Source: Nitrospiraceae bacterium
GTDB taxonomy: Bacteria; Nitrospirota; Nitrospiria; Nitrospirales; Nitrospiraceae
Direction of reading: 5' to 3'
Assembly (NCBI GenBank): GCA_919902665.1
Contig: CAKKRK010000046.1
Location: forward strand, 1-40,389
DNA: 40,389 bases
Below are positions 1 to 40,389 of the stretch, one piece after another (the stretch's first letter is position 1; each line of letters begins with the position of its first letter). The notes beneath the pieces were generated by a model. The model saw only the letters and a list, made by a program, of their open reading frames with translations, was not told where the DNA came from and made no database searches. A program made the position numbers and the translations under genes.

Positions 1-52
1 ATACCGGGCGCAACAGTCAACTCAGGTGGCTTGATTTTAGGGGAGCACTACA
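1..52. repeat. Insertion sequence end, left copy of a 52-bp inverted repeat
   Basis: These 52 bases are the exact reverse complement of 40336-40387. Read outward, the element starts with TGTAGTGCTCCCC at position 52 and runs off the window. Terminal TG followed by a C-rich stretch is typical of IS3-family ends (family knowledge). The identity stops exactly at the TG, so this looks like a true element boundary. No transposase is visible, so the family call is tentative. A short minus-strand reading frame at 17-211 runs into this repeat and is probably not a gene. Confidence 0.6.
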
Positions 53-291
53 ATCACCGCCAGCGATCCTCCGGTGAACACTAATCTTGGATAAGACCAG
101 GCCTCCAGATCCGATAGGCGTGCGCTTAGTCTCCACCTGTTTGACTCCCCATCGTTCCAGTGAATGAATAATGTCGTGAGGGGCTTTGCCAGAACCTCTC
201 TTTAGTATCATTCTTGGCTCTCACAGAAATGTGCGTGCTTGTCTTTACGAAGATCAAGTCGTATCTCTAGATAACAAACATGGAGGTGGTG
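53..291. other. Intergenic region between the IS end and the first gene
   Basis: No convincing gene is seen. The minus-strand frame at 17-211 (64 codons) has no recognisable domain and ends inside the repeat. The right end of this stretch holds the ribosome binding site GGAGGT at 282-287 that sets the start of the following oxidoreductase. Confidence 0.5.
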
Positions 292-1284
292 ATGAAAGTG
301 CTTGGATATACGCATGCCCATTCGCTGGATCAATTCAACCTGCAACCCATGGAGTTGCCTGATCCGACACCCAGTGGTCGAGATTTATTAGTTGAGGTGA
401 AGGCCGTTGGGTTGAATCCTATCGACTACAAGGTTCGAACCAGGCGATCCGGCTCCGCCGGACAGCCTGTCATCTTGGGGTGGGATGCAGCAGGCATCGT
501 GCGTGCCCATGGCACGGATGCAACGCGGTTCAAAGTTGGTGACGAAGTCTTCTACAGCGGGGATCTCAAGAGGGCCGGTTCCTACGCAACGCGGCAACTG
601 GTGGATGAACGGCTAGTGGCCTTGAAACCGAACACCCTCTCCTTTACGGAAGCGGCGGCGCTTCCTCTGACCAGCTTAACGGCCTATGAGATGCTCTTTG
701 AAAAAATGGGCCTCACCGGGTCGGATCGGCGGACGATCCTGATTATCGGTGGCGCCGGCGGCGTTGGGTCACAAGCGATCCAGCTGCTCAAGTTGAAAAC
801 CCCCATGACGGTGATTGCCACAGCTTCACGACCAGAGAGTCAGCAGTGGGTCAAAAGTCTTGGCGCTGATCACGTGGTCTCTCATCAGACCTTTGTGGCT
901 GATATACGAGCACTGGGGATGAAGTTTGTGAACTTCATCTTTAGCACGACCCATTCGGGTGAGCATTGGTCGAAGATGGCTGACATCATCGCTCCATTTG
1001 GAGAAGTGGGGATCATCGATGATGGAGATGGACTGGATCTCTCAGTGTTTAAGTCGAAATCGGTGAGCCTGCATTGGGAACTCATGTTCACAAAGTCGAG
1101 TTTCGACTATCGTGCGGCTTCTCAGGGGGAAATCCTCGAGAAGGTGAAGAGCTTGATTGAGTCCGGCAAGATGCGTACGACGGCCAACCGTGTATTGACT
1201 GGACTGACGGTCGAGAATATCCGCGCTGGCCATACAATGTTGGAACAACATACCAATGTTGGGAAGGTCGTTGTGCAGCTATGA
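292..1284 (+). CDS. Zinc-type alcohol dehydrogenase-like / quinone oxidoreductase (MDR family)
   Basis: NAD(P)H-dependent oxidoreductase of the medium-chain dehydrogenase/reductase superfamily. It begins MKVLGYTHAHSLDQF, like the 'zinc-binding alcohol dehydrogenase family' proteins. It has the GroES-like N-terminal fold (VGLNPIDYKVR, GWDAAGIV) and a Rossmann nucleotide-binding loop GGAGGVGSQAIQLL near residue 155. The family includes zinc-free quinone reductases and I see no clear structural-zinc cysteine cluster, so a quinone or enone substrate is more likely than an alcohol. An upstream ATG exists at 280, but GGAGGT at 282-287 lies 4 nt before the ATG at 292, so I chose 292. The physiological substrate is unknown. 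Confidence 0.88.
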   Translation: MKVLGYTHAHSLDQFNLQPMELPDPTPSGRDLLVEVKAVGLNPIDYKVRTRRSGSAGQPVILGWDAAGIVRAHGTDATRFKVGDEVFYSGDLKRAGSYATRQLVDERLVALKPNTLSFTEAAALPLTSLTAYEMLFEKMGLTGSDRRTILIIGGAGGVGSQAIQLLKLKTPMTVIATASRPESQQWVKSLGADHVVSHQTFVADIRALGMKFVNFIFSTTHSGEHWSKMADIIAPFGEVGIIDDGDGLDLSVFKSKSVSLHWELMFTKSSFDYRAASQGEILEKVKSLIESGKMRTTANRVLTGLTVENIRAGHTMLEQHTNVGKVVVQL

Positions 1285-1657
1285 GTGCCATCCTGTGCTA
1301 GTTCGTTCTGTGGCCCCTCGACAGTTTTCCGATGGGCTCAGCTTTATTAAAGCGTCTGACGGGGCTTGGTTCAACATCGCTCACGGTATGGTTGCGAAGG
1401 TGCTTTCCTATGATTCGACTTCTCGCAGGGTGACGTTTCTCGTGCGTATTGCCGCAAGGACGAGGTATGCGCCGCATCGCCATGCGGCGGCAGAAGAATG
1501 CTGTGTCCTCGAAGGGGGTTGTCTCTGTGGTGGACGTGAGCTCGCCGTCGGCCACTATCATCGCGCCGAAGCCGGGACGGAGCACCACGATACCTCGTCC
1601 GATGACGGATGTCTGCTGCTCGTGATTTCCTTTCCCCAGAACGAGATGTTGCAATAG
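1256..1657 (+). CDS. Cupin domain protein (ChrR-like)
   Basis: Single-domain cupin resembling the C-terminal ChrR cupin (Cupin_7 type). The segment ASDGAWFNIAHG is followed by the first cupin motif (HRH, then EE, then VLEGG) and the second part HYHRAEAGTEH, giving several His/Glu residues suited to metal binding. In ChrR this fold is an anti-sigma sensor of singlet oxygen; stand-alone versions often have unknown roles. No sigma factor gene is adjacent. The start is uncertain: the ATG at 1256 overlaps the upstream gene by 29 nt and lacks a clear ribosome binding site. GTG codons at 1295 or 1310 would begin just before the conserved region and remove the overlap. Confidence 0.7.
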   Translation: MLGRSLCSYECHPVLVRSVAPRQFSDGLSFIKASDGAWFNIAHGMVAKVLSYDSTSRRVTFLVRIAARTRYAPHRHAAAEECCVLEGGCLCGGRELAVGHYHRAEAGTEHHDTSSDDGCLLLVISFPQNEMLQ

Positions 1658-1762
1658 CGCTTCGCCTGGCGCCGTTTTCCTTTCGCTCATAAATCCAAAC
1701 AAGCCGGTCGAGTTGTAGAGCAAAGAGGAACAGAGCTGTCTGGGTTGCGATCTCTGCCGAAG

Positions 1763-1791
1763 CGTGCTACGAAAATATAATTCATGCTACG
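1763..1791 (+). promoter_or_regulatory. Promoter with paired 9-bp direct repeats upstream of nikR (candidate NikR operator)
   Basis: A perfect -10 hexamer TATAAT lies at 1776-1781, about 28 bp before the nikR start. It is bracketed by CGTGCTACG (1763-1771) and CATGCTACG (1783-1791), an 8/9 match repeated exactly 20 bp apart, so both lie on the same helix face. No good -35 is present at the right spacing. Repeats bracketing the -10 box suggest repressor binding, most simply NikR autoregulation. NikR sites known from other bacteria are inverted repeats, so the direct orientation is unusual and the assignment is inference. Confidence 0.5.
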
Positions 1792-1808
1792 GATGAGAGG
1801 GAGGCTGT

Positions 1809-2225
1809 ATGGACGAGTTGGTTCGGTTCGGCGTGTCGTTGGATCAGCGTCTCTTGGCGGAGTTCGACCGTCATATCAGGCGGAGGCATTACACGAATCG
1901 CTCGGAGGCACTCCGTGATCTGATTCGCAACGATTTGGTCGGAGATGAGTGGGATGACGATAAGGAGACGGTCGGCACAATTACGTTTGTGTACGACCAT
2001 CATGTGCGAGACCTGACGAGCAAGTTGACCGATATTCAGCATGATTATCACGGGCAGATTCTTTCGGGGATGCATGTGCATCTCGATCACAATCATTGTC
2101 TTGAAGTACTGGTGGTGAAGGGGAAGGGAACGGATATCAAAAAGGTGGCGGATGCGTTGGTGTCGGTCAAGGGTGTGAAGCACGGGAAGTTGACGATGAC
2201 CACGACGGGAAAATTTCTTCGCTAG
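1809..2225 (+). CDS. nikR: Nickel-responsive transcriptional regulator NikR
   Basis: Ni(II)-dependent repressor, 138 aa, the usual family length. The N-terminal ribbon-helix-helix DNA-binding domain (VRFGVSLDQ strand, then helices with [12 protein letters not shown]) is followed by an ACT-like metal-binding domain. The four nickel ligands of E. coli NikR (H76, H87, H89, C95) match H78, H89, H91 and C97 here, so it should bind nickel. GGGAGG at 1798-1803 sets the ATG. The next gene starts 10 bp after the stop and encodes a TonB-dependent receptor, so the pair probably controls and carries out nickel acquisition. The direct repeats at the promoter suggest autoregulation. Confidence 0.95.
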
Positions 2226-2235
2226 CAGTTGTCCG

Positions 2236-4302
2236 ATGAACCATATATTGAGCAAACGATTGTTGTCCGTGACTTTGTGTGTGTGCCTGGTGTCGGCCCT
2301 CTGTTGGGGAGACAGTGCATCGGCGCATGATCCCGACGAGCCTGAGCTGGAAGTGCCGGAAGTGGCCGTGCTCGGTGAAAAACCTGTGGCGGCGTCTTCT
2401 CAACAATTCATCCCTGACAAAGAAGTTATCCTGCAACCTCAAGGACGTCCTGCGCAGATCCTTCGGCTGATCCCCGGCTTTGTGGCCGTGGAACATTCCG
2501 GTGGCGCGGGGAAGGCGGATCAATACTTTCTTCGAGGCTTCGACGCAGACCATGGGACAGACGTCGGCTTCTTCCTCGATGGGATGCCGATCAATCTGCG
2601 AACCCATGCGCATGGGCAAGGCTACACGGACCTCAACTTCATCATCCCGGAGACGATTGAAGGAGTTGATGTCCACAAGGGCTCGTACTTACCGGAGTAT
2701 GGAGACTTTGCGACAGCGGGGGCGGTGAATTTTCGGACGCGTAACATGGTGAAAGAAGGAGTCATTCAGGGAGCGGGTGGGGAATATAGCACGCAGCGGT
2801 ACCTGCTCATGTTCTCTCCGACTAAAGACCGCGTGCGTACCTTATTCGCCGCCGAGGGGTTCTATACGAATGGCCCGTACCTCAACGACAATCAATATTA
2901 TCGGACCAATCTGTTGGGCAAGGTCACGACGAATCTGACCGGAAGAGACGAGGTGAGTTTCAAGGCAACCTTCCTTCATTCCAAATGGGATGGTTCCGGT
3001 GAAATTCCCTTCCGTGCAGTGAGTACGGGTCTTCTGGACCGGTTCGGTTCCATCAATCCGTATGAAGGGGGCAACACACTCCGAACGACGGGGAACTTGA
3101 ACTATCACTATGACACCACCACAGGTGGTCAGTTGTTTGCGAACGCGTACGGCCAATACTATCGACTGGATCTGTTCACGGATTTTACATTCTTCCTCAA
3201 TGATCCGGTCAATGGCGATGGTTTTGCTCAGTTCGATCGCCGGGCTATCTATGGTGGCGACCTTGGTTTCAAGCAGCGGATCGAACTGCTGGGCATGCCG
3301 ATCATTGGGACGGTGGGGTTTCAGACGAGAGTCGACGATGTTCATACAAAGTTGGGGACTCAGACCCTGCGGACTTCGACCAGGACCACCATAGACAGTG
3401 ATGTTCGTAGCGTATCCTATTCTCCTTTCATCAAGGCTGAAGTCCAGCCGTTTTCATGGCTGAGGCTTTCTGGAGGGGTGCGAGGGGAGTTTTTCACATT
3501 TGATGTGAGCAACCGTTGTACGACTTGTGTCGAGCAACCAGACGGTCGAAAAGGTTCCGGCATTGTCCTTCCGAAGATGAGCATGATTTTTGGGCCTTGG
3601 GCCAGGACGGAGTTTTTCGTCAACTACGGCGAAGGGTTCCACAGCAATGACGCCCGATCAGCGATAGCCATCGGAGCCTCTCCGCTGGCGAGGGCGAGAA
3701 GCTACGAAGTCGGGGTTCGCTCAAGACCATGGGGCCCGGAGGGGCTTGAGTTGATCGCGACGGCATGGCGACTGGATCTCAAGTCGGAACTCGCTCTGGT
3801 CGGCGACGAGGGGACAACAGAGATTCGCGGTGCTACCAGACGCCAGGGGGTGGAAGTTGCTGCTCGGGGGCAAGTCTGGGGCCCGTTCTATGTTAACGGC
3901 AGTTTTACCTGGACCCATGCGGAGTTTCGCAATGGCGATGCCATTCCGTTGGCACCGGAATACACCGCCTATGGAGCGGCCATTCTACAATGGCCTGAAG
4001 GGCTCACCTCGCAACTGCAGGCCACGTATCTTGGCGTTCGCCCCCTCATCGAAGATCGAAGCATCAAGTCGCCTTCGTGGATCACGTTCGATCTCTCGGA
4101 GCGGTACCGTGTGCCGGTCAAGTTGCCGCATGGACGGCTGGAAGCGTTTCTCTTTGTTCAAAACCTATTCAATACCAAGTGGGAACAAGCGATCTTCGCG
4201 TTTGAATCCCGACTCCGCAATGAGGGAGCCGGAGTCAACGATATTCACTTCGTGCCGGGCAATCCGAGGACGGTGATGGCCGGAGTCGCGTGGTACTTTT
4301 GA
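2236..4302 (+). CDS. TonB-dependent outer membrane receptor, probable nickel importer
   Basis: Outer-membrane, TonB-energised transporter of 688 aa. A signal peptide ends near residue 30 (DSASA then HDPDEP). The plug domain (about residues 45-165) contains FLRGFDADHGTD and FFLDGMPIN, and the remainder is a 22-strand-type beta barrel ending in VAWYF, the C-terminal aromatic signal for outer-membrane assembly. The substrate is not readable from the protein. Its location 10 bp behind nikR, very likely in one transcript, suggests a nickel chelate; NikR-controlled TonB receptors for nickel are known in Helicobacter. No inner-membrane nickel permease is nearby. Confidence 0.9.
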   Translation: MNHILSKRLLSVTLCVCLVSALCWGDSASAHDPDEPELEVPEVAVLGEKPVAASSQQFIPDKEVILQPQGRPAQILRLIPGFVAVEHSGGAGKADQYFLRGFDADHGTDVGFFLDGMPINLRTHAHGQGYTDLNFIIPETIEGVDVHKGSYLPEYGDFATAGAVNFRTRNMVKEGVIQGAGGEYSTQRYLLMFSPTKDRVRTLFAAEGFYTNGPYLNDNQYYRTNLLGKVTTNLTGRDEVSFKATFLHSKWDGSGEIPFRAVSTGLLDRFGSINPYEGGNTLRTTGNLNYHYDTTTGGQLFANAYGQYYRLDLFTDFTFFLNDPVNGDGFAQFDRRAIYGGDLGFKQRIELLGMPIIGTVGFQTRVDDVHTKLGTQTLRTSTRTTIDSDVRSVSYSPFIKAEVQPFSWLRLSGGVRGEFFTFDVSNRCTTCVEQPDGRKGSGIVLPKMSMIFGPWARTEFFVNYGEGFHSNDARSAIAIGASPLARARSYEVGVRSRPWGPEGLELIATAWRLDLKSELALVGDEGTTEIRGATRRQGVEVAARGQVWGPFYVNGSFTWTHAEFRNGDAIPLAPEYTAYGAAILQWPEGLTSQLQATYLGVRPLIEDRSIKSPSWITFDLSERYRVPVKLPHGRLEAFLFVQNLFNTKWEQAIFAFESRLRNEGAGVNDIHFVPGNPRTVMAGVAWYF

Positions 4303-4391
4303 ACTGCCGAATGGTTTATGTTGCATGGCGAATCGCTGAGGTGAATGCATCAATCTGAACGTGTACTAGCGACGCACATGCATCACTGATC

Positions 4392-4937
4392 ATGATGATA
4401 CCGAAGACTCTCCCACGAACGTTTTTCAACCGTCCTACACTGGCCGTGGCTCGGTCGCTGGTCGGCAAGTACGTGGTGCGTGAGAACGAGAGTAGGACTA
4501 TTACTGGGAGAATCATCGAAGTGGAAGCCTATGTTGGCTCGCAGGACAAGGCCTGTCATGCGTCAAAAGGGAGGACGGCAAGGACGGAGGTGCTGTTCGG
4601 CCCTCCAGGGATATCCTATGTCTACCTGATCTACGGTATGTACCACATGTTGAACGTGGTAGCGGAGCGGGCTGAATTTCCAGCTGCTGTGTTGATCCGG
4701 GCGATTGAAGTCGACGGCGAATTGATCGATGGTCCAGGGAAGCTCTGCCGCGAGCTAGGGATCGATCGGTCGTTGCATCGACTCGACATGACGCATGGAA
4801 GTCAACTCTGGTTCGAAGACCGCGGTGAACGGGTATCGCGTACACAGGTTGGAACGTTCCCTAGAATCGGTGTCGATTATGCAGGGGCCTGGGCAAAAAA
4901 ACCGTGGCGGTTTAGATTGCTTGAGAGCGGGGCATAG
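4392..4937 (+). CDS. DNA-3-methyladenine glycosylase (AAG/MPG family)
   Basis: Base-excision repair glycosylase that removes alkylated and deaminated purines, 181 aa. Human AAG residues E125, Y127 and H136 correspond to E45 (general base, in EVEAY), Y47 and H56 (in DKACHA). The segment GRTARTEVLFGPPGISYVY, followed by LIYGMYHMLN, is diagnostic. The start may be either of the adjacent ATGs at 4392 and 4395. It stands alone and converges on the next minus-strand gene, with a bidirectional terminator between them. Confidence 0.94.
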   Translation: MMIPKTLPRTFFNRPTLAVARSLVGKYVVRENESRTITGRIIEVEAYVGSQDKACHASKGRTARTEVLFGPPGISYVYLIYGMYHMLNVVAERAEFPAAVLIRAIEVDGELIDGPGKLCRELGIDRSLHRLDMTHGSQLWFEDRGERVSRTQVGTFPRIGVDYAGAWAKKPWRFRLLESGA

Positions 4938-4982
4938 GGGGCACGATTGACCAGATAAGACTTGTGATCCAGTGAGCCAACA

Positions 4983-5019
4983 AAAAGGGGAAGTCCGGTT
5001 TCCCAGGACTTCCCCTTTT
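4983..5019. terminator. Bidirectional rho-independent terminator
   Basis: A perfect 14-bp stem (AAAAGGGGAAGTCC at 4983-4996 and its complement at 5006-5019) encloses a 9-nt loop. The stem is A-rich at one foot and T-rich at the other, so it can terminate both the DNA glycosylase gene (+) and the convergent small exported protein gene (-). Confidence 0.9.
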
Positions 5020-5039
5020 CATATGTGGCGAATCTGTCG

Positions 5040-5405
5040 TTAGTCGATTTTACGATCACCGGTAATTTTGGTTGCAGAGGTCACCGGTGGAGCAATGGTG
5101 ATCTGAGGTCCCTGGACATTTGGAAGTCTGCCGGCACCCTGTCCTTCCGTGATACGCTCATTATCGGTTTTCATCAGTTTCTGTTCCGCGTTCTTGACCG
5201 AATCTGCGGATTTCAGCAGTGAGGAGGTTCCGTACGCATCCGATTGGCCTGGATCGTTTGCTGTTGGTTGGCCGGTCACGGGGCTGCCGGAGTTCTTCAT
5301 CGGATAACCGTCATGTTTGGGGAGCAGTGCCGGATTGGCCGATGCCATGGAAATTCCAAATAGGACTGCGGAGGCTGTTGCAACTACAACGGTCAAGAGT
5401 TTCAT
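5040..5405 (-). CDS. Small exported hypothetical protein
   Basis: Protein of 121 aa with a clear N-terminal signal peptide (MKLLTVVVATASAVLFG, cleavage after ASA). The mature part is polar, Gly/Pro/Asn-rich and probably disordered, with no recognised domain. Two ATGs are available. The AGGGAG ribosome binding site lies only 1 nt from the first (5411) but 7 nt from the second (5405), so I chose the second. It converges on the DNA glycosylase gene and shares its terminator. Function unknown, probably periplasmic. Confidence 0.7.
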   Translation of the reverse strand: MKLLTVVVATASAVLFGISMASANPALLPKHDGYPMKNSGSPVTGQPTANDPGQSDAYGTSSLLKSADSVKNAEQKLMKTDNERITEGQGAGRLPNVQGPQITIAPPVTSATKITGDRKID

Positions 5406-5602
5406 ACCCATTCTCCCTTTGAGCTATGACAATGGATAAACATCATTCAGCGTATTCAATTTGGATGACTCTATCTGAGGCGTGAATCATAGCGATGGAG
5501 GGTCATTCTGTCAAACGGGTGAGACATGACGGACAGTATCTCTCGAATCCCACTGTGTTGTGATGAGCCGTGGGTGGTGAGAGCGAGAAAAGGACAGACG
5601 TA

Positions 5603-7429
5603 TCAGCTCGGTCGACGAGCGGGACGGCGTCCACGCCCACGGTGCCGAAATGCCGGTCCTCGGCTGACACCAGGCAGACGGATGGTGACGGTCGTGCCCT
5701 CGCCGGTCGCGCTTCCGATCGCAATGGACCCACCGTGTTCTTCGATGATTTTCTTAACGCTGGGGAGACCGAGGCCAATACCTGAGCTCTTCGTGGTGAA
5801 AAAGGGTTCGAAAACTTTGTCGACGATTTCAGCGGGAATCGGAACCCCATCGTTCTTAATGAGAATCTGAACTTCAAACCCCCGTCCGGCACGATGCTGT
5901 GAAACCTGGATATGGAGGTGGCCGCCTGGAGACATGGCTTCACACGCGTTCCTGAAAATGCTCAAGAAGGTCTGTTGGAGCTTGGCTTCATCGCCGCGCA
6001 CCGGCGCAATGATAGTCGCGTAGTCTTTGGTGACCTGAATACGAGTCGCTTCCAGGTCGGTTCCGACCACCACGAGGGCGCTTTCGAGTACTTCCGGAAT
6101 GCGGCAGAGATGGCGATTCAGTTCGAGCGGCTTGGCGAAGTCGAGAATCTCATTGAGGATCGCCTCAATCCGGATCAAGTCACGCATGGCATTCTCAACC
6201 CGTGTCTGAGGGTCGAAGTCGAGGATCCCTTCACCGGTCACTTCTTCGAGTTGCGAGCGAATGGATGCGAGCGGCTCGCGAATTTCCGTCGCCAAGAATG
6301 CGCTGAATTCGCCAATCGCGGCCTGACGTTCTTGTTTTCGAATGATTGGCTCAGACGGGACGGGTATGGGTGACCATGGGCCCGCAGTTCCATCGGGATC
6401 CGTCGTCGGAGCAGGAGCGGCAGCCTGTGGCGCCGGTGCCTGTAAGAGCTCCGCGAGTTTAAGAATAATGGGCTCCAGCGTGCGGGCATCGGTCGTCTGA
6501 TATCGTTGTGGATCCTTCGATCCCAGTGTAAAGGTCCCGCCGACCTGGCCCTTGACGAAGAAGGGGATGACAAGTGACGACTGAAACCGGTCCTTGAAGA
6601 GATGTTTGTGATCGAGAAAGCGACCTTGGGTAGATGCCAGATCATGATCCACGCGTGGTTTACGATGGCGGACGGCCCATCCCGCCGCCGAACTGTCGAG
6701 CGTCAGGCGTTGACCGGGCTTTAAATCTTTCTTGGCGTCTTTGGGGTCGAGTTTCACATCGCCGGCAGATCCCAAGACCTCGACATTGCCCGCCAGCGGA
6801 TCGTAGCAGCACGCCCAGGCTCGATCATAGGCCACATATTCATGCGCGTCGGCCAACACCGACTCGATCTTTTCTTGGAGTTCTGGTGAAAAGTGCTTGG
6901 CCATCGGCGGAAACAAGTCCGCTCCGGTTTGTTGAGGAGGACTCGGCTCCTGGGTGACGTAAGAACGACTCAACATCACGCTGGTGTTGAAGAGTCCTTC
7001 GCGGTCCAGTGTCTTGGTCATGCCGTCGCACATCTGCTCCAGCTGAGATTTGTCCTTTTTGGAGAACGCGGCGTTCTCCTTCCGTCCGATGACCAGGCAC
7101 CCGTACACGGTATTGACATGGCGAAGCGGAATGATCAGCAGAGATTTCGCCCCGGGGGTGATCACCCGCAGGCGGATGGCACGCCCACCGTCAGGATCTT
7201 GGGTTGTCGGAGTCAAGGCGGCGGCACGTTGCGTCGAGAGCGTGCGGAGAATAGCTTGGACATCTCTCGGTGTGAATCCGCGCGACGCATGCTCAACAAG
7301 CGGGCCATTTTCTTGGTGGAAGATGGCCGCCATTGCGGCATCTGTGCCGATGTCGTTCAACGCGGCATTCAACGTCCGTTGAAGAAGCGTTTCCGGGGCC
7401 GGTTTGGTTTGAGCAGGTACAGTAGTCAT
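5603..7429 (-). CDS. GAF-GAF sensor histidine kinase-like protein lacking the phospho-accepting His
   Basis: Protein of 608 aa with no membrane segment. Two GAF-like sensor domains (about 10-145 and 175-330) are followed by a Pro/Ala-rich linker, a dimerisation/H-box region (365-435) and a HATPase_c domain (440-588). The ATPase part keeps the N box (RNACEAM), F box (FEPFFTTK) and G2 box (GIGLGLP); the G1 box is NDGVPI instead of DNGxGI. In the H box the expected HEIRNPL reads TEIREPL: the His is Thr381 (codon ACG, complement of 6287-6289). Ordinary autophosphorylation on His is therefore not expected. A basic Arg-rich tail ([12 protein letters not shown]) ends the protein. No response regulator gene is adjacent. 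It may be an ATP-binding scaffold, an allosteric partner of another kinase, or a decayed kinase. Confidence 0.88.
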
Positions 7430-7510
7430 ACGTTCAACTTTGAACCGAGGTATTGTAGCGGGAACGTTTATGAATAGCTACTCTCTCCATGACCGTGGGC
7501 ACACTGACGA

Positions 7511-8029
7511 TCAATCCCTCGGCATTTTGTCGGGGTCGAGTTCAACCAATCGCAATCGCCCATTGGCGATGTGGTCAGTTTTATAGATCCGATCACCAAT
7601 CTGGATGGTTCCGATCAGAAGATTGCCGGTGATGACGAAGGTGAAGTCGCCTTGGACAGGAGGCTTGAAAGTCCCGCGAATGACGGCGGTGTTGTTGATA
7701 CGGGAGACCGTGGAGCTGACGTCCAGTTCAGGGTTGGTATTATCGAAGAGCTCAATGGTGATTCTAGGAAGCGGTCTGGCTCCTGCATCCTTTAGGATCT
7801 GGAGGAGTGGGTCGTCGAGTGTGATCTCTCGTTCGCGAAGCATCCATGGCTTTGGTGGTATCGGTGGTTGGCCAGTGGAGGAAGACGTCAGGACGGAGTG
7901 CCACAAGCCTTTTGGTGTCGGTGGCTCATCAGCCCACGCAAGCGGGCCAACCATGATCCCCACGACTACAGCGAGGAGAACATAACTGAATCGGTGAATC
8001 ACAGAATCGTCATTCCGGGCTAGCCTCAC
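7511..8029 (-). CDS. Exported hypothetical protein, possibly peptidase-prodomain-like
   Basis: Protein of 172 aa. A signal sequence of about 33 residues (hydrophobic VLLAVVVGIMVGPLAWA) precedes a Pro-rich linker and a C-terminal beta-rich module (about 95-172). The pattern RGTF, then GDFTFVITGNLLIGTIQIG, then VELDPDKMPRD resembles the prodomain-type segment seen before some secreted zinc metallopeptidases, but no catalytic domain follows. That likeness is a recollection of pattern, not a firm family call. The gene lies 81 bp upstream of the kinase-like gene's start codon region and on the same strand, so the two may be cotranscribed. Confidence 0.65.
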   Translation of the reverse strand: MRLARNDDSVIHRFSYVLLAVVVGIMVGPLAWADEPPTPKGLWHSVLTSSSTGQPPIPPKPWMLREREITLDDPLLQILKDAGARPLPRITIELFDNTNPELDVSSTVSRINNTAVIRGTFKPPVQGDFTFVITGNLLIGTIQIGDRIYKTDHIANGRLRLVELDPDKMPRD

Positions 8030-8623
8030 AAGCCGCGCATTCTATCAAACGTGACATCTCGACGCGATCATGCCACAGGGAGGGCCGGAAGCCGACCCTC
8101 CCTGTGGCGTAACGGTTAAGGGATAGTTCTACGAGACTTTCCTCAAGAATCGTTACCTGATTTATCGTCTGAGTCCTCATCCGAGTCGCTATCCGAATCC
8201 TCATCCGCATCATCGCGTGACTTTGCACGAGGATCTTTCAAGTCGTTGGGAGCTGCGGCGGCGGACGTTGCAGTTCCTGTGCGTCAGGCCGCAATGACGT
8301 TCCGGACCTCGTTCATGGAGCGGGCAGATGATTTGCCCTGAAGTCTATTCGTATCGAAACCGATACAGCGGTTGTACCTATCCGATCCACTCCCCTCGAT
8401 CCGAGCGCATCATCCCAATGCTGGTCGCATGCTCCCGATCGGCGCCGTTCAGTTTTTTCCAACACTTGCGATTAGGTAATCGCCAATAATGGACGACAGG
8501 GTTGCAGGCACGCAAGTTGCTGTACGCCTACGTAGTGACAGTCATAAGATCGGCGGCGCCACCGAATCTTAGAGGCATACAACCATTTACGGCAATATAA
8601 AGAAAAAGAAAGGGAAGGATAAT
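8030..8623. other. Gene-poor region with an acidic Asp/Ser-coding tract
   Basis: No intact gene of normal length is seen. On the minus strand, 8143-8316 reads as a 57-codon frame starting at an ATG (8316) but interrupted by TGA at codon 11. Its last part encodes a strongly acidic Asp/Glu/Ser run. It may be the remnant of a small acidic protein gene or chance. A short perfect dyad GTATCG-AAAC-CGATAC lies around 8348-8363. Nothing else is identified. Confidence 0.4.
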
Positions 8624-8770
8624 ATGTTTGGAGATATGGCGATGATAACAATCTGGGTGTCGTTGAACATGGCGATCATGATGCTGATGATGTTTATGTA
8701 TCATATAGGTAGAGCGAGTCATAAGGGGAATCACCAAGAGGGGATGGTCTATGAAAAACAGGCCGATTGA
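8624..8770 (+). CDS. Met-rich single-pass membrane microprotein
   Basis: A 48-aa reading frame with a good ribosome binding site (AAGGA at 8615-8619, 4 nt before the ATG). It encodes one hydrophobic helix (about residues 5-27) with nine methionines in the first 25 residues, including MAIMMLMMFMY, followed by a polar tail with two His (HKGNH). Ten of 48 residues are Met. I do not recognise a family. The layout (good ribosome binding site, one clean membrane helix, charged tail) supports a real gene. A 6-bp hairpin (CAGGCC/GGCCTG) overlaps the stop codon. Met- and His-rich membrane peptides can bind copper, but that is speculation. Confidence 0.55.
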   Translation: MFGDMAMITIWVSLNMAIMMLMMFMYHIGRASHKGNHQEGMVYEKQAD

Positions 8771-8929
8771 AGGCCTGATCGTCAAAAGAGTGTGAACGGG
8801 TTGTGACGAGCTGCCTCTGACACACGCACGTGGGACGCCGGTGATTCGGCTGTGCGTGTTGCAACAGTGGAAAGCAAAACGCCGCAACCGGCTAGTAGTA
8901 GTTCCGCTTGAACGTAATGTCTTCGGGGA

Positions 8930-9388
8930 TCAATCCGGATTGATAACTTTTGGAGGGCGTCGCGGTTCGTCGGGGACCTCTGCGAGAGGGCTACGGTCGA
9001 CGGTCCAGCTGTTGAGGATGGTGGTGACCAGACTGATGATCAGTGCGCCACCGACAGCAGGCCAGAACCCTGAGACGGTAAACCCCTTGACCAGGAACGC
9101 GGTCAAGCCCAGCAACAAGGCGTTCAAGACTACGAGAAAGAGGCCGAGTGTAAACACGATCAATGGCAAAGCGAGCAGAAAGAGAATAGGCCGCAGGATC
9201 ACATTCAAGAACGTCAGAATCAGCACGGCGGCAATGCCGGCCGTCAGGCTGTCTGCTTCCAGGCCGGGGACGATTGAGATCGCCAGGAAGACCGCGATTC
9301 CTGTGATGAGAATACGCATGAGCGCATGGCGTATTCCTCCGTGGAACGGGGATTCGTGGACAGTTCTCGCAAAACGAATCATCGGCAT
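8930..9388 (-). CDS. YvlD-type membrane protein ('phage holin family', DUF360-like)
   Basis: Small inner-membrane protein with four hydrophobic segments (ILITGIAVFLAISIVPGL, AAVLILTFLNVILRPIL, then FTLGLFLVVLNALLLGLTAFLV and a last helix around GGALIISLVTTIL). The NVILRPILFLLALPL pattern is characteristic of the family annotated as 'phage holin 4_2' or YvlD. Despite the name these are usually chromosomal proteins of unknown role, sometimes linked to envelope stress. The true start is likely the internal ATG at 9319 (MRILITG), as the first 23 residues look unrelated. It follows the next gene on the same strand with only a few bases between. Confidence 0.78.
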   Translation of the reverse strand: MPMIRFARTVHESPFHGGIRHALMRILITGIAVFLAISIVPGLEADSLTAGIAAVLILTFLNVILRPILFLLALPLIVFTLGLFLVVLNALLLGLTAFLVKGFTVSGFWPAVGGALIISLVTTILNSWTVDRSPLAEVPDEPRRPPKVINPD

Positions 9389-9391
9389 CGA

Positions 9392-9736
9392 TTACCGAGG
9401 CGGTGAAGGGGTTTTGTTGGGTGAATAATGTATCACTGTTGCTGATATCTTTTTGGTCTTGTCGTCTTTGGTCGCTTCGATGATGACCCGGTCGCCTACC
9501 GTGGGCGGATCGTTCGACTTGGGGTTACTTTTGTTCTTGAACTTCACCTGCTTACTGAGCAGGACAGGAACAACCGGTCCTTTGGCGGTCTTGATGTCGA
9601 TGTGTTTGGCATCGATAGCGGTCACAATGCCGAGCACGTGCAGAAGTTCAGGGCTCTTGGCCGAAACCACAGGGGAGAGCCACAAGGACGTGAGCAGGAG
9701 CACGTTGACGGTGATGAAGTTGTAATGCTTCGTCAT
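9392..9736 (-). CDS. Exported hypothetical protein with an OB/DUF5666-like fold
   Basis: Protein of 114 aa with a signal peptide (VNVLLLTSLWLSPVVSA). The mature part has the pattern VLGIVTAIDAKHIDIKTAKG, then GDRVIIEA, then KISATVIHY, typical of small beta-barrel periplasmic proteins of the DUF5666 kind. Function unknown. It is immediately upstream of the YvlD-like gene (3 bp between stop and next start if the longer start is used), so the two are probably cotranscribed. Confidence 0.65.
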   Translation of the reverse strand: MTKHYNFITVNVLLLTSLWLSPVVSAKSPELLHVLGIVTAIDAKHIDIKTAKGPVVPVLLSKQVKFKNKSNPKSNDPPTVGDRVIIEATKDDKTKKISATVIHYSPNKTPSPPR

Positions 9737-9871
9737 AACGAAGTCTATCGAGCGTATCGGTCGAGTTAGGGGGCCCTGCGGTAGTTCAGGATTACACCAC
9801 CGTCTCTTTTCTACATGACCACAGCAGACTTTGTCTCACTATACAAATTCTTCAGCGTGAATGCCACCGTA

Positions 9872-10681
9872 CTATTCGGTGGGGTGGTATCGCCGAATGT
9901 AAGAAAGACGGGCAACTAGAAGGACGAGGATGGGGAGATGCATGAGCAGGCCACTCAGGCCCATGAACGTTTCGCCGATCCAAAATGTCATGCCGAGGTT
10001 GAAGGCCAAGACTCCATAATACAGCCCGACTCCTAGCAATAGCCGCTGAGTGAGTAATTGGGGTGGTGAGAGAGGGGTGAGGCGTCGGTCCAGCGGGAAA
10101 TAGATAGCCAGTGAAATGAGTCCCACCACAGCCCAGCCGATGTAGTTGGCCACGGGAACACCGAAATGCCAGCCCGGGTCCGGGTAATAGTAGATTTTTC
10201 CCAAGAACCAACGGTCGCCGCGTAGGGCGACCGGATCAATCACCATATCGATAAAGGCGAAGAGAAACGTGGTGAGGGCATAGACCCTCCAACTGGTACG
10301 CGTACTCAGATTGAAGGTCAACTGCCGTAGAGGAACGCGGGCATGTGTTGGTAATGATGTGAGCGGCAGCAGCAGCCCGAGCGCGACGCAGTAGGAAGCA
10401 AACAGCAGGAAGCTGAATGAGATGGAATCCATGAACGGCACGTCGAAAAAATAGAGTTCCTGACCGACCGTCGAGCCATTGTAGAAGTACCAGCCGAATG
10501 GGATGCCGGTTCGCGTGGACGAGAACTCACAGACGAACGCCGTTGCCCAGCTGATGAGCCAGAAGCGCCAGGTTCGTGGCCAGCCAATCAGTTGAATCGC
10601 GGTGAAGAGAAATGCGGTCAGGAACGCAAAGACATAGGGGCGAAGGAGAATCGTCTTGAGAAAGAGGTCAAAGACTTCCAT
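9872..10681 (-). CDS. Carotenoid biosynthesis protein, CruF-like hydratase family
   Basis: Polytopic membrane protein of 269 aa with about seven hydrophobic segments. Features of the CruF / Caroten_synth family include a conserved EFSSTRTGIPFGWY stretch, YYYPDPGWHFGVPVANYIGW, and FIDMVIDPVA. Known members hydrate the psi-end groups of carotenoids such as gamma-carotene or bisanhydrobacterioruberin. The neighbour just upstream on the same strand makes prenyl diphosphates, which supports a carotenoid role. No phytoene synthase or desaturase is in the window, so the substrate is open. I chose the ATG at 10681 over the TTG at 10684. Confidence 0.85.
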   Translation of the reverse strand: MEVFDLFLKTILLRPYVFAFLTAFLFTAIQLIGWPRTWRFWLISWATAFVCEFSSTRTGIPFGWYFYNGSTVGQELYFFDVPFMDSISFSFLLFASYCVALGLLLPLTSLPTHARVPLRQLTFNLSTRTSWRVYALTTFLFAFIDMVIDPVALRGDRWFLGKIYYYPDPGWHFGVPVANYIGWAVVGLISLAIYFPLDRRLTPLSPPQLLTQRLLLGVGLYYGVLAFNLGMTFWIGETFMGLSGLLMHLPILVLLVARLSYIRRYHPTE

Positions 10682-10776
10682 CAAGTTTTAAGCTGTGAGT
10701 TCTTAATGGGGCGGTAATAGCGGAGCCAACAAGCGAACAGGCGTCATGATTGTGCAAGACCTGTTAGCAGGGAGCC

Positions 10777-11667
10777 TCAGTTCTTGCGGCTTGTGATATA
10801 CCGCGCGATTTCGCGCAAAGGATCAGCGGAAGGCCCAAACGAAGACAAGCGGTTGATGGCACGGGTCACACAATCGTCGGCTAATTTCTTCGCCCCATCC
10901 ACGCCGTAGAACGTCGGGTAGGTTTTCTTTCCACGCTCAGCGTCGGTGTTGGGATTCTTCCCCAGCTCTTCTCTGGTGCCGGTCACGTTCAACACGTCAT
11001 CGGCGATCTGAAAGGCCAACCCGATGTCTTCGGCATAGCCGGTCATATCGTCAAGCTGGTGATCGTTTGCTCCAGCGGCAATGGCGCCCATGCGGACCGC
11101 AGCGCGCATGAGCATGCCGGTCTTGTGCTTGTGAATGTTCTGAAGAGTTAGAAGATCGATATCCTTGTTTTCGGCTTGGATGTCGAACACCTGGCCGCCC
11201 ACCATGCCCATATTGCCGGAGCCAAAGGCTAATTCTTGAATGATGCGGACTTGCCGTACCGGATCGCAGCCCTTCATGAGATCTGGTCGGCTAACCAGGG
11301 CGAAGGCCATTGTGAGCAGGGCATCCCCGGCAAGGATGGCCATCGCCTCGCCATACACTTTATGGTTCGTCGGTTTTCCCCGACGAAAGTCATCGTTATC
11401 CATGGAAGGCAGATCGTCGTGGATCAGCGAATAGGTATGGATGAATTCCAGCGAGCAGGCGACCGCCATGAGACCGGGCGGAGTTTGGTCCAACGCTTCA
11501 GCTGCCGCGATCGTCAGAATCGGTCGCACTCGCTTCCCACCTGCCATCAGGCTGTAGCGCAGACTTTCATGTAGCGCCGTCGGTGGCATCTCGGCCGGCG
11601 GGGCCACACAGTCGAGATAGCGATCGACCGCGATGCGTTTCTGTTCCAAATAGTCGGCAATATTCAT
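10777..11667 (-). CDS. ispA: Polyprenyl diphosphate synthase, farnesyl-diphosphate-synthase type (IspA-like)
   Basis: Trans-prenyltransferase of 296 aa that condenses IPP with allylic diphosphates. The first Asp-rich motif DDLPSMD (D84, D85, D90) has the two-residue spacing of bacterial FPP synthases. The residue five before it is Tyr79, as in E. coli IspA, which favours C15 product length. GGKRVRP near residue 43 binds IPP. The second motif reads DDVLN rather than DDxxD, a variant seen in other bacterial members. The gene ends about 95 bp before the CruF-like gene on the same strand; the two may form a carotenoid unit. A geranylgeranyl product cannot be excluded. Confidence 0.9.
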   Translation of the reverse strand: MNIADYLEQKRIAVDRYLDCVAPPAEMPPTALHESLRYSLMAGGKRVRPILTIAAAEALDQTPPGLMAVACSLEFIHTYSLIHDDLPSMDNDDFRRGKPTNHKVYGEAMAILAGDALLTMAFALVSRPDLMKGCDPVRQVRIIQELAFGSGNMGMVGGQVFDIQAENKDIDLLTLQNIHKHKTGMLMRAAVRMGAIAAGANDHQLDDMTGYAEDIGLAFQIADDVLNVTGTREELGKNPNTDAERGKKTYPTFYGVDGAKKLADDCVTRAINRLSSFGPSADPLREIARYITSRKN

Positions 11668-12261
11668 GAGGACTCGCTCGTGTTAGGGGCTTGGCTTCAA
11701 CTCGCGCGGAGAGTAACAAACGATTTGGGATGAGTCAAACGGGAGGGGTGGGAGAGGGAACTCGTGGTCTCCTGTGCTCGCACACCGCGCACGCGGGGGA
11801 GAGGTGTTTATCCCGTCGCCAAGATCATTGCAATAGGCTCCGGGTCGAATAAGTTCTGTTTGGTGCTCGGTGCATGCACGCGATTATGAGACAATGCGGG
11901 TTATGTAAAAGGAATCAGGGCTGGGTGATCGTCATGTGCTCGAGGGTGAATCTTGACGGTAACACTGGATCAGAGGAAAATGCGTCGTGTTTCGCAATGT
12001 GTTGGTCCAACAGGAACAGGTGCCGTTCTCACTGATCGGAGTAGGGATGATTGTGGCGCATGATTCTGACGAATCATTGGCGCGTTACAGATTAGTCGAA
12101 GATCCGGCTCTTGTACGGACGGCCTAAACATTGTTTGGGCGACGCTTTGCGTCACTTAAACAGTTCCCGGTAAGCGCTCGTAGTTCGAACCGCGAAGCGC
12201 ATCCCGAATCAGCGGCTGCACAACCTCCGGTTGCTCCGCGCCGCCGTTAATGCTTTACACC
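11668..12261. other. Gene-poor intergenic region
   Basis: About 590 bp with no recognisable gene. A plus-strand frame around 11986-12126 starting from GTG encodes about 46 residues (containing SLIGVGMIVAHDSDES) with no known domain and no clear ribosome binding site. A compact hairpin region follows at 12132-12162 (TGTTT, GACG, CGTC, AAACA nested arms). The stretch looks like remnants of inserted or decayed sequence. Confidence 0.4.
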
Positions 12262-12720
12262 ATGTCTGCTTTCCGCAACATTATCCGCGTCGATCATGAG
12301 GCAAGCCGAACCCATGCGTGGCGGGTCACGGTGCAACGACACAACGATATCGCCGTGAAGACGTTCTCCGATGCAATCCATGGAGGGAAAGGCAAGGCCT
12401 TGAAGGCGGCTGAGGCCTATCGAGATGAACTGCTTCGGCGATACTCAGCCTACGTCCATGCCATTTGGGTCCGTACTCGCCTTCGTCGGAACAATACATC
12501 GGGTATTCCAGGCGTCGGCAGATACGAACAAGTGGACAATCCAACGACCGGGTCCGTTCGTGTCTTTTGGTTGGCCTCCTGGGTCGACGAACAAGGCGAC
12601 AGTCGTAAGCGCAAGTTCATGGTGTCTCACTATGGAGAACGCCAGGCTAAGCGTCTTGCCGTCGCAGAGCGTGAGCGTCAGCTGAACCTTGTCTGTGCCA
12701 CGAAGAGTGGCCGTCTATGA
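12262..12720 (+). CDS. AP2-domain protein with two AP2-like units
   Basis: Protein of 152 aa. The first unit (about 5-55) has the pattern IIRVD, then HAWRVTVQR, then KTFSDAIHGGKGKALKAAEAYRDEL. The second (about 75-140) has SGIPGVGRY, then WLASWVDEQG, then KFMVSHYGERQAKRLAVAERE. Both match the three-strand-plus-helix AP2/ERF DNA-binding fold, which in bacteria occurs in homing endonucleases, integrases and small stand-alone proteins. A role in DNA binding is likely; the target is unknown. It lies among decayed sequences (a broken DUF4926 gene directly behind), which fits a mobile or recently acquired stretch. The start could also be the ATG at 12250. No good ribosome binding site is seen for either. 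Confidence 0.75.
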   Translation: MSAFRNIIRVDHEASRTHAWRVTVQRHNDIAVKTFSDAIHGGKGKALKAAEAYRDELLRRYSAYVHAIWVRTRLRRNNTSGIPGVGRYEQVDNPTTGSVRVFWLASWVDEQGDSRKRKFMVSHYGERQAKRLAVAERERQLNLVCATKSGRL

Positions 12721-12784
12721 TGTCCGACCCTATCGCCACGCATGGTGGGGAGCGTTCAACTCGCCTTCCTGTTGAGGCGCTACG

Positions 12785-12956
12785 GTGATCGAACAGCATC
12801 AGCGTGTGATTCTGACGAACGATCTGACTGCGGTAGGGGATTGAACACCGGTGACGTGGCGACGGTGATCCATATTCACCGTGGGGTAAGGCCCTTGAAG
12901 TGGAATTTCTCACGCTCCATGGCGAGACGGCGGCGATCGCAACCATAGAAACCTGA
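12785..12956 (+). pseudogene. DUF4926 family protein gene, frameshifted
   Basis: Three reading-frame pieces join into one small DUF4926-type protein. Piece one (12785-12838) reads VIEQHQRVILTNDLTAVG. Piece two (12841-12885) reads LNTGDVATVIHIHRG. Piece three (from about 12888) reads KALEVEFLTLHGETAAIATIE and stops at 12956. The joined order matches the family pattern of Asp/Gly-rich 'GDVGTVVHVY...AYEVEFLTLDGET'. Both frame breaks fall at runs of four G, so sequencing or assembly errors could also explain them. The family's role is unknown; members often sit beside a DUF6883 partner, which I do not see here. Confidence 0.7.
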
Positions 12957-13099
12957 TTCGTCCTGTGACTCAGCGCGACATGCCCCACGCACGTCTTATC
13001 AAGCAATCTGCATGGTCGACAGGTTTTGTTTTCAGCTCGAACCCTTGTATCGCCGCTTGCTTGTTTTTCCCGCGATTGCCCCGCTATACTCCTACTCTT

Positions 13100-13390
13100 A
13101 TGAGTATTCGAAAAGGTGGCGGGGAATGGGAGCCGATGTTGCTCGGGGTTGAGGCCCGCAATTGTAGGGTCTGCCAAGAGAGTCTCTATCGGGACAAAAC
13201 GATGCTCCGAGGAGGCTGGTCTCGTTGCACAATCTGTGACGAGTTCGTCCATTACAGTTGCCTTGCCAGTGGAAAAGTCTCCTTTCTGAAAGCACGGCCA
13301 CGGGTGTGCAAAACCTGTCGTTCGGTTCAGGATGGGACAGTCGCTCCTTCTTTGAAGAAGGATGGGCCCCCTGTGGCAGTCCCGTCATGA
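13100..13390 (+). CDS. Small C4HC3 (PHD/RING-like) zinc-finger protein
   Basis: Protein of 96 aa. Its core spells C-x2-C-x17-C-x2-C-x4-H-x2-C-x15-C-x2-C (CRVC, then CTIC, DEFVH, YSC, then CKTC). This eight-ligand C4HC3 spacing is the PHD-finger/RING-variant pattern and should bind two zinc ions in a cross-brace. I do not recognise a bacterial family. The frame is open from 12965, but the region before the ATG at 13100 looks non-coding. An internal ATG at 13136 with GGGAG upstream would still keep all ligands. Role unknown; protein or nucleic-acid binding is plausible. Confidence 0.65.
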   Translation: MSIRKGGGEWEPMLLGVEARNCRVCQESLYRDKTMLRGGWSRCTICDEFVHYSCLASGKVSFLKARPRVCKTCRSVQDGTVAPSLKKDGPPVAVPS

Positions 13391-13599
13391 ATTCCTGTTC
13401 GTTGTCTCGTCCTGCGCCCTTGCGCCAGGGACGGTTCGGTGTCTTCCCCAACACCATTCAGTGTATGAAGGTCCTGTTGGTCTTGCTGGCCGGCATCGGG
13501 CAAAAGCGGTTCTGCTCTCCTTCCGTGTGATCACTATGCCCGGTCAGCTGAAGGTTGATGCGCAAACCTTAAGCCGCGTGAAGGCTGATTGAAACAATT

Positions 13600-13971
13600 A
13601 TGGCGCAGGTCATTCGAAGTGGGGCCTTTCTTCAGCAGTGTTGGTCTGTCCACCCTCTGTGTGTGACCGCTAAGCGAATGACGGATGAGAACGCGTTGGT
13701 TCTCATCTGCAGTTCATGCAAGTCGGCTCACTATCTGACGGTCGCTACGGTCACGTCGCAAGCAGCCTCGGCCCAACACATGGCGGGAGCAGGCACTTCA
13801 CGAGACGAGCCGCCGGGTGAAGAGTTCCTCAAGGCTTGCGTTTCAACCCATCATGCCTCTTTGACACTTCGCGAGATGGATGTATTTCAGGATCTGGTGC
13901 GGCTGCGCTGTGCTGACTGCCGACGGCAGTACGAACTGACGATTTCGGTGTTTGAAACACGCCACAAGTAG
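13600..13971 (+). CDS. Hypothetical protein with duplicated Cys-containing half
   Basis: Protein of 123 aa that appears to be two copies of one unit: residues about 15-50 (HPLC, then ENALVLICSSCKSAHYLTVATV) and about 79-120 (CVSTHH, then DLVRLRCADCRRQYELTISV). Each unit has one isolated Cys followed about 25-30 residues later by CxxC, giving six Cys overall and suggesting zinc binding. No family is recognised. A palindromic repeat element begins 3 nt after the stop codon. The start is unsupported by a strong ribosome binding site; the ATG at 13678 is an alternative but would cut the first unit. Confidence 0.6.
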   Translation: MAQVIRSGAFLQQCWSVHPLCVTAKRMTDENALVLICSSCKSAHYLTVATVTSQAASAQHMAGAGTSRDEPPGEEFLKACVSTHHASLTLREMDVFQDLVRLRCADCRRQYELTISVFETRHK

Positions 13972-13974
13972 CGT

Positions 13975-14161
13975 GAGGATGCTGCAAAAGCCCTCCAGCG
14001 TCGTTCTCGCATCGCTCAAGGCCTCAACGGATGGAAGGCGAAGGCAAGGTACCTATCCGCTCGCCTGTGATCGAAGCGAGCGGTTCAAGCGAAGCTTGGT
14101 ATGTACCTCCTTGGCCTATCGCTCACTGCGGCCTCGCTGGGTGAGCTTTTTCAGCATCCTC
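13975..14161. repeat. Palindromic intergenic element with GGATGCT ends, copy A
   Basis: About 187 bp. The left end GAGGATGCTGCAAAAGC is the near-complement of the right end GCTTTTTCAGCATCCTC. Internal arms also pair in part (TCTCGCATCGCTCAAGGC against the GCCTATCGCTCACTGCGG region). It has no coding capacity. It starts 3 nt behind one stop codon and ends 7 nt before the next start codon. A second related copy lies at 16688-16857. It looks like a small non-autonomous (MITE- or REP-like) element; similar GGATGCT-ended palindromes are, from memory, common in Nitrospira genomes. Confidence 0.75.
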
Positions 14162-14168
14162 TGGAGCT

Positions 14169-14804
14169 ATGTTGCATATCATGATGGCCCACTCTACTGT
14201 GTTCACCGATGAAGAGACTGTGTTGTTGGCCGACGCACAGTTCTTTCTGAAAAAGGCCGCGATCACGACAAAAATACGAGCCATGCTTGAGGCCACGCAT
14301 GGCGCATTGCAGAATGAGCTGGCAGGTCTGTCGCTTGTTGCCCCTCCTGATTTCGATCCACACCTCCATCAGCTGGTCAAAGGCGAGCATCTGGAAGATT
14401 TCCCGTATCAATACCTTGATTGTCCTAAACACTTCTCCGGCGGGAACACGTTCACGTTCCGGACGCTGGTCTGGTGGGGACATCATGTGGCCTATGCGCT
14501 CTTGCTGGAAGGCTCGGAGATCGGGCGATACAAGCGCCAGCTACTCGGTCGATTTCATCAGCTCGCAGGCAAAGACCTCGAAATTTCGCTGGCCCCATCG
14601 TTATGGGAGTGGAAATGCGGGGAGGGCTATACGCTGCCGATCACTCATGACCGGAAGGCCCAGATTGCTGCCGTGCTGGCTGAACGGTCGTTTCTGAAGG
14701 TCGTGCGCTGTGTGCCTTTGGGTGATCCTCGAGTACAGGAGGGTCAGTTGGCTCAGCTGGCGTGCGAAACCTTTCGGGCACTGTTCCCCCTCGTCACCCC
14801 GTAA
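14169..14804 (+). CDS. Hypothetical protein of unknown family
   Basis: Protein of 211 aa, soluble, with no signal peptide or membrane helix. The first half is helical (EETVLLADAQFFLKKAAITTKIRAML), and the centre has an aromatic- and His-rich stretch (FPYQYLDCPKHF, then WWGHHVAYALLLEG). The last third contains ITHDRKAQIAAVLAERSFLKVVR. I do not recognise the family. The real start may be the ATG at 14181 or 14184 rather than 14169. Repeat element A ends 7 nt upstream, so the gene's promoter and ribosome binding site may partly come from the repeat. It is the first gene of a plus-strand series of six or more genes. Confidence 0.65.
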   Translation: MLHIMMAHSTVFTDEETVLLADAQFFLKKAAITTKIRAMLEATHGALQNELAGLSLVAPPDFDPHLHQLVKGEHLEDFPYQYLDCPKHFSGGNTFTFRTLVWWGHHVAYALLLEGSEIGRYKRQLLGRFHQLAGKDLEISLAPSLWEWKCGEGYTLPITHDRKAQIAAVLAERSFLKVVRCVPLGDPRVQEGQLAQLACETFRALFPLVTP

Positions 14805-14886
14805 CTTATTTATCCTAATTGTCTCCGGCACCAAACTTGGGTAGACTGGGCCGCCACTCTTTTTGACCTTTGACCGGGAGGAGCCT

Positions 14887-15543
14887 GTGAAGCAATCGTC
14901 ATTGCGTGTTGTGGGCTGTGCCATCATGATGGCGACCATGCTGGCCGGCTGTAGGGGAACCGGAGAGGTGCGGTATCTGGATTTGCGGGAGAAGCCTCCG
15001 ATGGTGCAGGTGACCGACATCGAGCCGGTCAAGATCGTCATCGAACCGTTTGACGATCGACGGGGGGACAAGAGCCGTGTGGGCACGCGCACGCATCTCT
15101 GGGGCGGCACCACGCAGTTCGATGTGTTGGGTGATCGGCCTGCAGGCGCGATCACGCAGCGACTCGCCGATCGCTTAAAAACTCGCGGGTGGCGAGATCG
15201 GGTGTGGAATGTGCGTGTGGCTCCGGCCGGGTCTGCCACGGATGCTGATATTATCATCAGCGGGCAGGTGCAGGACTTTTCCGTGACCGTGAAGAGCCGC
15301 GTCTTGTCCACCGTCATTGATACCAGCAGCCGGTTGACGGTTCAGGCTCGGAATCTCGTCGACCGAAGCACCACCATTCGTACCATTGAAGGGGGTCGGA
15401 GTCGAACGGTGTTCTGGTTCAATGAAGATGACGTGCGCGAACAACTGGCGGCGACCTTGAAAGACGGACTGGATCGGCTGATCGCCGACACGATGATCGA
15501 CAACAAGGCGTTGCGCCCGGCTCGCCGTCTCCTGCAAGAGTGA
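14887..15543 (+). CDS. YajG-like lipoprotein
   Basis: Lipoprotein of 218 aa. It starts at GTG with GGAGG just upstream (14877-14881). The hydrophobic signal ends in the lipobox LAGC (VVGCAIMMATMLAGC), so it is probably anchored in the outer membrane. The mature part has the pattern IVIEPFDDRRGDKSRVGTR, followed by LADRLKTRGW, ADIIISGQVQDFSVTV and a C-terminal helix. This resembles YajG-type and related lipoproteins that report or stabilise envelope complexes. Function unknown. It lies between two hypothetical genes on the same strand. Confidence 0.75.
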   Translation: MKQSSLRVVGCAIMMATMLAGCRGTGEVRYLDLREKPPMVQVTDIEPVKIVIEPFDDRRGDKSRVGTRTHLWGGTTQFDVLGDRPAGAITQRLADRLKTRGWRDRVWNVRVAPAGSATDADIIISGQVQDFSVTVKSRVLSTVIDTSSRLTVQARNLVDRSTTIRTIEGGRSRTVFWFNEDDVREQLAATLKDGLDRLIADTMIDNKALRPARRLLQE

Positions 15544-15585
15544 ACTATTGTGACGCAGTCGTGAGAGGCGCTGTGCGCCTGAGCG

Positions 15586-16686
15586 GTGACGGCACCCGCA
15601 ATCTATTGTCAAGGATCCCCCAGAGTGCGTGAGCGGCGATGGGAAACGACGGCACCACTAACCTTCGGTCAGGCGCTTGCCGTCGGGGACCGACTCGCCA
15701 CGCTCGGGCTCAAGTCGGTCTCGCCTGCCAGCGACGTGATCTGCTACGTGGAGGAATGGGCTGTCGAGTCCGCTGACGACTTCGATCAGCTGGATCCCTG
15801 GGCGACGGAAGATGTCACGCTGGTGCATATGCGTGAGCAGTGGCGCGGCGACTTTTTCCTTCTGTCTGGAGCCTATCATACGGTCTACGAGCGCTTTCAG
15901 GATATCGGCACCTACTGCTCTATCAGCCATCCGTGGCGCATCCGAGACGTGCTGCGGTTTCATGAGCAACGTGGCATGTTCTGGATCGGGTTCCGGCATG
16001 CGCACTCATTTATCCGGATCCGCCTTCAAACGCAGGAGGTCATCACGCCCGGTGAAACACGTGGTGATCTCGAACGGGCTCGCTGGTTAGACGAGCGGCG
16101 CGCCGCATTTCTGGAAGCCATCGCCATCGTGAATGTGCCGGTTGAAACCTCTGTCGAAAAGAATGCGGTGGTGCTCAAGTCGTCTGATACGACTGTTCCA
16201 TTTTTCTGCTCCTGGCCCGATGCGTTTGGTCCCTGCCAGTTCGAGTACAACACGTCCGATGCGTTTGAGTTTCTGGTGCCGGCCAGCAAGCTCGCGGAGA
16301 CATTCGGCCCGGAACCGGCCGGTGTTCGAGCCTATCTGACAGGGTTTTCCGAAGCAGCACTGACGGAATTCCAGCAGATCGAGCCTGGAGCACGGCTTGC
16401 CTATCGGTGCTCAGTGCATTGTCCATTGGATGATCTCCCCGAAGTGCTGCAGGCGATTCAACCGCACGGCCTTCTGTACGCCACGCTCTGTGAGTTTCAG
16501 ACGCAGGAGCTCTTGCCCGAATCGGACGATGCCTCCGCGATCATTGGCATTGTCGGGGTCAACGGACAGTTCAAGATCGAGGTGCGGCTCAATCAGGCAC
16601 CCCTTCCCGAAGAAGCGATGGCGCCCTGGTTGGAACGGGTGATCGGTCATCCCGTTGCCTACGCTCCGTTGCCCGCATTTGTGTGA
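15586..16686 (+). CDS. Hypothetical protein of unknown family
   Basis: Protein of 366 aa, soluble, without signal peptide. I do not recognise a domain. The sequence is rich in aromatic and acidic residues (VICYVEEWAVE, DFDQLDPWATEDVTLVHM, HPWRIRDVLRFHEQRGMFWIGFRHAHSFIRI) with few repeats. Around residues 200-260 it has FFCSWPDAFGPCQFEY and FEFLVPASKL. Its length and even composition argue for a real gene. The start at ATG 15586 lacks a clear ribosome binding site. Palindromic repeat element B begins 2 nt after the stop codon. Confidence 0.65.
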   Translation: MTAPAIYCQGSPRVRERRWETTAPLTFGQALAVGDRLATLGLKSVSPASDVICYVEEWAVESADDFDQLDPWATEDVTLVHMREQWRGDFFLLSGAYHTVYERFQDIGTYCSISHPWRIRDVLRFHEQRGMFWIGFRHAHSFIRIRLQTQEVITPGETRGDLERARWLDERRAAFLEAIAIVNVPVETSVEKNAVVLKSSDTTVPFFCSWPDAFGPCQFEYNTSDAFEFLVPASKLAETFGPEPAGVRAYLTGFSEAALTEFQQIEPGARLAYRCSVHCPLDDLPEVLQAIQPHGLLYATLCEFQTQELLPESDDASAIIGIVGVNGQFKIEVRLNQAPLPEEAMAPWLERVIGHPVAYAPLPAFV

Positions 16687-16687
16687 C

Positions 16688-16857
16688 AGGATGCTCAACA
16701 AGGCGTCCATCGTTCTTCTCGCCTCAAAAAAATCCTCAACGGACCCCAGAGGGCACGCTTCCAGTATTGTTCTTGTCTGCGGCCTCGCCTGGGATAAGGC
16801 GCGTCTTGGCGCACCGGGGTAGGGCGGGTGATGAACGACGACCGTTTTGAGCATCCC
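16688..16857. repeat. Palindromic intergenic element with GGATGCT ends, copy B
   Basis: About 170 bp. The left end AGGATGCTCAACAAGG pairs with the right end CGTTTTGAGCATCCC, and inner arms pair partly. It shares the left-hand sequence order of copy A at 13975-14161 (GGATGCT, then CC..CGTT..TCTCGC, then CCTCAACGGA) and the right-hand motif TGCGGCCTCGC. It starts 2 nt behind a stop codon, as copy A starts 3 nt behind one. No coding capacity. Confidence 0.72.
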
Positions 16858-16943
16858 GAGAATCCGTCTCCGACATGGTGTGGGTGGCCGCACGATTCGG
16901 TATGTGCCGTGAATCATCAAACGGGATTTCGCACAGGAGCGGC

Positions 16944-18050
16944 ATGAGGCCTCTGGTAAAGATTCAGTCCGTTCTCGCCAAACCGTTCATGCCGGCCGTG
17001 TTTTTTCTCTCGGGTGTGACCTATGACACGCTCACGCTTACACGGATCGACCGGTTGCTCGATAATTTGATCTTGCTGCTCTATCTGGTCTTGCTCGGTG
17101 CGTTAATCGTTTTGACCGGACGAGTGGGTGTCGCTGCGGTGGAGGGTGATGAGCAGGCCAGTGCTCCGGGCCTAGTCCGAAAGCTGGTCCAAGCCAGGCC
17201 CTACTATCCAATGGCCATGCAGTTTCTCTTGGGCGGCCTGTTCAGCGCCTATACCATTTTCTATTCGAAAAGCGCCACGTTCACCGGTACGGCGGTCTTC
17301 TTTGCCCTACTGATTCTGCTCTTGGTGGCCAATGAGTTTTTGCGTGACCGACTGTCGAATCTCAAGCTGCTGATCAGTCTCTATGCGGTGGTCTGTTTTG
17401 CGTTCTTCACGTTCTTTTTGCCCGTCATCACTGGTGTCATGAATGCAGCGATTTTTGTGATTGGGGCCATCGTGAGTGTCTTGGTGACGTTGCGCGTGGC
17501 TCAGTTGATCTATCGGAATAATCTCGATCGATCGCGACGTGAAGCCATTGGGGTGGCGGCTCCTGCTGCGGCACTGATCGGCCTGCTGGTGGGATTCTAT
17601 TTTCTGAATTGGATTCCGCCCGTGCCGCTCGCGATGAAGTTCGGCGGGATGTATCACGAGATCAAGCGAACCGGTGACCAGTTTGAATTGTCGTTCGAGA
17701 AACGGTGGTATCAAGTCTGGAAACGTTCAGATACGACCTTCCCGGAAAATGAGCCGATCTATTGCTTCACCGCTGTGTTTGCGCCGGTTGATCTCCACAC
17801 CACGATCTATCACCACTGGTACTACCGTCCGAACGACAGCCGACCGTTTGTACATGCGGACAAAATCCCGCTCAAGATTTCAGGAGGACGCGAGGGAGGG
17901 TATCGGGCGTACAGTTTTAAGCAGGGGTTGGATCCAGGCGACTGGCGGGTCGATATCGAAGCGGCCGACGGCCGTATCATTGGACGGGTGTCAGTGATGG
18001 TTGAGGGCCAACGTGAAGCGAATCCGCCGCTGACGACTCTGTCGTATTGA
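16944..18050 (+). CDS. DUF2914 / DUF5924-type membrane protein
   Basis: Protein of 368 aa. The N-terminal two thirds hold about seven membrane segments (from FMPAVFFLSGVTYDT through AALIGLLVGFYFLNWIPPVPL). The C-terminal DUF2914 domain (about 255-368) is probably periplasmic and contains YHHWYYRPN and YSFKQGLDPGDWRVDIEAADGRIIG. Function unknown. The open frame reaches back to 16875, but AGGAG sits 4 nt before the ATG at 16944. The FKBP gene starts 9 bp after the stop, so these are likely cotranscribed. Confidence 0.82.
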   Translation: MRPLVKIQSVLAKPFMPAVFFLSGVTYDTLTLTRIDRLLDNLILLLYLVLLGALIVLTGRVGVAAVEGDEQASAPGLVRKLVQARPYYPMAMQFLLGGLFSAYTIFYSKSATFTGTAVFFALLILLLVANEFLRDRLSNLKLLISLYAVVCFAFFTFFLPVITGVMNAAIFVIGAIVSVLVTLRVAQLIYRNNLDRSRREAIGVAAPAAALIGLLVGFYFLNWIPPVPLAMKFGGMYHEIKRTGDQFELSFEKRWYQVWKRSDTTFPENEPIYCFTAVFAPVDLHTTIYHHWYYRPNDSRPFVHADKIPLKISGGREGGYRAYSFKQGLDPGDWRVDIEAADGRIIGRVSVMVEGQREANPPLTTLSY

Positions 18051-18059
18051 GCTCTGATC

Positions 18060-18467
18060 ATGAAACGGTTGAGCGGCCTCACATTACTCGAGGAGCGGGA
18101 AGGGGCCGGACAAGTAGCTCAGAAAGGCGACCATGCTGTCTATAACGTGCGGCTCTATCTGAATAAGGGAGACGAGGTACTGCTCAATGAGAAACAGGCG
18201 GAGTATGCGCCAAAAGAGAAGATCCGGATCCAGGATGGCGTCACGCTGATCGATCGTACCGTCACACTCGGTCGTCGTGAAGTGATGGCCGGTATCGAGC
18301 AGGCGCTGATTGGCATGACAGTCGGCGGCTATCGGAAGGTGCGCATCAGCCCCCATTTGGCCTATCGGGACAAAGGTCTTCCGGAGCTCATTCCGCCTCA
18401 TGCTGTGCTGGTGGCAGAGATTTGGTTGCGGGCGGTGTTGGAAGCGAGTACAGTGCGGGCCCAATGA
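18060..18467 (+). CDS. FKBP-type peptidyl-prolyl isomerase
   Basis: Cytoplasmic FKBP-fold protein of 135 aa that should catalyse proline cis-trans isomerisation. Family features are GDHAVYNVRLYLNKG near residue 24, GIEQALIGMTVGGYRKVRISP, and the C-terminal IPPHAVLVAEIWL. Some active-site aromatics of canonical FKBPs are not obvious (AYRDKGLP replaces the usual AYGxxG), so activity may be low. It starts 9 bp after the DUF2914 gene. Its stop overlaps the ATG of the DUF1499 gene (ATGA), which implies translational coupling. Confidence 0.83.
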   Translation: MKRLSGLTLLEEREGAGQVAQKGDHAVYNVRLYLNKGDEVLLNEKQAEYAPKEKIRIQDGVTLIDRTVTLGRREVMAGIEQALIGMTVGGYRKVRISPHLAYRDKGLPELIPPHAVLVAEIWLRAVLEASTVRAQ

Positions 18468-18826
18468 GCCATCGGACTCTTCCTCCTTGCCCCCCCAGCC
18501 CCAACTGCGTGTCGACTCAGGCGACTGATACGCAGCATGCCGTTCCGCCTCTCCAGTACAAGAAGGCTCGAGTGGAAGCCAAAGAGGCGTTGAAAGCGGT
18601 GCTCGCAACATTGTCTCGGAGTAAGCTCGTCGAAGAGGACGAGTCCTATCTCCACTATGAGTTCACCAGCCTGCTGCTTCGATTTGTCGATGACGTGGAG
18701 TTTCTCTTCGACGATGCTGCCAAGACCATTCACTTTCGATCGGCTTCCCGGACCGGCTATAGCGATCTCGGTGTCAATCGGCAACGGATGGAACAGGTAC
18801 GAGCTTTGGTGGCCGGGAAGATCTAG
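18464..18826 (+). CDS. DUF1499 family protein
   Basis: Protein of 120 aa. It starts with the family's typical CPPSPNCVSTQA segment, followed by EEDESYLHYEFTSLLLRFVDDVEFLFDDAAKTIHFRSASRTGYSDLGVNRQRME. That last stretch, ending in SRxGxxDxGxNRxR, is diagnostic of DUF1499. Role unknown. The ATG at 18464 overlaps the FKBP stop codon as ATGA, so I prefer it to upstream starts. Confidence 0.87.
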   Translation: MSHRTLPPCPPSPNCVSTQATDTQHAVPPLQYKKARVEAKEALKAVLATLSRSKLVEEDESYLHYEFTSLLLRFVDDVEFLFDDAAKTIHFRSASRTGYSDLGVNRQRMEQVRALVAGKI

Positions 18827-18894
18827 CCATTTCGCCAATTGTCTTTGGCACGTTCTATCCTCCTGTTATGATTTCGGCGACAGGAGGCTCATGT

Positions 18895-19254
18895 ATGGGA
18901 TTTAAGCGCAAGCAATCACGGGTACAGAGTGGGCGTATCGGCAGGTTGCAACGAGGAATTCTCGTGGTTCCTTGTACAGTGGTCGATGTCAGCGATTCGG
19001 GTGTGCAACTTGAAACCCAGTTGGTAATGAAGCCAGGGGAGATCGTACAACTTTTGATCGAGTGTGGAAAAGAGGAGACTCTCACGTGTGAGGTAGAGGT
19101 CGTACATGTGCGTGCGCCAAAGATAGGCGCAAAAATCACGTCGATCACCCCCGAGAATCAAGCACGGTTCGCCCGCATGATTGACGATGATGTGCAGAAC
19201 GCATTTACGCGACATTCAGTGTGGCGGGCCGTTTATTCCGGCGATATCATTTGA
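18895..19254 (+). CDS. PilZ-domain protein (c-di-GMP binding)
   Basis: Protein of 119 aa consisting of one PilZ domain. The c-di-GMP motifs RxxxR (RKQSR) and DxSxxG (DVSDSG) are both present near the N-terminus, so binding is expected. A strong GGAGG lies 7 nt before the ATG at 18895, which decides this start over 18868. Stand-alone PilZ proteins act as c-di-GMP adaptors; the partner is unknown and no diguanylate cyclase is in the window. Confidence 0.78.
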   Translation: MGFKRKQSRVQSGRIGRLQRGILVVPCTVVDVSDSGVQLETQLVMKPGEIVQLLIECGKEETLTCEVEVVHVRAPKIGAKITSITPENQARFARMIDDDVQNAFTRHSVWRAVYSGDII

Positions 19255-19505
19255 TCGAGTGCCTCATTCAAGCCAGCCACAGTAGAGTACTCGCCCTGAC
19301 TCCATAGGTGAGTTCAGAAGACTTGTCCTTTTCCCCTCCTCTCGTTGCTCGCGAAAACATCCGTAAGCCAGTGATGTTATGCCTTTCTCTCATTCTTGTC
19401 TGGGAGAGGACGCAACGCTGTGCCAGTTGCGTTCACCTGTTACTATCTCTGGGTGGCTTTGAAGGGTTCCCAGGAGTGAGGTGGGGCTATTCGTGAAGAA
19501 CAGGG

Positions 19506-19697
19506 TTAGTGGGCTGGTGCCTGAGGCTTCGGTCCCAGCCGGCGCGTATGTTGGAAAACGCACTTAGGGCAGGTGTAATGAATGAATTGGTCGCCGCCCA
19601 CGAGCCGCTTCCGCATGAGCACCTTGCACCACGTGCAGAGGCGCTCGGGTAGCTCGATTCGAGGTGTGTCTCGGATGAGATCTGGAGAGGACGACAT
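19506..19697 (-). CDS. Small zinc-ribbon protein
   Basis: A 63-aa protein with two CxxC pairs, CTWC and CPKC, 20 residues apart, a classic zinc-ribbon spacing. Between them are basic and His residues (MRKRLVGGDQFIHYT). The frame opens at 19733, but the shorter start (MSSSPDLIRDTP at 19697) looks more natural. Role unknown; nucleic-acid or protein binding is plausible. It is divergent from the SAM-decarboxylase-like gene. Confidence 0.6.
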   Translation of the reverse strand: MSSSPDLIRDTPRIELPERLCTWCKVLMRKRLVGGDQFIHYTCPKCVFQHTRRLGPKPQAPAH

Positions 19698-19868
19698 AAG
19701 AGGTATTGTCCCTGAGAGATGAAACCTTGTCAACCGATTGATAGGGCTTTTTCACCAGAGCCGAAAATTTTTCCACCCCTTCACGTGCGAGAGAAACAAA
19801 TCATGGTATAGTTCACGCATGGTAGTCTTCATGTGCTCAACCTCCTTACAGAAAGGGAACCCCCCTCT

Positions 19869-20309
19869 ATGAGTACCTCGGCTAGTTCCGAGTCCACAAT
19901 CTTACCATCCAACGCCCCTGCGGCTGCTGCCCGACCAGTTCAAGACATGGTGGGAAGCGGTAAGGCATGGGGACTTTGCACCGCCGTTGACCTCCACGAT
20001 TGCAATCCAAAACTTATCCGAGATGCGGACTATATCAAGCGCTACGTCGTTGAGCTGTGTGAGCTCATTGACATGAAGCGTTTTGGTGAATGTCAGGTCG
20101 TCGATTTTGGCGATGGGCCTGTGGCCGGCTACTCCATGGTGCAGTTGATCTCCACCTCGTTGATCAGCGGCCATTTCGCGAACGAAACCAATCACGCCTA
20201 CCTCGACATTTTCAGTTGCAAGGGGTATGACCCCGCAGTGGTCGAGTCGTTCTCGAAGGAGTTTTTCGGTGCCAGTCGTAGTGTTGCGACCGCCACACTC
20301 CGGTACTAA
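19869..20309 (+). CDS. S-adenosylmethionine decarboxylase family protein (pyruvoyl type)
   Basis: Pyruvoyl-dependent decarboxylase precursor of 146 aa. In ordinary bacteria this family supplies decarboxylated SAM for spermidine. The self-processing residues of Thermotoga SpeD align at matching spacing: S55 to S89, S63 (becomes pyruvoyl) to S97, H68 to H102, and C83 to C117. The residue before the cleavage site is Thr96 instead of Glu, and H64 is Leu98. This TSLISGHF clade differs from classical SpeD. Family members have been shown to have shifted to arginine or ornithine decarboxylation, so the substrate is open. No spermidine synthase is adjacent. The start at 19869 is the first ATG behind an AAAGGGAA stretch. 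A hairpin terminator follows. Confidence 0.82.
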   Translation: MSTSASSESTILPSNAPAAAARPVQDMVGSGKAWGLCTAVDLHDCNPKLIRDADYIKRYVVELCELIDMKRFGECQVVDFGDGPVAGYSMVQLISTSLISGHFANETNHAYLDIFSCKGYDPAVVESFSKEFFGASRSVATATLRY

Positions 20310-20332
20310 ACCCTTCTTTTGTATTGACTGTG

Positions 20333-20363
20333 CTTCGGGGGCGTGAGCATAGCGCCCCCGAAG
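20333..20363 (+). terminator. Terminator hairpin behind the SAM-decarboxylase-like gene
   Basis: A perfect 11-bp GC-rich stem (CTTCGGGGGCG at 20333-20343 with CGCCCCCGAAG at 20353-20363) has a 9-nt loop and is followed by GCTTTAA. The short T run makes it a weaker intrinsic terminator. Confidence 0.7.
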
Positions 20364-20399
20364 GCTTTAACCATTTGTTGCCATAGGTATTGTCTTCAC

Positions 20400-20738
20400 A
20401 TGAAAGCCACGACTGTCAGAGAGGTGTTCGACTCCCTCCCCTCAAAACTTGATCAGGATGCCGCTGAGGATCTTGAGGCTGTCTACCAGTTCGACCTCCG
20501 TGGGAACCAAGGCGGTCAGTACCATCTGCTGGTGCACAATGGGACCTGCATCGTGAAGGATGGAACGCATGCCGATCCGCATGTGACTCTCTCGATGACT
20601 GGAGAGGATTGCATCGGGATCCTGAACGGGCATCTCAGCGGAATGACGATGGCGATGTCGGGGCGTTTGCAGATTGCCGGGGATATCGGACTGGCTATGC
20701 AGCTGAAGTCCTTGTTCCCAAACATTGTCGAGCGCTAA
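20400..20738 (+). CDS. SCP2 sterol-carrier-like domain protein
   Basis: Protein of 112 aa forming one SCP2 domain, a hydrophobic-pocket fold for lipid or other apolar ligands. Typical elements are YQFDLRGNQGGQYHLLVHNGTCIVKDG, then ADPHVTLSMTGEDCIGILNG, then AMSGRLQIAGDIGLAMQLKSLF. Its ligand is unknown. It stops 6 bp from the convergent stop of the RND pump gene. Confidence 0.85.
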   Translation: MKATTVREVFDSLPSKLDQDAAEDLEAVYQFDLRGNQGGQYHLLVHNGTCIVKDGTHADPHVTLSMTGEDCIGILNGHLSGMTMAMSGRLQIAGDIGLAMQLKSLFPNIVER

Positions 20739-20744
20739 CGCAGG

Positions 20745-23700
20745 CTATTCCGGAACCGAGGTGGCGCCAATGGAGGCCACTTCCTGATCGTTCGCTGATT
20801 CTTCGAGTCTCCTCGGGAAATATTCCTCTAAAATCAAATACATCGTTGGAACGAGAAACAATGTGAGGAGGGTAGACACGCTCAACCCTCCGACGACCGC
20901 CCTTGCGAGAGGCGCGTTTGTTTCACCACCGGTTCCGAGTCCGATTGCCATGGGAAGTAGCCCAAAGACCGTGGCGAGGGAGGTCATGAGAATCGGGCGC
21001 AGCCTGGTTCGTGCGGCAGTCACAACGGCATGATGAAGTCCTTCGCCTCTGCGACGGAGGACATTGGTGTAATCGACCAATAAGACGCCGTTTGAGACGA
21101 CAATGCCCAACATCATGATAATCCCCATCAACGACGTGGTGGAGAGTGTCGTATCCGTCAGAAACAGGATCAAGATGACACCGGGGAAGCCCATCGGCAC
21201 GGAAAACATGATGATAAAGGGGTCGATGAGTGATTTAAATTGGGCGGCCATGACCATGTAGACCAACATGAGTGCCAGGATGGTCGCAAACTGCAATCCT
21301 TGAAAGGTTTCGCGCTGCTGCTGAATCTGCCCCGCCAGCTTGAGGCTGAACCCTGCCGGCAACTGGAGTGTGGCGAAGGCGGACTCTAGGTCTTCGGCGA
21401 TATCACCGAGGGGTCGGGTGGTGGGATTGGCCGTGATGTGGACCACGCGCTGAAAATGTTTTCGATCGACCTTCACCGGTCCTGCGTTCAACTTGAGGGA
21501 CGCAACATTCTTCAGGAGGACAGGCTCGCCGGTTTTGGCGATAAGCAGAATATTCTCCAGATCACTGAGATTCTTTCGGTGTGCCTCGGCCAGCCAGGCG
21601 CTGATGAAATACTCATTACCGCTTTGCGGATCTGTATAAATGATTGGGTCGGTCTGACCGTTTCCATTCAGGGAAAATAGGACTGTATTGGCCACGTCGG
21701 CTTCGCTGATGCCGAGCAGAGCCGCCTTCTCTCGATCCACTGTCACGTTGACTTCCGGATAGTTTTCTTCCCGACTCGGTTCGATATCCGCCAGGCCTGG
21801 AGTCTGCTCCATGATCTCCTTGACGCGGGCAATGACGTCTCTCGCTTTTTCGAAGTCATAACCATAGATTTCCACATCAATGGCCTTTTGGGAGCCGAAG
21901 CTGGTGACGCGTTTGACGAGCCCTCCGGGGTCGAAATACATCGACACTCCTGGGAACAGTTTGACGATCTTCGGGCGCACATCGTTCATGATCTCGACTT
22001 GCGTTCTGGCCCGCTTGTCCGGTGAGACGAGGTACACTTGCATCGACGATGTATGGGGGCCCGTGTTGGGGTTGAAGAGTGACGCGCGACCTTGCGACAG
22101 GATACCCGTACTGGAGACGATCGTCTCCAATTCGGTTGCGGGAATATTGGCTCGGAGCACCCGTTCGACTTCTGAGACTTGCTGTTCGGTCTTTTCAACC
22201 CGCTGGCCGACCGGTGCCCGCAGGACGATGCGAAACTGACTCTCATCGGAAACCGGAAGGAACTCCGTCCCGATCATCGGAACCAACGTGAGCGATCCGA
22301 CAAAGATCAGCAACACCATGGCGATAAAGGTTCGGCGATGTCCCAGGACCCACTGCAACGATTCTTCGTAACTTCTATCGAGCGCCTCATATCGGCGACG
22401 ACTCCAATCCATCAGTGCGGTAAACCAGGACGGCATGGTCCGCCGAGCGTCTTGTTCAGACTTGAGGAACTTGTAGCAGAGTGCCGGCGTCACTGTGCGG
22501 GAGACGAGGAAGGACGTGAAGAGCGCAATCGCGATGGTCACGGTTAACGGTATTAGCAACAGACGTGCGACACCGACAACGAAAAACATCGGGAGGAAGA
22601 CCACCACCGTGGTGACGGTCGACGCGAGGATCGGCATGGTGACTTCCCGAGCGGCATTGAGGATGCTGTTCCACCGATTGGGGTTGGTATTGAGGTGGCG
22701 CTGAATATTTTCCAGTTCCACGATGGAGTCATCAACCAGCCGGCCGATCCCCAGCGCAAGCCCGCCGAGCGTAAAGACGTTCAGGGTTTGGCCGGTAAAA
22801 TAGAGGACAACAAACGTCACGAGCATGGAGAGCGGAATGGCCACGGAAATAATGACGGTACTTGTGAGGTTTCGCAAGAAGATCAGAATCACGGCTGAGG
22901 CCAGCAGCGACCCATGGAGGGCTTGTTCAGTAAGATTGTGAATAGATTGTCGGATATAGAGAGATTGATCGAATGAAATGCCGAGTTTCACCCCCTCGGG
23001 GATGCCAAACATCTTAGGGAGGGCTGCGCGAAGGGCATCCACAACCTCGACCGTGTTGGCGATCGGTTGCTTGTTCACACGAAGAAACACCGATCTGTCA
23101 CCGTCGGCATGAACGATGTTTGTTTGGATATCGGATGAGTCCGTCACGGTCCCTACATCACGCACGCGGACCGGACTGCCCTGCGGATTGACCTTCACGA
23201 TGACGTCCTGGATCGGCTCGACCGTTCGGAACTGATTGTTCGTAAAGACGTTATAGTCAAGGTTCCCGGCTTTGATGTCACCGGACGGCAGAATTAAATT
23301 GGAGGCTTTGACGGATTTCACGACGTCAAGAATGGAGAGTCCGCGGGCGCTGAGGAGTGCCGGGTCGAGGTTGATATTGATCTGACGAATCTTGCCGCCC
23401 TCGACTGTGGCCGCTGCAACGTTGGCGATCTGCTCGATCTGTGGGGCGATGGTGTTGTACGCAAGATCATAGAGTGCTCGCTCGTCCAGCTCATCGCTCG
23501 ACACCGAAACAATGGAAACGGGGATATTGGAGACGTCGAACTTCACGATAAAGGGCTGTAGGATCCCCGGTGGGAGGCTGTTCAGAATCTGCGTGATGCG
23601 TTGCATCACTTCCATCTGTCCAACATTGATGTCTGCCCCCCAGTTGAACCAGATCTGGACGGCCCCGAGACCCTGCTTACTGAACGATTCGACATGCTCG

Positions 23701-23930
23701 ACATTGGAAGCGGAGCTGACGGCTTTTTCGATGGGATAGACGACGCTCTGCTCGATGTCGAGCGGGGGCGCCCCCTTGTACACGACACCCACAAAAGCGA
23801 CTGGGACCTGGATCTGCGGGAAGAGATCAACTGGTAGGCGTTGAAGGGACGTCAGCCCCAGTACCACCATCGCGAGCGATAACATCAGAATGCCGATGCG
23901 ATTGCGCAGTGCGAGTAGAGTGAGCCACAT
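20745..23930 (-). CDS. RND family efflux pump, inner-membrane transporter (HAE1-like)
   Basis: Proton-driven tripartite efflux pump subunit of 1061 aa, a normal length. It has twelve membrane helices and two large periplasmic loops. The paired aspartates of the proton relay are present in GRLVDDSIVELEN (helix 4). The N-terminus shows the usual LQRLPVDLFPQIQVP and the second half has GIVVSNGVLLVDY. It follows the membrane fusion protein gene with 70 bp between. No outer-membrane channel gene is present, so a TolC-type partner must be encoded elsewhere. The substrate cannot be read from the sequence. Confidence 0.93.
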   Translation of the reverse strand: MWLTLLALRNRIGILMLSLAMVVLGLTSLQRLPVDLFPQIQVPVAFVGVVYKGAPPLDIEQSVVYPIEKAVSSASNVEHVESFSKQGLGAVQIWFNWGADINVGQMEVMQRITQILNSLPPGILQPFIVKFDVSNIPVSIVSVSSDELDERALYDLAYNTIAPQIEQIANVAAATVEGGKIRQININLDPALLSARGLSILDVVKSVKASNLILPSGDIKAGNLDYNVFTNNQFRTVEPIQDVIVKVNPQGSPVRVRDVGTVTDSSDIQTNIVHADGDRSVFLRVNKQPIANTVEVVDALRAALPKMFGIPEGVKLGISFDQSLYIRQSIHNLTEQALHGSLLASAVILIFLRNLTSTVIISVAIPLSMLVTFVVLYFTGQTLNVFTLGGLALGIGRLVDDSIVELENIQRHLNTNPNRWNSILNAAREVTMPILASTVTTVVVFLPMFFVVGVARLLLIPLTVTIAIALFTSFLVSRTVTPALCYKFLKSEQDARRTMPSWFTALMDWSRRRYEALDRSYEESLQWVLGHRRTFIAMVLLIFVGSLTLVPMIGTEFLPVSDESQFRIVLRAPVGQRVEKTEQQVSEVERVLRANIPATELETIVSSTGILSQGRASLFNPNTGPHTSSMQVYLVSPDKRARTQVEIMNDVRPKIVKLFPGVSMYFDPGGLVKRVTSFGSQKAIDVEIYGYDFEKARDVIARVKEIMEQTPGLADIEPSREENYPEVNVTVDREKAALLGISEADVANTVLFSLNGNGQTDPIIYTDPQSGNEYFISAWLAEAHRKNLSDLENILLIAKTGEPVLLKNVASLKLNAGPVKVDRKHFQRVVHITANPTTRPLGDIAEDLESAFATLQLPAGFSLKLAGQIQQQRETFQGLQFATILALMLVYMVMAAQFKSLIDPFIIMFSVPMGFPGVILILFLTDTTLSTTSLMGIIMMLGIVVSNGVLLVDYTNVLRRRGEGLHHAVVTAARTRLRPILMTSLATVFGLLPMAIGLGTGGETNAPLARAVVGGLSVSTLLTLFLVPTMYLILEEYFPRRLEESANDQEVASIGATSVPE

Positions 23931-24000
23931 TCTAGGTTGGTGGGGAAACCGAGGTAAATCGTGAGGCCAAGGAAGCCGAACTCTTCAGCCTTATCACCCG

Positions 24001-25188
24001 TTACCCTTCACTCCTCACTTGGTTGAGCGGTTGAGTCTGGACGGGTGTGCCATCGTGCACCAAGTCTTTGCCTGCGACGATGATCTGTTCTCGACCCGTC
24101 AAGCCTTTGGTGATTTCTACATGGTTGCCGTTACGGGCCCCGATCTCGATATCCACTCGCTGGGCTTTCCCCTCTTGGACGATATAGATATATTGCATGT
24201 TTTCGAGTCGACTGACAGCCTCAATGGGAATCTGCAATGCTCGGTGATGGGTTCCCACCATGACTTCGACTCGGGCAAACATCCCGCCTTTTAATCGACG
24301 ATCCTTATTCGATAAGTCAATTTCCACCGTCATGGTACGTGTTGCGCGATTCAAGGCCTGGACGACACGCGTGACGGTTCCTTCGAATACGTAATCTGGG
24401 TACGCTTCGGCACGGAGCTCGGTCTTTTGACCTACCTTCACGAGTGGAATGTCTCGCTCGACGACTTCGATCAGTACACGAACCGTATGGATGTCGTGTA
24501 GGCTCATGATGCCTCGTGACATAGTCGACGTGCTGGCAGTCGCGCTGCTGACACAGGCCCCGGTATCTAAATTTCGTTCTGCGATATAGCCGGGAAATGG
24601 GGCTCGGATGTACGAGTAGGCTAAGCGTGTTTCCGCCTGAGCCAGGGCCACCTCCATTTGGGTGACCTGAGCTTGGAGGGATTCTTGTGCGGCGCTGGCG
24701 GCGTCGAAGTTGACCAGAGCCGTATCGAGGTCTTGCTGTGAGACAAATTGGTCCTTGATGAGAGTCTGCACGCGTTCGAACGTCAGCTTGGCGTTGCGGA
24801 CGGCCGCATCCTGTTGTGAGACCTTCGCCTTGGCGGCAGCCAGATTGGCTTTTGCCTGATTGACGGCATGTTGATAGTCCGTATGATCGATTTCAACGAG
24901 CAACTGGTTCGCTCTGACGTAATCGCCCTTATCGACATGGAGCTTGGTGATGTATCCGTCAACCCGAGAGAAGATATTGACGACTTGATTAGGCGAGATG
25001 TCCGCTGTGTAGGTCAGACGAATATCGAGATCCTGTCGGAGCGGAGACACAGTACCGACCGTGATGAGCCGTGCCGTCTTCTTGTCGGTTTTGGAGCCTG
25101 TGCTCAGGCGAAAGGCTACAAGAACGGTGATCGCAATGAAGATAATGATTCCGAGAGTGACGAATGGATGTCGGAGGAGTCGACTCAT
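24001..25188 (-). CDS. RND efflux periplasmic adaptor (membrane fusion protein)
   Basis: HlyD/AcrA-type adaptor of 395 aa linking the RND pump to an outer-membrane channel. An N-terminal membrane anchor (LGIIIFIAITVLVAF) precedes the split lipoyl domain (VDGYITKLHVDKGDYVRANQLLVEID, then YIRAPFPGYIAERNLDTG). Between them is a long alpha-hairpin rich in Ala, Gln and Lys (about 120-190), followed by beta-barrel and membrane-proximal domains. It is the first gene of the efflux operon. Two inverted repeats with shared GTGAG/CTCAC arms lie upstream and may bind a TetR-type repressor. Confidence 0.92.
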   Translation of the reverse strand: MSRLLRHPFVTLGIIIFIAITVLVAFRLSTGSKTDKKTARLITVGTVSPLRQDLDIRLTYTADISPNQVVNIFSRVDGYITKLHVDKGDYVRANQLLVEIDHTDYQHAVNQAKANLAAAKAKVSQQDAAVRNAKLTFERVQTLIKDQFVSQQDLDTALVNFDAASAAQESLQAQVTQMEVALAQAETRLAYSYIRAPFPGYIAERNLDTGACVSSATASTSTMSRGIMSLHDIHTVRVLIEVVERDIPLVKVGQKTELRAEAYPDYVFEGTVTRVVQALNRATRTMTVEIDLSNKDRRLKGGMFARVEVMVGTHHRALQIPIEAVSRLENMQYIYIVQEGKAQRVDIEIGARNGNHVEITKGLTGREQIIVAGKDLVHDGTPVQTQPLNQVRSEG

Positions 25189-25300
25189 GGTAGTGCCTGT
25201 CGTTTACGCGCCCGTCGCTAGCTTCGTGCAAGTCGGAGCATGCGCATTTTATGAGAAAATTGCGTTGTACAGGGCATGCTTGGTCGGAAAGTGTTTGCAG

Positions 25301-25315
25301 AGTGAGCGCCTCACT
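25301..25315. promoter_or_regulatory. Inverted repeat upstream of the efflux operon (proximal)
   Basis: A perfect dyad AGTGAG-CGC-CTCACT about 115 bp upstream of the adaptor start codon. Its arms share GTGAG/CTCAC with the larger dyad at 25392-25425. It is a candidate repressor site; no regulator gene is adjacent. Confidence 0.4.
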
Positions 25316-25391
25316 GATGCCCGTGGCCCTGCTGTTTATGGCTGTAGGTTGGGGATGGTTGATGTCGTTGACGAGAAGATGTCCGTGTCCT

Positions 25392-25425
25392 ATTCATGGT
25401 GAGTAAGCAGTCACTCACCATGAAT
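25392..25425. promoter_or_regulatory. 34-bp inverted repeat upstream of the efflux operon (distal)
   Basis: Perfect 13-bp arms, ATTCATGGTGAGT (25392-25404) and ACTCACCATGAAT (25413-25425), around an 8-nt spacer. It lies between the efflux operon and a PilZ gene, which are on the same strand. No T tract follows. It could be a repressor operator for the efflux operon or a transcript hairpin behind the PilZ gene. Confidence 0.5.
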
Positions 25426-25504
25426 TAGCATGGTGCGCGTCCAGAAGACAAGGTGACATGAATCGCTAGGGATGAACATCCCCGACTAGGCTCTGATAGT
25501 AGGG

Positions 25505-25900
25505 TCATTGAACCGACTCCGCTTGGGCAGCCGATTGGGCGTGGAGCAGCGCCCGCAACCGATCGCCATCGCGGAGGCTCATTCCATTCAGTTCCACGCC
25601 AAACAGAGATCCCTTTGTCCAGGAGACTATCACTTCCGAAACGAATAGGGGCTCCTCCTCGTCCGGAAGATATAAGAACAAGGTCAATTCCATACCAATC
25701 TTGACGGGACAGTTTCCACGAATGCCCACCCCACCTTCGGATAGGTCTACAGCGCTACCGTCTCCAATAAGAACGTCGTCCCCGTTGATTCCTGAGTACA
25801 TAAGCTCCAAGGAGACGAAACTTCTTCTCATTCTGCGACGCTCAATCGAATGCGATGAGTAAGGCACTTCCGACTGTCTCAAGTGTTTCATCTGACTCAT
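25505..25900 (-). CDS. PilZ-domain protein (c-di-GMP binding)
   Basis: Protein of 131 aa with one PilZ domain. The Arg-rich RxxxR region (ERRRMRRSF) and DLSEGGVGI (DxSxxG) are intact, so c-di-GMP binding is expected. An N-terminal extension of about 20 residues precedes it. AGGAGG lies about 7 nt upstream of the ATG at 25900, a strong start signal. Role unknown beyond second-messenger binding. Confidence 0.82.
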   Translation of the reverse strand: MSQMKHLRQSEVPYSSHSIERRRMRRSFVSLELMYSGINGDDVLIGDGSAVDLSEGGVGIRGNCPVKIGMELTLFLYLPDEEEPLFVSEVIVSWTKGSLFGVELNGMSLRDGDRLRALLHAQSAAQAESVQ

Positions 25901-26248
25901 CGTTATACCTCCTGGTTATGTCCCCATTTGGATGGGATTGATCGACTCAATCCTGACTTGCTAAACGCTTGAGTCTCAAAGGCTCTTTCTGTCTTGCCCC
26001 GGTGCAGTCTGTATTGGAGATTTCGTATGGATGAAGGCTAGCGCGGAGTGTTGACCTTGCCTTCCCACCAAAGGAGGGGGAGTGGCCAAACCGGAAGGGG
26101 GGTGAGGGTAATGGACAATAATTCAGTCTGTTATGTACTTACTTGAAGGGAGGCCTGGTTCCGAACGTCGTACTGTAGAGGTCTTATGAGTTGATGAGCG
26201 TCATGAAATGGATCGAGGCACTGTAGACAGGAGGGGATAAGGGCCGGA
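25901..26248. other. Intergenic region between two PilZ genes
   Basis: About 350 bp without a gene. The only notable feature is a small dyad GATTGA-TCGAC-TCAATC near 25937-25953, close upstream of the PilZ gene at 25505-25900. No clear terminator or promoter is seen. Confidence 0.4.
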
Positions 26249-26659
26249 CTATATCATCAGCCGGAATCGAGTTCGTTGATCACTCACGGTTTGATGGGAG
26301 ATGCTTTTCAAAATGAAAGATTGCAACCGCTTCCGATGGTCTTGGTTCAGATCCATAAATCGGACAGAAAATTGACAACCCGATACCCACACAACATGTG
26401 CTGATTTCAATGAAAGCTGAGGTAATCCATCGGGAAGCGCAATGGTAAGTGTCAATAATGTGCCTCGTGTTACCGGGCGGTCGCTGATGATTTGGCAACC
26501 AGAAACGGATATATTTTTGGTGAGTCCCTCTCCTTGGTGAGGCTGTGTCGGAACTTCACCGACATAGCGCACTCGACACGTGATCGTTACACGTTCCGCA
26601 TAACGGCCATCCAACGGAACATAGGACTTTCGATTATTCATTGTAAGTGTCATCATCAT
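26249..26659 (-). CDS. PilZ-domain protein (c-di-GMP binding)
   Basis: Protein of 136 aa with one PilZ domain. RxxxR is RYAER and the second motif is NISVSG (NxSxxG), both intact. The rest follows the PilZ beta-barrel pattern (LTLTIALPDG, then SAHVVWVSGCQFSVRFMDL) with a C-terminal helix. Three ATGs in a row make the exact start ambiguous by two codons. Monocistronic as far as can be seen. Confidence 0.78.
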   Translation of the reverse strand: MMMTLTMNNRKSYVPLDGRYAERVTITCRVRYVGEVPTQPHQGEGLTKNISVSGCQIISDRPVTRGTLLTLTIALPDGLPQLSLKSAHVVWVSGCQFSVRFMDLNQDHRKRLQSFILKSISHQTVSDQRTRFRLMI

Positions 26660-26716
26660 AGCTTCGTCCAGAATATTTTCCCAATCAATTCAATAATGGG
26701 AATCTATTCCTGTTGA

Positions 26717-27159
26717 ATGCCCGCATAGAAACTGTAGCGATTTGATAGGCGCTCTCTTCAATGCAAATAGCAGCCACGCCAGCCCGCTCACGATCATTGG
26801 TAGTCCGTATGACGCTCAGCGTGTCTCTGTATTCTGTGGCGCAGTCGGCGACACCGGAATGCTCACAATCTTCACGATATTACGGTCAACGTCGAGCTAC
26901 TCGCTAGAGGTCATGAAGCTGGCGTTGGGAATACATCTCACGGAAGCCGAGATCGCAAAGCCATGGCCCAGACGCCTTCGAAGCCGCACGGCTGATCAGG
27001 TGAGCACTCAATGCATCGTGGGCACCGATGACCTTCAGTCGTGCCTGGTTCTTTCATGCGGCAGGAAGTTTTGCAGCGTGTGTCACCATGTGGTCCCACA
27101 CGATGCGAAAGAGTGCAGTCTCTTGCCAACGGAAAGTTTAAGAAATTATCTATCCATGG
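26717..27159. other. Gene-poor region with an unassigned reading frame
   Basis: A plus-strand frame is open at 26742-27227 and includes CSVCHHVVPHDAKEC, which could be a zinc-binding remnant. It lacks a ribosome binding site and has no recognised domain. It also overlaps the 3' end of a well-supported minus-strand gene. I treat it as probably non-coding or decayed. Confidence 0.35.
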
Positions 27160-27687
27160 TTAGAAGACTGTCGCGGAAGTCCCGTCCGATAGTTTCTCAG
27201 GGAGTGTCAGGCTTTCAAAAAATATGATGCCACGATCAGTTCCAGTCTCGAACCGCAACGCCACTTCCGTATGAAAGCCGTGCCACACATAAACTTTCAC
27301 CGGGCCGACCGTGATTTGGCCCGGTGTTCGGTCGAGTGGGCCATACTTGGATTGAAGGTAGGTTAAGGTTCTTTCATGAGTCTCACTTCCACTGTAGCGA
27401 ACAGTCACGCGGCCGAACTTCTTTCCAAACGTGGTAAATCGTATGGAATCGATGGGTATCGTGCCAAGCGCAGGAGCCTGTTTTGTTTGTTCATAGATCT
27501 CTAGGCGACCGGCATCTTCGGCGCGCACAAATTGTTCCATTTCTGCAAGTGATGTTCCCCAGGGAATACCTTCGAAGCCATTGGGATCATCGACGAGTGG
27601 AACGGCCAACAACGGTGTCGCTGTAGGCAGCACGCAGAAGAGCACTGCTGCGAGGAGCATCGTTCGTTTACAAAAACCCGCGTTCAT
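27160..27687 (-). CDS. Exported hypothetical protein, second of a paralogous pair
   Basis: Protein of 175 aa with a signal peptide (MLLAAVLFCVLPTATPLLA). The mature part starts VDDPNGFEGIPWGTSL and later has RVTVRYSG, then YLQSKYGPLDRTPGQITVG, then GIIFFESLTL. The same order occurs in the upstream neighbour (27692-28222): NDPKGFHDILWGTSL, RVMIRYQG, FLENQFGGLERIPGQMARG, GYIFIDSRTL. The two are tandem duplicates, only 4 bp apart and certainly one operon. The 'GF.GI.WGTSL' opening is typical of small periplasmic proteins of unknown function. Confidence 0.72.
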   Translation of the reverse strand: MNAGFCKRTMLLAAVLFCVLPTATPLLAVPLVDDPNGFEGIPWGTSLAEMEQFVRAEDAGRLEIYEQTKQAPALGTIPIDSIRFTTFGKKFGRVTVRYSGSETHERTLTYLQSKYGPLDRTPGQITVGPVKVYVWHGFHTEVALRFETGTDRGIIFFESLTLPEKLSDGTSATVF

Positions 27688-27691
27688 CGAT

Positions 27692-28222
27692 CTACTCTGC
27701 GGAGTCGGTGATATAGTCGTTGAACCGTGGTGCGAGCGTACGGCTATCGATGAATATGTAGCCGCGCTCGGTACTGGCTTGGTAGGTCAGCGTGATTTCG
27801 GTATCTGAACCGCGCCACGTGTATTGCTGATTGAGACCTCGTGCCATCTGCCCGGGAATACGCTCCAGCCCACCGAATTGATTTTCCAAGAAGCGCAGCA
27901 CGTGTTTGTGAACTTGTTCCCCTTGGTATCGGATCATGACACGCGCAAATTGATCATCCAGGGACACGTAGAGGATGCTGGTCATTTCTGTTTCCGCGAA
28001 TGACGCCGGCTCTCTCTTACAAAGATATTCGATGATATGTGGACCTGCCCGTATCGTTTCCAGGTCCTGGCGTGAGGACAAGGAAGTGCCCCAAAGAATA
28101 TCGTGAAATCCCTTCGGGTCATTCATCATGGGAACAGCCCATGCTGAATGAGCACCGATCACGACGGTGACGATCAAAGCTAACGGCAAGGTCTTGTGTG
28201 TTGGTTGGGTGCGCGCGCGCAT
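27692..28222 (-). CDS. Exported hypothetical protein, first of a paralogous pair
   Basis: Protein of 176 aa with a signal peptide (LALIVTVVIGAHSAWA) and the same domain order as its downstream paralogue at 27160-27687. Identity between them is moderate, so the duplication is not recent. An IS30-family element ends about 33 bp upstream of the start codon. The insertion has probably displaced or replaced this pair's native promoter. Function unknown, predicted periplasmic. Confidence 0.72.
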   Translation of the reverse strand: MRARTQPTHKTLPLALIVTVVIGAHSAWAVPMMNDPKGFHDILWGTSLSSRQDLETIRAGPHIIEYLCKREPASFAETEMTSILYVSLDDQFARVMIRYQGEQVHKHVLRFLENQFGGLERIPGQMARGLNQQYTWRGSDTEITLTYQASTERGYIFIDSRTLAPRFNDYITDSAE

Positions 28223-28254
28223 CTTCTGTTAACGAAGTCGGATATAACCCCTTG

Positions 28255-29323
28255 AGTTCTAACTCCAAGTGCAACACTTCAAGCCCGGATGGGCTACGGT
28301 GTTGCCATGCCCACGAGATCCTATCGACACCTGAGTGCCGAAGAACGTGAAACTGTCAGCCTGGGGCTGGCCCAGGGCCATTCGCTGCGGGAGCTGGCGC
28401 GGTGCTTGGGGCGGTCGTCCAGCACGGTGAGTCGCGAAGTGGCGCGCAATGTGACACGGGGCCGACCGTATCGAGCCTGCACGGCACACACGATCGCAGC
28501 CGGTCGAGCCTGTCAGCCGCGACGCCGGCGGAAACTCGTGGATCCTTGGCTGTGGCAATATGTGCAGAACCATCTGGCTGAGGGCTGCTCGCCGGAGCAG
28601 ATTGCCGGCCGCCTCCGACGCGCGTATCCTGGCGACATGAAGAAGCACCTCTCGGCAGAAACCATCTATGCGGCGCTGTATGTGTTGCCACGTGGTACGC
28701 TGCGGAGCGCACTGCTGGCGTCGCTGCGTCAGGCGCGCAAAGCGCGTCGGCCTCGAGCGCGCGGCACGGATCGACGTGGCCAGATCCCCAATATGACGCC
28801 GATTGCCGACCGTCCGGCCGACGTGGCGACTCGCATCGTGCCGGGCCACTGGGAAGGCGACCTGATCAAGGGAGCACGCAATGGCTCGGCCGTCGGGACT
28901 CTGGTGGAGCGAACGACCCGCTTGGTCATTCTGGCCAGAATGGAGGGGAGCGATGCGAGGAGTGCCCGCGAGGGGTTCACGAAGAAACTTCGGCACGTGC
29001 CTGCGCTGCTGCGCAAAACGCTGACCTATGATCGCGGGAAAGAGATGGCCGAGCATGAACGCCTGACCGAGCGCCTTGCGATCCAGGTCTTCTTCGCCGA
29101 TCCCTACAGCCCGTGGCAACGCGGGACCAATGAGAACACCAACGGGTTGCGGCGTCAGTATTTGCCCAAAGGCACGGACCTGTCGGGCTATACCCAGCGT
29201 GAGTTGAATGCCATTGCCCATCGGTTGAATACGCGTCCCCGCAAATGTTTGGACTTTGCCACGCCCCTGGAGGTCTATGCGCAGCTGCGCCATTATTCAC
29301 CCGTTGCACTTGGAACTTGAAAC
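28255..29323 (+). mobile_element. IS30-family insertion sequence
   Basis: About 1.07 kb. Imperfect 21-bp terminal inverted repeats at 28255-28275 and 29303-29323 share TCCAAGTGCAAC (16 of 21 positions match). One transposase gene fills the element and its stop codon lies inside the right repeat. Target duplications are not clear. It sits between two divergent units, the exported paralogue pair and the phosphonate cluster. Confidence 0.85.
28289..29320 (+). CDS. IS30-family transposase
   Basis: Cut-and-paste or circle-forming DDE transposase of 343 aa, probably full length. The N-terminal helix-turn-helix (YRHLSAEERETVSLGLAQGHSLRELARCLGRSSSTVSRE) is typical of IS30. The catalytic acidic residues lie in HWEGDLIKG, in LTYDRGKEMAEH and in NENTNGLRRQYLPKGT. 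The native start may be the second ATG at 28307 (MPTRSYRH). The frame is intact, so the element may still be active. Confidence 0.92.
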   Translation: MGYGVAMPTRSYRHLSAEERETVSLGLAQGHSLRELARCLGRSSSTVSREVARNVTRGRPYRACTAHTIAAGRACQPRRRRKLVDPWLWQYVQNHLAEGCSPEQIAGRLRRAYPGDMKKHLSAETIYAALYVLPRGTLRSALLASLRQARKARRPRARGTDRRGQIPNMTPIADRPADVATRIVPGHWEGDLIKGARNGSAVGTLVERTTRLVILARMEGSDARSAREGFTKKLRHVPALLRKTLTYDRGKEMAEHERLTERLAIQVFFADPYSPWQRGTNENTNGLRRQYLPKGTDLSGYTQRELNAIAHRLNTRPRKCLDFATPLEVYAQLRHYSPVALGT

Positions 29324-29384
29324 CGCCCCCTAATTGCTACTCACGCTACCATGCGAGAGAGTTCAACTCAATCACGGATCTTTC

Positions 29385-29414
29385 TTGAGAACCTCGCAGA
29401 GCGTATCTTATAAT
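29385..29414 (+). promoter_or_regulatory. Sigma70-type promoter of the phosphonate cluster
   Basis: TTGAGA at 29385-29390 (5/6 match to the -35 consensus), an 18-nt spacer, and a perfect TATAAT at 29409-29414. It lies 62 bp beyond the IS30 right end, so the insertion has left it intact. Transcription would start near 29421, about 44 nt before the first gene's preferred GTG start. Confidence 0.7.
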
Positions 29415-29464
29415 GCGCCGGCTTTCTGCAGATGTGTCTCAAGATGTCAGGGGGGAAACATTCA

Positions 29465-29962
29465 GTGATTGAAAGCGACGTGTTCGTCCAAACAATGCAG
29501 GACATGGGAGTGAACTTTTTTACCGGTGTGCCAGATTCGATTCTGGGTGGGATCATTGCGGAACTCATGAACCGTCGGCTCTACACCCCCGCGGTTCGTG
29601 AGGATGAAGCGGTTGGCATGGCTGCGGGCGCCTATATGGCGGGGAAAACCCCCGCCGTGCTCATGCAGAATTCAGGACTGGGTACCTCTCTCAATGCACT
29701 CATTTCTCTGAATATGATTTATCAACAACCCTGCATACTGATTGTTTCCTGGCGTGGGCAGGGAGGGAAGGATGCTCCTGAACATTTGGTGATGGGAGAG
29801 GTGATGCCGCAATTGCTTGATACCGTCAAGATCCCGCACCGGACCCTGACCGAAAAAACAGTGATTGAAGATTTCAGGTGGGTTGCTGAGACATTCATGA
29901 AGCAGCGGATTCCGGTCGCCTTGTTTATCACCAAAGGCGTGGTCAAGGGGTTGCATCCATGA
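29465..29962 (+). CDS. Phosphonopyruvate decarboxylase, alpha (PYR) subunit
   Basis: N-terminal half of a split thiamine-diphosphate decarboxylase, 165 aa from the GTG at 29465. It has FFTGVPDSILGGII, the cofactor-activating Glu in VREDEAVGMAAGAYMAG, and MQNSGLGTSLNAL. The fold is shared with sulfopyruvate decarboxylase (ComD), from which it cannot be told apart by motif alone. The PhnW-like aminotransferase next door favours phosphonopyruvate, giving phosphonoacetaldehyde plus CO2. AGGGGGG at 29449-29455 precedes the GTG at 29465; in-frame ATGs at 29432 and 29444 are alternatives. Its stop overlaps the beta-subunit start. Confidence 0.85.
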   Translation: MIESDVFVQTMQDMGVNFFTGVPDSILGGIIAELMNRRLYTPAVREDEAVGMAAGAYMAGKTPAVLMQNSGLGTSLNALISLNMIYQQPCILIVSWRGQGGKDAPEHLVMGEVMPQLLDTVKIPHRTLTEKTVIEDFRWVAETFMKQRIPVALFITKGVVKGLHP

Positions 29963-30537
29963 GGCCCGAACAAGGCACGTTGATCAGTCGGGCGCAGGCC
30001 ATGGAGGCCTTGTTGGAGTTGCTGACCGATCAGCCGGTCATTATCTGCAACGGGTTTCCCTCGCGTGAAGCGCACAAGATTGCGGATCGCCCTACCCATT
30101 TCTATATGATCGGCTCTATGGGGAATGCTTCGGCTATTGCCCTCGGTGTTGCGCTCGCCAAGCCAAATAAACAGGTGATTACCTTCGATGGCGACGGGAA
30201 TGTGCTCATGGGAATGGGTACACTCGCGACGGTTGCTGCGTTGAGACCCAAGAACTTTATCCATGTCGTCTTCGACAATGAAGTGTACGGAACGACCGGG
30301 AACCAGCCGACGATCTCCAATGTGGTGCCGCTGGAGAAAGTGGCGAAGTCGGCGGGCTACGTGAATGTGGAACGGGTCCTTGATCGCGACGATCTCGTCT
30401 ACGAGTTCAAGGATATGCTGAAGAAGGATGGGCCTAGCCTGTTGCTCATCAAGGTGAACGAATTTGTGGAAGATGCCGGTCGCGTCCTACACGATCCGCC
30501 GGACATCACCCGTCGATTCATGAAGGCGATTGAATAG
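29959..30537 (+). CDS. Phosphonopyruvate decarboxylase, beta (PP, ThDP-binding) subunit
   Basis: C-terminal half of the split decarboxylase, 192 aa. The ThDP/Mg motif is present as GDGN (in TFDGDGNVLMGMGTL) followed by DNEVYGTTGNQPT. Ordinary phosphonopyruvate decarboxylases are single chains of about 380 aa; here the two halves are separate genes overlapping by ATGA, like ComD/ComE. Both should be needed for activity because the cofactor binds between them. The following aminotransferase would consume the aldehyde product. Confidence 0.86.
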   Translation: MRPEQGTLISRAQAMEALLELLTDQPVIICNGFPSREAHKIADRPTHFYMIGSMGNASAIALGVALAKPNKQVITFDGDGNVLMGMGTLATVAALRPKNFIHVVFDNEVYGTTGNQPTISNVVPLEKVAKSAGYVNVERVLDRDDLVYEFKDMLKKDGPSLLLIKVNEFVEDAGRVLHDPPDITRRFMKAIE

Positions 30538-30599
30538 TCGCCTAGCTGTCAGCTGTCAATTTCCGAAAGAGCTGATCGCTGATTGCTGAAAGCGAGAAT

Positions 30600-31682
30600 A
30601 TGATTCTCCTCAATCCAGGTCCCGTGAACGTGTCCGAGCGGGTGCGGCAGGCGCTGCTGAAACCCGATATCTGTCATCGAGAAGATGAATTTCTAGAACT
30701 GCTTCACCGCATCCAAGCCAAGCTGCTCAAAGCCTTTGTCCCCGGAGCCGAATCGGACTACGTTGCCGTCCTGATGACTGGATCGGGGACGGCTGTCGTC
30801 GAAGCCGCCCTGATGTCGTCGCTTCCTCACGGTCGCCGTATGCTCATCCTCAACAACGGGGTCTATGGTGAACGGATGTCCCAGATCGTGGGTCTCCATC
30901 GCCTGGGGGTGAGCGAGTTGAAGTACGACTGGACGGTTCGGCCAGACCCTGAGAAGCTGCTACTGGCCTTGCGACAGCATCAGGAAGTGCATGCTGTCGG
31001 CATGGTGTACCATGAGACCACCACTGGACTCCTCAACCCTGTCCATGAGATCGCCGAGATCGTCGACAATCAGAATCGCGTATTTGTGCTGGATGCCGTC
31101 AGTGCGCTGGCAGGTGAAACGCTGAATATTGCCAAGTCCCACATCTATATGGTGACGGGGACGGCGGGAAAGTGCATTCAGGGGTTTCCAGGCGTCTCGT
31201 TCGTGCTCGTGCGAAAGGGGTTTGTCGAGAGAATGCGCGCATATCCGAAGCGCTCGTGGTATCTCCATCTGACCCATTACATCGACAATGAGGGGCGAGG
31301 CACGATTCCATTCACACCTGCAGTGCAGGTCTACTATGCTTTTGACGAAGCACTTAATGAGTTGCTTGAGGAAGGCGTGGCCAATCGCATCCAGCGGTAT
31401 AAGAAGATGGCGACCCTGATTCGTGAACGAATGGCCAAGTTCGGTGTGAAGGCGCTTCTCCCAGCGGACCGGCAATCGAACACTATCACGGCCTATCACC
31501 TGCCGGACGGGGTTTCTTACCAGACGTTGCATGACCGCCTGAAGCAGCAGGGCTATGTCATTTATGCCGGACAAGGCAACTTGGAAAACAAGATTTTTCG
31601 CGTGGCCAATATGGGGGCACTGTCCGAGGCGCAGTTTGGTGGATTTCTCGACGCCTTCGAACAGGTCTGCCAATCGATATGA
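30600..31682 (+). CDS. 2-aminoethylphosphonate aminotransferase (PhnW-like, class V)
   Basis: PLP enzyme of 360 aa. It starts LLNPGPVNVSERVRQALL and has HREDEF, as PhnW does. The PLP-pyridine Asp is D165 (VLDAVSALAGE) and the Schiff-base Lys is K191 (TAGKCIQGFPG), matching D168 and K194 of Salmonella PhnW. In a biosynthetic cluster it would run toward 2-aminoethylphosphonate from phosphonoacetaldehyde and an amino donor. The alanine-glyoxylate branch of the family is an alternative. Its stop overlaps the next start (ATGA at 31679), so the nucleotidyltransferase is translationally coupled to it, an arrangement parallel to the fused PntC-aminotransferase of Treponema. Confidence 0.87.
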   Translation: MILLNPGPVNVSERVRQALLKPDICHREDEFLELLHRIQAKLLKAFVPGAESDYVAVLMTGSGTAVVEAALMSSLPHGRRMLILNNGVYGERMSQIVGLHRLGVSELKYDWTVRPDPEKLLLALRQHQEVHAVGMVYHETTTGLLNPVHEIAEIVDNQNRVFVLDAVSALAGETLNIAKSHIYMVTGTAGKCIQGFPGVSFVLVRKGFVERMRAYPKRSWYLHLTHYIDNEGRGTIPFTPAVQVYYAFDEALNELLEEGVANRIQRYKKMATLIRERMAKFGVKALLPADRQSNTITAYHLPDGVSYQTLHDRLKQQGYVIYAGQGNLENKIFRVANMGALSEAQFGGFLDAFEQVCQSI

Positions 31683-32398
31683 AGGCGGTCATTCTGGCAG
31701 CGGGAGTCGGAAAACGTTTGTGGGAAGTGACCCAGCATCACCCGAAATGCCTCATCAAGATTGGCGATCGGTCGCTCCTGCATCGCTATCTAGAGTCGCT
31801 GGTTTCCGTGGGGATTCGCCGGGCTGAGATTGTTGTCGGGTACAAACAGGAGATGATCCGTGCGGCGGTCGAGCAGGATTCCTGTGGCGTCAACGTCACG
31901 TTTTTGGTCAATGAGCAGTTTCATAGGGGCAGTATTTCCTCCTTGTGGATTGCACGAACCGCGCTCGACGACGACACCATTGTGATGGATGCCGATGTGC
32001 TGTTCCATCCGAACATCCTACGACGTCTCGTGTCGTCACCCTGTGAGAATGCGCTGTTGATGGATGAGACGGTACAGCAAACTGGAGAGGAGTGCATGGT
32101 GGTCGTGGCCGGGGACCGAGTGATTGCGCTGACGAAGAATATGCCGGAACGTTACGATTACGCCGGTGAAGGGGTTGGATTTCTTCGGATTCGGCATGCC
32201 GACACGCCGCATGTTGTCTCGTCGCTCCGTGGCTACATCGACCGAGGCTCATGGGAGATGGAGTATGAGGACGCGCTGCGGCCGTATTTTCAGGATGTGC
32301 GGGTTGGCTATGAACGAATTGGAGGGCTGCCCTGGACTGAGATTGATTTCATTGAAGACGTAAGAAAAGCTGAATTGGAAGTTTTGCCAAAACTATGA
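31679..32398 (+). CDS. Nucleotidyltransferase, probable 2-aminoethylphosphonate cytidylyltransferase (PntC/LicC-like)
   Basis: Single-domain nucleotidyltransferase of 239 aa with the signature LAAGVGKRLWEVTQHHPKCL (loop at residues 7-14, Lys23) and the metal-binding MDADVLF near residue 101. It resembles LicC phosphocholine cytidylyltransferases and PntC, which activate choline phosphate or 2-aminoethylphosphonate as CDP derivatives. Its position, coupled to a PhnW-like gene and followed by a CDP-alcohol phosphotransferase, suggests that it makes CDP-aminoethylphosphonate. Substrate assignment is inference. Confidence 0.8.
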   Translation: MKAVILAAGVGKRLWEVTQHHPKCLIKIGDRSLLHRYLESLVSVGIRRAEIVVGYKQEMIRAAVEQDSCGVNVTFLVNEQFHRGSISSLWIARTALDDDTIVMDADVLFHPNILRRLVSSPCENALLMDETVQQTGEECMVVVAGDRVIALTKNMPERYDYAGEGVGFLRIRHADTPHVVSSLRGYIDRGSWEMEYEDALRPYFQDVRVGYERIGGLPWTEIDFIEDVRKAELEVLPKL

Positions 32399-32485
32399 GA
32401 AAGTCTTCGTTATAGTACGCTGTTCGATGAAGAGAGACCCTACGCAAGGGAACATTGGTGAGCAGACGCAGGTGTCTAGGGAACC

Positions 32486-33922
32486 ATGAGTAAGAGCATC
32501 CTCCAAAGAAGAGTCGAGATTCAAGGGTTGGCCACGGCGATTCTGCTACCGTCCGTCGGGGTATTCATCGGTCCGATCGGGACGCAGGTCGACGACGTAG
32601 GGCCCCTGACAAGTGTCGTGGGGATCGGGCTCTTTCAACGAACCGTACTCACCTTGCAGCGGGCGGGGATTCGTCAATTAATCGTCCTGTCCGGTTCTGA
32701 GGAGGAACAGCTGAAACAGGCGCTCGGCAAAGGGCCACGCGTCACGATTCCCGTCCGATGGATGCCGATCCGTGAATTTCCTCTCGATGATCCTCGGACC
32801 TGGGAAGCCTTGGCGGCTGAAGTGCATGGCTTTGCGTTGCTCGCGAGCGTCAATAGCGTGTTCTCTCGAGGGTTGATTGAACGGTTGCGGCGTGAGGTGC
32901 AGGATGGTCAGGCCATTGTGGTCTCGCAAGCCTCACAGGGGCAGGTCGATCAGTTCATGGTGCAGAGCCTGCGAGCGAAAGTCCATTCTGATCGCCCGAC
33001 GAGTTTCGCCCCTTCTCGTTTCGACAGTCCGGCCTTACGTGTGGCTGAGCTTGTGGTCGTGCCGGCAAGCCTGATGAGCACCACGAATCAAGCCGTGAGT
33101 GAGAAGGGAAGCCCTCCGATCCGCCAGTGGCTTGAGCGGGCTGCGACGGATGGTCGAGTGCATGTTGTCTCGGCCGAGGCGAAGCAGGGGAATTGGTATC
33201 AACCTGTTCGGACGCTGTCTGACGTTCAAGCAGCCGAAAAGAAGCTGTTCAATTCGCTCAAGGGGGAGTTCGAAGGGTTTGTCGATCGCTATTTCAATCG
33301 CAAAGTCTCTCGCTGGTTTACCCGCCTGTTTCTCGCCATGGGGCTGTCGCCCAATTCCATCACGGTCCTTGCCGGGCTAGTTGGTCTGCTGGCGGCTGCA
33401 GGATTTGGGATGGGTACTTATAGCGCCGGTATCGTGGCAGCTCTCTTGTTTCAATTGGCGGCCGTCATCGATTGCTGCGACGGTGAAGTCGCGCGGTTGA
33501 CCTTTACTGAGTCGCCGCTTGGCGCCTGGCTGGATATCGTGTTGGACAACATCGTGCACATGGCGATTTTTGCGGGTATCGCCGTGGGACTCTATACGAC
33601 TCACATCGGACAAGCGGACGACTGGGTTCCACTCGCTCTCGGCACCGCCGCGGTGTTTGGCAACGGTTTCTCTCTCGTACTCGTCGAAAAGGCGCAAAAG
33701 ATTAAAGCGGTGAGTGGCTGGAGCACCCCTGCCCATGCAGCTTGGGCGGACGTGATGTTGAAAAATGTGGCCAGCAGAGATTTTTCGGTAGCGCTGTTGG
33801 GCTTTGCCCTGTTCGACCAGCTGTATTGGTTTCTCATCTTTGCGGCAGCCGGCGCATTGCTGTTTGCTGGTGCCATGGGCTGGGTCATCCGCCCATCCGC
33901 AGTCTCATCTCCTCGGCCATAA
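32486..33922 (+). CDS. CDP-alcohol phosphatidyltransferase fused to a degenerate nucleotidyltransferase domain
   Basis: Protein of 478 aa. Residues 15-250 keep the outline of a nucleotidyltransferase (GPLTSVVGIGLFQRTVLTLQRAGIRQLIVL) but lack the GxGxR loop and catalytic Lys. Residues 265-470 are a CDP-OH-P transferase with the complete D-x2-D-G-x2-A-R-x8-G-x3-D-x3-D motif (D329, D332, G333, A336, R337, G346, D350, D354) and several membrane helices. The architecture matches the bifunctional inositol-phosphate cytidylyltransferase/DIPP synthase family, with the first activity apparently lost. The separate cytidylyltransferase upstream could supply the activated head group. The acceptor (diacylglycerol, inositol phosphate or another alcohol) is unknown. 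Confidence 0.86.
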   Translation: MSKSILQRRVEIQGLATAILLPSVGVFIGPIGTQVDDVGPLTSVVGIGLFQRTVLTLQRAGIRQLIVLSGSEEEQLKQALGKGPRVTIPVRWMPIREFPLDDPRTWEALAAEVHGFALLASVNSVFSRGLIERLRREVQDGQAIVVSQASQGQVDQFMVQSLRAKVHSDRPTSFAPSRFDSPALRVAELVVVPASLMSTTNQAVSEKGSPPIRQWLERAATDGRVHVVSAEAKQGNWYQPVRTLSDVQAAEKKLFNSLKGEFEGFVDRYFNRKVSRWFTRLFLAMGLSPNSITVLAGLVGLLAAAGFGMGTYSAGIVAALLFQLAAVIDCCDGEVARLTFTESPLGAWLDIVLDNIVHMAIFAGIAVGLYTTHIGQADDWVPLALGTAAVFGNGFSLVLVEKAQKIKAVSGWSTPAHAAWADVMLKNVASRDFSVALLGFALFDQLYWFLIFAAAGALLFAGAMGWVIRPSAVSSPRP

Positions 33923-33947
33923 ATGCCCCGTTCGCTATCCGACTAAC

Positions 33948-34955
33948 GTGTTGCGCTATATCCTACTAGCTCTTGGCCTCATCGTTCTTGGCTTTCTTGT
34001 CTGGCAGATTGGACCCGGTAACATCTACGATGCGGCGTTGCGGCTAGGCCCCCTTCCCCTGGTGATCATCCTGATTCCCTCTCTCCTTATGTATGTGATC
34101 GAGGCATATGGCTGGAAGCTGGTGTTGGGGGCATTCGCGCAAGTGATCCCGTTTTGGCGGCTCCTCACCATCAGGACCGCCGGGGAGGTTGTGAATATGA
34201 CGACACCCACAGCCTACATGGGCGGCGAACCGCTGAAGGCCTATCTGTTGAAACAATACAATGTTCCGATGGCGGAAGGGGCCGCGTCCGTGGTGATTGC
34301 CAAGACGACTCTCACGATTGCCGAGGTGTTCTATATTCTCGTCGGGATCGCCATTGGATTTTTGATCTTGGGCACCGGTAGCTCGGCGGGCCAGACCATC
34401 ACGGCTGCGGTGGTGAGTGTGACAGTATTGGTCTGTTCGATCGCCGGGTTTGTCTTTGTCCAACAGCGTGGGCTCTTTGCCTCGATGCTGGCAATCATTA
34501 AGAAGCTGGGAGTGCGGATCCAGGTTCTAGAAGCGCAAGAGGAACACCTACGCTCGATCGACCAGACCATTCTGAATTTCTACAGCCAGCATCGTGGGAC
34601 GTTTGCGCTCTCAACCGGAGTGTGCTTTTTCGGCTGGCTGGCCGAATCGTTAGAAGTTTTTGTGATCCTCTATTTCCTAGGCGATTCCGCCAGTCTGTGG
34701 TCGGTCATCTCGATGGGTGCCTTGGCAGCCCTCATTAAAGGCGGGACCTTTTTCATCCCTGGTAGTCTCGGGGCGCAGGATGCCGGTAATCTCCTCTTGC
34801 TGCAGGCCTTCGGCTACAGCGATGTGACGGGCATCACCTTTGCGTTGCTCCGACGATTCCGCGAAGTGGTCTGGATTGGCATCGGACTCTTGTGTCTGGC
34901 CCTAGTGGGAAAAGGCAGGAGACTTCGGGATCAAGAAGGTGAAAGTCCTTCTTGA
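33948..34955 (+). CDS. YbhN/UPF0104-type membrane protein (flippase-like domain)
   Basis: Integral membrane protein of 335 aa with about eight helices, belonging to the lysylphosphatidylglycerol-synthase TM-region family. Markers are GEVVNMTTPTAYMGGEPLKAYLL, then KTTLTIAEVFYILVG, then KGGTFFIPGSLGAQDAGNLLLL near the C-terminus. Such domains move or flip lipids. A GTG at 33948, 25 bp after the previous stop, fits better than the ATG at 33804, which would overlap the upstream gene by 119 nt. In this cluster it could translocate the head-group-modified lipid. Its end overlaps the convergent PilZ gene by 25 bp. Confidence 0.83.
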   Translation: MLRYILLALGLIVLGFLVWQIGPGNIYDAALRLGPLPLVIILIPSLLMYVIEAYGWKLVLGAFAQVIPFWRLLTIRTAGEVVNMTTPTAYMGGEPLKAYLLKQYNVPMAEGAASVVIAKTTLTIAEVFYILVGIAIGFLILGTGSSAGQTITAAVVSVTVLVCSIAGFVFVQQRGLFASMLAIIKKLGVRIQVLEAQEEHLRSIDQTILNFYSQHRGTFALSTGVCFFGWLAESLEVFVILYFLGDSASLWSVISMGALAALIKGGTFFIPGSLGAQDAGNLLLLQAFGYSDVTGITFALLRRFREVVWIGIGLLCLALVGKGRRLRDQEGESPS

Positions 34956-35302
34956 GTGATCGTGTGGAGCCGTTCGACCATCCGATCCCACACAAAGTTA
35001 TGGAGCCGAAAATCAGCCGCCCGCTCCACCCTGTGAAACTGAAGTCCCATTCGATTCCCTTGCACCCATCGGACTTCCGCTTCCTCGACCGGGAGTGACT
35101 GTACCTGATCCGGGAGGATGAGCCGCATCCGTAGTGTGGTTCCCTCTGGGATGGTATCGGCGCATTCGATCGCGCAGCCGAACACCGTCAGGTTCATGAC
35201 TGTTCCTTCCGCGACCGTTTCCGCATCGGAAAACATCACGGGGTATTGCATGGCAAGCGGGACGCGATAGTGATGGCGTTGATGGGGGCGTGTGGATTCC
35301 AC
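34931..35302 (-). CDS. PilZ-domain protein
   Basis: Protein of 123 aa starting from GTG. RxxxR is present (RHHYR); the second motif reads NLTVFG, with Thr in place of Ser. The remaining barrel pattern is normal (TTLRMRLILPDQ, then AEVRWVQGNRMGLQF). Binding of c-di-GMP is likely but may be weaker. It overlaps the 3' end of the flippase-like gene on the other strand. Confidence 0.75.
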   Translation of the reverse strand: MESTRPHQRHHYRVPLAMQYPVMFSDAETVAEGTVMNLTVFGCAIECADTIPEGTTLRMRLILPDQVQSLPVEEAEVRWVQGNRMGLQFHRVERAADFRLHNFVWDRMVERLHTITQEGLSPS

Positions 35303-35412
35303 GGTGACCCAGTGTAGTCGGCCTTGTGCGGAAGAATGAATCCCCCTTTCGCGGGGACGGCACGGACCCTCCAGAGTTGTCCGGGTCTTTTCACCGTGAG
35401 GGCCGTGCCTAT

Positions 35413-35856
35413 TTAGGCGGAGTAGTGCTTACTAAGGTGTTCGCGCTGGAATTGGATGATATGCCGGGTCAGCAGTTCTCGATCCGCATTGACCATCCTG
35501 ATGAAGCGGCCATGGAGGCGATACGTATTGAGCGGGTAGGGGATGGGATCCACACGCAATACCTCGAGGGAGGCCTTGAAGAGCGTCTTGCCGGGAAGAA
35601 GCAGGGTGCAGGAGAGAATAGCGTTCACCTCGAAGGTCTGGTTCAGCGTGACGCCGATCCCGCCGGCACTGATATTGACAGACCGCTGGATGAGCGTTTC
35701 TTCTGCTGTGTCGCCCTCAGACTGAAGACAGATGGGTAAGGGAACGGTGATGCGATAAAATTCGCGGCGGTCTGCCGGAGACGGCTGTGGGGTCGGGGTG
35801 TCCGATGCCATAGTAGGGAGGAGTATACCAAGTCGAGTGTGCCAAATCGAAGTCAC
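35413..35856 (-). CDS. PilZ-domain protein (c-di-GMP binding)
   Basis: PilZ domain with RREFYR (RxxxR) and NISAGGIGV (NxSxxG), then CTLLLPG and YRLHGRFIRMV. The open frame starts with a GTG at 35856, but the ATG at 35811 (MASDTPTPQPSPADRREF) is a more natural start, giving about 132 aa. It lies about 110 bp upstream of another PilZ gene on the same strand; they may be cotranscribed. Confidence 0.8.
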   Translation of the reverse strand: MTSIWHTRLGILLPTMASDTPTPQPSPADRREFYRITVPLPICLQSEGDTAEETLIQRSVNISAGGIGVTLNQTFEVNAILSCTLLLPGKTLFKASLEVLRVDPIPYPLNTYRLHGRFIRMVNADRELLTRHIIQFQREHLSKHYSA

Positions 35857-35997
35857 CGAAGAAAAAGAAGGCGAAAATAAGCAGGAAGGCTCGGAAGTAA
35901 AGTGGTCAGCCCCTCCTACGTTTCACCGCGGTGACCACGAGTTGCTCTGGCATTAGGGTGGTGTAAGAAGGGGCTAAGGCATTTATATCAGTGAGGG

Positions 35998-38664
35998 TTA
36001 GAAGCGCTCTGTAATGCGATCGAGGTCGTCGGGCCCGCCGATATTATTATAGAGCATACTACCGGGATCGTTGTTCACCGCCAATTGGTAGTACAGGAGC
36101 CCGACGTTTTTCCCGACCATTTTCGTAAGCCGGCATTGCGCCAGGTCTTCGTCCCGTTGATCCAGCGAGAATAATGGTCCATGAGGCAAGTGAAGGGGGA
36201 GTGTCCGTGGATGCATACGTGCGCTGGAGACGACCGCGTATCGGCCACCTTCGCGATGCGAAAAGACGTATTGCCAGGAGGACTGCTCCCGATACATGTC
36301 CTGTGCTGTCACGCCGATCACAATTGCGTCGGGTTGAGCAGCCAGCTCGGCTAACTGCCGTTTCATCCTCTCGATCACGCGCTCGGCCACGAGTTGTTTG
36401 CGAGAGGGATCCCAGAGGCTCTCATCCTCCAACGGCAACGGGGGAAGGGTGGTGACTGGGATGCGCCAGGTGTCGGTGTAATGGGCTGTCAATCGGGACA
36501 GCGTGGTGTGTGGGAAGTCTCCAATTGGCACGAGATACAGTGTGCGAGAGCCGACCTGATTTGTAGCGAGTCCGGTAGGGTGATCGGTGCAGTTGGGTTC
36601 CGGATGAGCGGAGAAGTTCGAGAACAATGCGAGCACCGCCACAATGACCGCAAACTCCGGCCATCGGCGTTTCATCCAGTACAACCAACGAGATACAAAT
36701 GAGGGACGCTCAGAGGTCTCCGGAGTCGAGTCTGCTGTACTGTTGAGGCCAGGTTTGAGCGGCAGGGGCGGGATACGTTTCAGGGCCTTCTTCTTCCACT
36801 GGAGCTTCATCTGTGACCCGAGAACGAGAATATAGGTGTTGCTTGGAAGAGTGATCTCTTGTGAGAGCTTCTCAAGCAGCGCGTCGTTCTTCGCATCCTC
36901 TCGCCACTCATACCAGCGGTATCGGGGGATGACGACCAGGACGTAGGCAGGAACGGCCGGCATGACTTGCACCTGCTTCCGCGTCAGGTAGGCTTCTCCC
37001 ACTTCCGCAAGGGCGGAGAGTTCGTTCGCAAGCTTGCGGGTCTCCTCACGTGACAGGTCGTGCGGGAGGAACACGTCATCTGGTTCGACATGCTGCCGCT
37101 CTTCTTCCACCTTCAGTAAGAGCTCGCAGCGTTCCAGCGCCTGTTCGCGATACTTGGCTGCTTCATGCTCCTGGCCAGTGCGGATCAAGAACTCCTCTGC
37201 CAGTGCGGCGGCGGCGAGAAACGCTTCTGGATCTTTGGCGCCTGCTTGTTCAAGCCGTTCCAATCCGGCACGGTCCCCTTGCGCAAGGAGCAACCGCCCC
37301 AAGGCGAAATTCGCGCCGGCATGGTCGGGTGAACGGTCCAACAGTTGGCGAAACAGCGGAATCGCGGCTGTCGCTCCTTCGAGAAGGTTGGTCTTCGTCG
37401 CGTATTCCCACAGTTCATCTTCAGATAATGGCTCAGCGATCGACTTTTCCCACAGCTCGACCACACGGGCCTGAGCGGCTTGCTTCTCGTCGTAATTCCG
37501 CTTCCACGTCTCCTTGATGTGTTCGGCCCATTCCCGGTTGAGCTGGTCGCACAATTCGTCACACGTCTTCCCCAGGTAGTAGTGGGCTGCGTGGTCCTGC
37601 TCCGTGCCAAGCAATTGAGGAATGGCGGAAGAGGCAGGCTCGGGCGCTGTCTTTGCAGGGAGCTTTGCGAGGGCCGTCAGTCGATCGGCCAACGAGGGAT
37701 GCGTATCGGCATAGCCCGTCTTGTCGTGCATCGCTTCGCTGAAGAATCGTGGAATCAGCTCACGATGGGCGGGAACCAGAATCGTGTGTGCCAAGTCATG
37801 CAAATAGGCATCGGGCGGGTTGGCCGTCTCTTTGTTTCGCTGGTCGAGCGACGACCAGAATGATTCTCGTAGCAGGCGTCCAACGACGGAGAGAGACGCG
37901 AGAGCATCCTTCATGCAATGCGGGCTGACCAGCTGGGCGGCGTTCCGGTCGGCTTCATACTCTTGCTCGCGGGCCATAACGAACGAATAGGCATTGAAGA
38001 ACGGCGCGTACCATCCCAGAAACTTCGTAAACACGAACGACGCCCAGTGTCGGCGTACGGTCATTTCCTGGAGCAGCTGCGACCAGGTCACGCGGGCGCG
38101 ATAGATCCAGGTGAAGAAGCGACCGTGTTGGCTCCCAAGATGGCCGAACTCGTGCGCCAGCACCGCGCGAAACTGGGCTGGGGTAAGGGTGAGCAGGAGT
38201 GAAAGTCCCAGCAACAGATAATTGCGTTGCCAGCCGAAGATGCCGAGTCTGGGCACCTGTACCACCGCGGCATTCAATTCATTGACGATCAGAACATGGT
38301 GAAAGGCCGGCGTGCCGAGGGCGTTCCGGATCTTATCGATCAGGAGAAAGAGGCGCGGTGCATGCTCGCGCTGGAGTTCGATGCCGGTCGGGGGCTCCAA
38401 CCGGACCCAGAGAGCACGAACGATCGCAGTGGCAAGGACAATGAGCGCGATGCCCACCTTGAAGAGGAGGGTATGTCCGCTTGAGCCGTCTTTGATGAGG
38501 ACAAAACAACTGAGGGTCAGGGCAATGACAGCCCCAAGCACGGCGAACACGTAGGCGTAGCCAGAAAAAGCAAGCAGGGCAACCTTCAGCTTGTATTGAG
38601 CCGGATGGGCCTTCGCGTACCCTTCCAGTTCGCGGACGAGTTGTTCGAAGCGCTTCTCGGTCAT
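35998..38664 (-). CDS. M48 peptidase with TPR-like region and a C-terminal, inactive archaemetzincin-like domain
   Basis: Large protein of 888 aa. Two membrane helices (about 28-57 and 66-87) precede an M48 catalytic domain with HEFGH (171-175) and the third zinc ligand in EYEAD (235-239), so this part should be an active membrane protease. Residues about 380-520 are helical and TPR-like (AGANFALGRLLLAQGDRAGLERLEQAG). A third membrane helix lies near 675-690. The last 180 residues (from about 709) read as an archaemetzincin: LYLVPIGDFP, DAIVIGVTAQDMY, YVFSHREGGRYAVVSSARMHP. However, the HExxHxxGxxH motif is replaced by KNVGLLYY, so zinc binding is lost. The joined architecture is unusual. Confidence 0.85.
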   Translation of the reverse strand: MTEKRFEQLVRELEGYAKAHPAQYKLKVALLAFSGYAYVFAVLGAVIALTLSCFVLIKDGSSGHTLLFKVGIALIVLATAIVRALWVRLEPPTGIELQREHAPRLFLLIDKIRNALGTPAFHHVLIVNELNAAVVQVPRLGIFGWQRNYLLLGLSLLLTLTPAQFRAVLAHEFGHLGSQHGRFFTWIYRARVTWSQLLQEMTVRRHWASFVFTKFLGWYAPFFNAYSFVMAREQEYEADRNAAQLVSPHCMKDALASLSVVGRLLRESFWSSLDQRNKETANPPDAYLHDLAHTILVPAHRELIPRFFSEAMHDKTGYADTHPSLADRLTALAKLPAKTAPEPASSAIPQLLGTEQDHAAHYYLGKTCDELCDQLNREWAEHIKETWKRNYDEKQAAQARVVELWEKSIAEPLSEDELWEYATKTNLLEGATAAIPLFRQLLDRSPDHAGANFALGRLLLAQGDRAGLERLEQAGAKDPEAFLAAAALAEEFLIRTGQEHEAAKYREQALERCELLLKVEEERQHVEPDDVFLPHDLSREETRKLANELSALAEVGEAYLTRKQVQVMPAVPAYVLVVIPRYRWYEWREDAKNDALLEKLSQEITLPSNTYILVLGSQMKLQWKKKALKRIPPLPLKPGLNSTADSTPETSERPSFVSRWLYWMKRRWPEFAVIVAVLALFSNFSAHPEPNCTDHPTGLATNQVGSRTLYLVPIGDFPHTTLSRLTAHYTDTWRIPVTTLPPLPLEDESLWDPSRKQLVAERVIERMKRQLAELAAQPDAIVIGVTAQDMYREQSSWQYVFSHREGGRYAVVSSARMHPRTLPLHLPHGPLFSLDQRDEDLAQCRLTKMVGKNVGLLYYQLAVNNDPGSMLYNNIGGPDDLDRITERF

Positions 38665-38853
38665 CGGATGGAGTGAATGGCGGTGTTTCAGTCAGTTTAG
38701 GAGAGAAGGGCAGGTTCTCAAAGGAGATTGTATTTTAGCGACTAACAGGAAGGTTGTTCAGATTTGAGGATCAATGAGGAGGGAGCGAGGACGTTCTTGA
38801 TGACCGTGGCGAGGCCATGGAGCGGAAGAGGGTCGCGGTCGGATCTAGTGTGC

Positions 38854-38903
38854 TTTACCTCATCGGAATCAGGTGATATGATGGATCTACATTGTAGTAC
38901 CAT
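38854..38903 (+). promoter_or_regulatory. Promoter with overlapping dyad before the antitoxin gene
   Basis: TTTACC (38854-38859), 17 nt, TATGAT (38877-38882) form a good sigma70 promoter. An interrupted palindrome, ATGGATCTACA (38881-38891) and TGTAGTACCAT (38893-38903) around one base, pairs at 9 of 11 positions and starts at the -10 box. Autorepression by the AbrB-type antitoxin is the likely use. Confidence 0.6.
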
Positions 38904-38918
38904 TGAGAGGAAGAAGAT

Positions 38919-39146
38919 ATGATCAAAAAACTGACCAAGCATGGCAATAGTCTTGCTCTTGTGATTGATCGGGGCGTACTCGATCTGTTGGAGATTGATG
39001 CGGAGACGCCGCTCAACATCAAGACGGACGGGAAGTGCCTCATCGTGACGCCCGCACAAGATGCCGCTCGCCAAAAGAAATTCCGCGCGGCCCTGGCCAA
39101 GGTGAATAGGCAATACGGTCCGGCGTTGAAAAAACTTGCGGAATAG
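38919..39146 (+). CDS. AbrB/MazE-type antitoxin
   Basis: Protein of 75 aa with a swapped-hairpin AbrB DNA-binding fold (MIKKLTKHGNSLALVIDRGVLDLLEID, then LNIKTDGKCLIVTP) and a basic C-terminal helix (RQKKFRAALAKVNRQYG) that could wrap the toxin. The stop is 3 bp before the Doc-type toxin start. GAGAGGAAGAAG precedes the ATG. An upstream dyad overlaps the promoter, fitting autoregulation. Confidence 0.85.
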   Translation: MIKKLTKHGNSLALVIDRGVLDLLEIDAETPLNIKTDGKCLIVTPAQDAARQKKFRAALAKVNRQYGPALKKLAE

Positions 39147-39149
39147 AGA

Positions 39150-39536
39150 ATGGAACCACTATTTCTCACATTGGAGGAAGTCCTGGAGATCCACCGTGAT
39201 GAAATTGAACGGCATGGTGGGACGCTGGGAGTCCGTGACAATGGGCTGCTTGAATCTGCGGTCGCTACTCCTCAGTCCGGATTTGGTGGGCACTATCTGC
39301 ACGGTGATTTGTATGAAATGGCCGCAGCCTATCTCTTTCACCTTGTGCAAAATCATCCGTTCTTAGATGGAAATAAGCGGGTGGGGGCAGCCACGGCTCT
39401 TGTGTTTCTGACTATGAATGGCGTTGAAACAAAGATGACAAATCAGGTGCTGGTCGATATGGTGCTTGCAGTGGCCAAAGGGAAGATGGACAAACCGGCC
39501 ATCGCAGACTTCTTCCGCAAGCATTCCCGCTCGTAA
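39150..39536 (+). CDS. doc: Doc-type toxin (Fic/Doc family)
   Basis: Protein of 128 aa, the usual Doc length. The Fic/Doc motif HPFLDGNKRVG is at residues 69-79 (H69, D73, N75, K76, R77). In phage P1, Doc phosphorylates EF-Tu and stops translation. The first half shows LFLTLEEVLEIHRDEIERHGG and VRDNGLLESAVATPQ, typical of the family. The antitoxin here is AbrB-type; classical Doc pairs with Phd. Confidence 0.9.
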   Translation: MEPLFLTLEEVLEIHRDEIERHGGTLGVRDNGLLESAVATPQSGFGGHYLHGDLYEMAAAYLFHLVQNHPFLDGNKRVGAATALVFLTMNGVETKMTNQVLVDMVLAVAKGKMDKPAIADFFRKHSRS

Positions 39537-39648
39537 TTCAGACCCTCGGTTCTGCCATCTGCCACTAGCCACACCCTATTTGCTCTTTAGGCAAGGACGC
39601 CGACCATTCGGATCAGTAGGAGCATTGATGTGAAAGAGGCAACGAAGG

Positions 39649-40296
39649 TTAGTTCCCTGTATTCATCGCAAGATGCCAGCGTCGCAGGTGCTTCAGATTG
39701 GGTAATTTCGTCTTGCCGTTGAACAGGTAGTTGCCGAGGACGCCGTACAGATTGTAATCCACGAACAACGGGCGATCTGTCAGCAGAAACGGCGAAGCCG
39801 CCAGCATGTCGTCGATCGGTTTCAAGAGTTCCGAAAACTGAGCGCACAGATATCGGCGGTGGCTGGTCCATTCCCGGACGCAGCACTTTCCAAACTTCCG
39901 TTCTTTGTGGCGAATGAGCATCGTCCGTTCGATGAGTGGGCGTGTCGGAATCACATACGTATCGTTCACCTTGAATCCGACCGACTCTAGATCGTTCTCA
40001 ATATAGCGTGAGAGAATCAACTGGAGCCCATCGAAGTCTTTTGGAAAGAGGTTGAGCCGATAACGCCGATCCACGTAATGTGCCACCTCCTGTCCGAAAT
40101 CCGTGATATCGCAGATCCCACGCTTTCCATCGAGTAGGCAGGGCACCGTGTGACCCTGGCCCTTCGTCGCGTTAATGATTGGAGCTCGATCATGGTAGGG
40201 GATGTTGTGGAGTCGAATCGGAATGCGATGGCGCGTCAAGATGTGCCTGATCGTGATGCAGAAGGGGGACCAAGGAAATTGGATGAGGGTGAGCAT
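39649..40296 (-). CDS. Glutathione S-transferase-like protein
   Basis: Protein of 215 aa with an N-terminal thioredoxin-like fold (LIQFPWSPFCITIRHILTRHRIPIRLHNIPYHDR, cis-Pro in GHTVPCLLDG) and a helical C-terminal domain (DNLYGVLGNYLF-like end at VDYNLYGVLGNYLF). The SPFC site has a Cys at residue 13 that could be the catalytic thiol. Substrate and glutathione use are uncertain. It lies about 40 bp from the right-hand insertion sequence end, so its promoter may include IS sequence. Confidence 0.75.
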   Translation of the reverse strand: MLTLIQFPWSPFCITIRHILTRHRIPIRLHNIPYHDRAPIINATKGQGHTVPCLLDGKRGICDITDFGQEVAHYVDRRYRLNLFPKDFDGLQLILSRYIENDLESVGFKVNDTYVIPTRPLIERTMLIRHKERKFGKCCVREWTSHRRYLCAQFSELLKPIDDMLAASPFLLTDRPLFVDYNLYGVLGNYLFNGKTKLPNLKHLRRWHLAMNTGN

Positions 40297-40335
40297 GGGG
40301 GTCTATATGACGCAAGCGAGGTGAAATCGCAAGCG

Positions 40336-40387
40336 TGTAGTGCTCCCCTAAAATCAAGCCACCTGAGTTGACTGTTGCGCCCGGTAT
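40336..40387. repeat. Insertion sequence end, right copy of a 52-bp inverted repeat
   Basis: Exact reverse complement of 1-52, starting with TGTAGTGCTCCCC at its inner edge. Both copies therefore present the same end of the same element to the unique sequence. See the left copy for the family reasoning. Confidence 0.6.
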
Positions 40388-40389
40388 TG

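Follow-up and report, generated by a model that had tools for sequence, protein, structure and literature searches.

A Nitrospirales-wide histidine kinase homologue, with threonine at the acceptor position in most members, probably a GAF-controlled pseudo-histidine kinase that signals by docking

How a protein with the fold of a histidine kinase (HK) might signal once its phospho-accepting His has been replaced is the question raised by one gene of the 40,389-nucleotide stretch of DNA analysed here (the window). The original prediction placed a Thr at the acceptor position, described the N, F and G2 boxes as kept, saw two GAF domains and no membrane part, and proposed either a scaffold switched by ATP or a ligand, with an intact ATPase, or phosphorylation on Thr. 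Its structural points held in alignments and Pfam searches (Table 1): residue 381 is Thr (codon ACG), N494 and the F and G2 boxes are present, and the two GAF domains correspond to Pfam GAF_2 and GAF. No membrane segment was evident in the 608-residue protein; since no 19-residue Kyte-Doolittle mean exceeded 1.48, the protein is considered soluble by hydropathy, which argues against membrane anchoring. The protein is probably a pseudo-histidine kinase under GAF control that, like DivL or NifL, works through docking: its retention across the order Nitrospirales, despite loss of the residues that make or remove the phosphate, indicates that partner binding, and not phosphorylation, is probably its means of signalling.

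Table 1. Positions, in the window, of the predicted pseudo-histidine kinase gene, its parts and its neighbours
Feature	Positions	Strand	Basis or remark
Pseudo-histidine kinase gene, 608 aa, GAF-GAF-DHp-CA-Arg tail	5603..7429	-	ORF and Pfam
GAF1 (Pfam GAF_2), residues 12-140	7010..7396	-	Pfam; fastest-evolving domain (pN/pS)
GAF2 (Pfam GAF), residues 184-319	6473..6880	-	Pfam
GAF2 signature, residues 247-273	6611..6691	-	Family alignment; near-invariant order-wide
DHp (HisKA), residues 373-433	6131..6313	-	Pfam, 29.7 bits, slightly above cut-off
Thr381 (ACG), replacing the phospho-accepting His	6287..6289	-	Sequence and alignment
Glu385 (H+4), Asn/Thr in phosphatase-competent HisKA kinases	6275..6277	-	Alignment; PMC3510030
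CA (HATPase_c), residues 479-586	5672..5995	-	Pfam, 81.8 bits
N box, residues 490-500, N494 retained	5930..5962	-	Alignment
Altered G1 box NDGVPIP, residues 526-532, Asp to Asn and second Gly to Pro	5834..5854	-	Alignment
F and G2 boxes, residues 540-555, retained	5765..5812	-	Alignment
Arg-rich C-terminal tail, residues 587-608	5606..5671	-	Alignment, charge count
Small signal-peptide-like protein, ANPALLPKHxGYP family	5040..5411	-	Directly downstream of the pseudokinase
Sigma-70-like promoter of the small protein gene, TTGACA-17-TATGAT	5486..5514	-	Conserved upstream element
PF04020 holin-like membrane protein gene	8930..9388	-	Upstream neighbour in f1 and f3

Using a threshold of E <= 1e-40, the gene was found in 222 of 235 Nitrospirales genomes, nearly always in single copy, in 149 of 153 good-quality genomes and in all 37 genera of the order. 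A phylum-wide sample of 295 genomes yielded it in 97, every one in Nitrospirales, and among the matches listed, a family member with 73% identity to the window protein was present in Nitrospira sp. palsa_1310 (L176). The family is thus real, ancient and order-wide; no publication on it was among the papers listed by literature searches. One genome (G017) carried two copies, L005 and L060, with 97% and 80% identity to the window protein, through contamination or true duplication. The codes f1 to f4 are used below for the four families within the order.

Comparison with true kinases was performed at four positions: the acceptor, the residue four places after it (+4), the Asp of the G1 box and the second Gly of that box. 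A profile survey of the genome carrying the window gave 87 family matches (35 HisKA and 52 HATPase_c), and 60 of these 87 loci were kept, providing 40 distinct kinase-like rows besides the window protein; the acceptor column was His in 34/34 readable rows, and the G1 Asp and Gly were present in the 36 rows readable at G1 (36/36). Kinases from many phyla (100 rows from 79 loci, 92 readable) had His in 92/92, the G1 Asp in 90/92, the second G1 Gly in 91/92, and Asn or Thr at +4 in 85/92, with Glu in none (0/92); these loci were chosen, among the matches listed, by a conserved F-box pattern, which biases the set towards intact kinases. The window protein deviates from them at all four positions. 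Its family has an acidic +1 residue throughout, and at +4 the 93 family rows read Glu 80, Arg 9, Pro 2, Asp 1 and Gln 1, with Asn or Thr in 0/93. The Asn or Thr found there in HisKA kinases is described as needed for phosphatase activity (PMC3510030), and loss of both autokinase and phosphatase activity is predicted from the residues.

The ATP site departs from the usual pattern as well. The G1 box, normally D-x-G-x-G, reads N-D/N-G-x-P-I-P in the family: the Asp is Asn in 87/87 readable f1-f3 rows, and the second Gly is Pro in 86/87 (Gln in the remaining row), with the N, F and G2 boxes conserved. The change of Asp lies at what we take to be the equivalent, in the shared GHKL fold, of a known Hsp90 position. 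Asp-to-Asn in Hsp90 is a standard nucleotide-binding-defective mutant according to PMC10148809. The f4 orthologues (L056, L057, L058, L059) went further: the N-box Asn is Cys, the G1, F and G2 boxes are lost, and HATPase_c was detected only under the Pfam cut-off in the three proteins scanned; GAF2 is retained and, where the C-terminal end is present, so is the basic tail. From f1/f3 through f2 to f4, the series represents a graded loss of the catalytic core with the sensor retained. With G1 altered in f1-f3 and the ATP site lost in f4, the ATPase cannot be called intact, and this part of the original prediction, which did not name G1 among the retained boxes, falls; a non-phosphorylating, ligand-controlled scaffold, the other part, fits well. 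The CA domain would be at most a weak nucleotide-binding clamp, discarded in one family. Nucleotide binding may be more important than that, given the conserved N, F and G2 boxes of f1-f3 and purifying selection on CA.

Three other readings bear on this site. The first, which we hold possible though unlikely, takes the HK core to have been turned into a phosphate-free, ligand-gated adaptor of a core GAF receptor. The G1 box would be a repurposed pocket with a changed preference, for example for ADP or a guanine nucleotide, and the tail would carry the output to something acidic, such as nucleic acid; the changed preference is proposed because of pairing options that Asn has and Asp lacks. On this reading, f4 has been reduced to sensor, dimer region and tail. 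The second, also unlikely, is a nucleotide-state switch of the NifL type, in which CA senses ADP/ATP and gates docking, with GAF input secondary. Retention of the CA fold and of three boxes in f1-f3 is consistent with it, as is the report that NifL binds ATP and ADP without hydrolysis, with ADP making the NifL-NifA complex more stable (PMC9866876), but the G1 Asp is gone, and f4 has GAF2 and the tail without an ATP site. Little probability, finally, is given to a half-kinase working in a heterodimer, whose CA would bind ATP and phosphorylate in trans an intact partner kinase on its His: the replacement across f1-f3 of the second Gly and of the G1 Asp, the latter matching, in our assignment, the Hsp90 change described as a binding-defective mutant (PMC10148809), and the absence of N, G1, F and G2 boxes from f4 weigh against it, while conservation of N, F and G2 in f1-f3 and a CA pN/pS of 0.095 (a comparative value, see below) speak in its favour.

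Selection was compared between domains using pN/pS over 20 genomes, with the values usable only as a comparison since pS, at 0.53-0.75, was near saturation: DHp 0.028, CA 0.095, GAF2 0.107, tail 0.12 and GAF1 0.201. A true HisKA kinase of the same 20 genomes gave 0.074 for DHp and 0.157 for CA, and a second one (12 genomes) 0.168 and 0.259. The low DHp value suggests a docking or dimer surface retained without its chemistry. Positions common to all four families numbered 63 of 608, distributed as GAF2 29, GAF1 11, DHp 10, CA 10 and tail 1, with the remainder between domains. GAF2 is therefore the most constant part order-wide, its common positions including R254, H255, K257, P258, R259, D261, L264-F271 and D273; a DNA pattern for this motif matched 102 of the 257 collected loci, all of them family loci.

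The tail, in which Pfam recognised no domain, carries 6-11 basic and 0-2 acidic residues in its last 26 in every row shown of the four families except L059, which ends at a contig end (f1 is represented by 8 rows in this comparison). Its net charge in the window protein is +9, against +5 for the next kinase row of the same genome and values near 0 for most. One could propose that the output is a nucleic acid or other acidic surface bound by this tail, the DHp merely dimerising. We regard this as improbable: the exceptional charge and the presence of a basic tail in every row with its end present, in all four families, agree with the proposal, yet in f1 constraint is strongest on DHp (pN/pS 0.028 vs 0.12 for the tail, again as a comparison), and the tail holds no recognised domain.

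An adjacent cognate response regulator is common for histidine kinases, without being obligatory. None was present among the ten window neighbours profiled. Receiver domains number 97 in the genome carrying the window and 15, 9, 9 and 6 in four streamlined genomes (G156, G207, G211 and G275, respectively), all of which retain the pseudokinase. Among the matches listed, 27 of the 28 canonical kinases of these four genomes had a receiver gene no more than about 2.5 kb away, and the pseudokinase had none near it in any of the four; pairs were matched by eye, frames resembling GyrB, MutL or HtpG were set aside by length and score as a matter of judgement, and a few weak receiver matches lie outside the listed receiver set. 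Without a paired receiver, the partner would be a protein of another pair, an orphan receiver or a protein outside two-component systems. A competent HisKA histidine kinase was rejected as an identity on the missing acceptor His, the lack of Asn or Thr at +4, the altered G1 box and the absence of a regulator from the neighbourhoods profiled here and in the four streamlined genomes.

Of the 84 loci that extend > 350 bp past the pseudokinase, a set in which some genomes figure twice, 79 have the small protein gene directly downstream; the other five comprise four f4 loci and L077, which carries it 4.6 kb off. Of 198 genomes from across the phylum, 55 had relatives, all of them Nitrospirales, with extra copies elsewhere in many genomes, and the protein itself had no Pfam or NCBIfam match. 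A TTGAC[AC]-N15-19-TAnnnT element precedes the gene in 76 of the 79 loci. Given this conserved promoter element, its link to the pseudokinase is regarded as positional; the gene probably has its own promoter, co-transcription with the pseudokinase not being required. The PF04020 gene was not found beside the pseudokinase in f2 and f4, and isoprenoid and carotenoid genes lie beyond it. Between it and the pseudokinase is a gene for a putative secreted protein of 172 aa (7511-8029, - strand), seen at the locus, of 40 large loci, only in near relatives L110 and L111. An AP2-domain-like protein (12250-12720, + strand; PF00847 slightly under cut-off) is encoded further on; its gene adjoins the locus in 1 of the 40 large loci (L111) and is possibly mobile.

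The acceptor position was followed across orthologues after setting aside 22 redundant loci of 115 (the same as another locus or nested in one), and leaving out one match without H box (G020). The 93 distinct sequences, which sample position 381 in about 92 of the 222 genomes that hold the gene, read Thr 77, Gln 7, Ala 2, Ser 2, Gly 2, Met 1 and His 1, with one gap. Thr thus stands in 77/92 readable rows. Its codons were ACG 45, ACC 17, ACA 12 and ACT 3, and this use of four codons indicates that selection, not a frozen codon, maintained Thr in f1 and f3; the residue may thus have a role of its own. Other families differ: Gln plus one His in f2, Ser or Gly in f4. Met was found in L075 (G156), a streamlined genome of the window protein's own genus. 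A tree constructed without the H box (50 of 94 alignment rows) required at least 7 changes at the acceptor position. The sole orthologue with His (L055, 118-1110, + strand, genome G053) is a 331-residue piece from a genome 71% complete; it has Arg at +4 and an altered G1 box, and grouped with a Gln row inside f2 (support 94/75). Its His is more plausibly the result of a reversion than an ancestral remnant.

That Thr381 is itself a phospho-acceptor, through autokinase activity or a Ser/Thr kinase, as the original prediction also entertained, is very improbable. Its maintenance through four codons would suit such a role, but orthologues have Gln (7), Ala (2), Gly (2) and Met (1) there, the Met row within the same genus, and Thr phosphorylation was rejected as a general mechanism. 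A recent mutation, sequencing error or decaying pseudogene is refuted, a few copies elsewhere with a stop or split (G031, G267) notwithstanding, because His occurs in 1/92 readable rows and lies inside a Gln clade, the other 91/92 are non-His, the gene is under strong purifying selection, and it is kept while receiver genes drop about tenfold.

Structure models agreed with the assignment to the HK fold. The full-length model was of moderate quality (pLDDT 72.7, pTM 0.36) and weak between domains, and no inter-domain claim is made from it. Using Foldseek, its kinase core matched HK structures, with ZraS best among chains comprising the kinase core only and DivL (4q20) at rank 20 (E 2e-14, 24% identity). 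GAF2 alone gave a good model (pLDDT 88.9, pTM 0.85) with near-equal matches to many GAF domains (Z 17.3 down to 13.7), spanning free-Met sulfoxide reductase and cAMP-, cGMP-, haem- and bilin-binding GAFs. Structure comparison of this model pointed to no ligand, and searching solved structures by sequence brought up no more than a marginal GAF match (3o5y, E 0.073). A nitrate-sensor reading (NreA-type GAF) found nothing here in its support.

In the docking mechanism that we prefer, the tandem GAFs, chiefly GAF2, would bind a cytoplasmic ligand, and the resulting change would be transmitted to the helical bundle of DHp. No longer a carrier of phosphate, this bundle would, as in DivL, offer a response regulator or a second cellular kinase a surface to dock on; the analogous module in NifL docks on an AAA+ activator. 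CA would contribute little beyond weak nucleotide binding, and the Arg-rich tail may add a further contact.

Few pseudo-histidine kinases have been worked out, and literature searches yielded DivL, NifL and one laboratory-made case. The present family is natural and order-wide, includes Nitrospira, and has a docking domain more constrained than that of two true kinases of the same genomes. It also persists where receiver domains number nine or fewer; two of these streamlined genomes, G207 among them, have only seven canonical kinases each, all with a nearby receiver gene, leaving a short list of possible partners. The role of a dead kinase in the cell is thus directly testable, and the interest of the family lies mainly in its core status and few possible partners.

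Among known systems, the closest curated NCBIfam models over DHp-CA were AtoS and ZraS (169 and 136 bits, both far below cut-off). These are membrane kinases with an acceptor His; the window protein is soluble by hydropathy and has none. The ChrS variant of Corynebacterium glutamicum resembles it as a kinase-dead sensor that alters signalling via a paralogous kinase (PMC9491836). The variant, however, is a laboratory-evolved CA-domain frameshift with its His present, whereas the Nitrospirales family is ancient. NifL, the anti-activator of NifA, resembles it as an offshoot of the HK fold that works through protein contacts: it binds nucleotide without hydrolysing it and reaches NifA through its H and GHKL regions; in the K. 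pneumoniae lineage it is described as having little GHKL likeness left, comparable to f4 (PMC9866876). It differs by its PAS/FAD input, a reported conserved His in the H domain and its target NifA: Pfam found GAF and no PAS in the window protein, and no NifA-type protein was present among the ten window neighbours profiled.

What characterises DivL proper is binding to a phosphorylated regulator of the DivK type, together with control of CckA. Like the present family, it combines an HK fold with a non-His acceptor position (Tyr, or Ala in one species), and it has an essential docking role in Caulobacter and other alphaproteobacteria (PMC4211667). The same source describes it as having no kinase or phosphatase activity, sensing a phosphorylated regulator, and binding an ATP analogue > 19 times more weakly than most kinases; it has PAS input and, according to its authors, keeps all boxes. 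The Nitrospirales family, from a different phylum, has instead two GAFs, Thr, Gln, Ala, Ser, Gly or Met at the acceptor position, an altered G1 box, no Asn or Thr at +4 and an Arg-rich tail. DivL proper was rejected as its identity, with Thr instead of Tyr and two GAFs instead of PAS. An HK fold without acceptor His in a conserved family, by which pseudo-histidine kinases of the DivL-like kind are recognised, is what the alignments point to, and the analogy best supported is that of a protein that would work like DivL yet is not DivL, having GAF input, a different acceptor residue and further losses.
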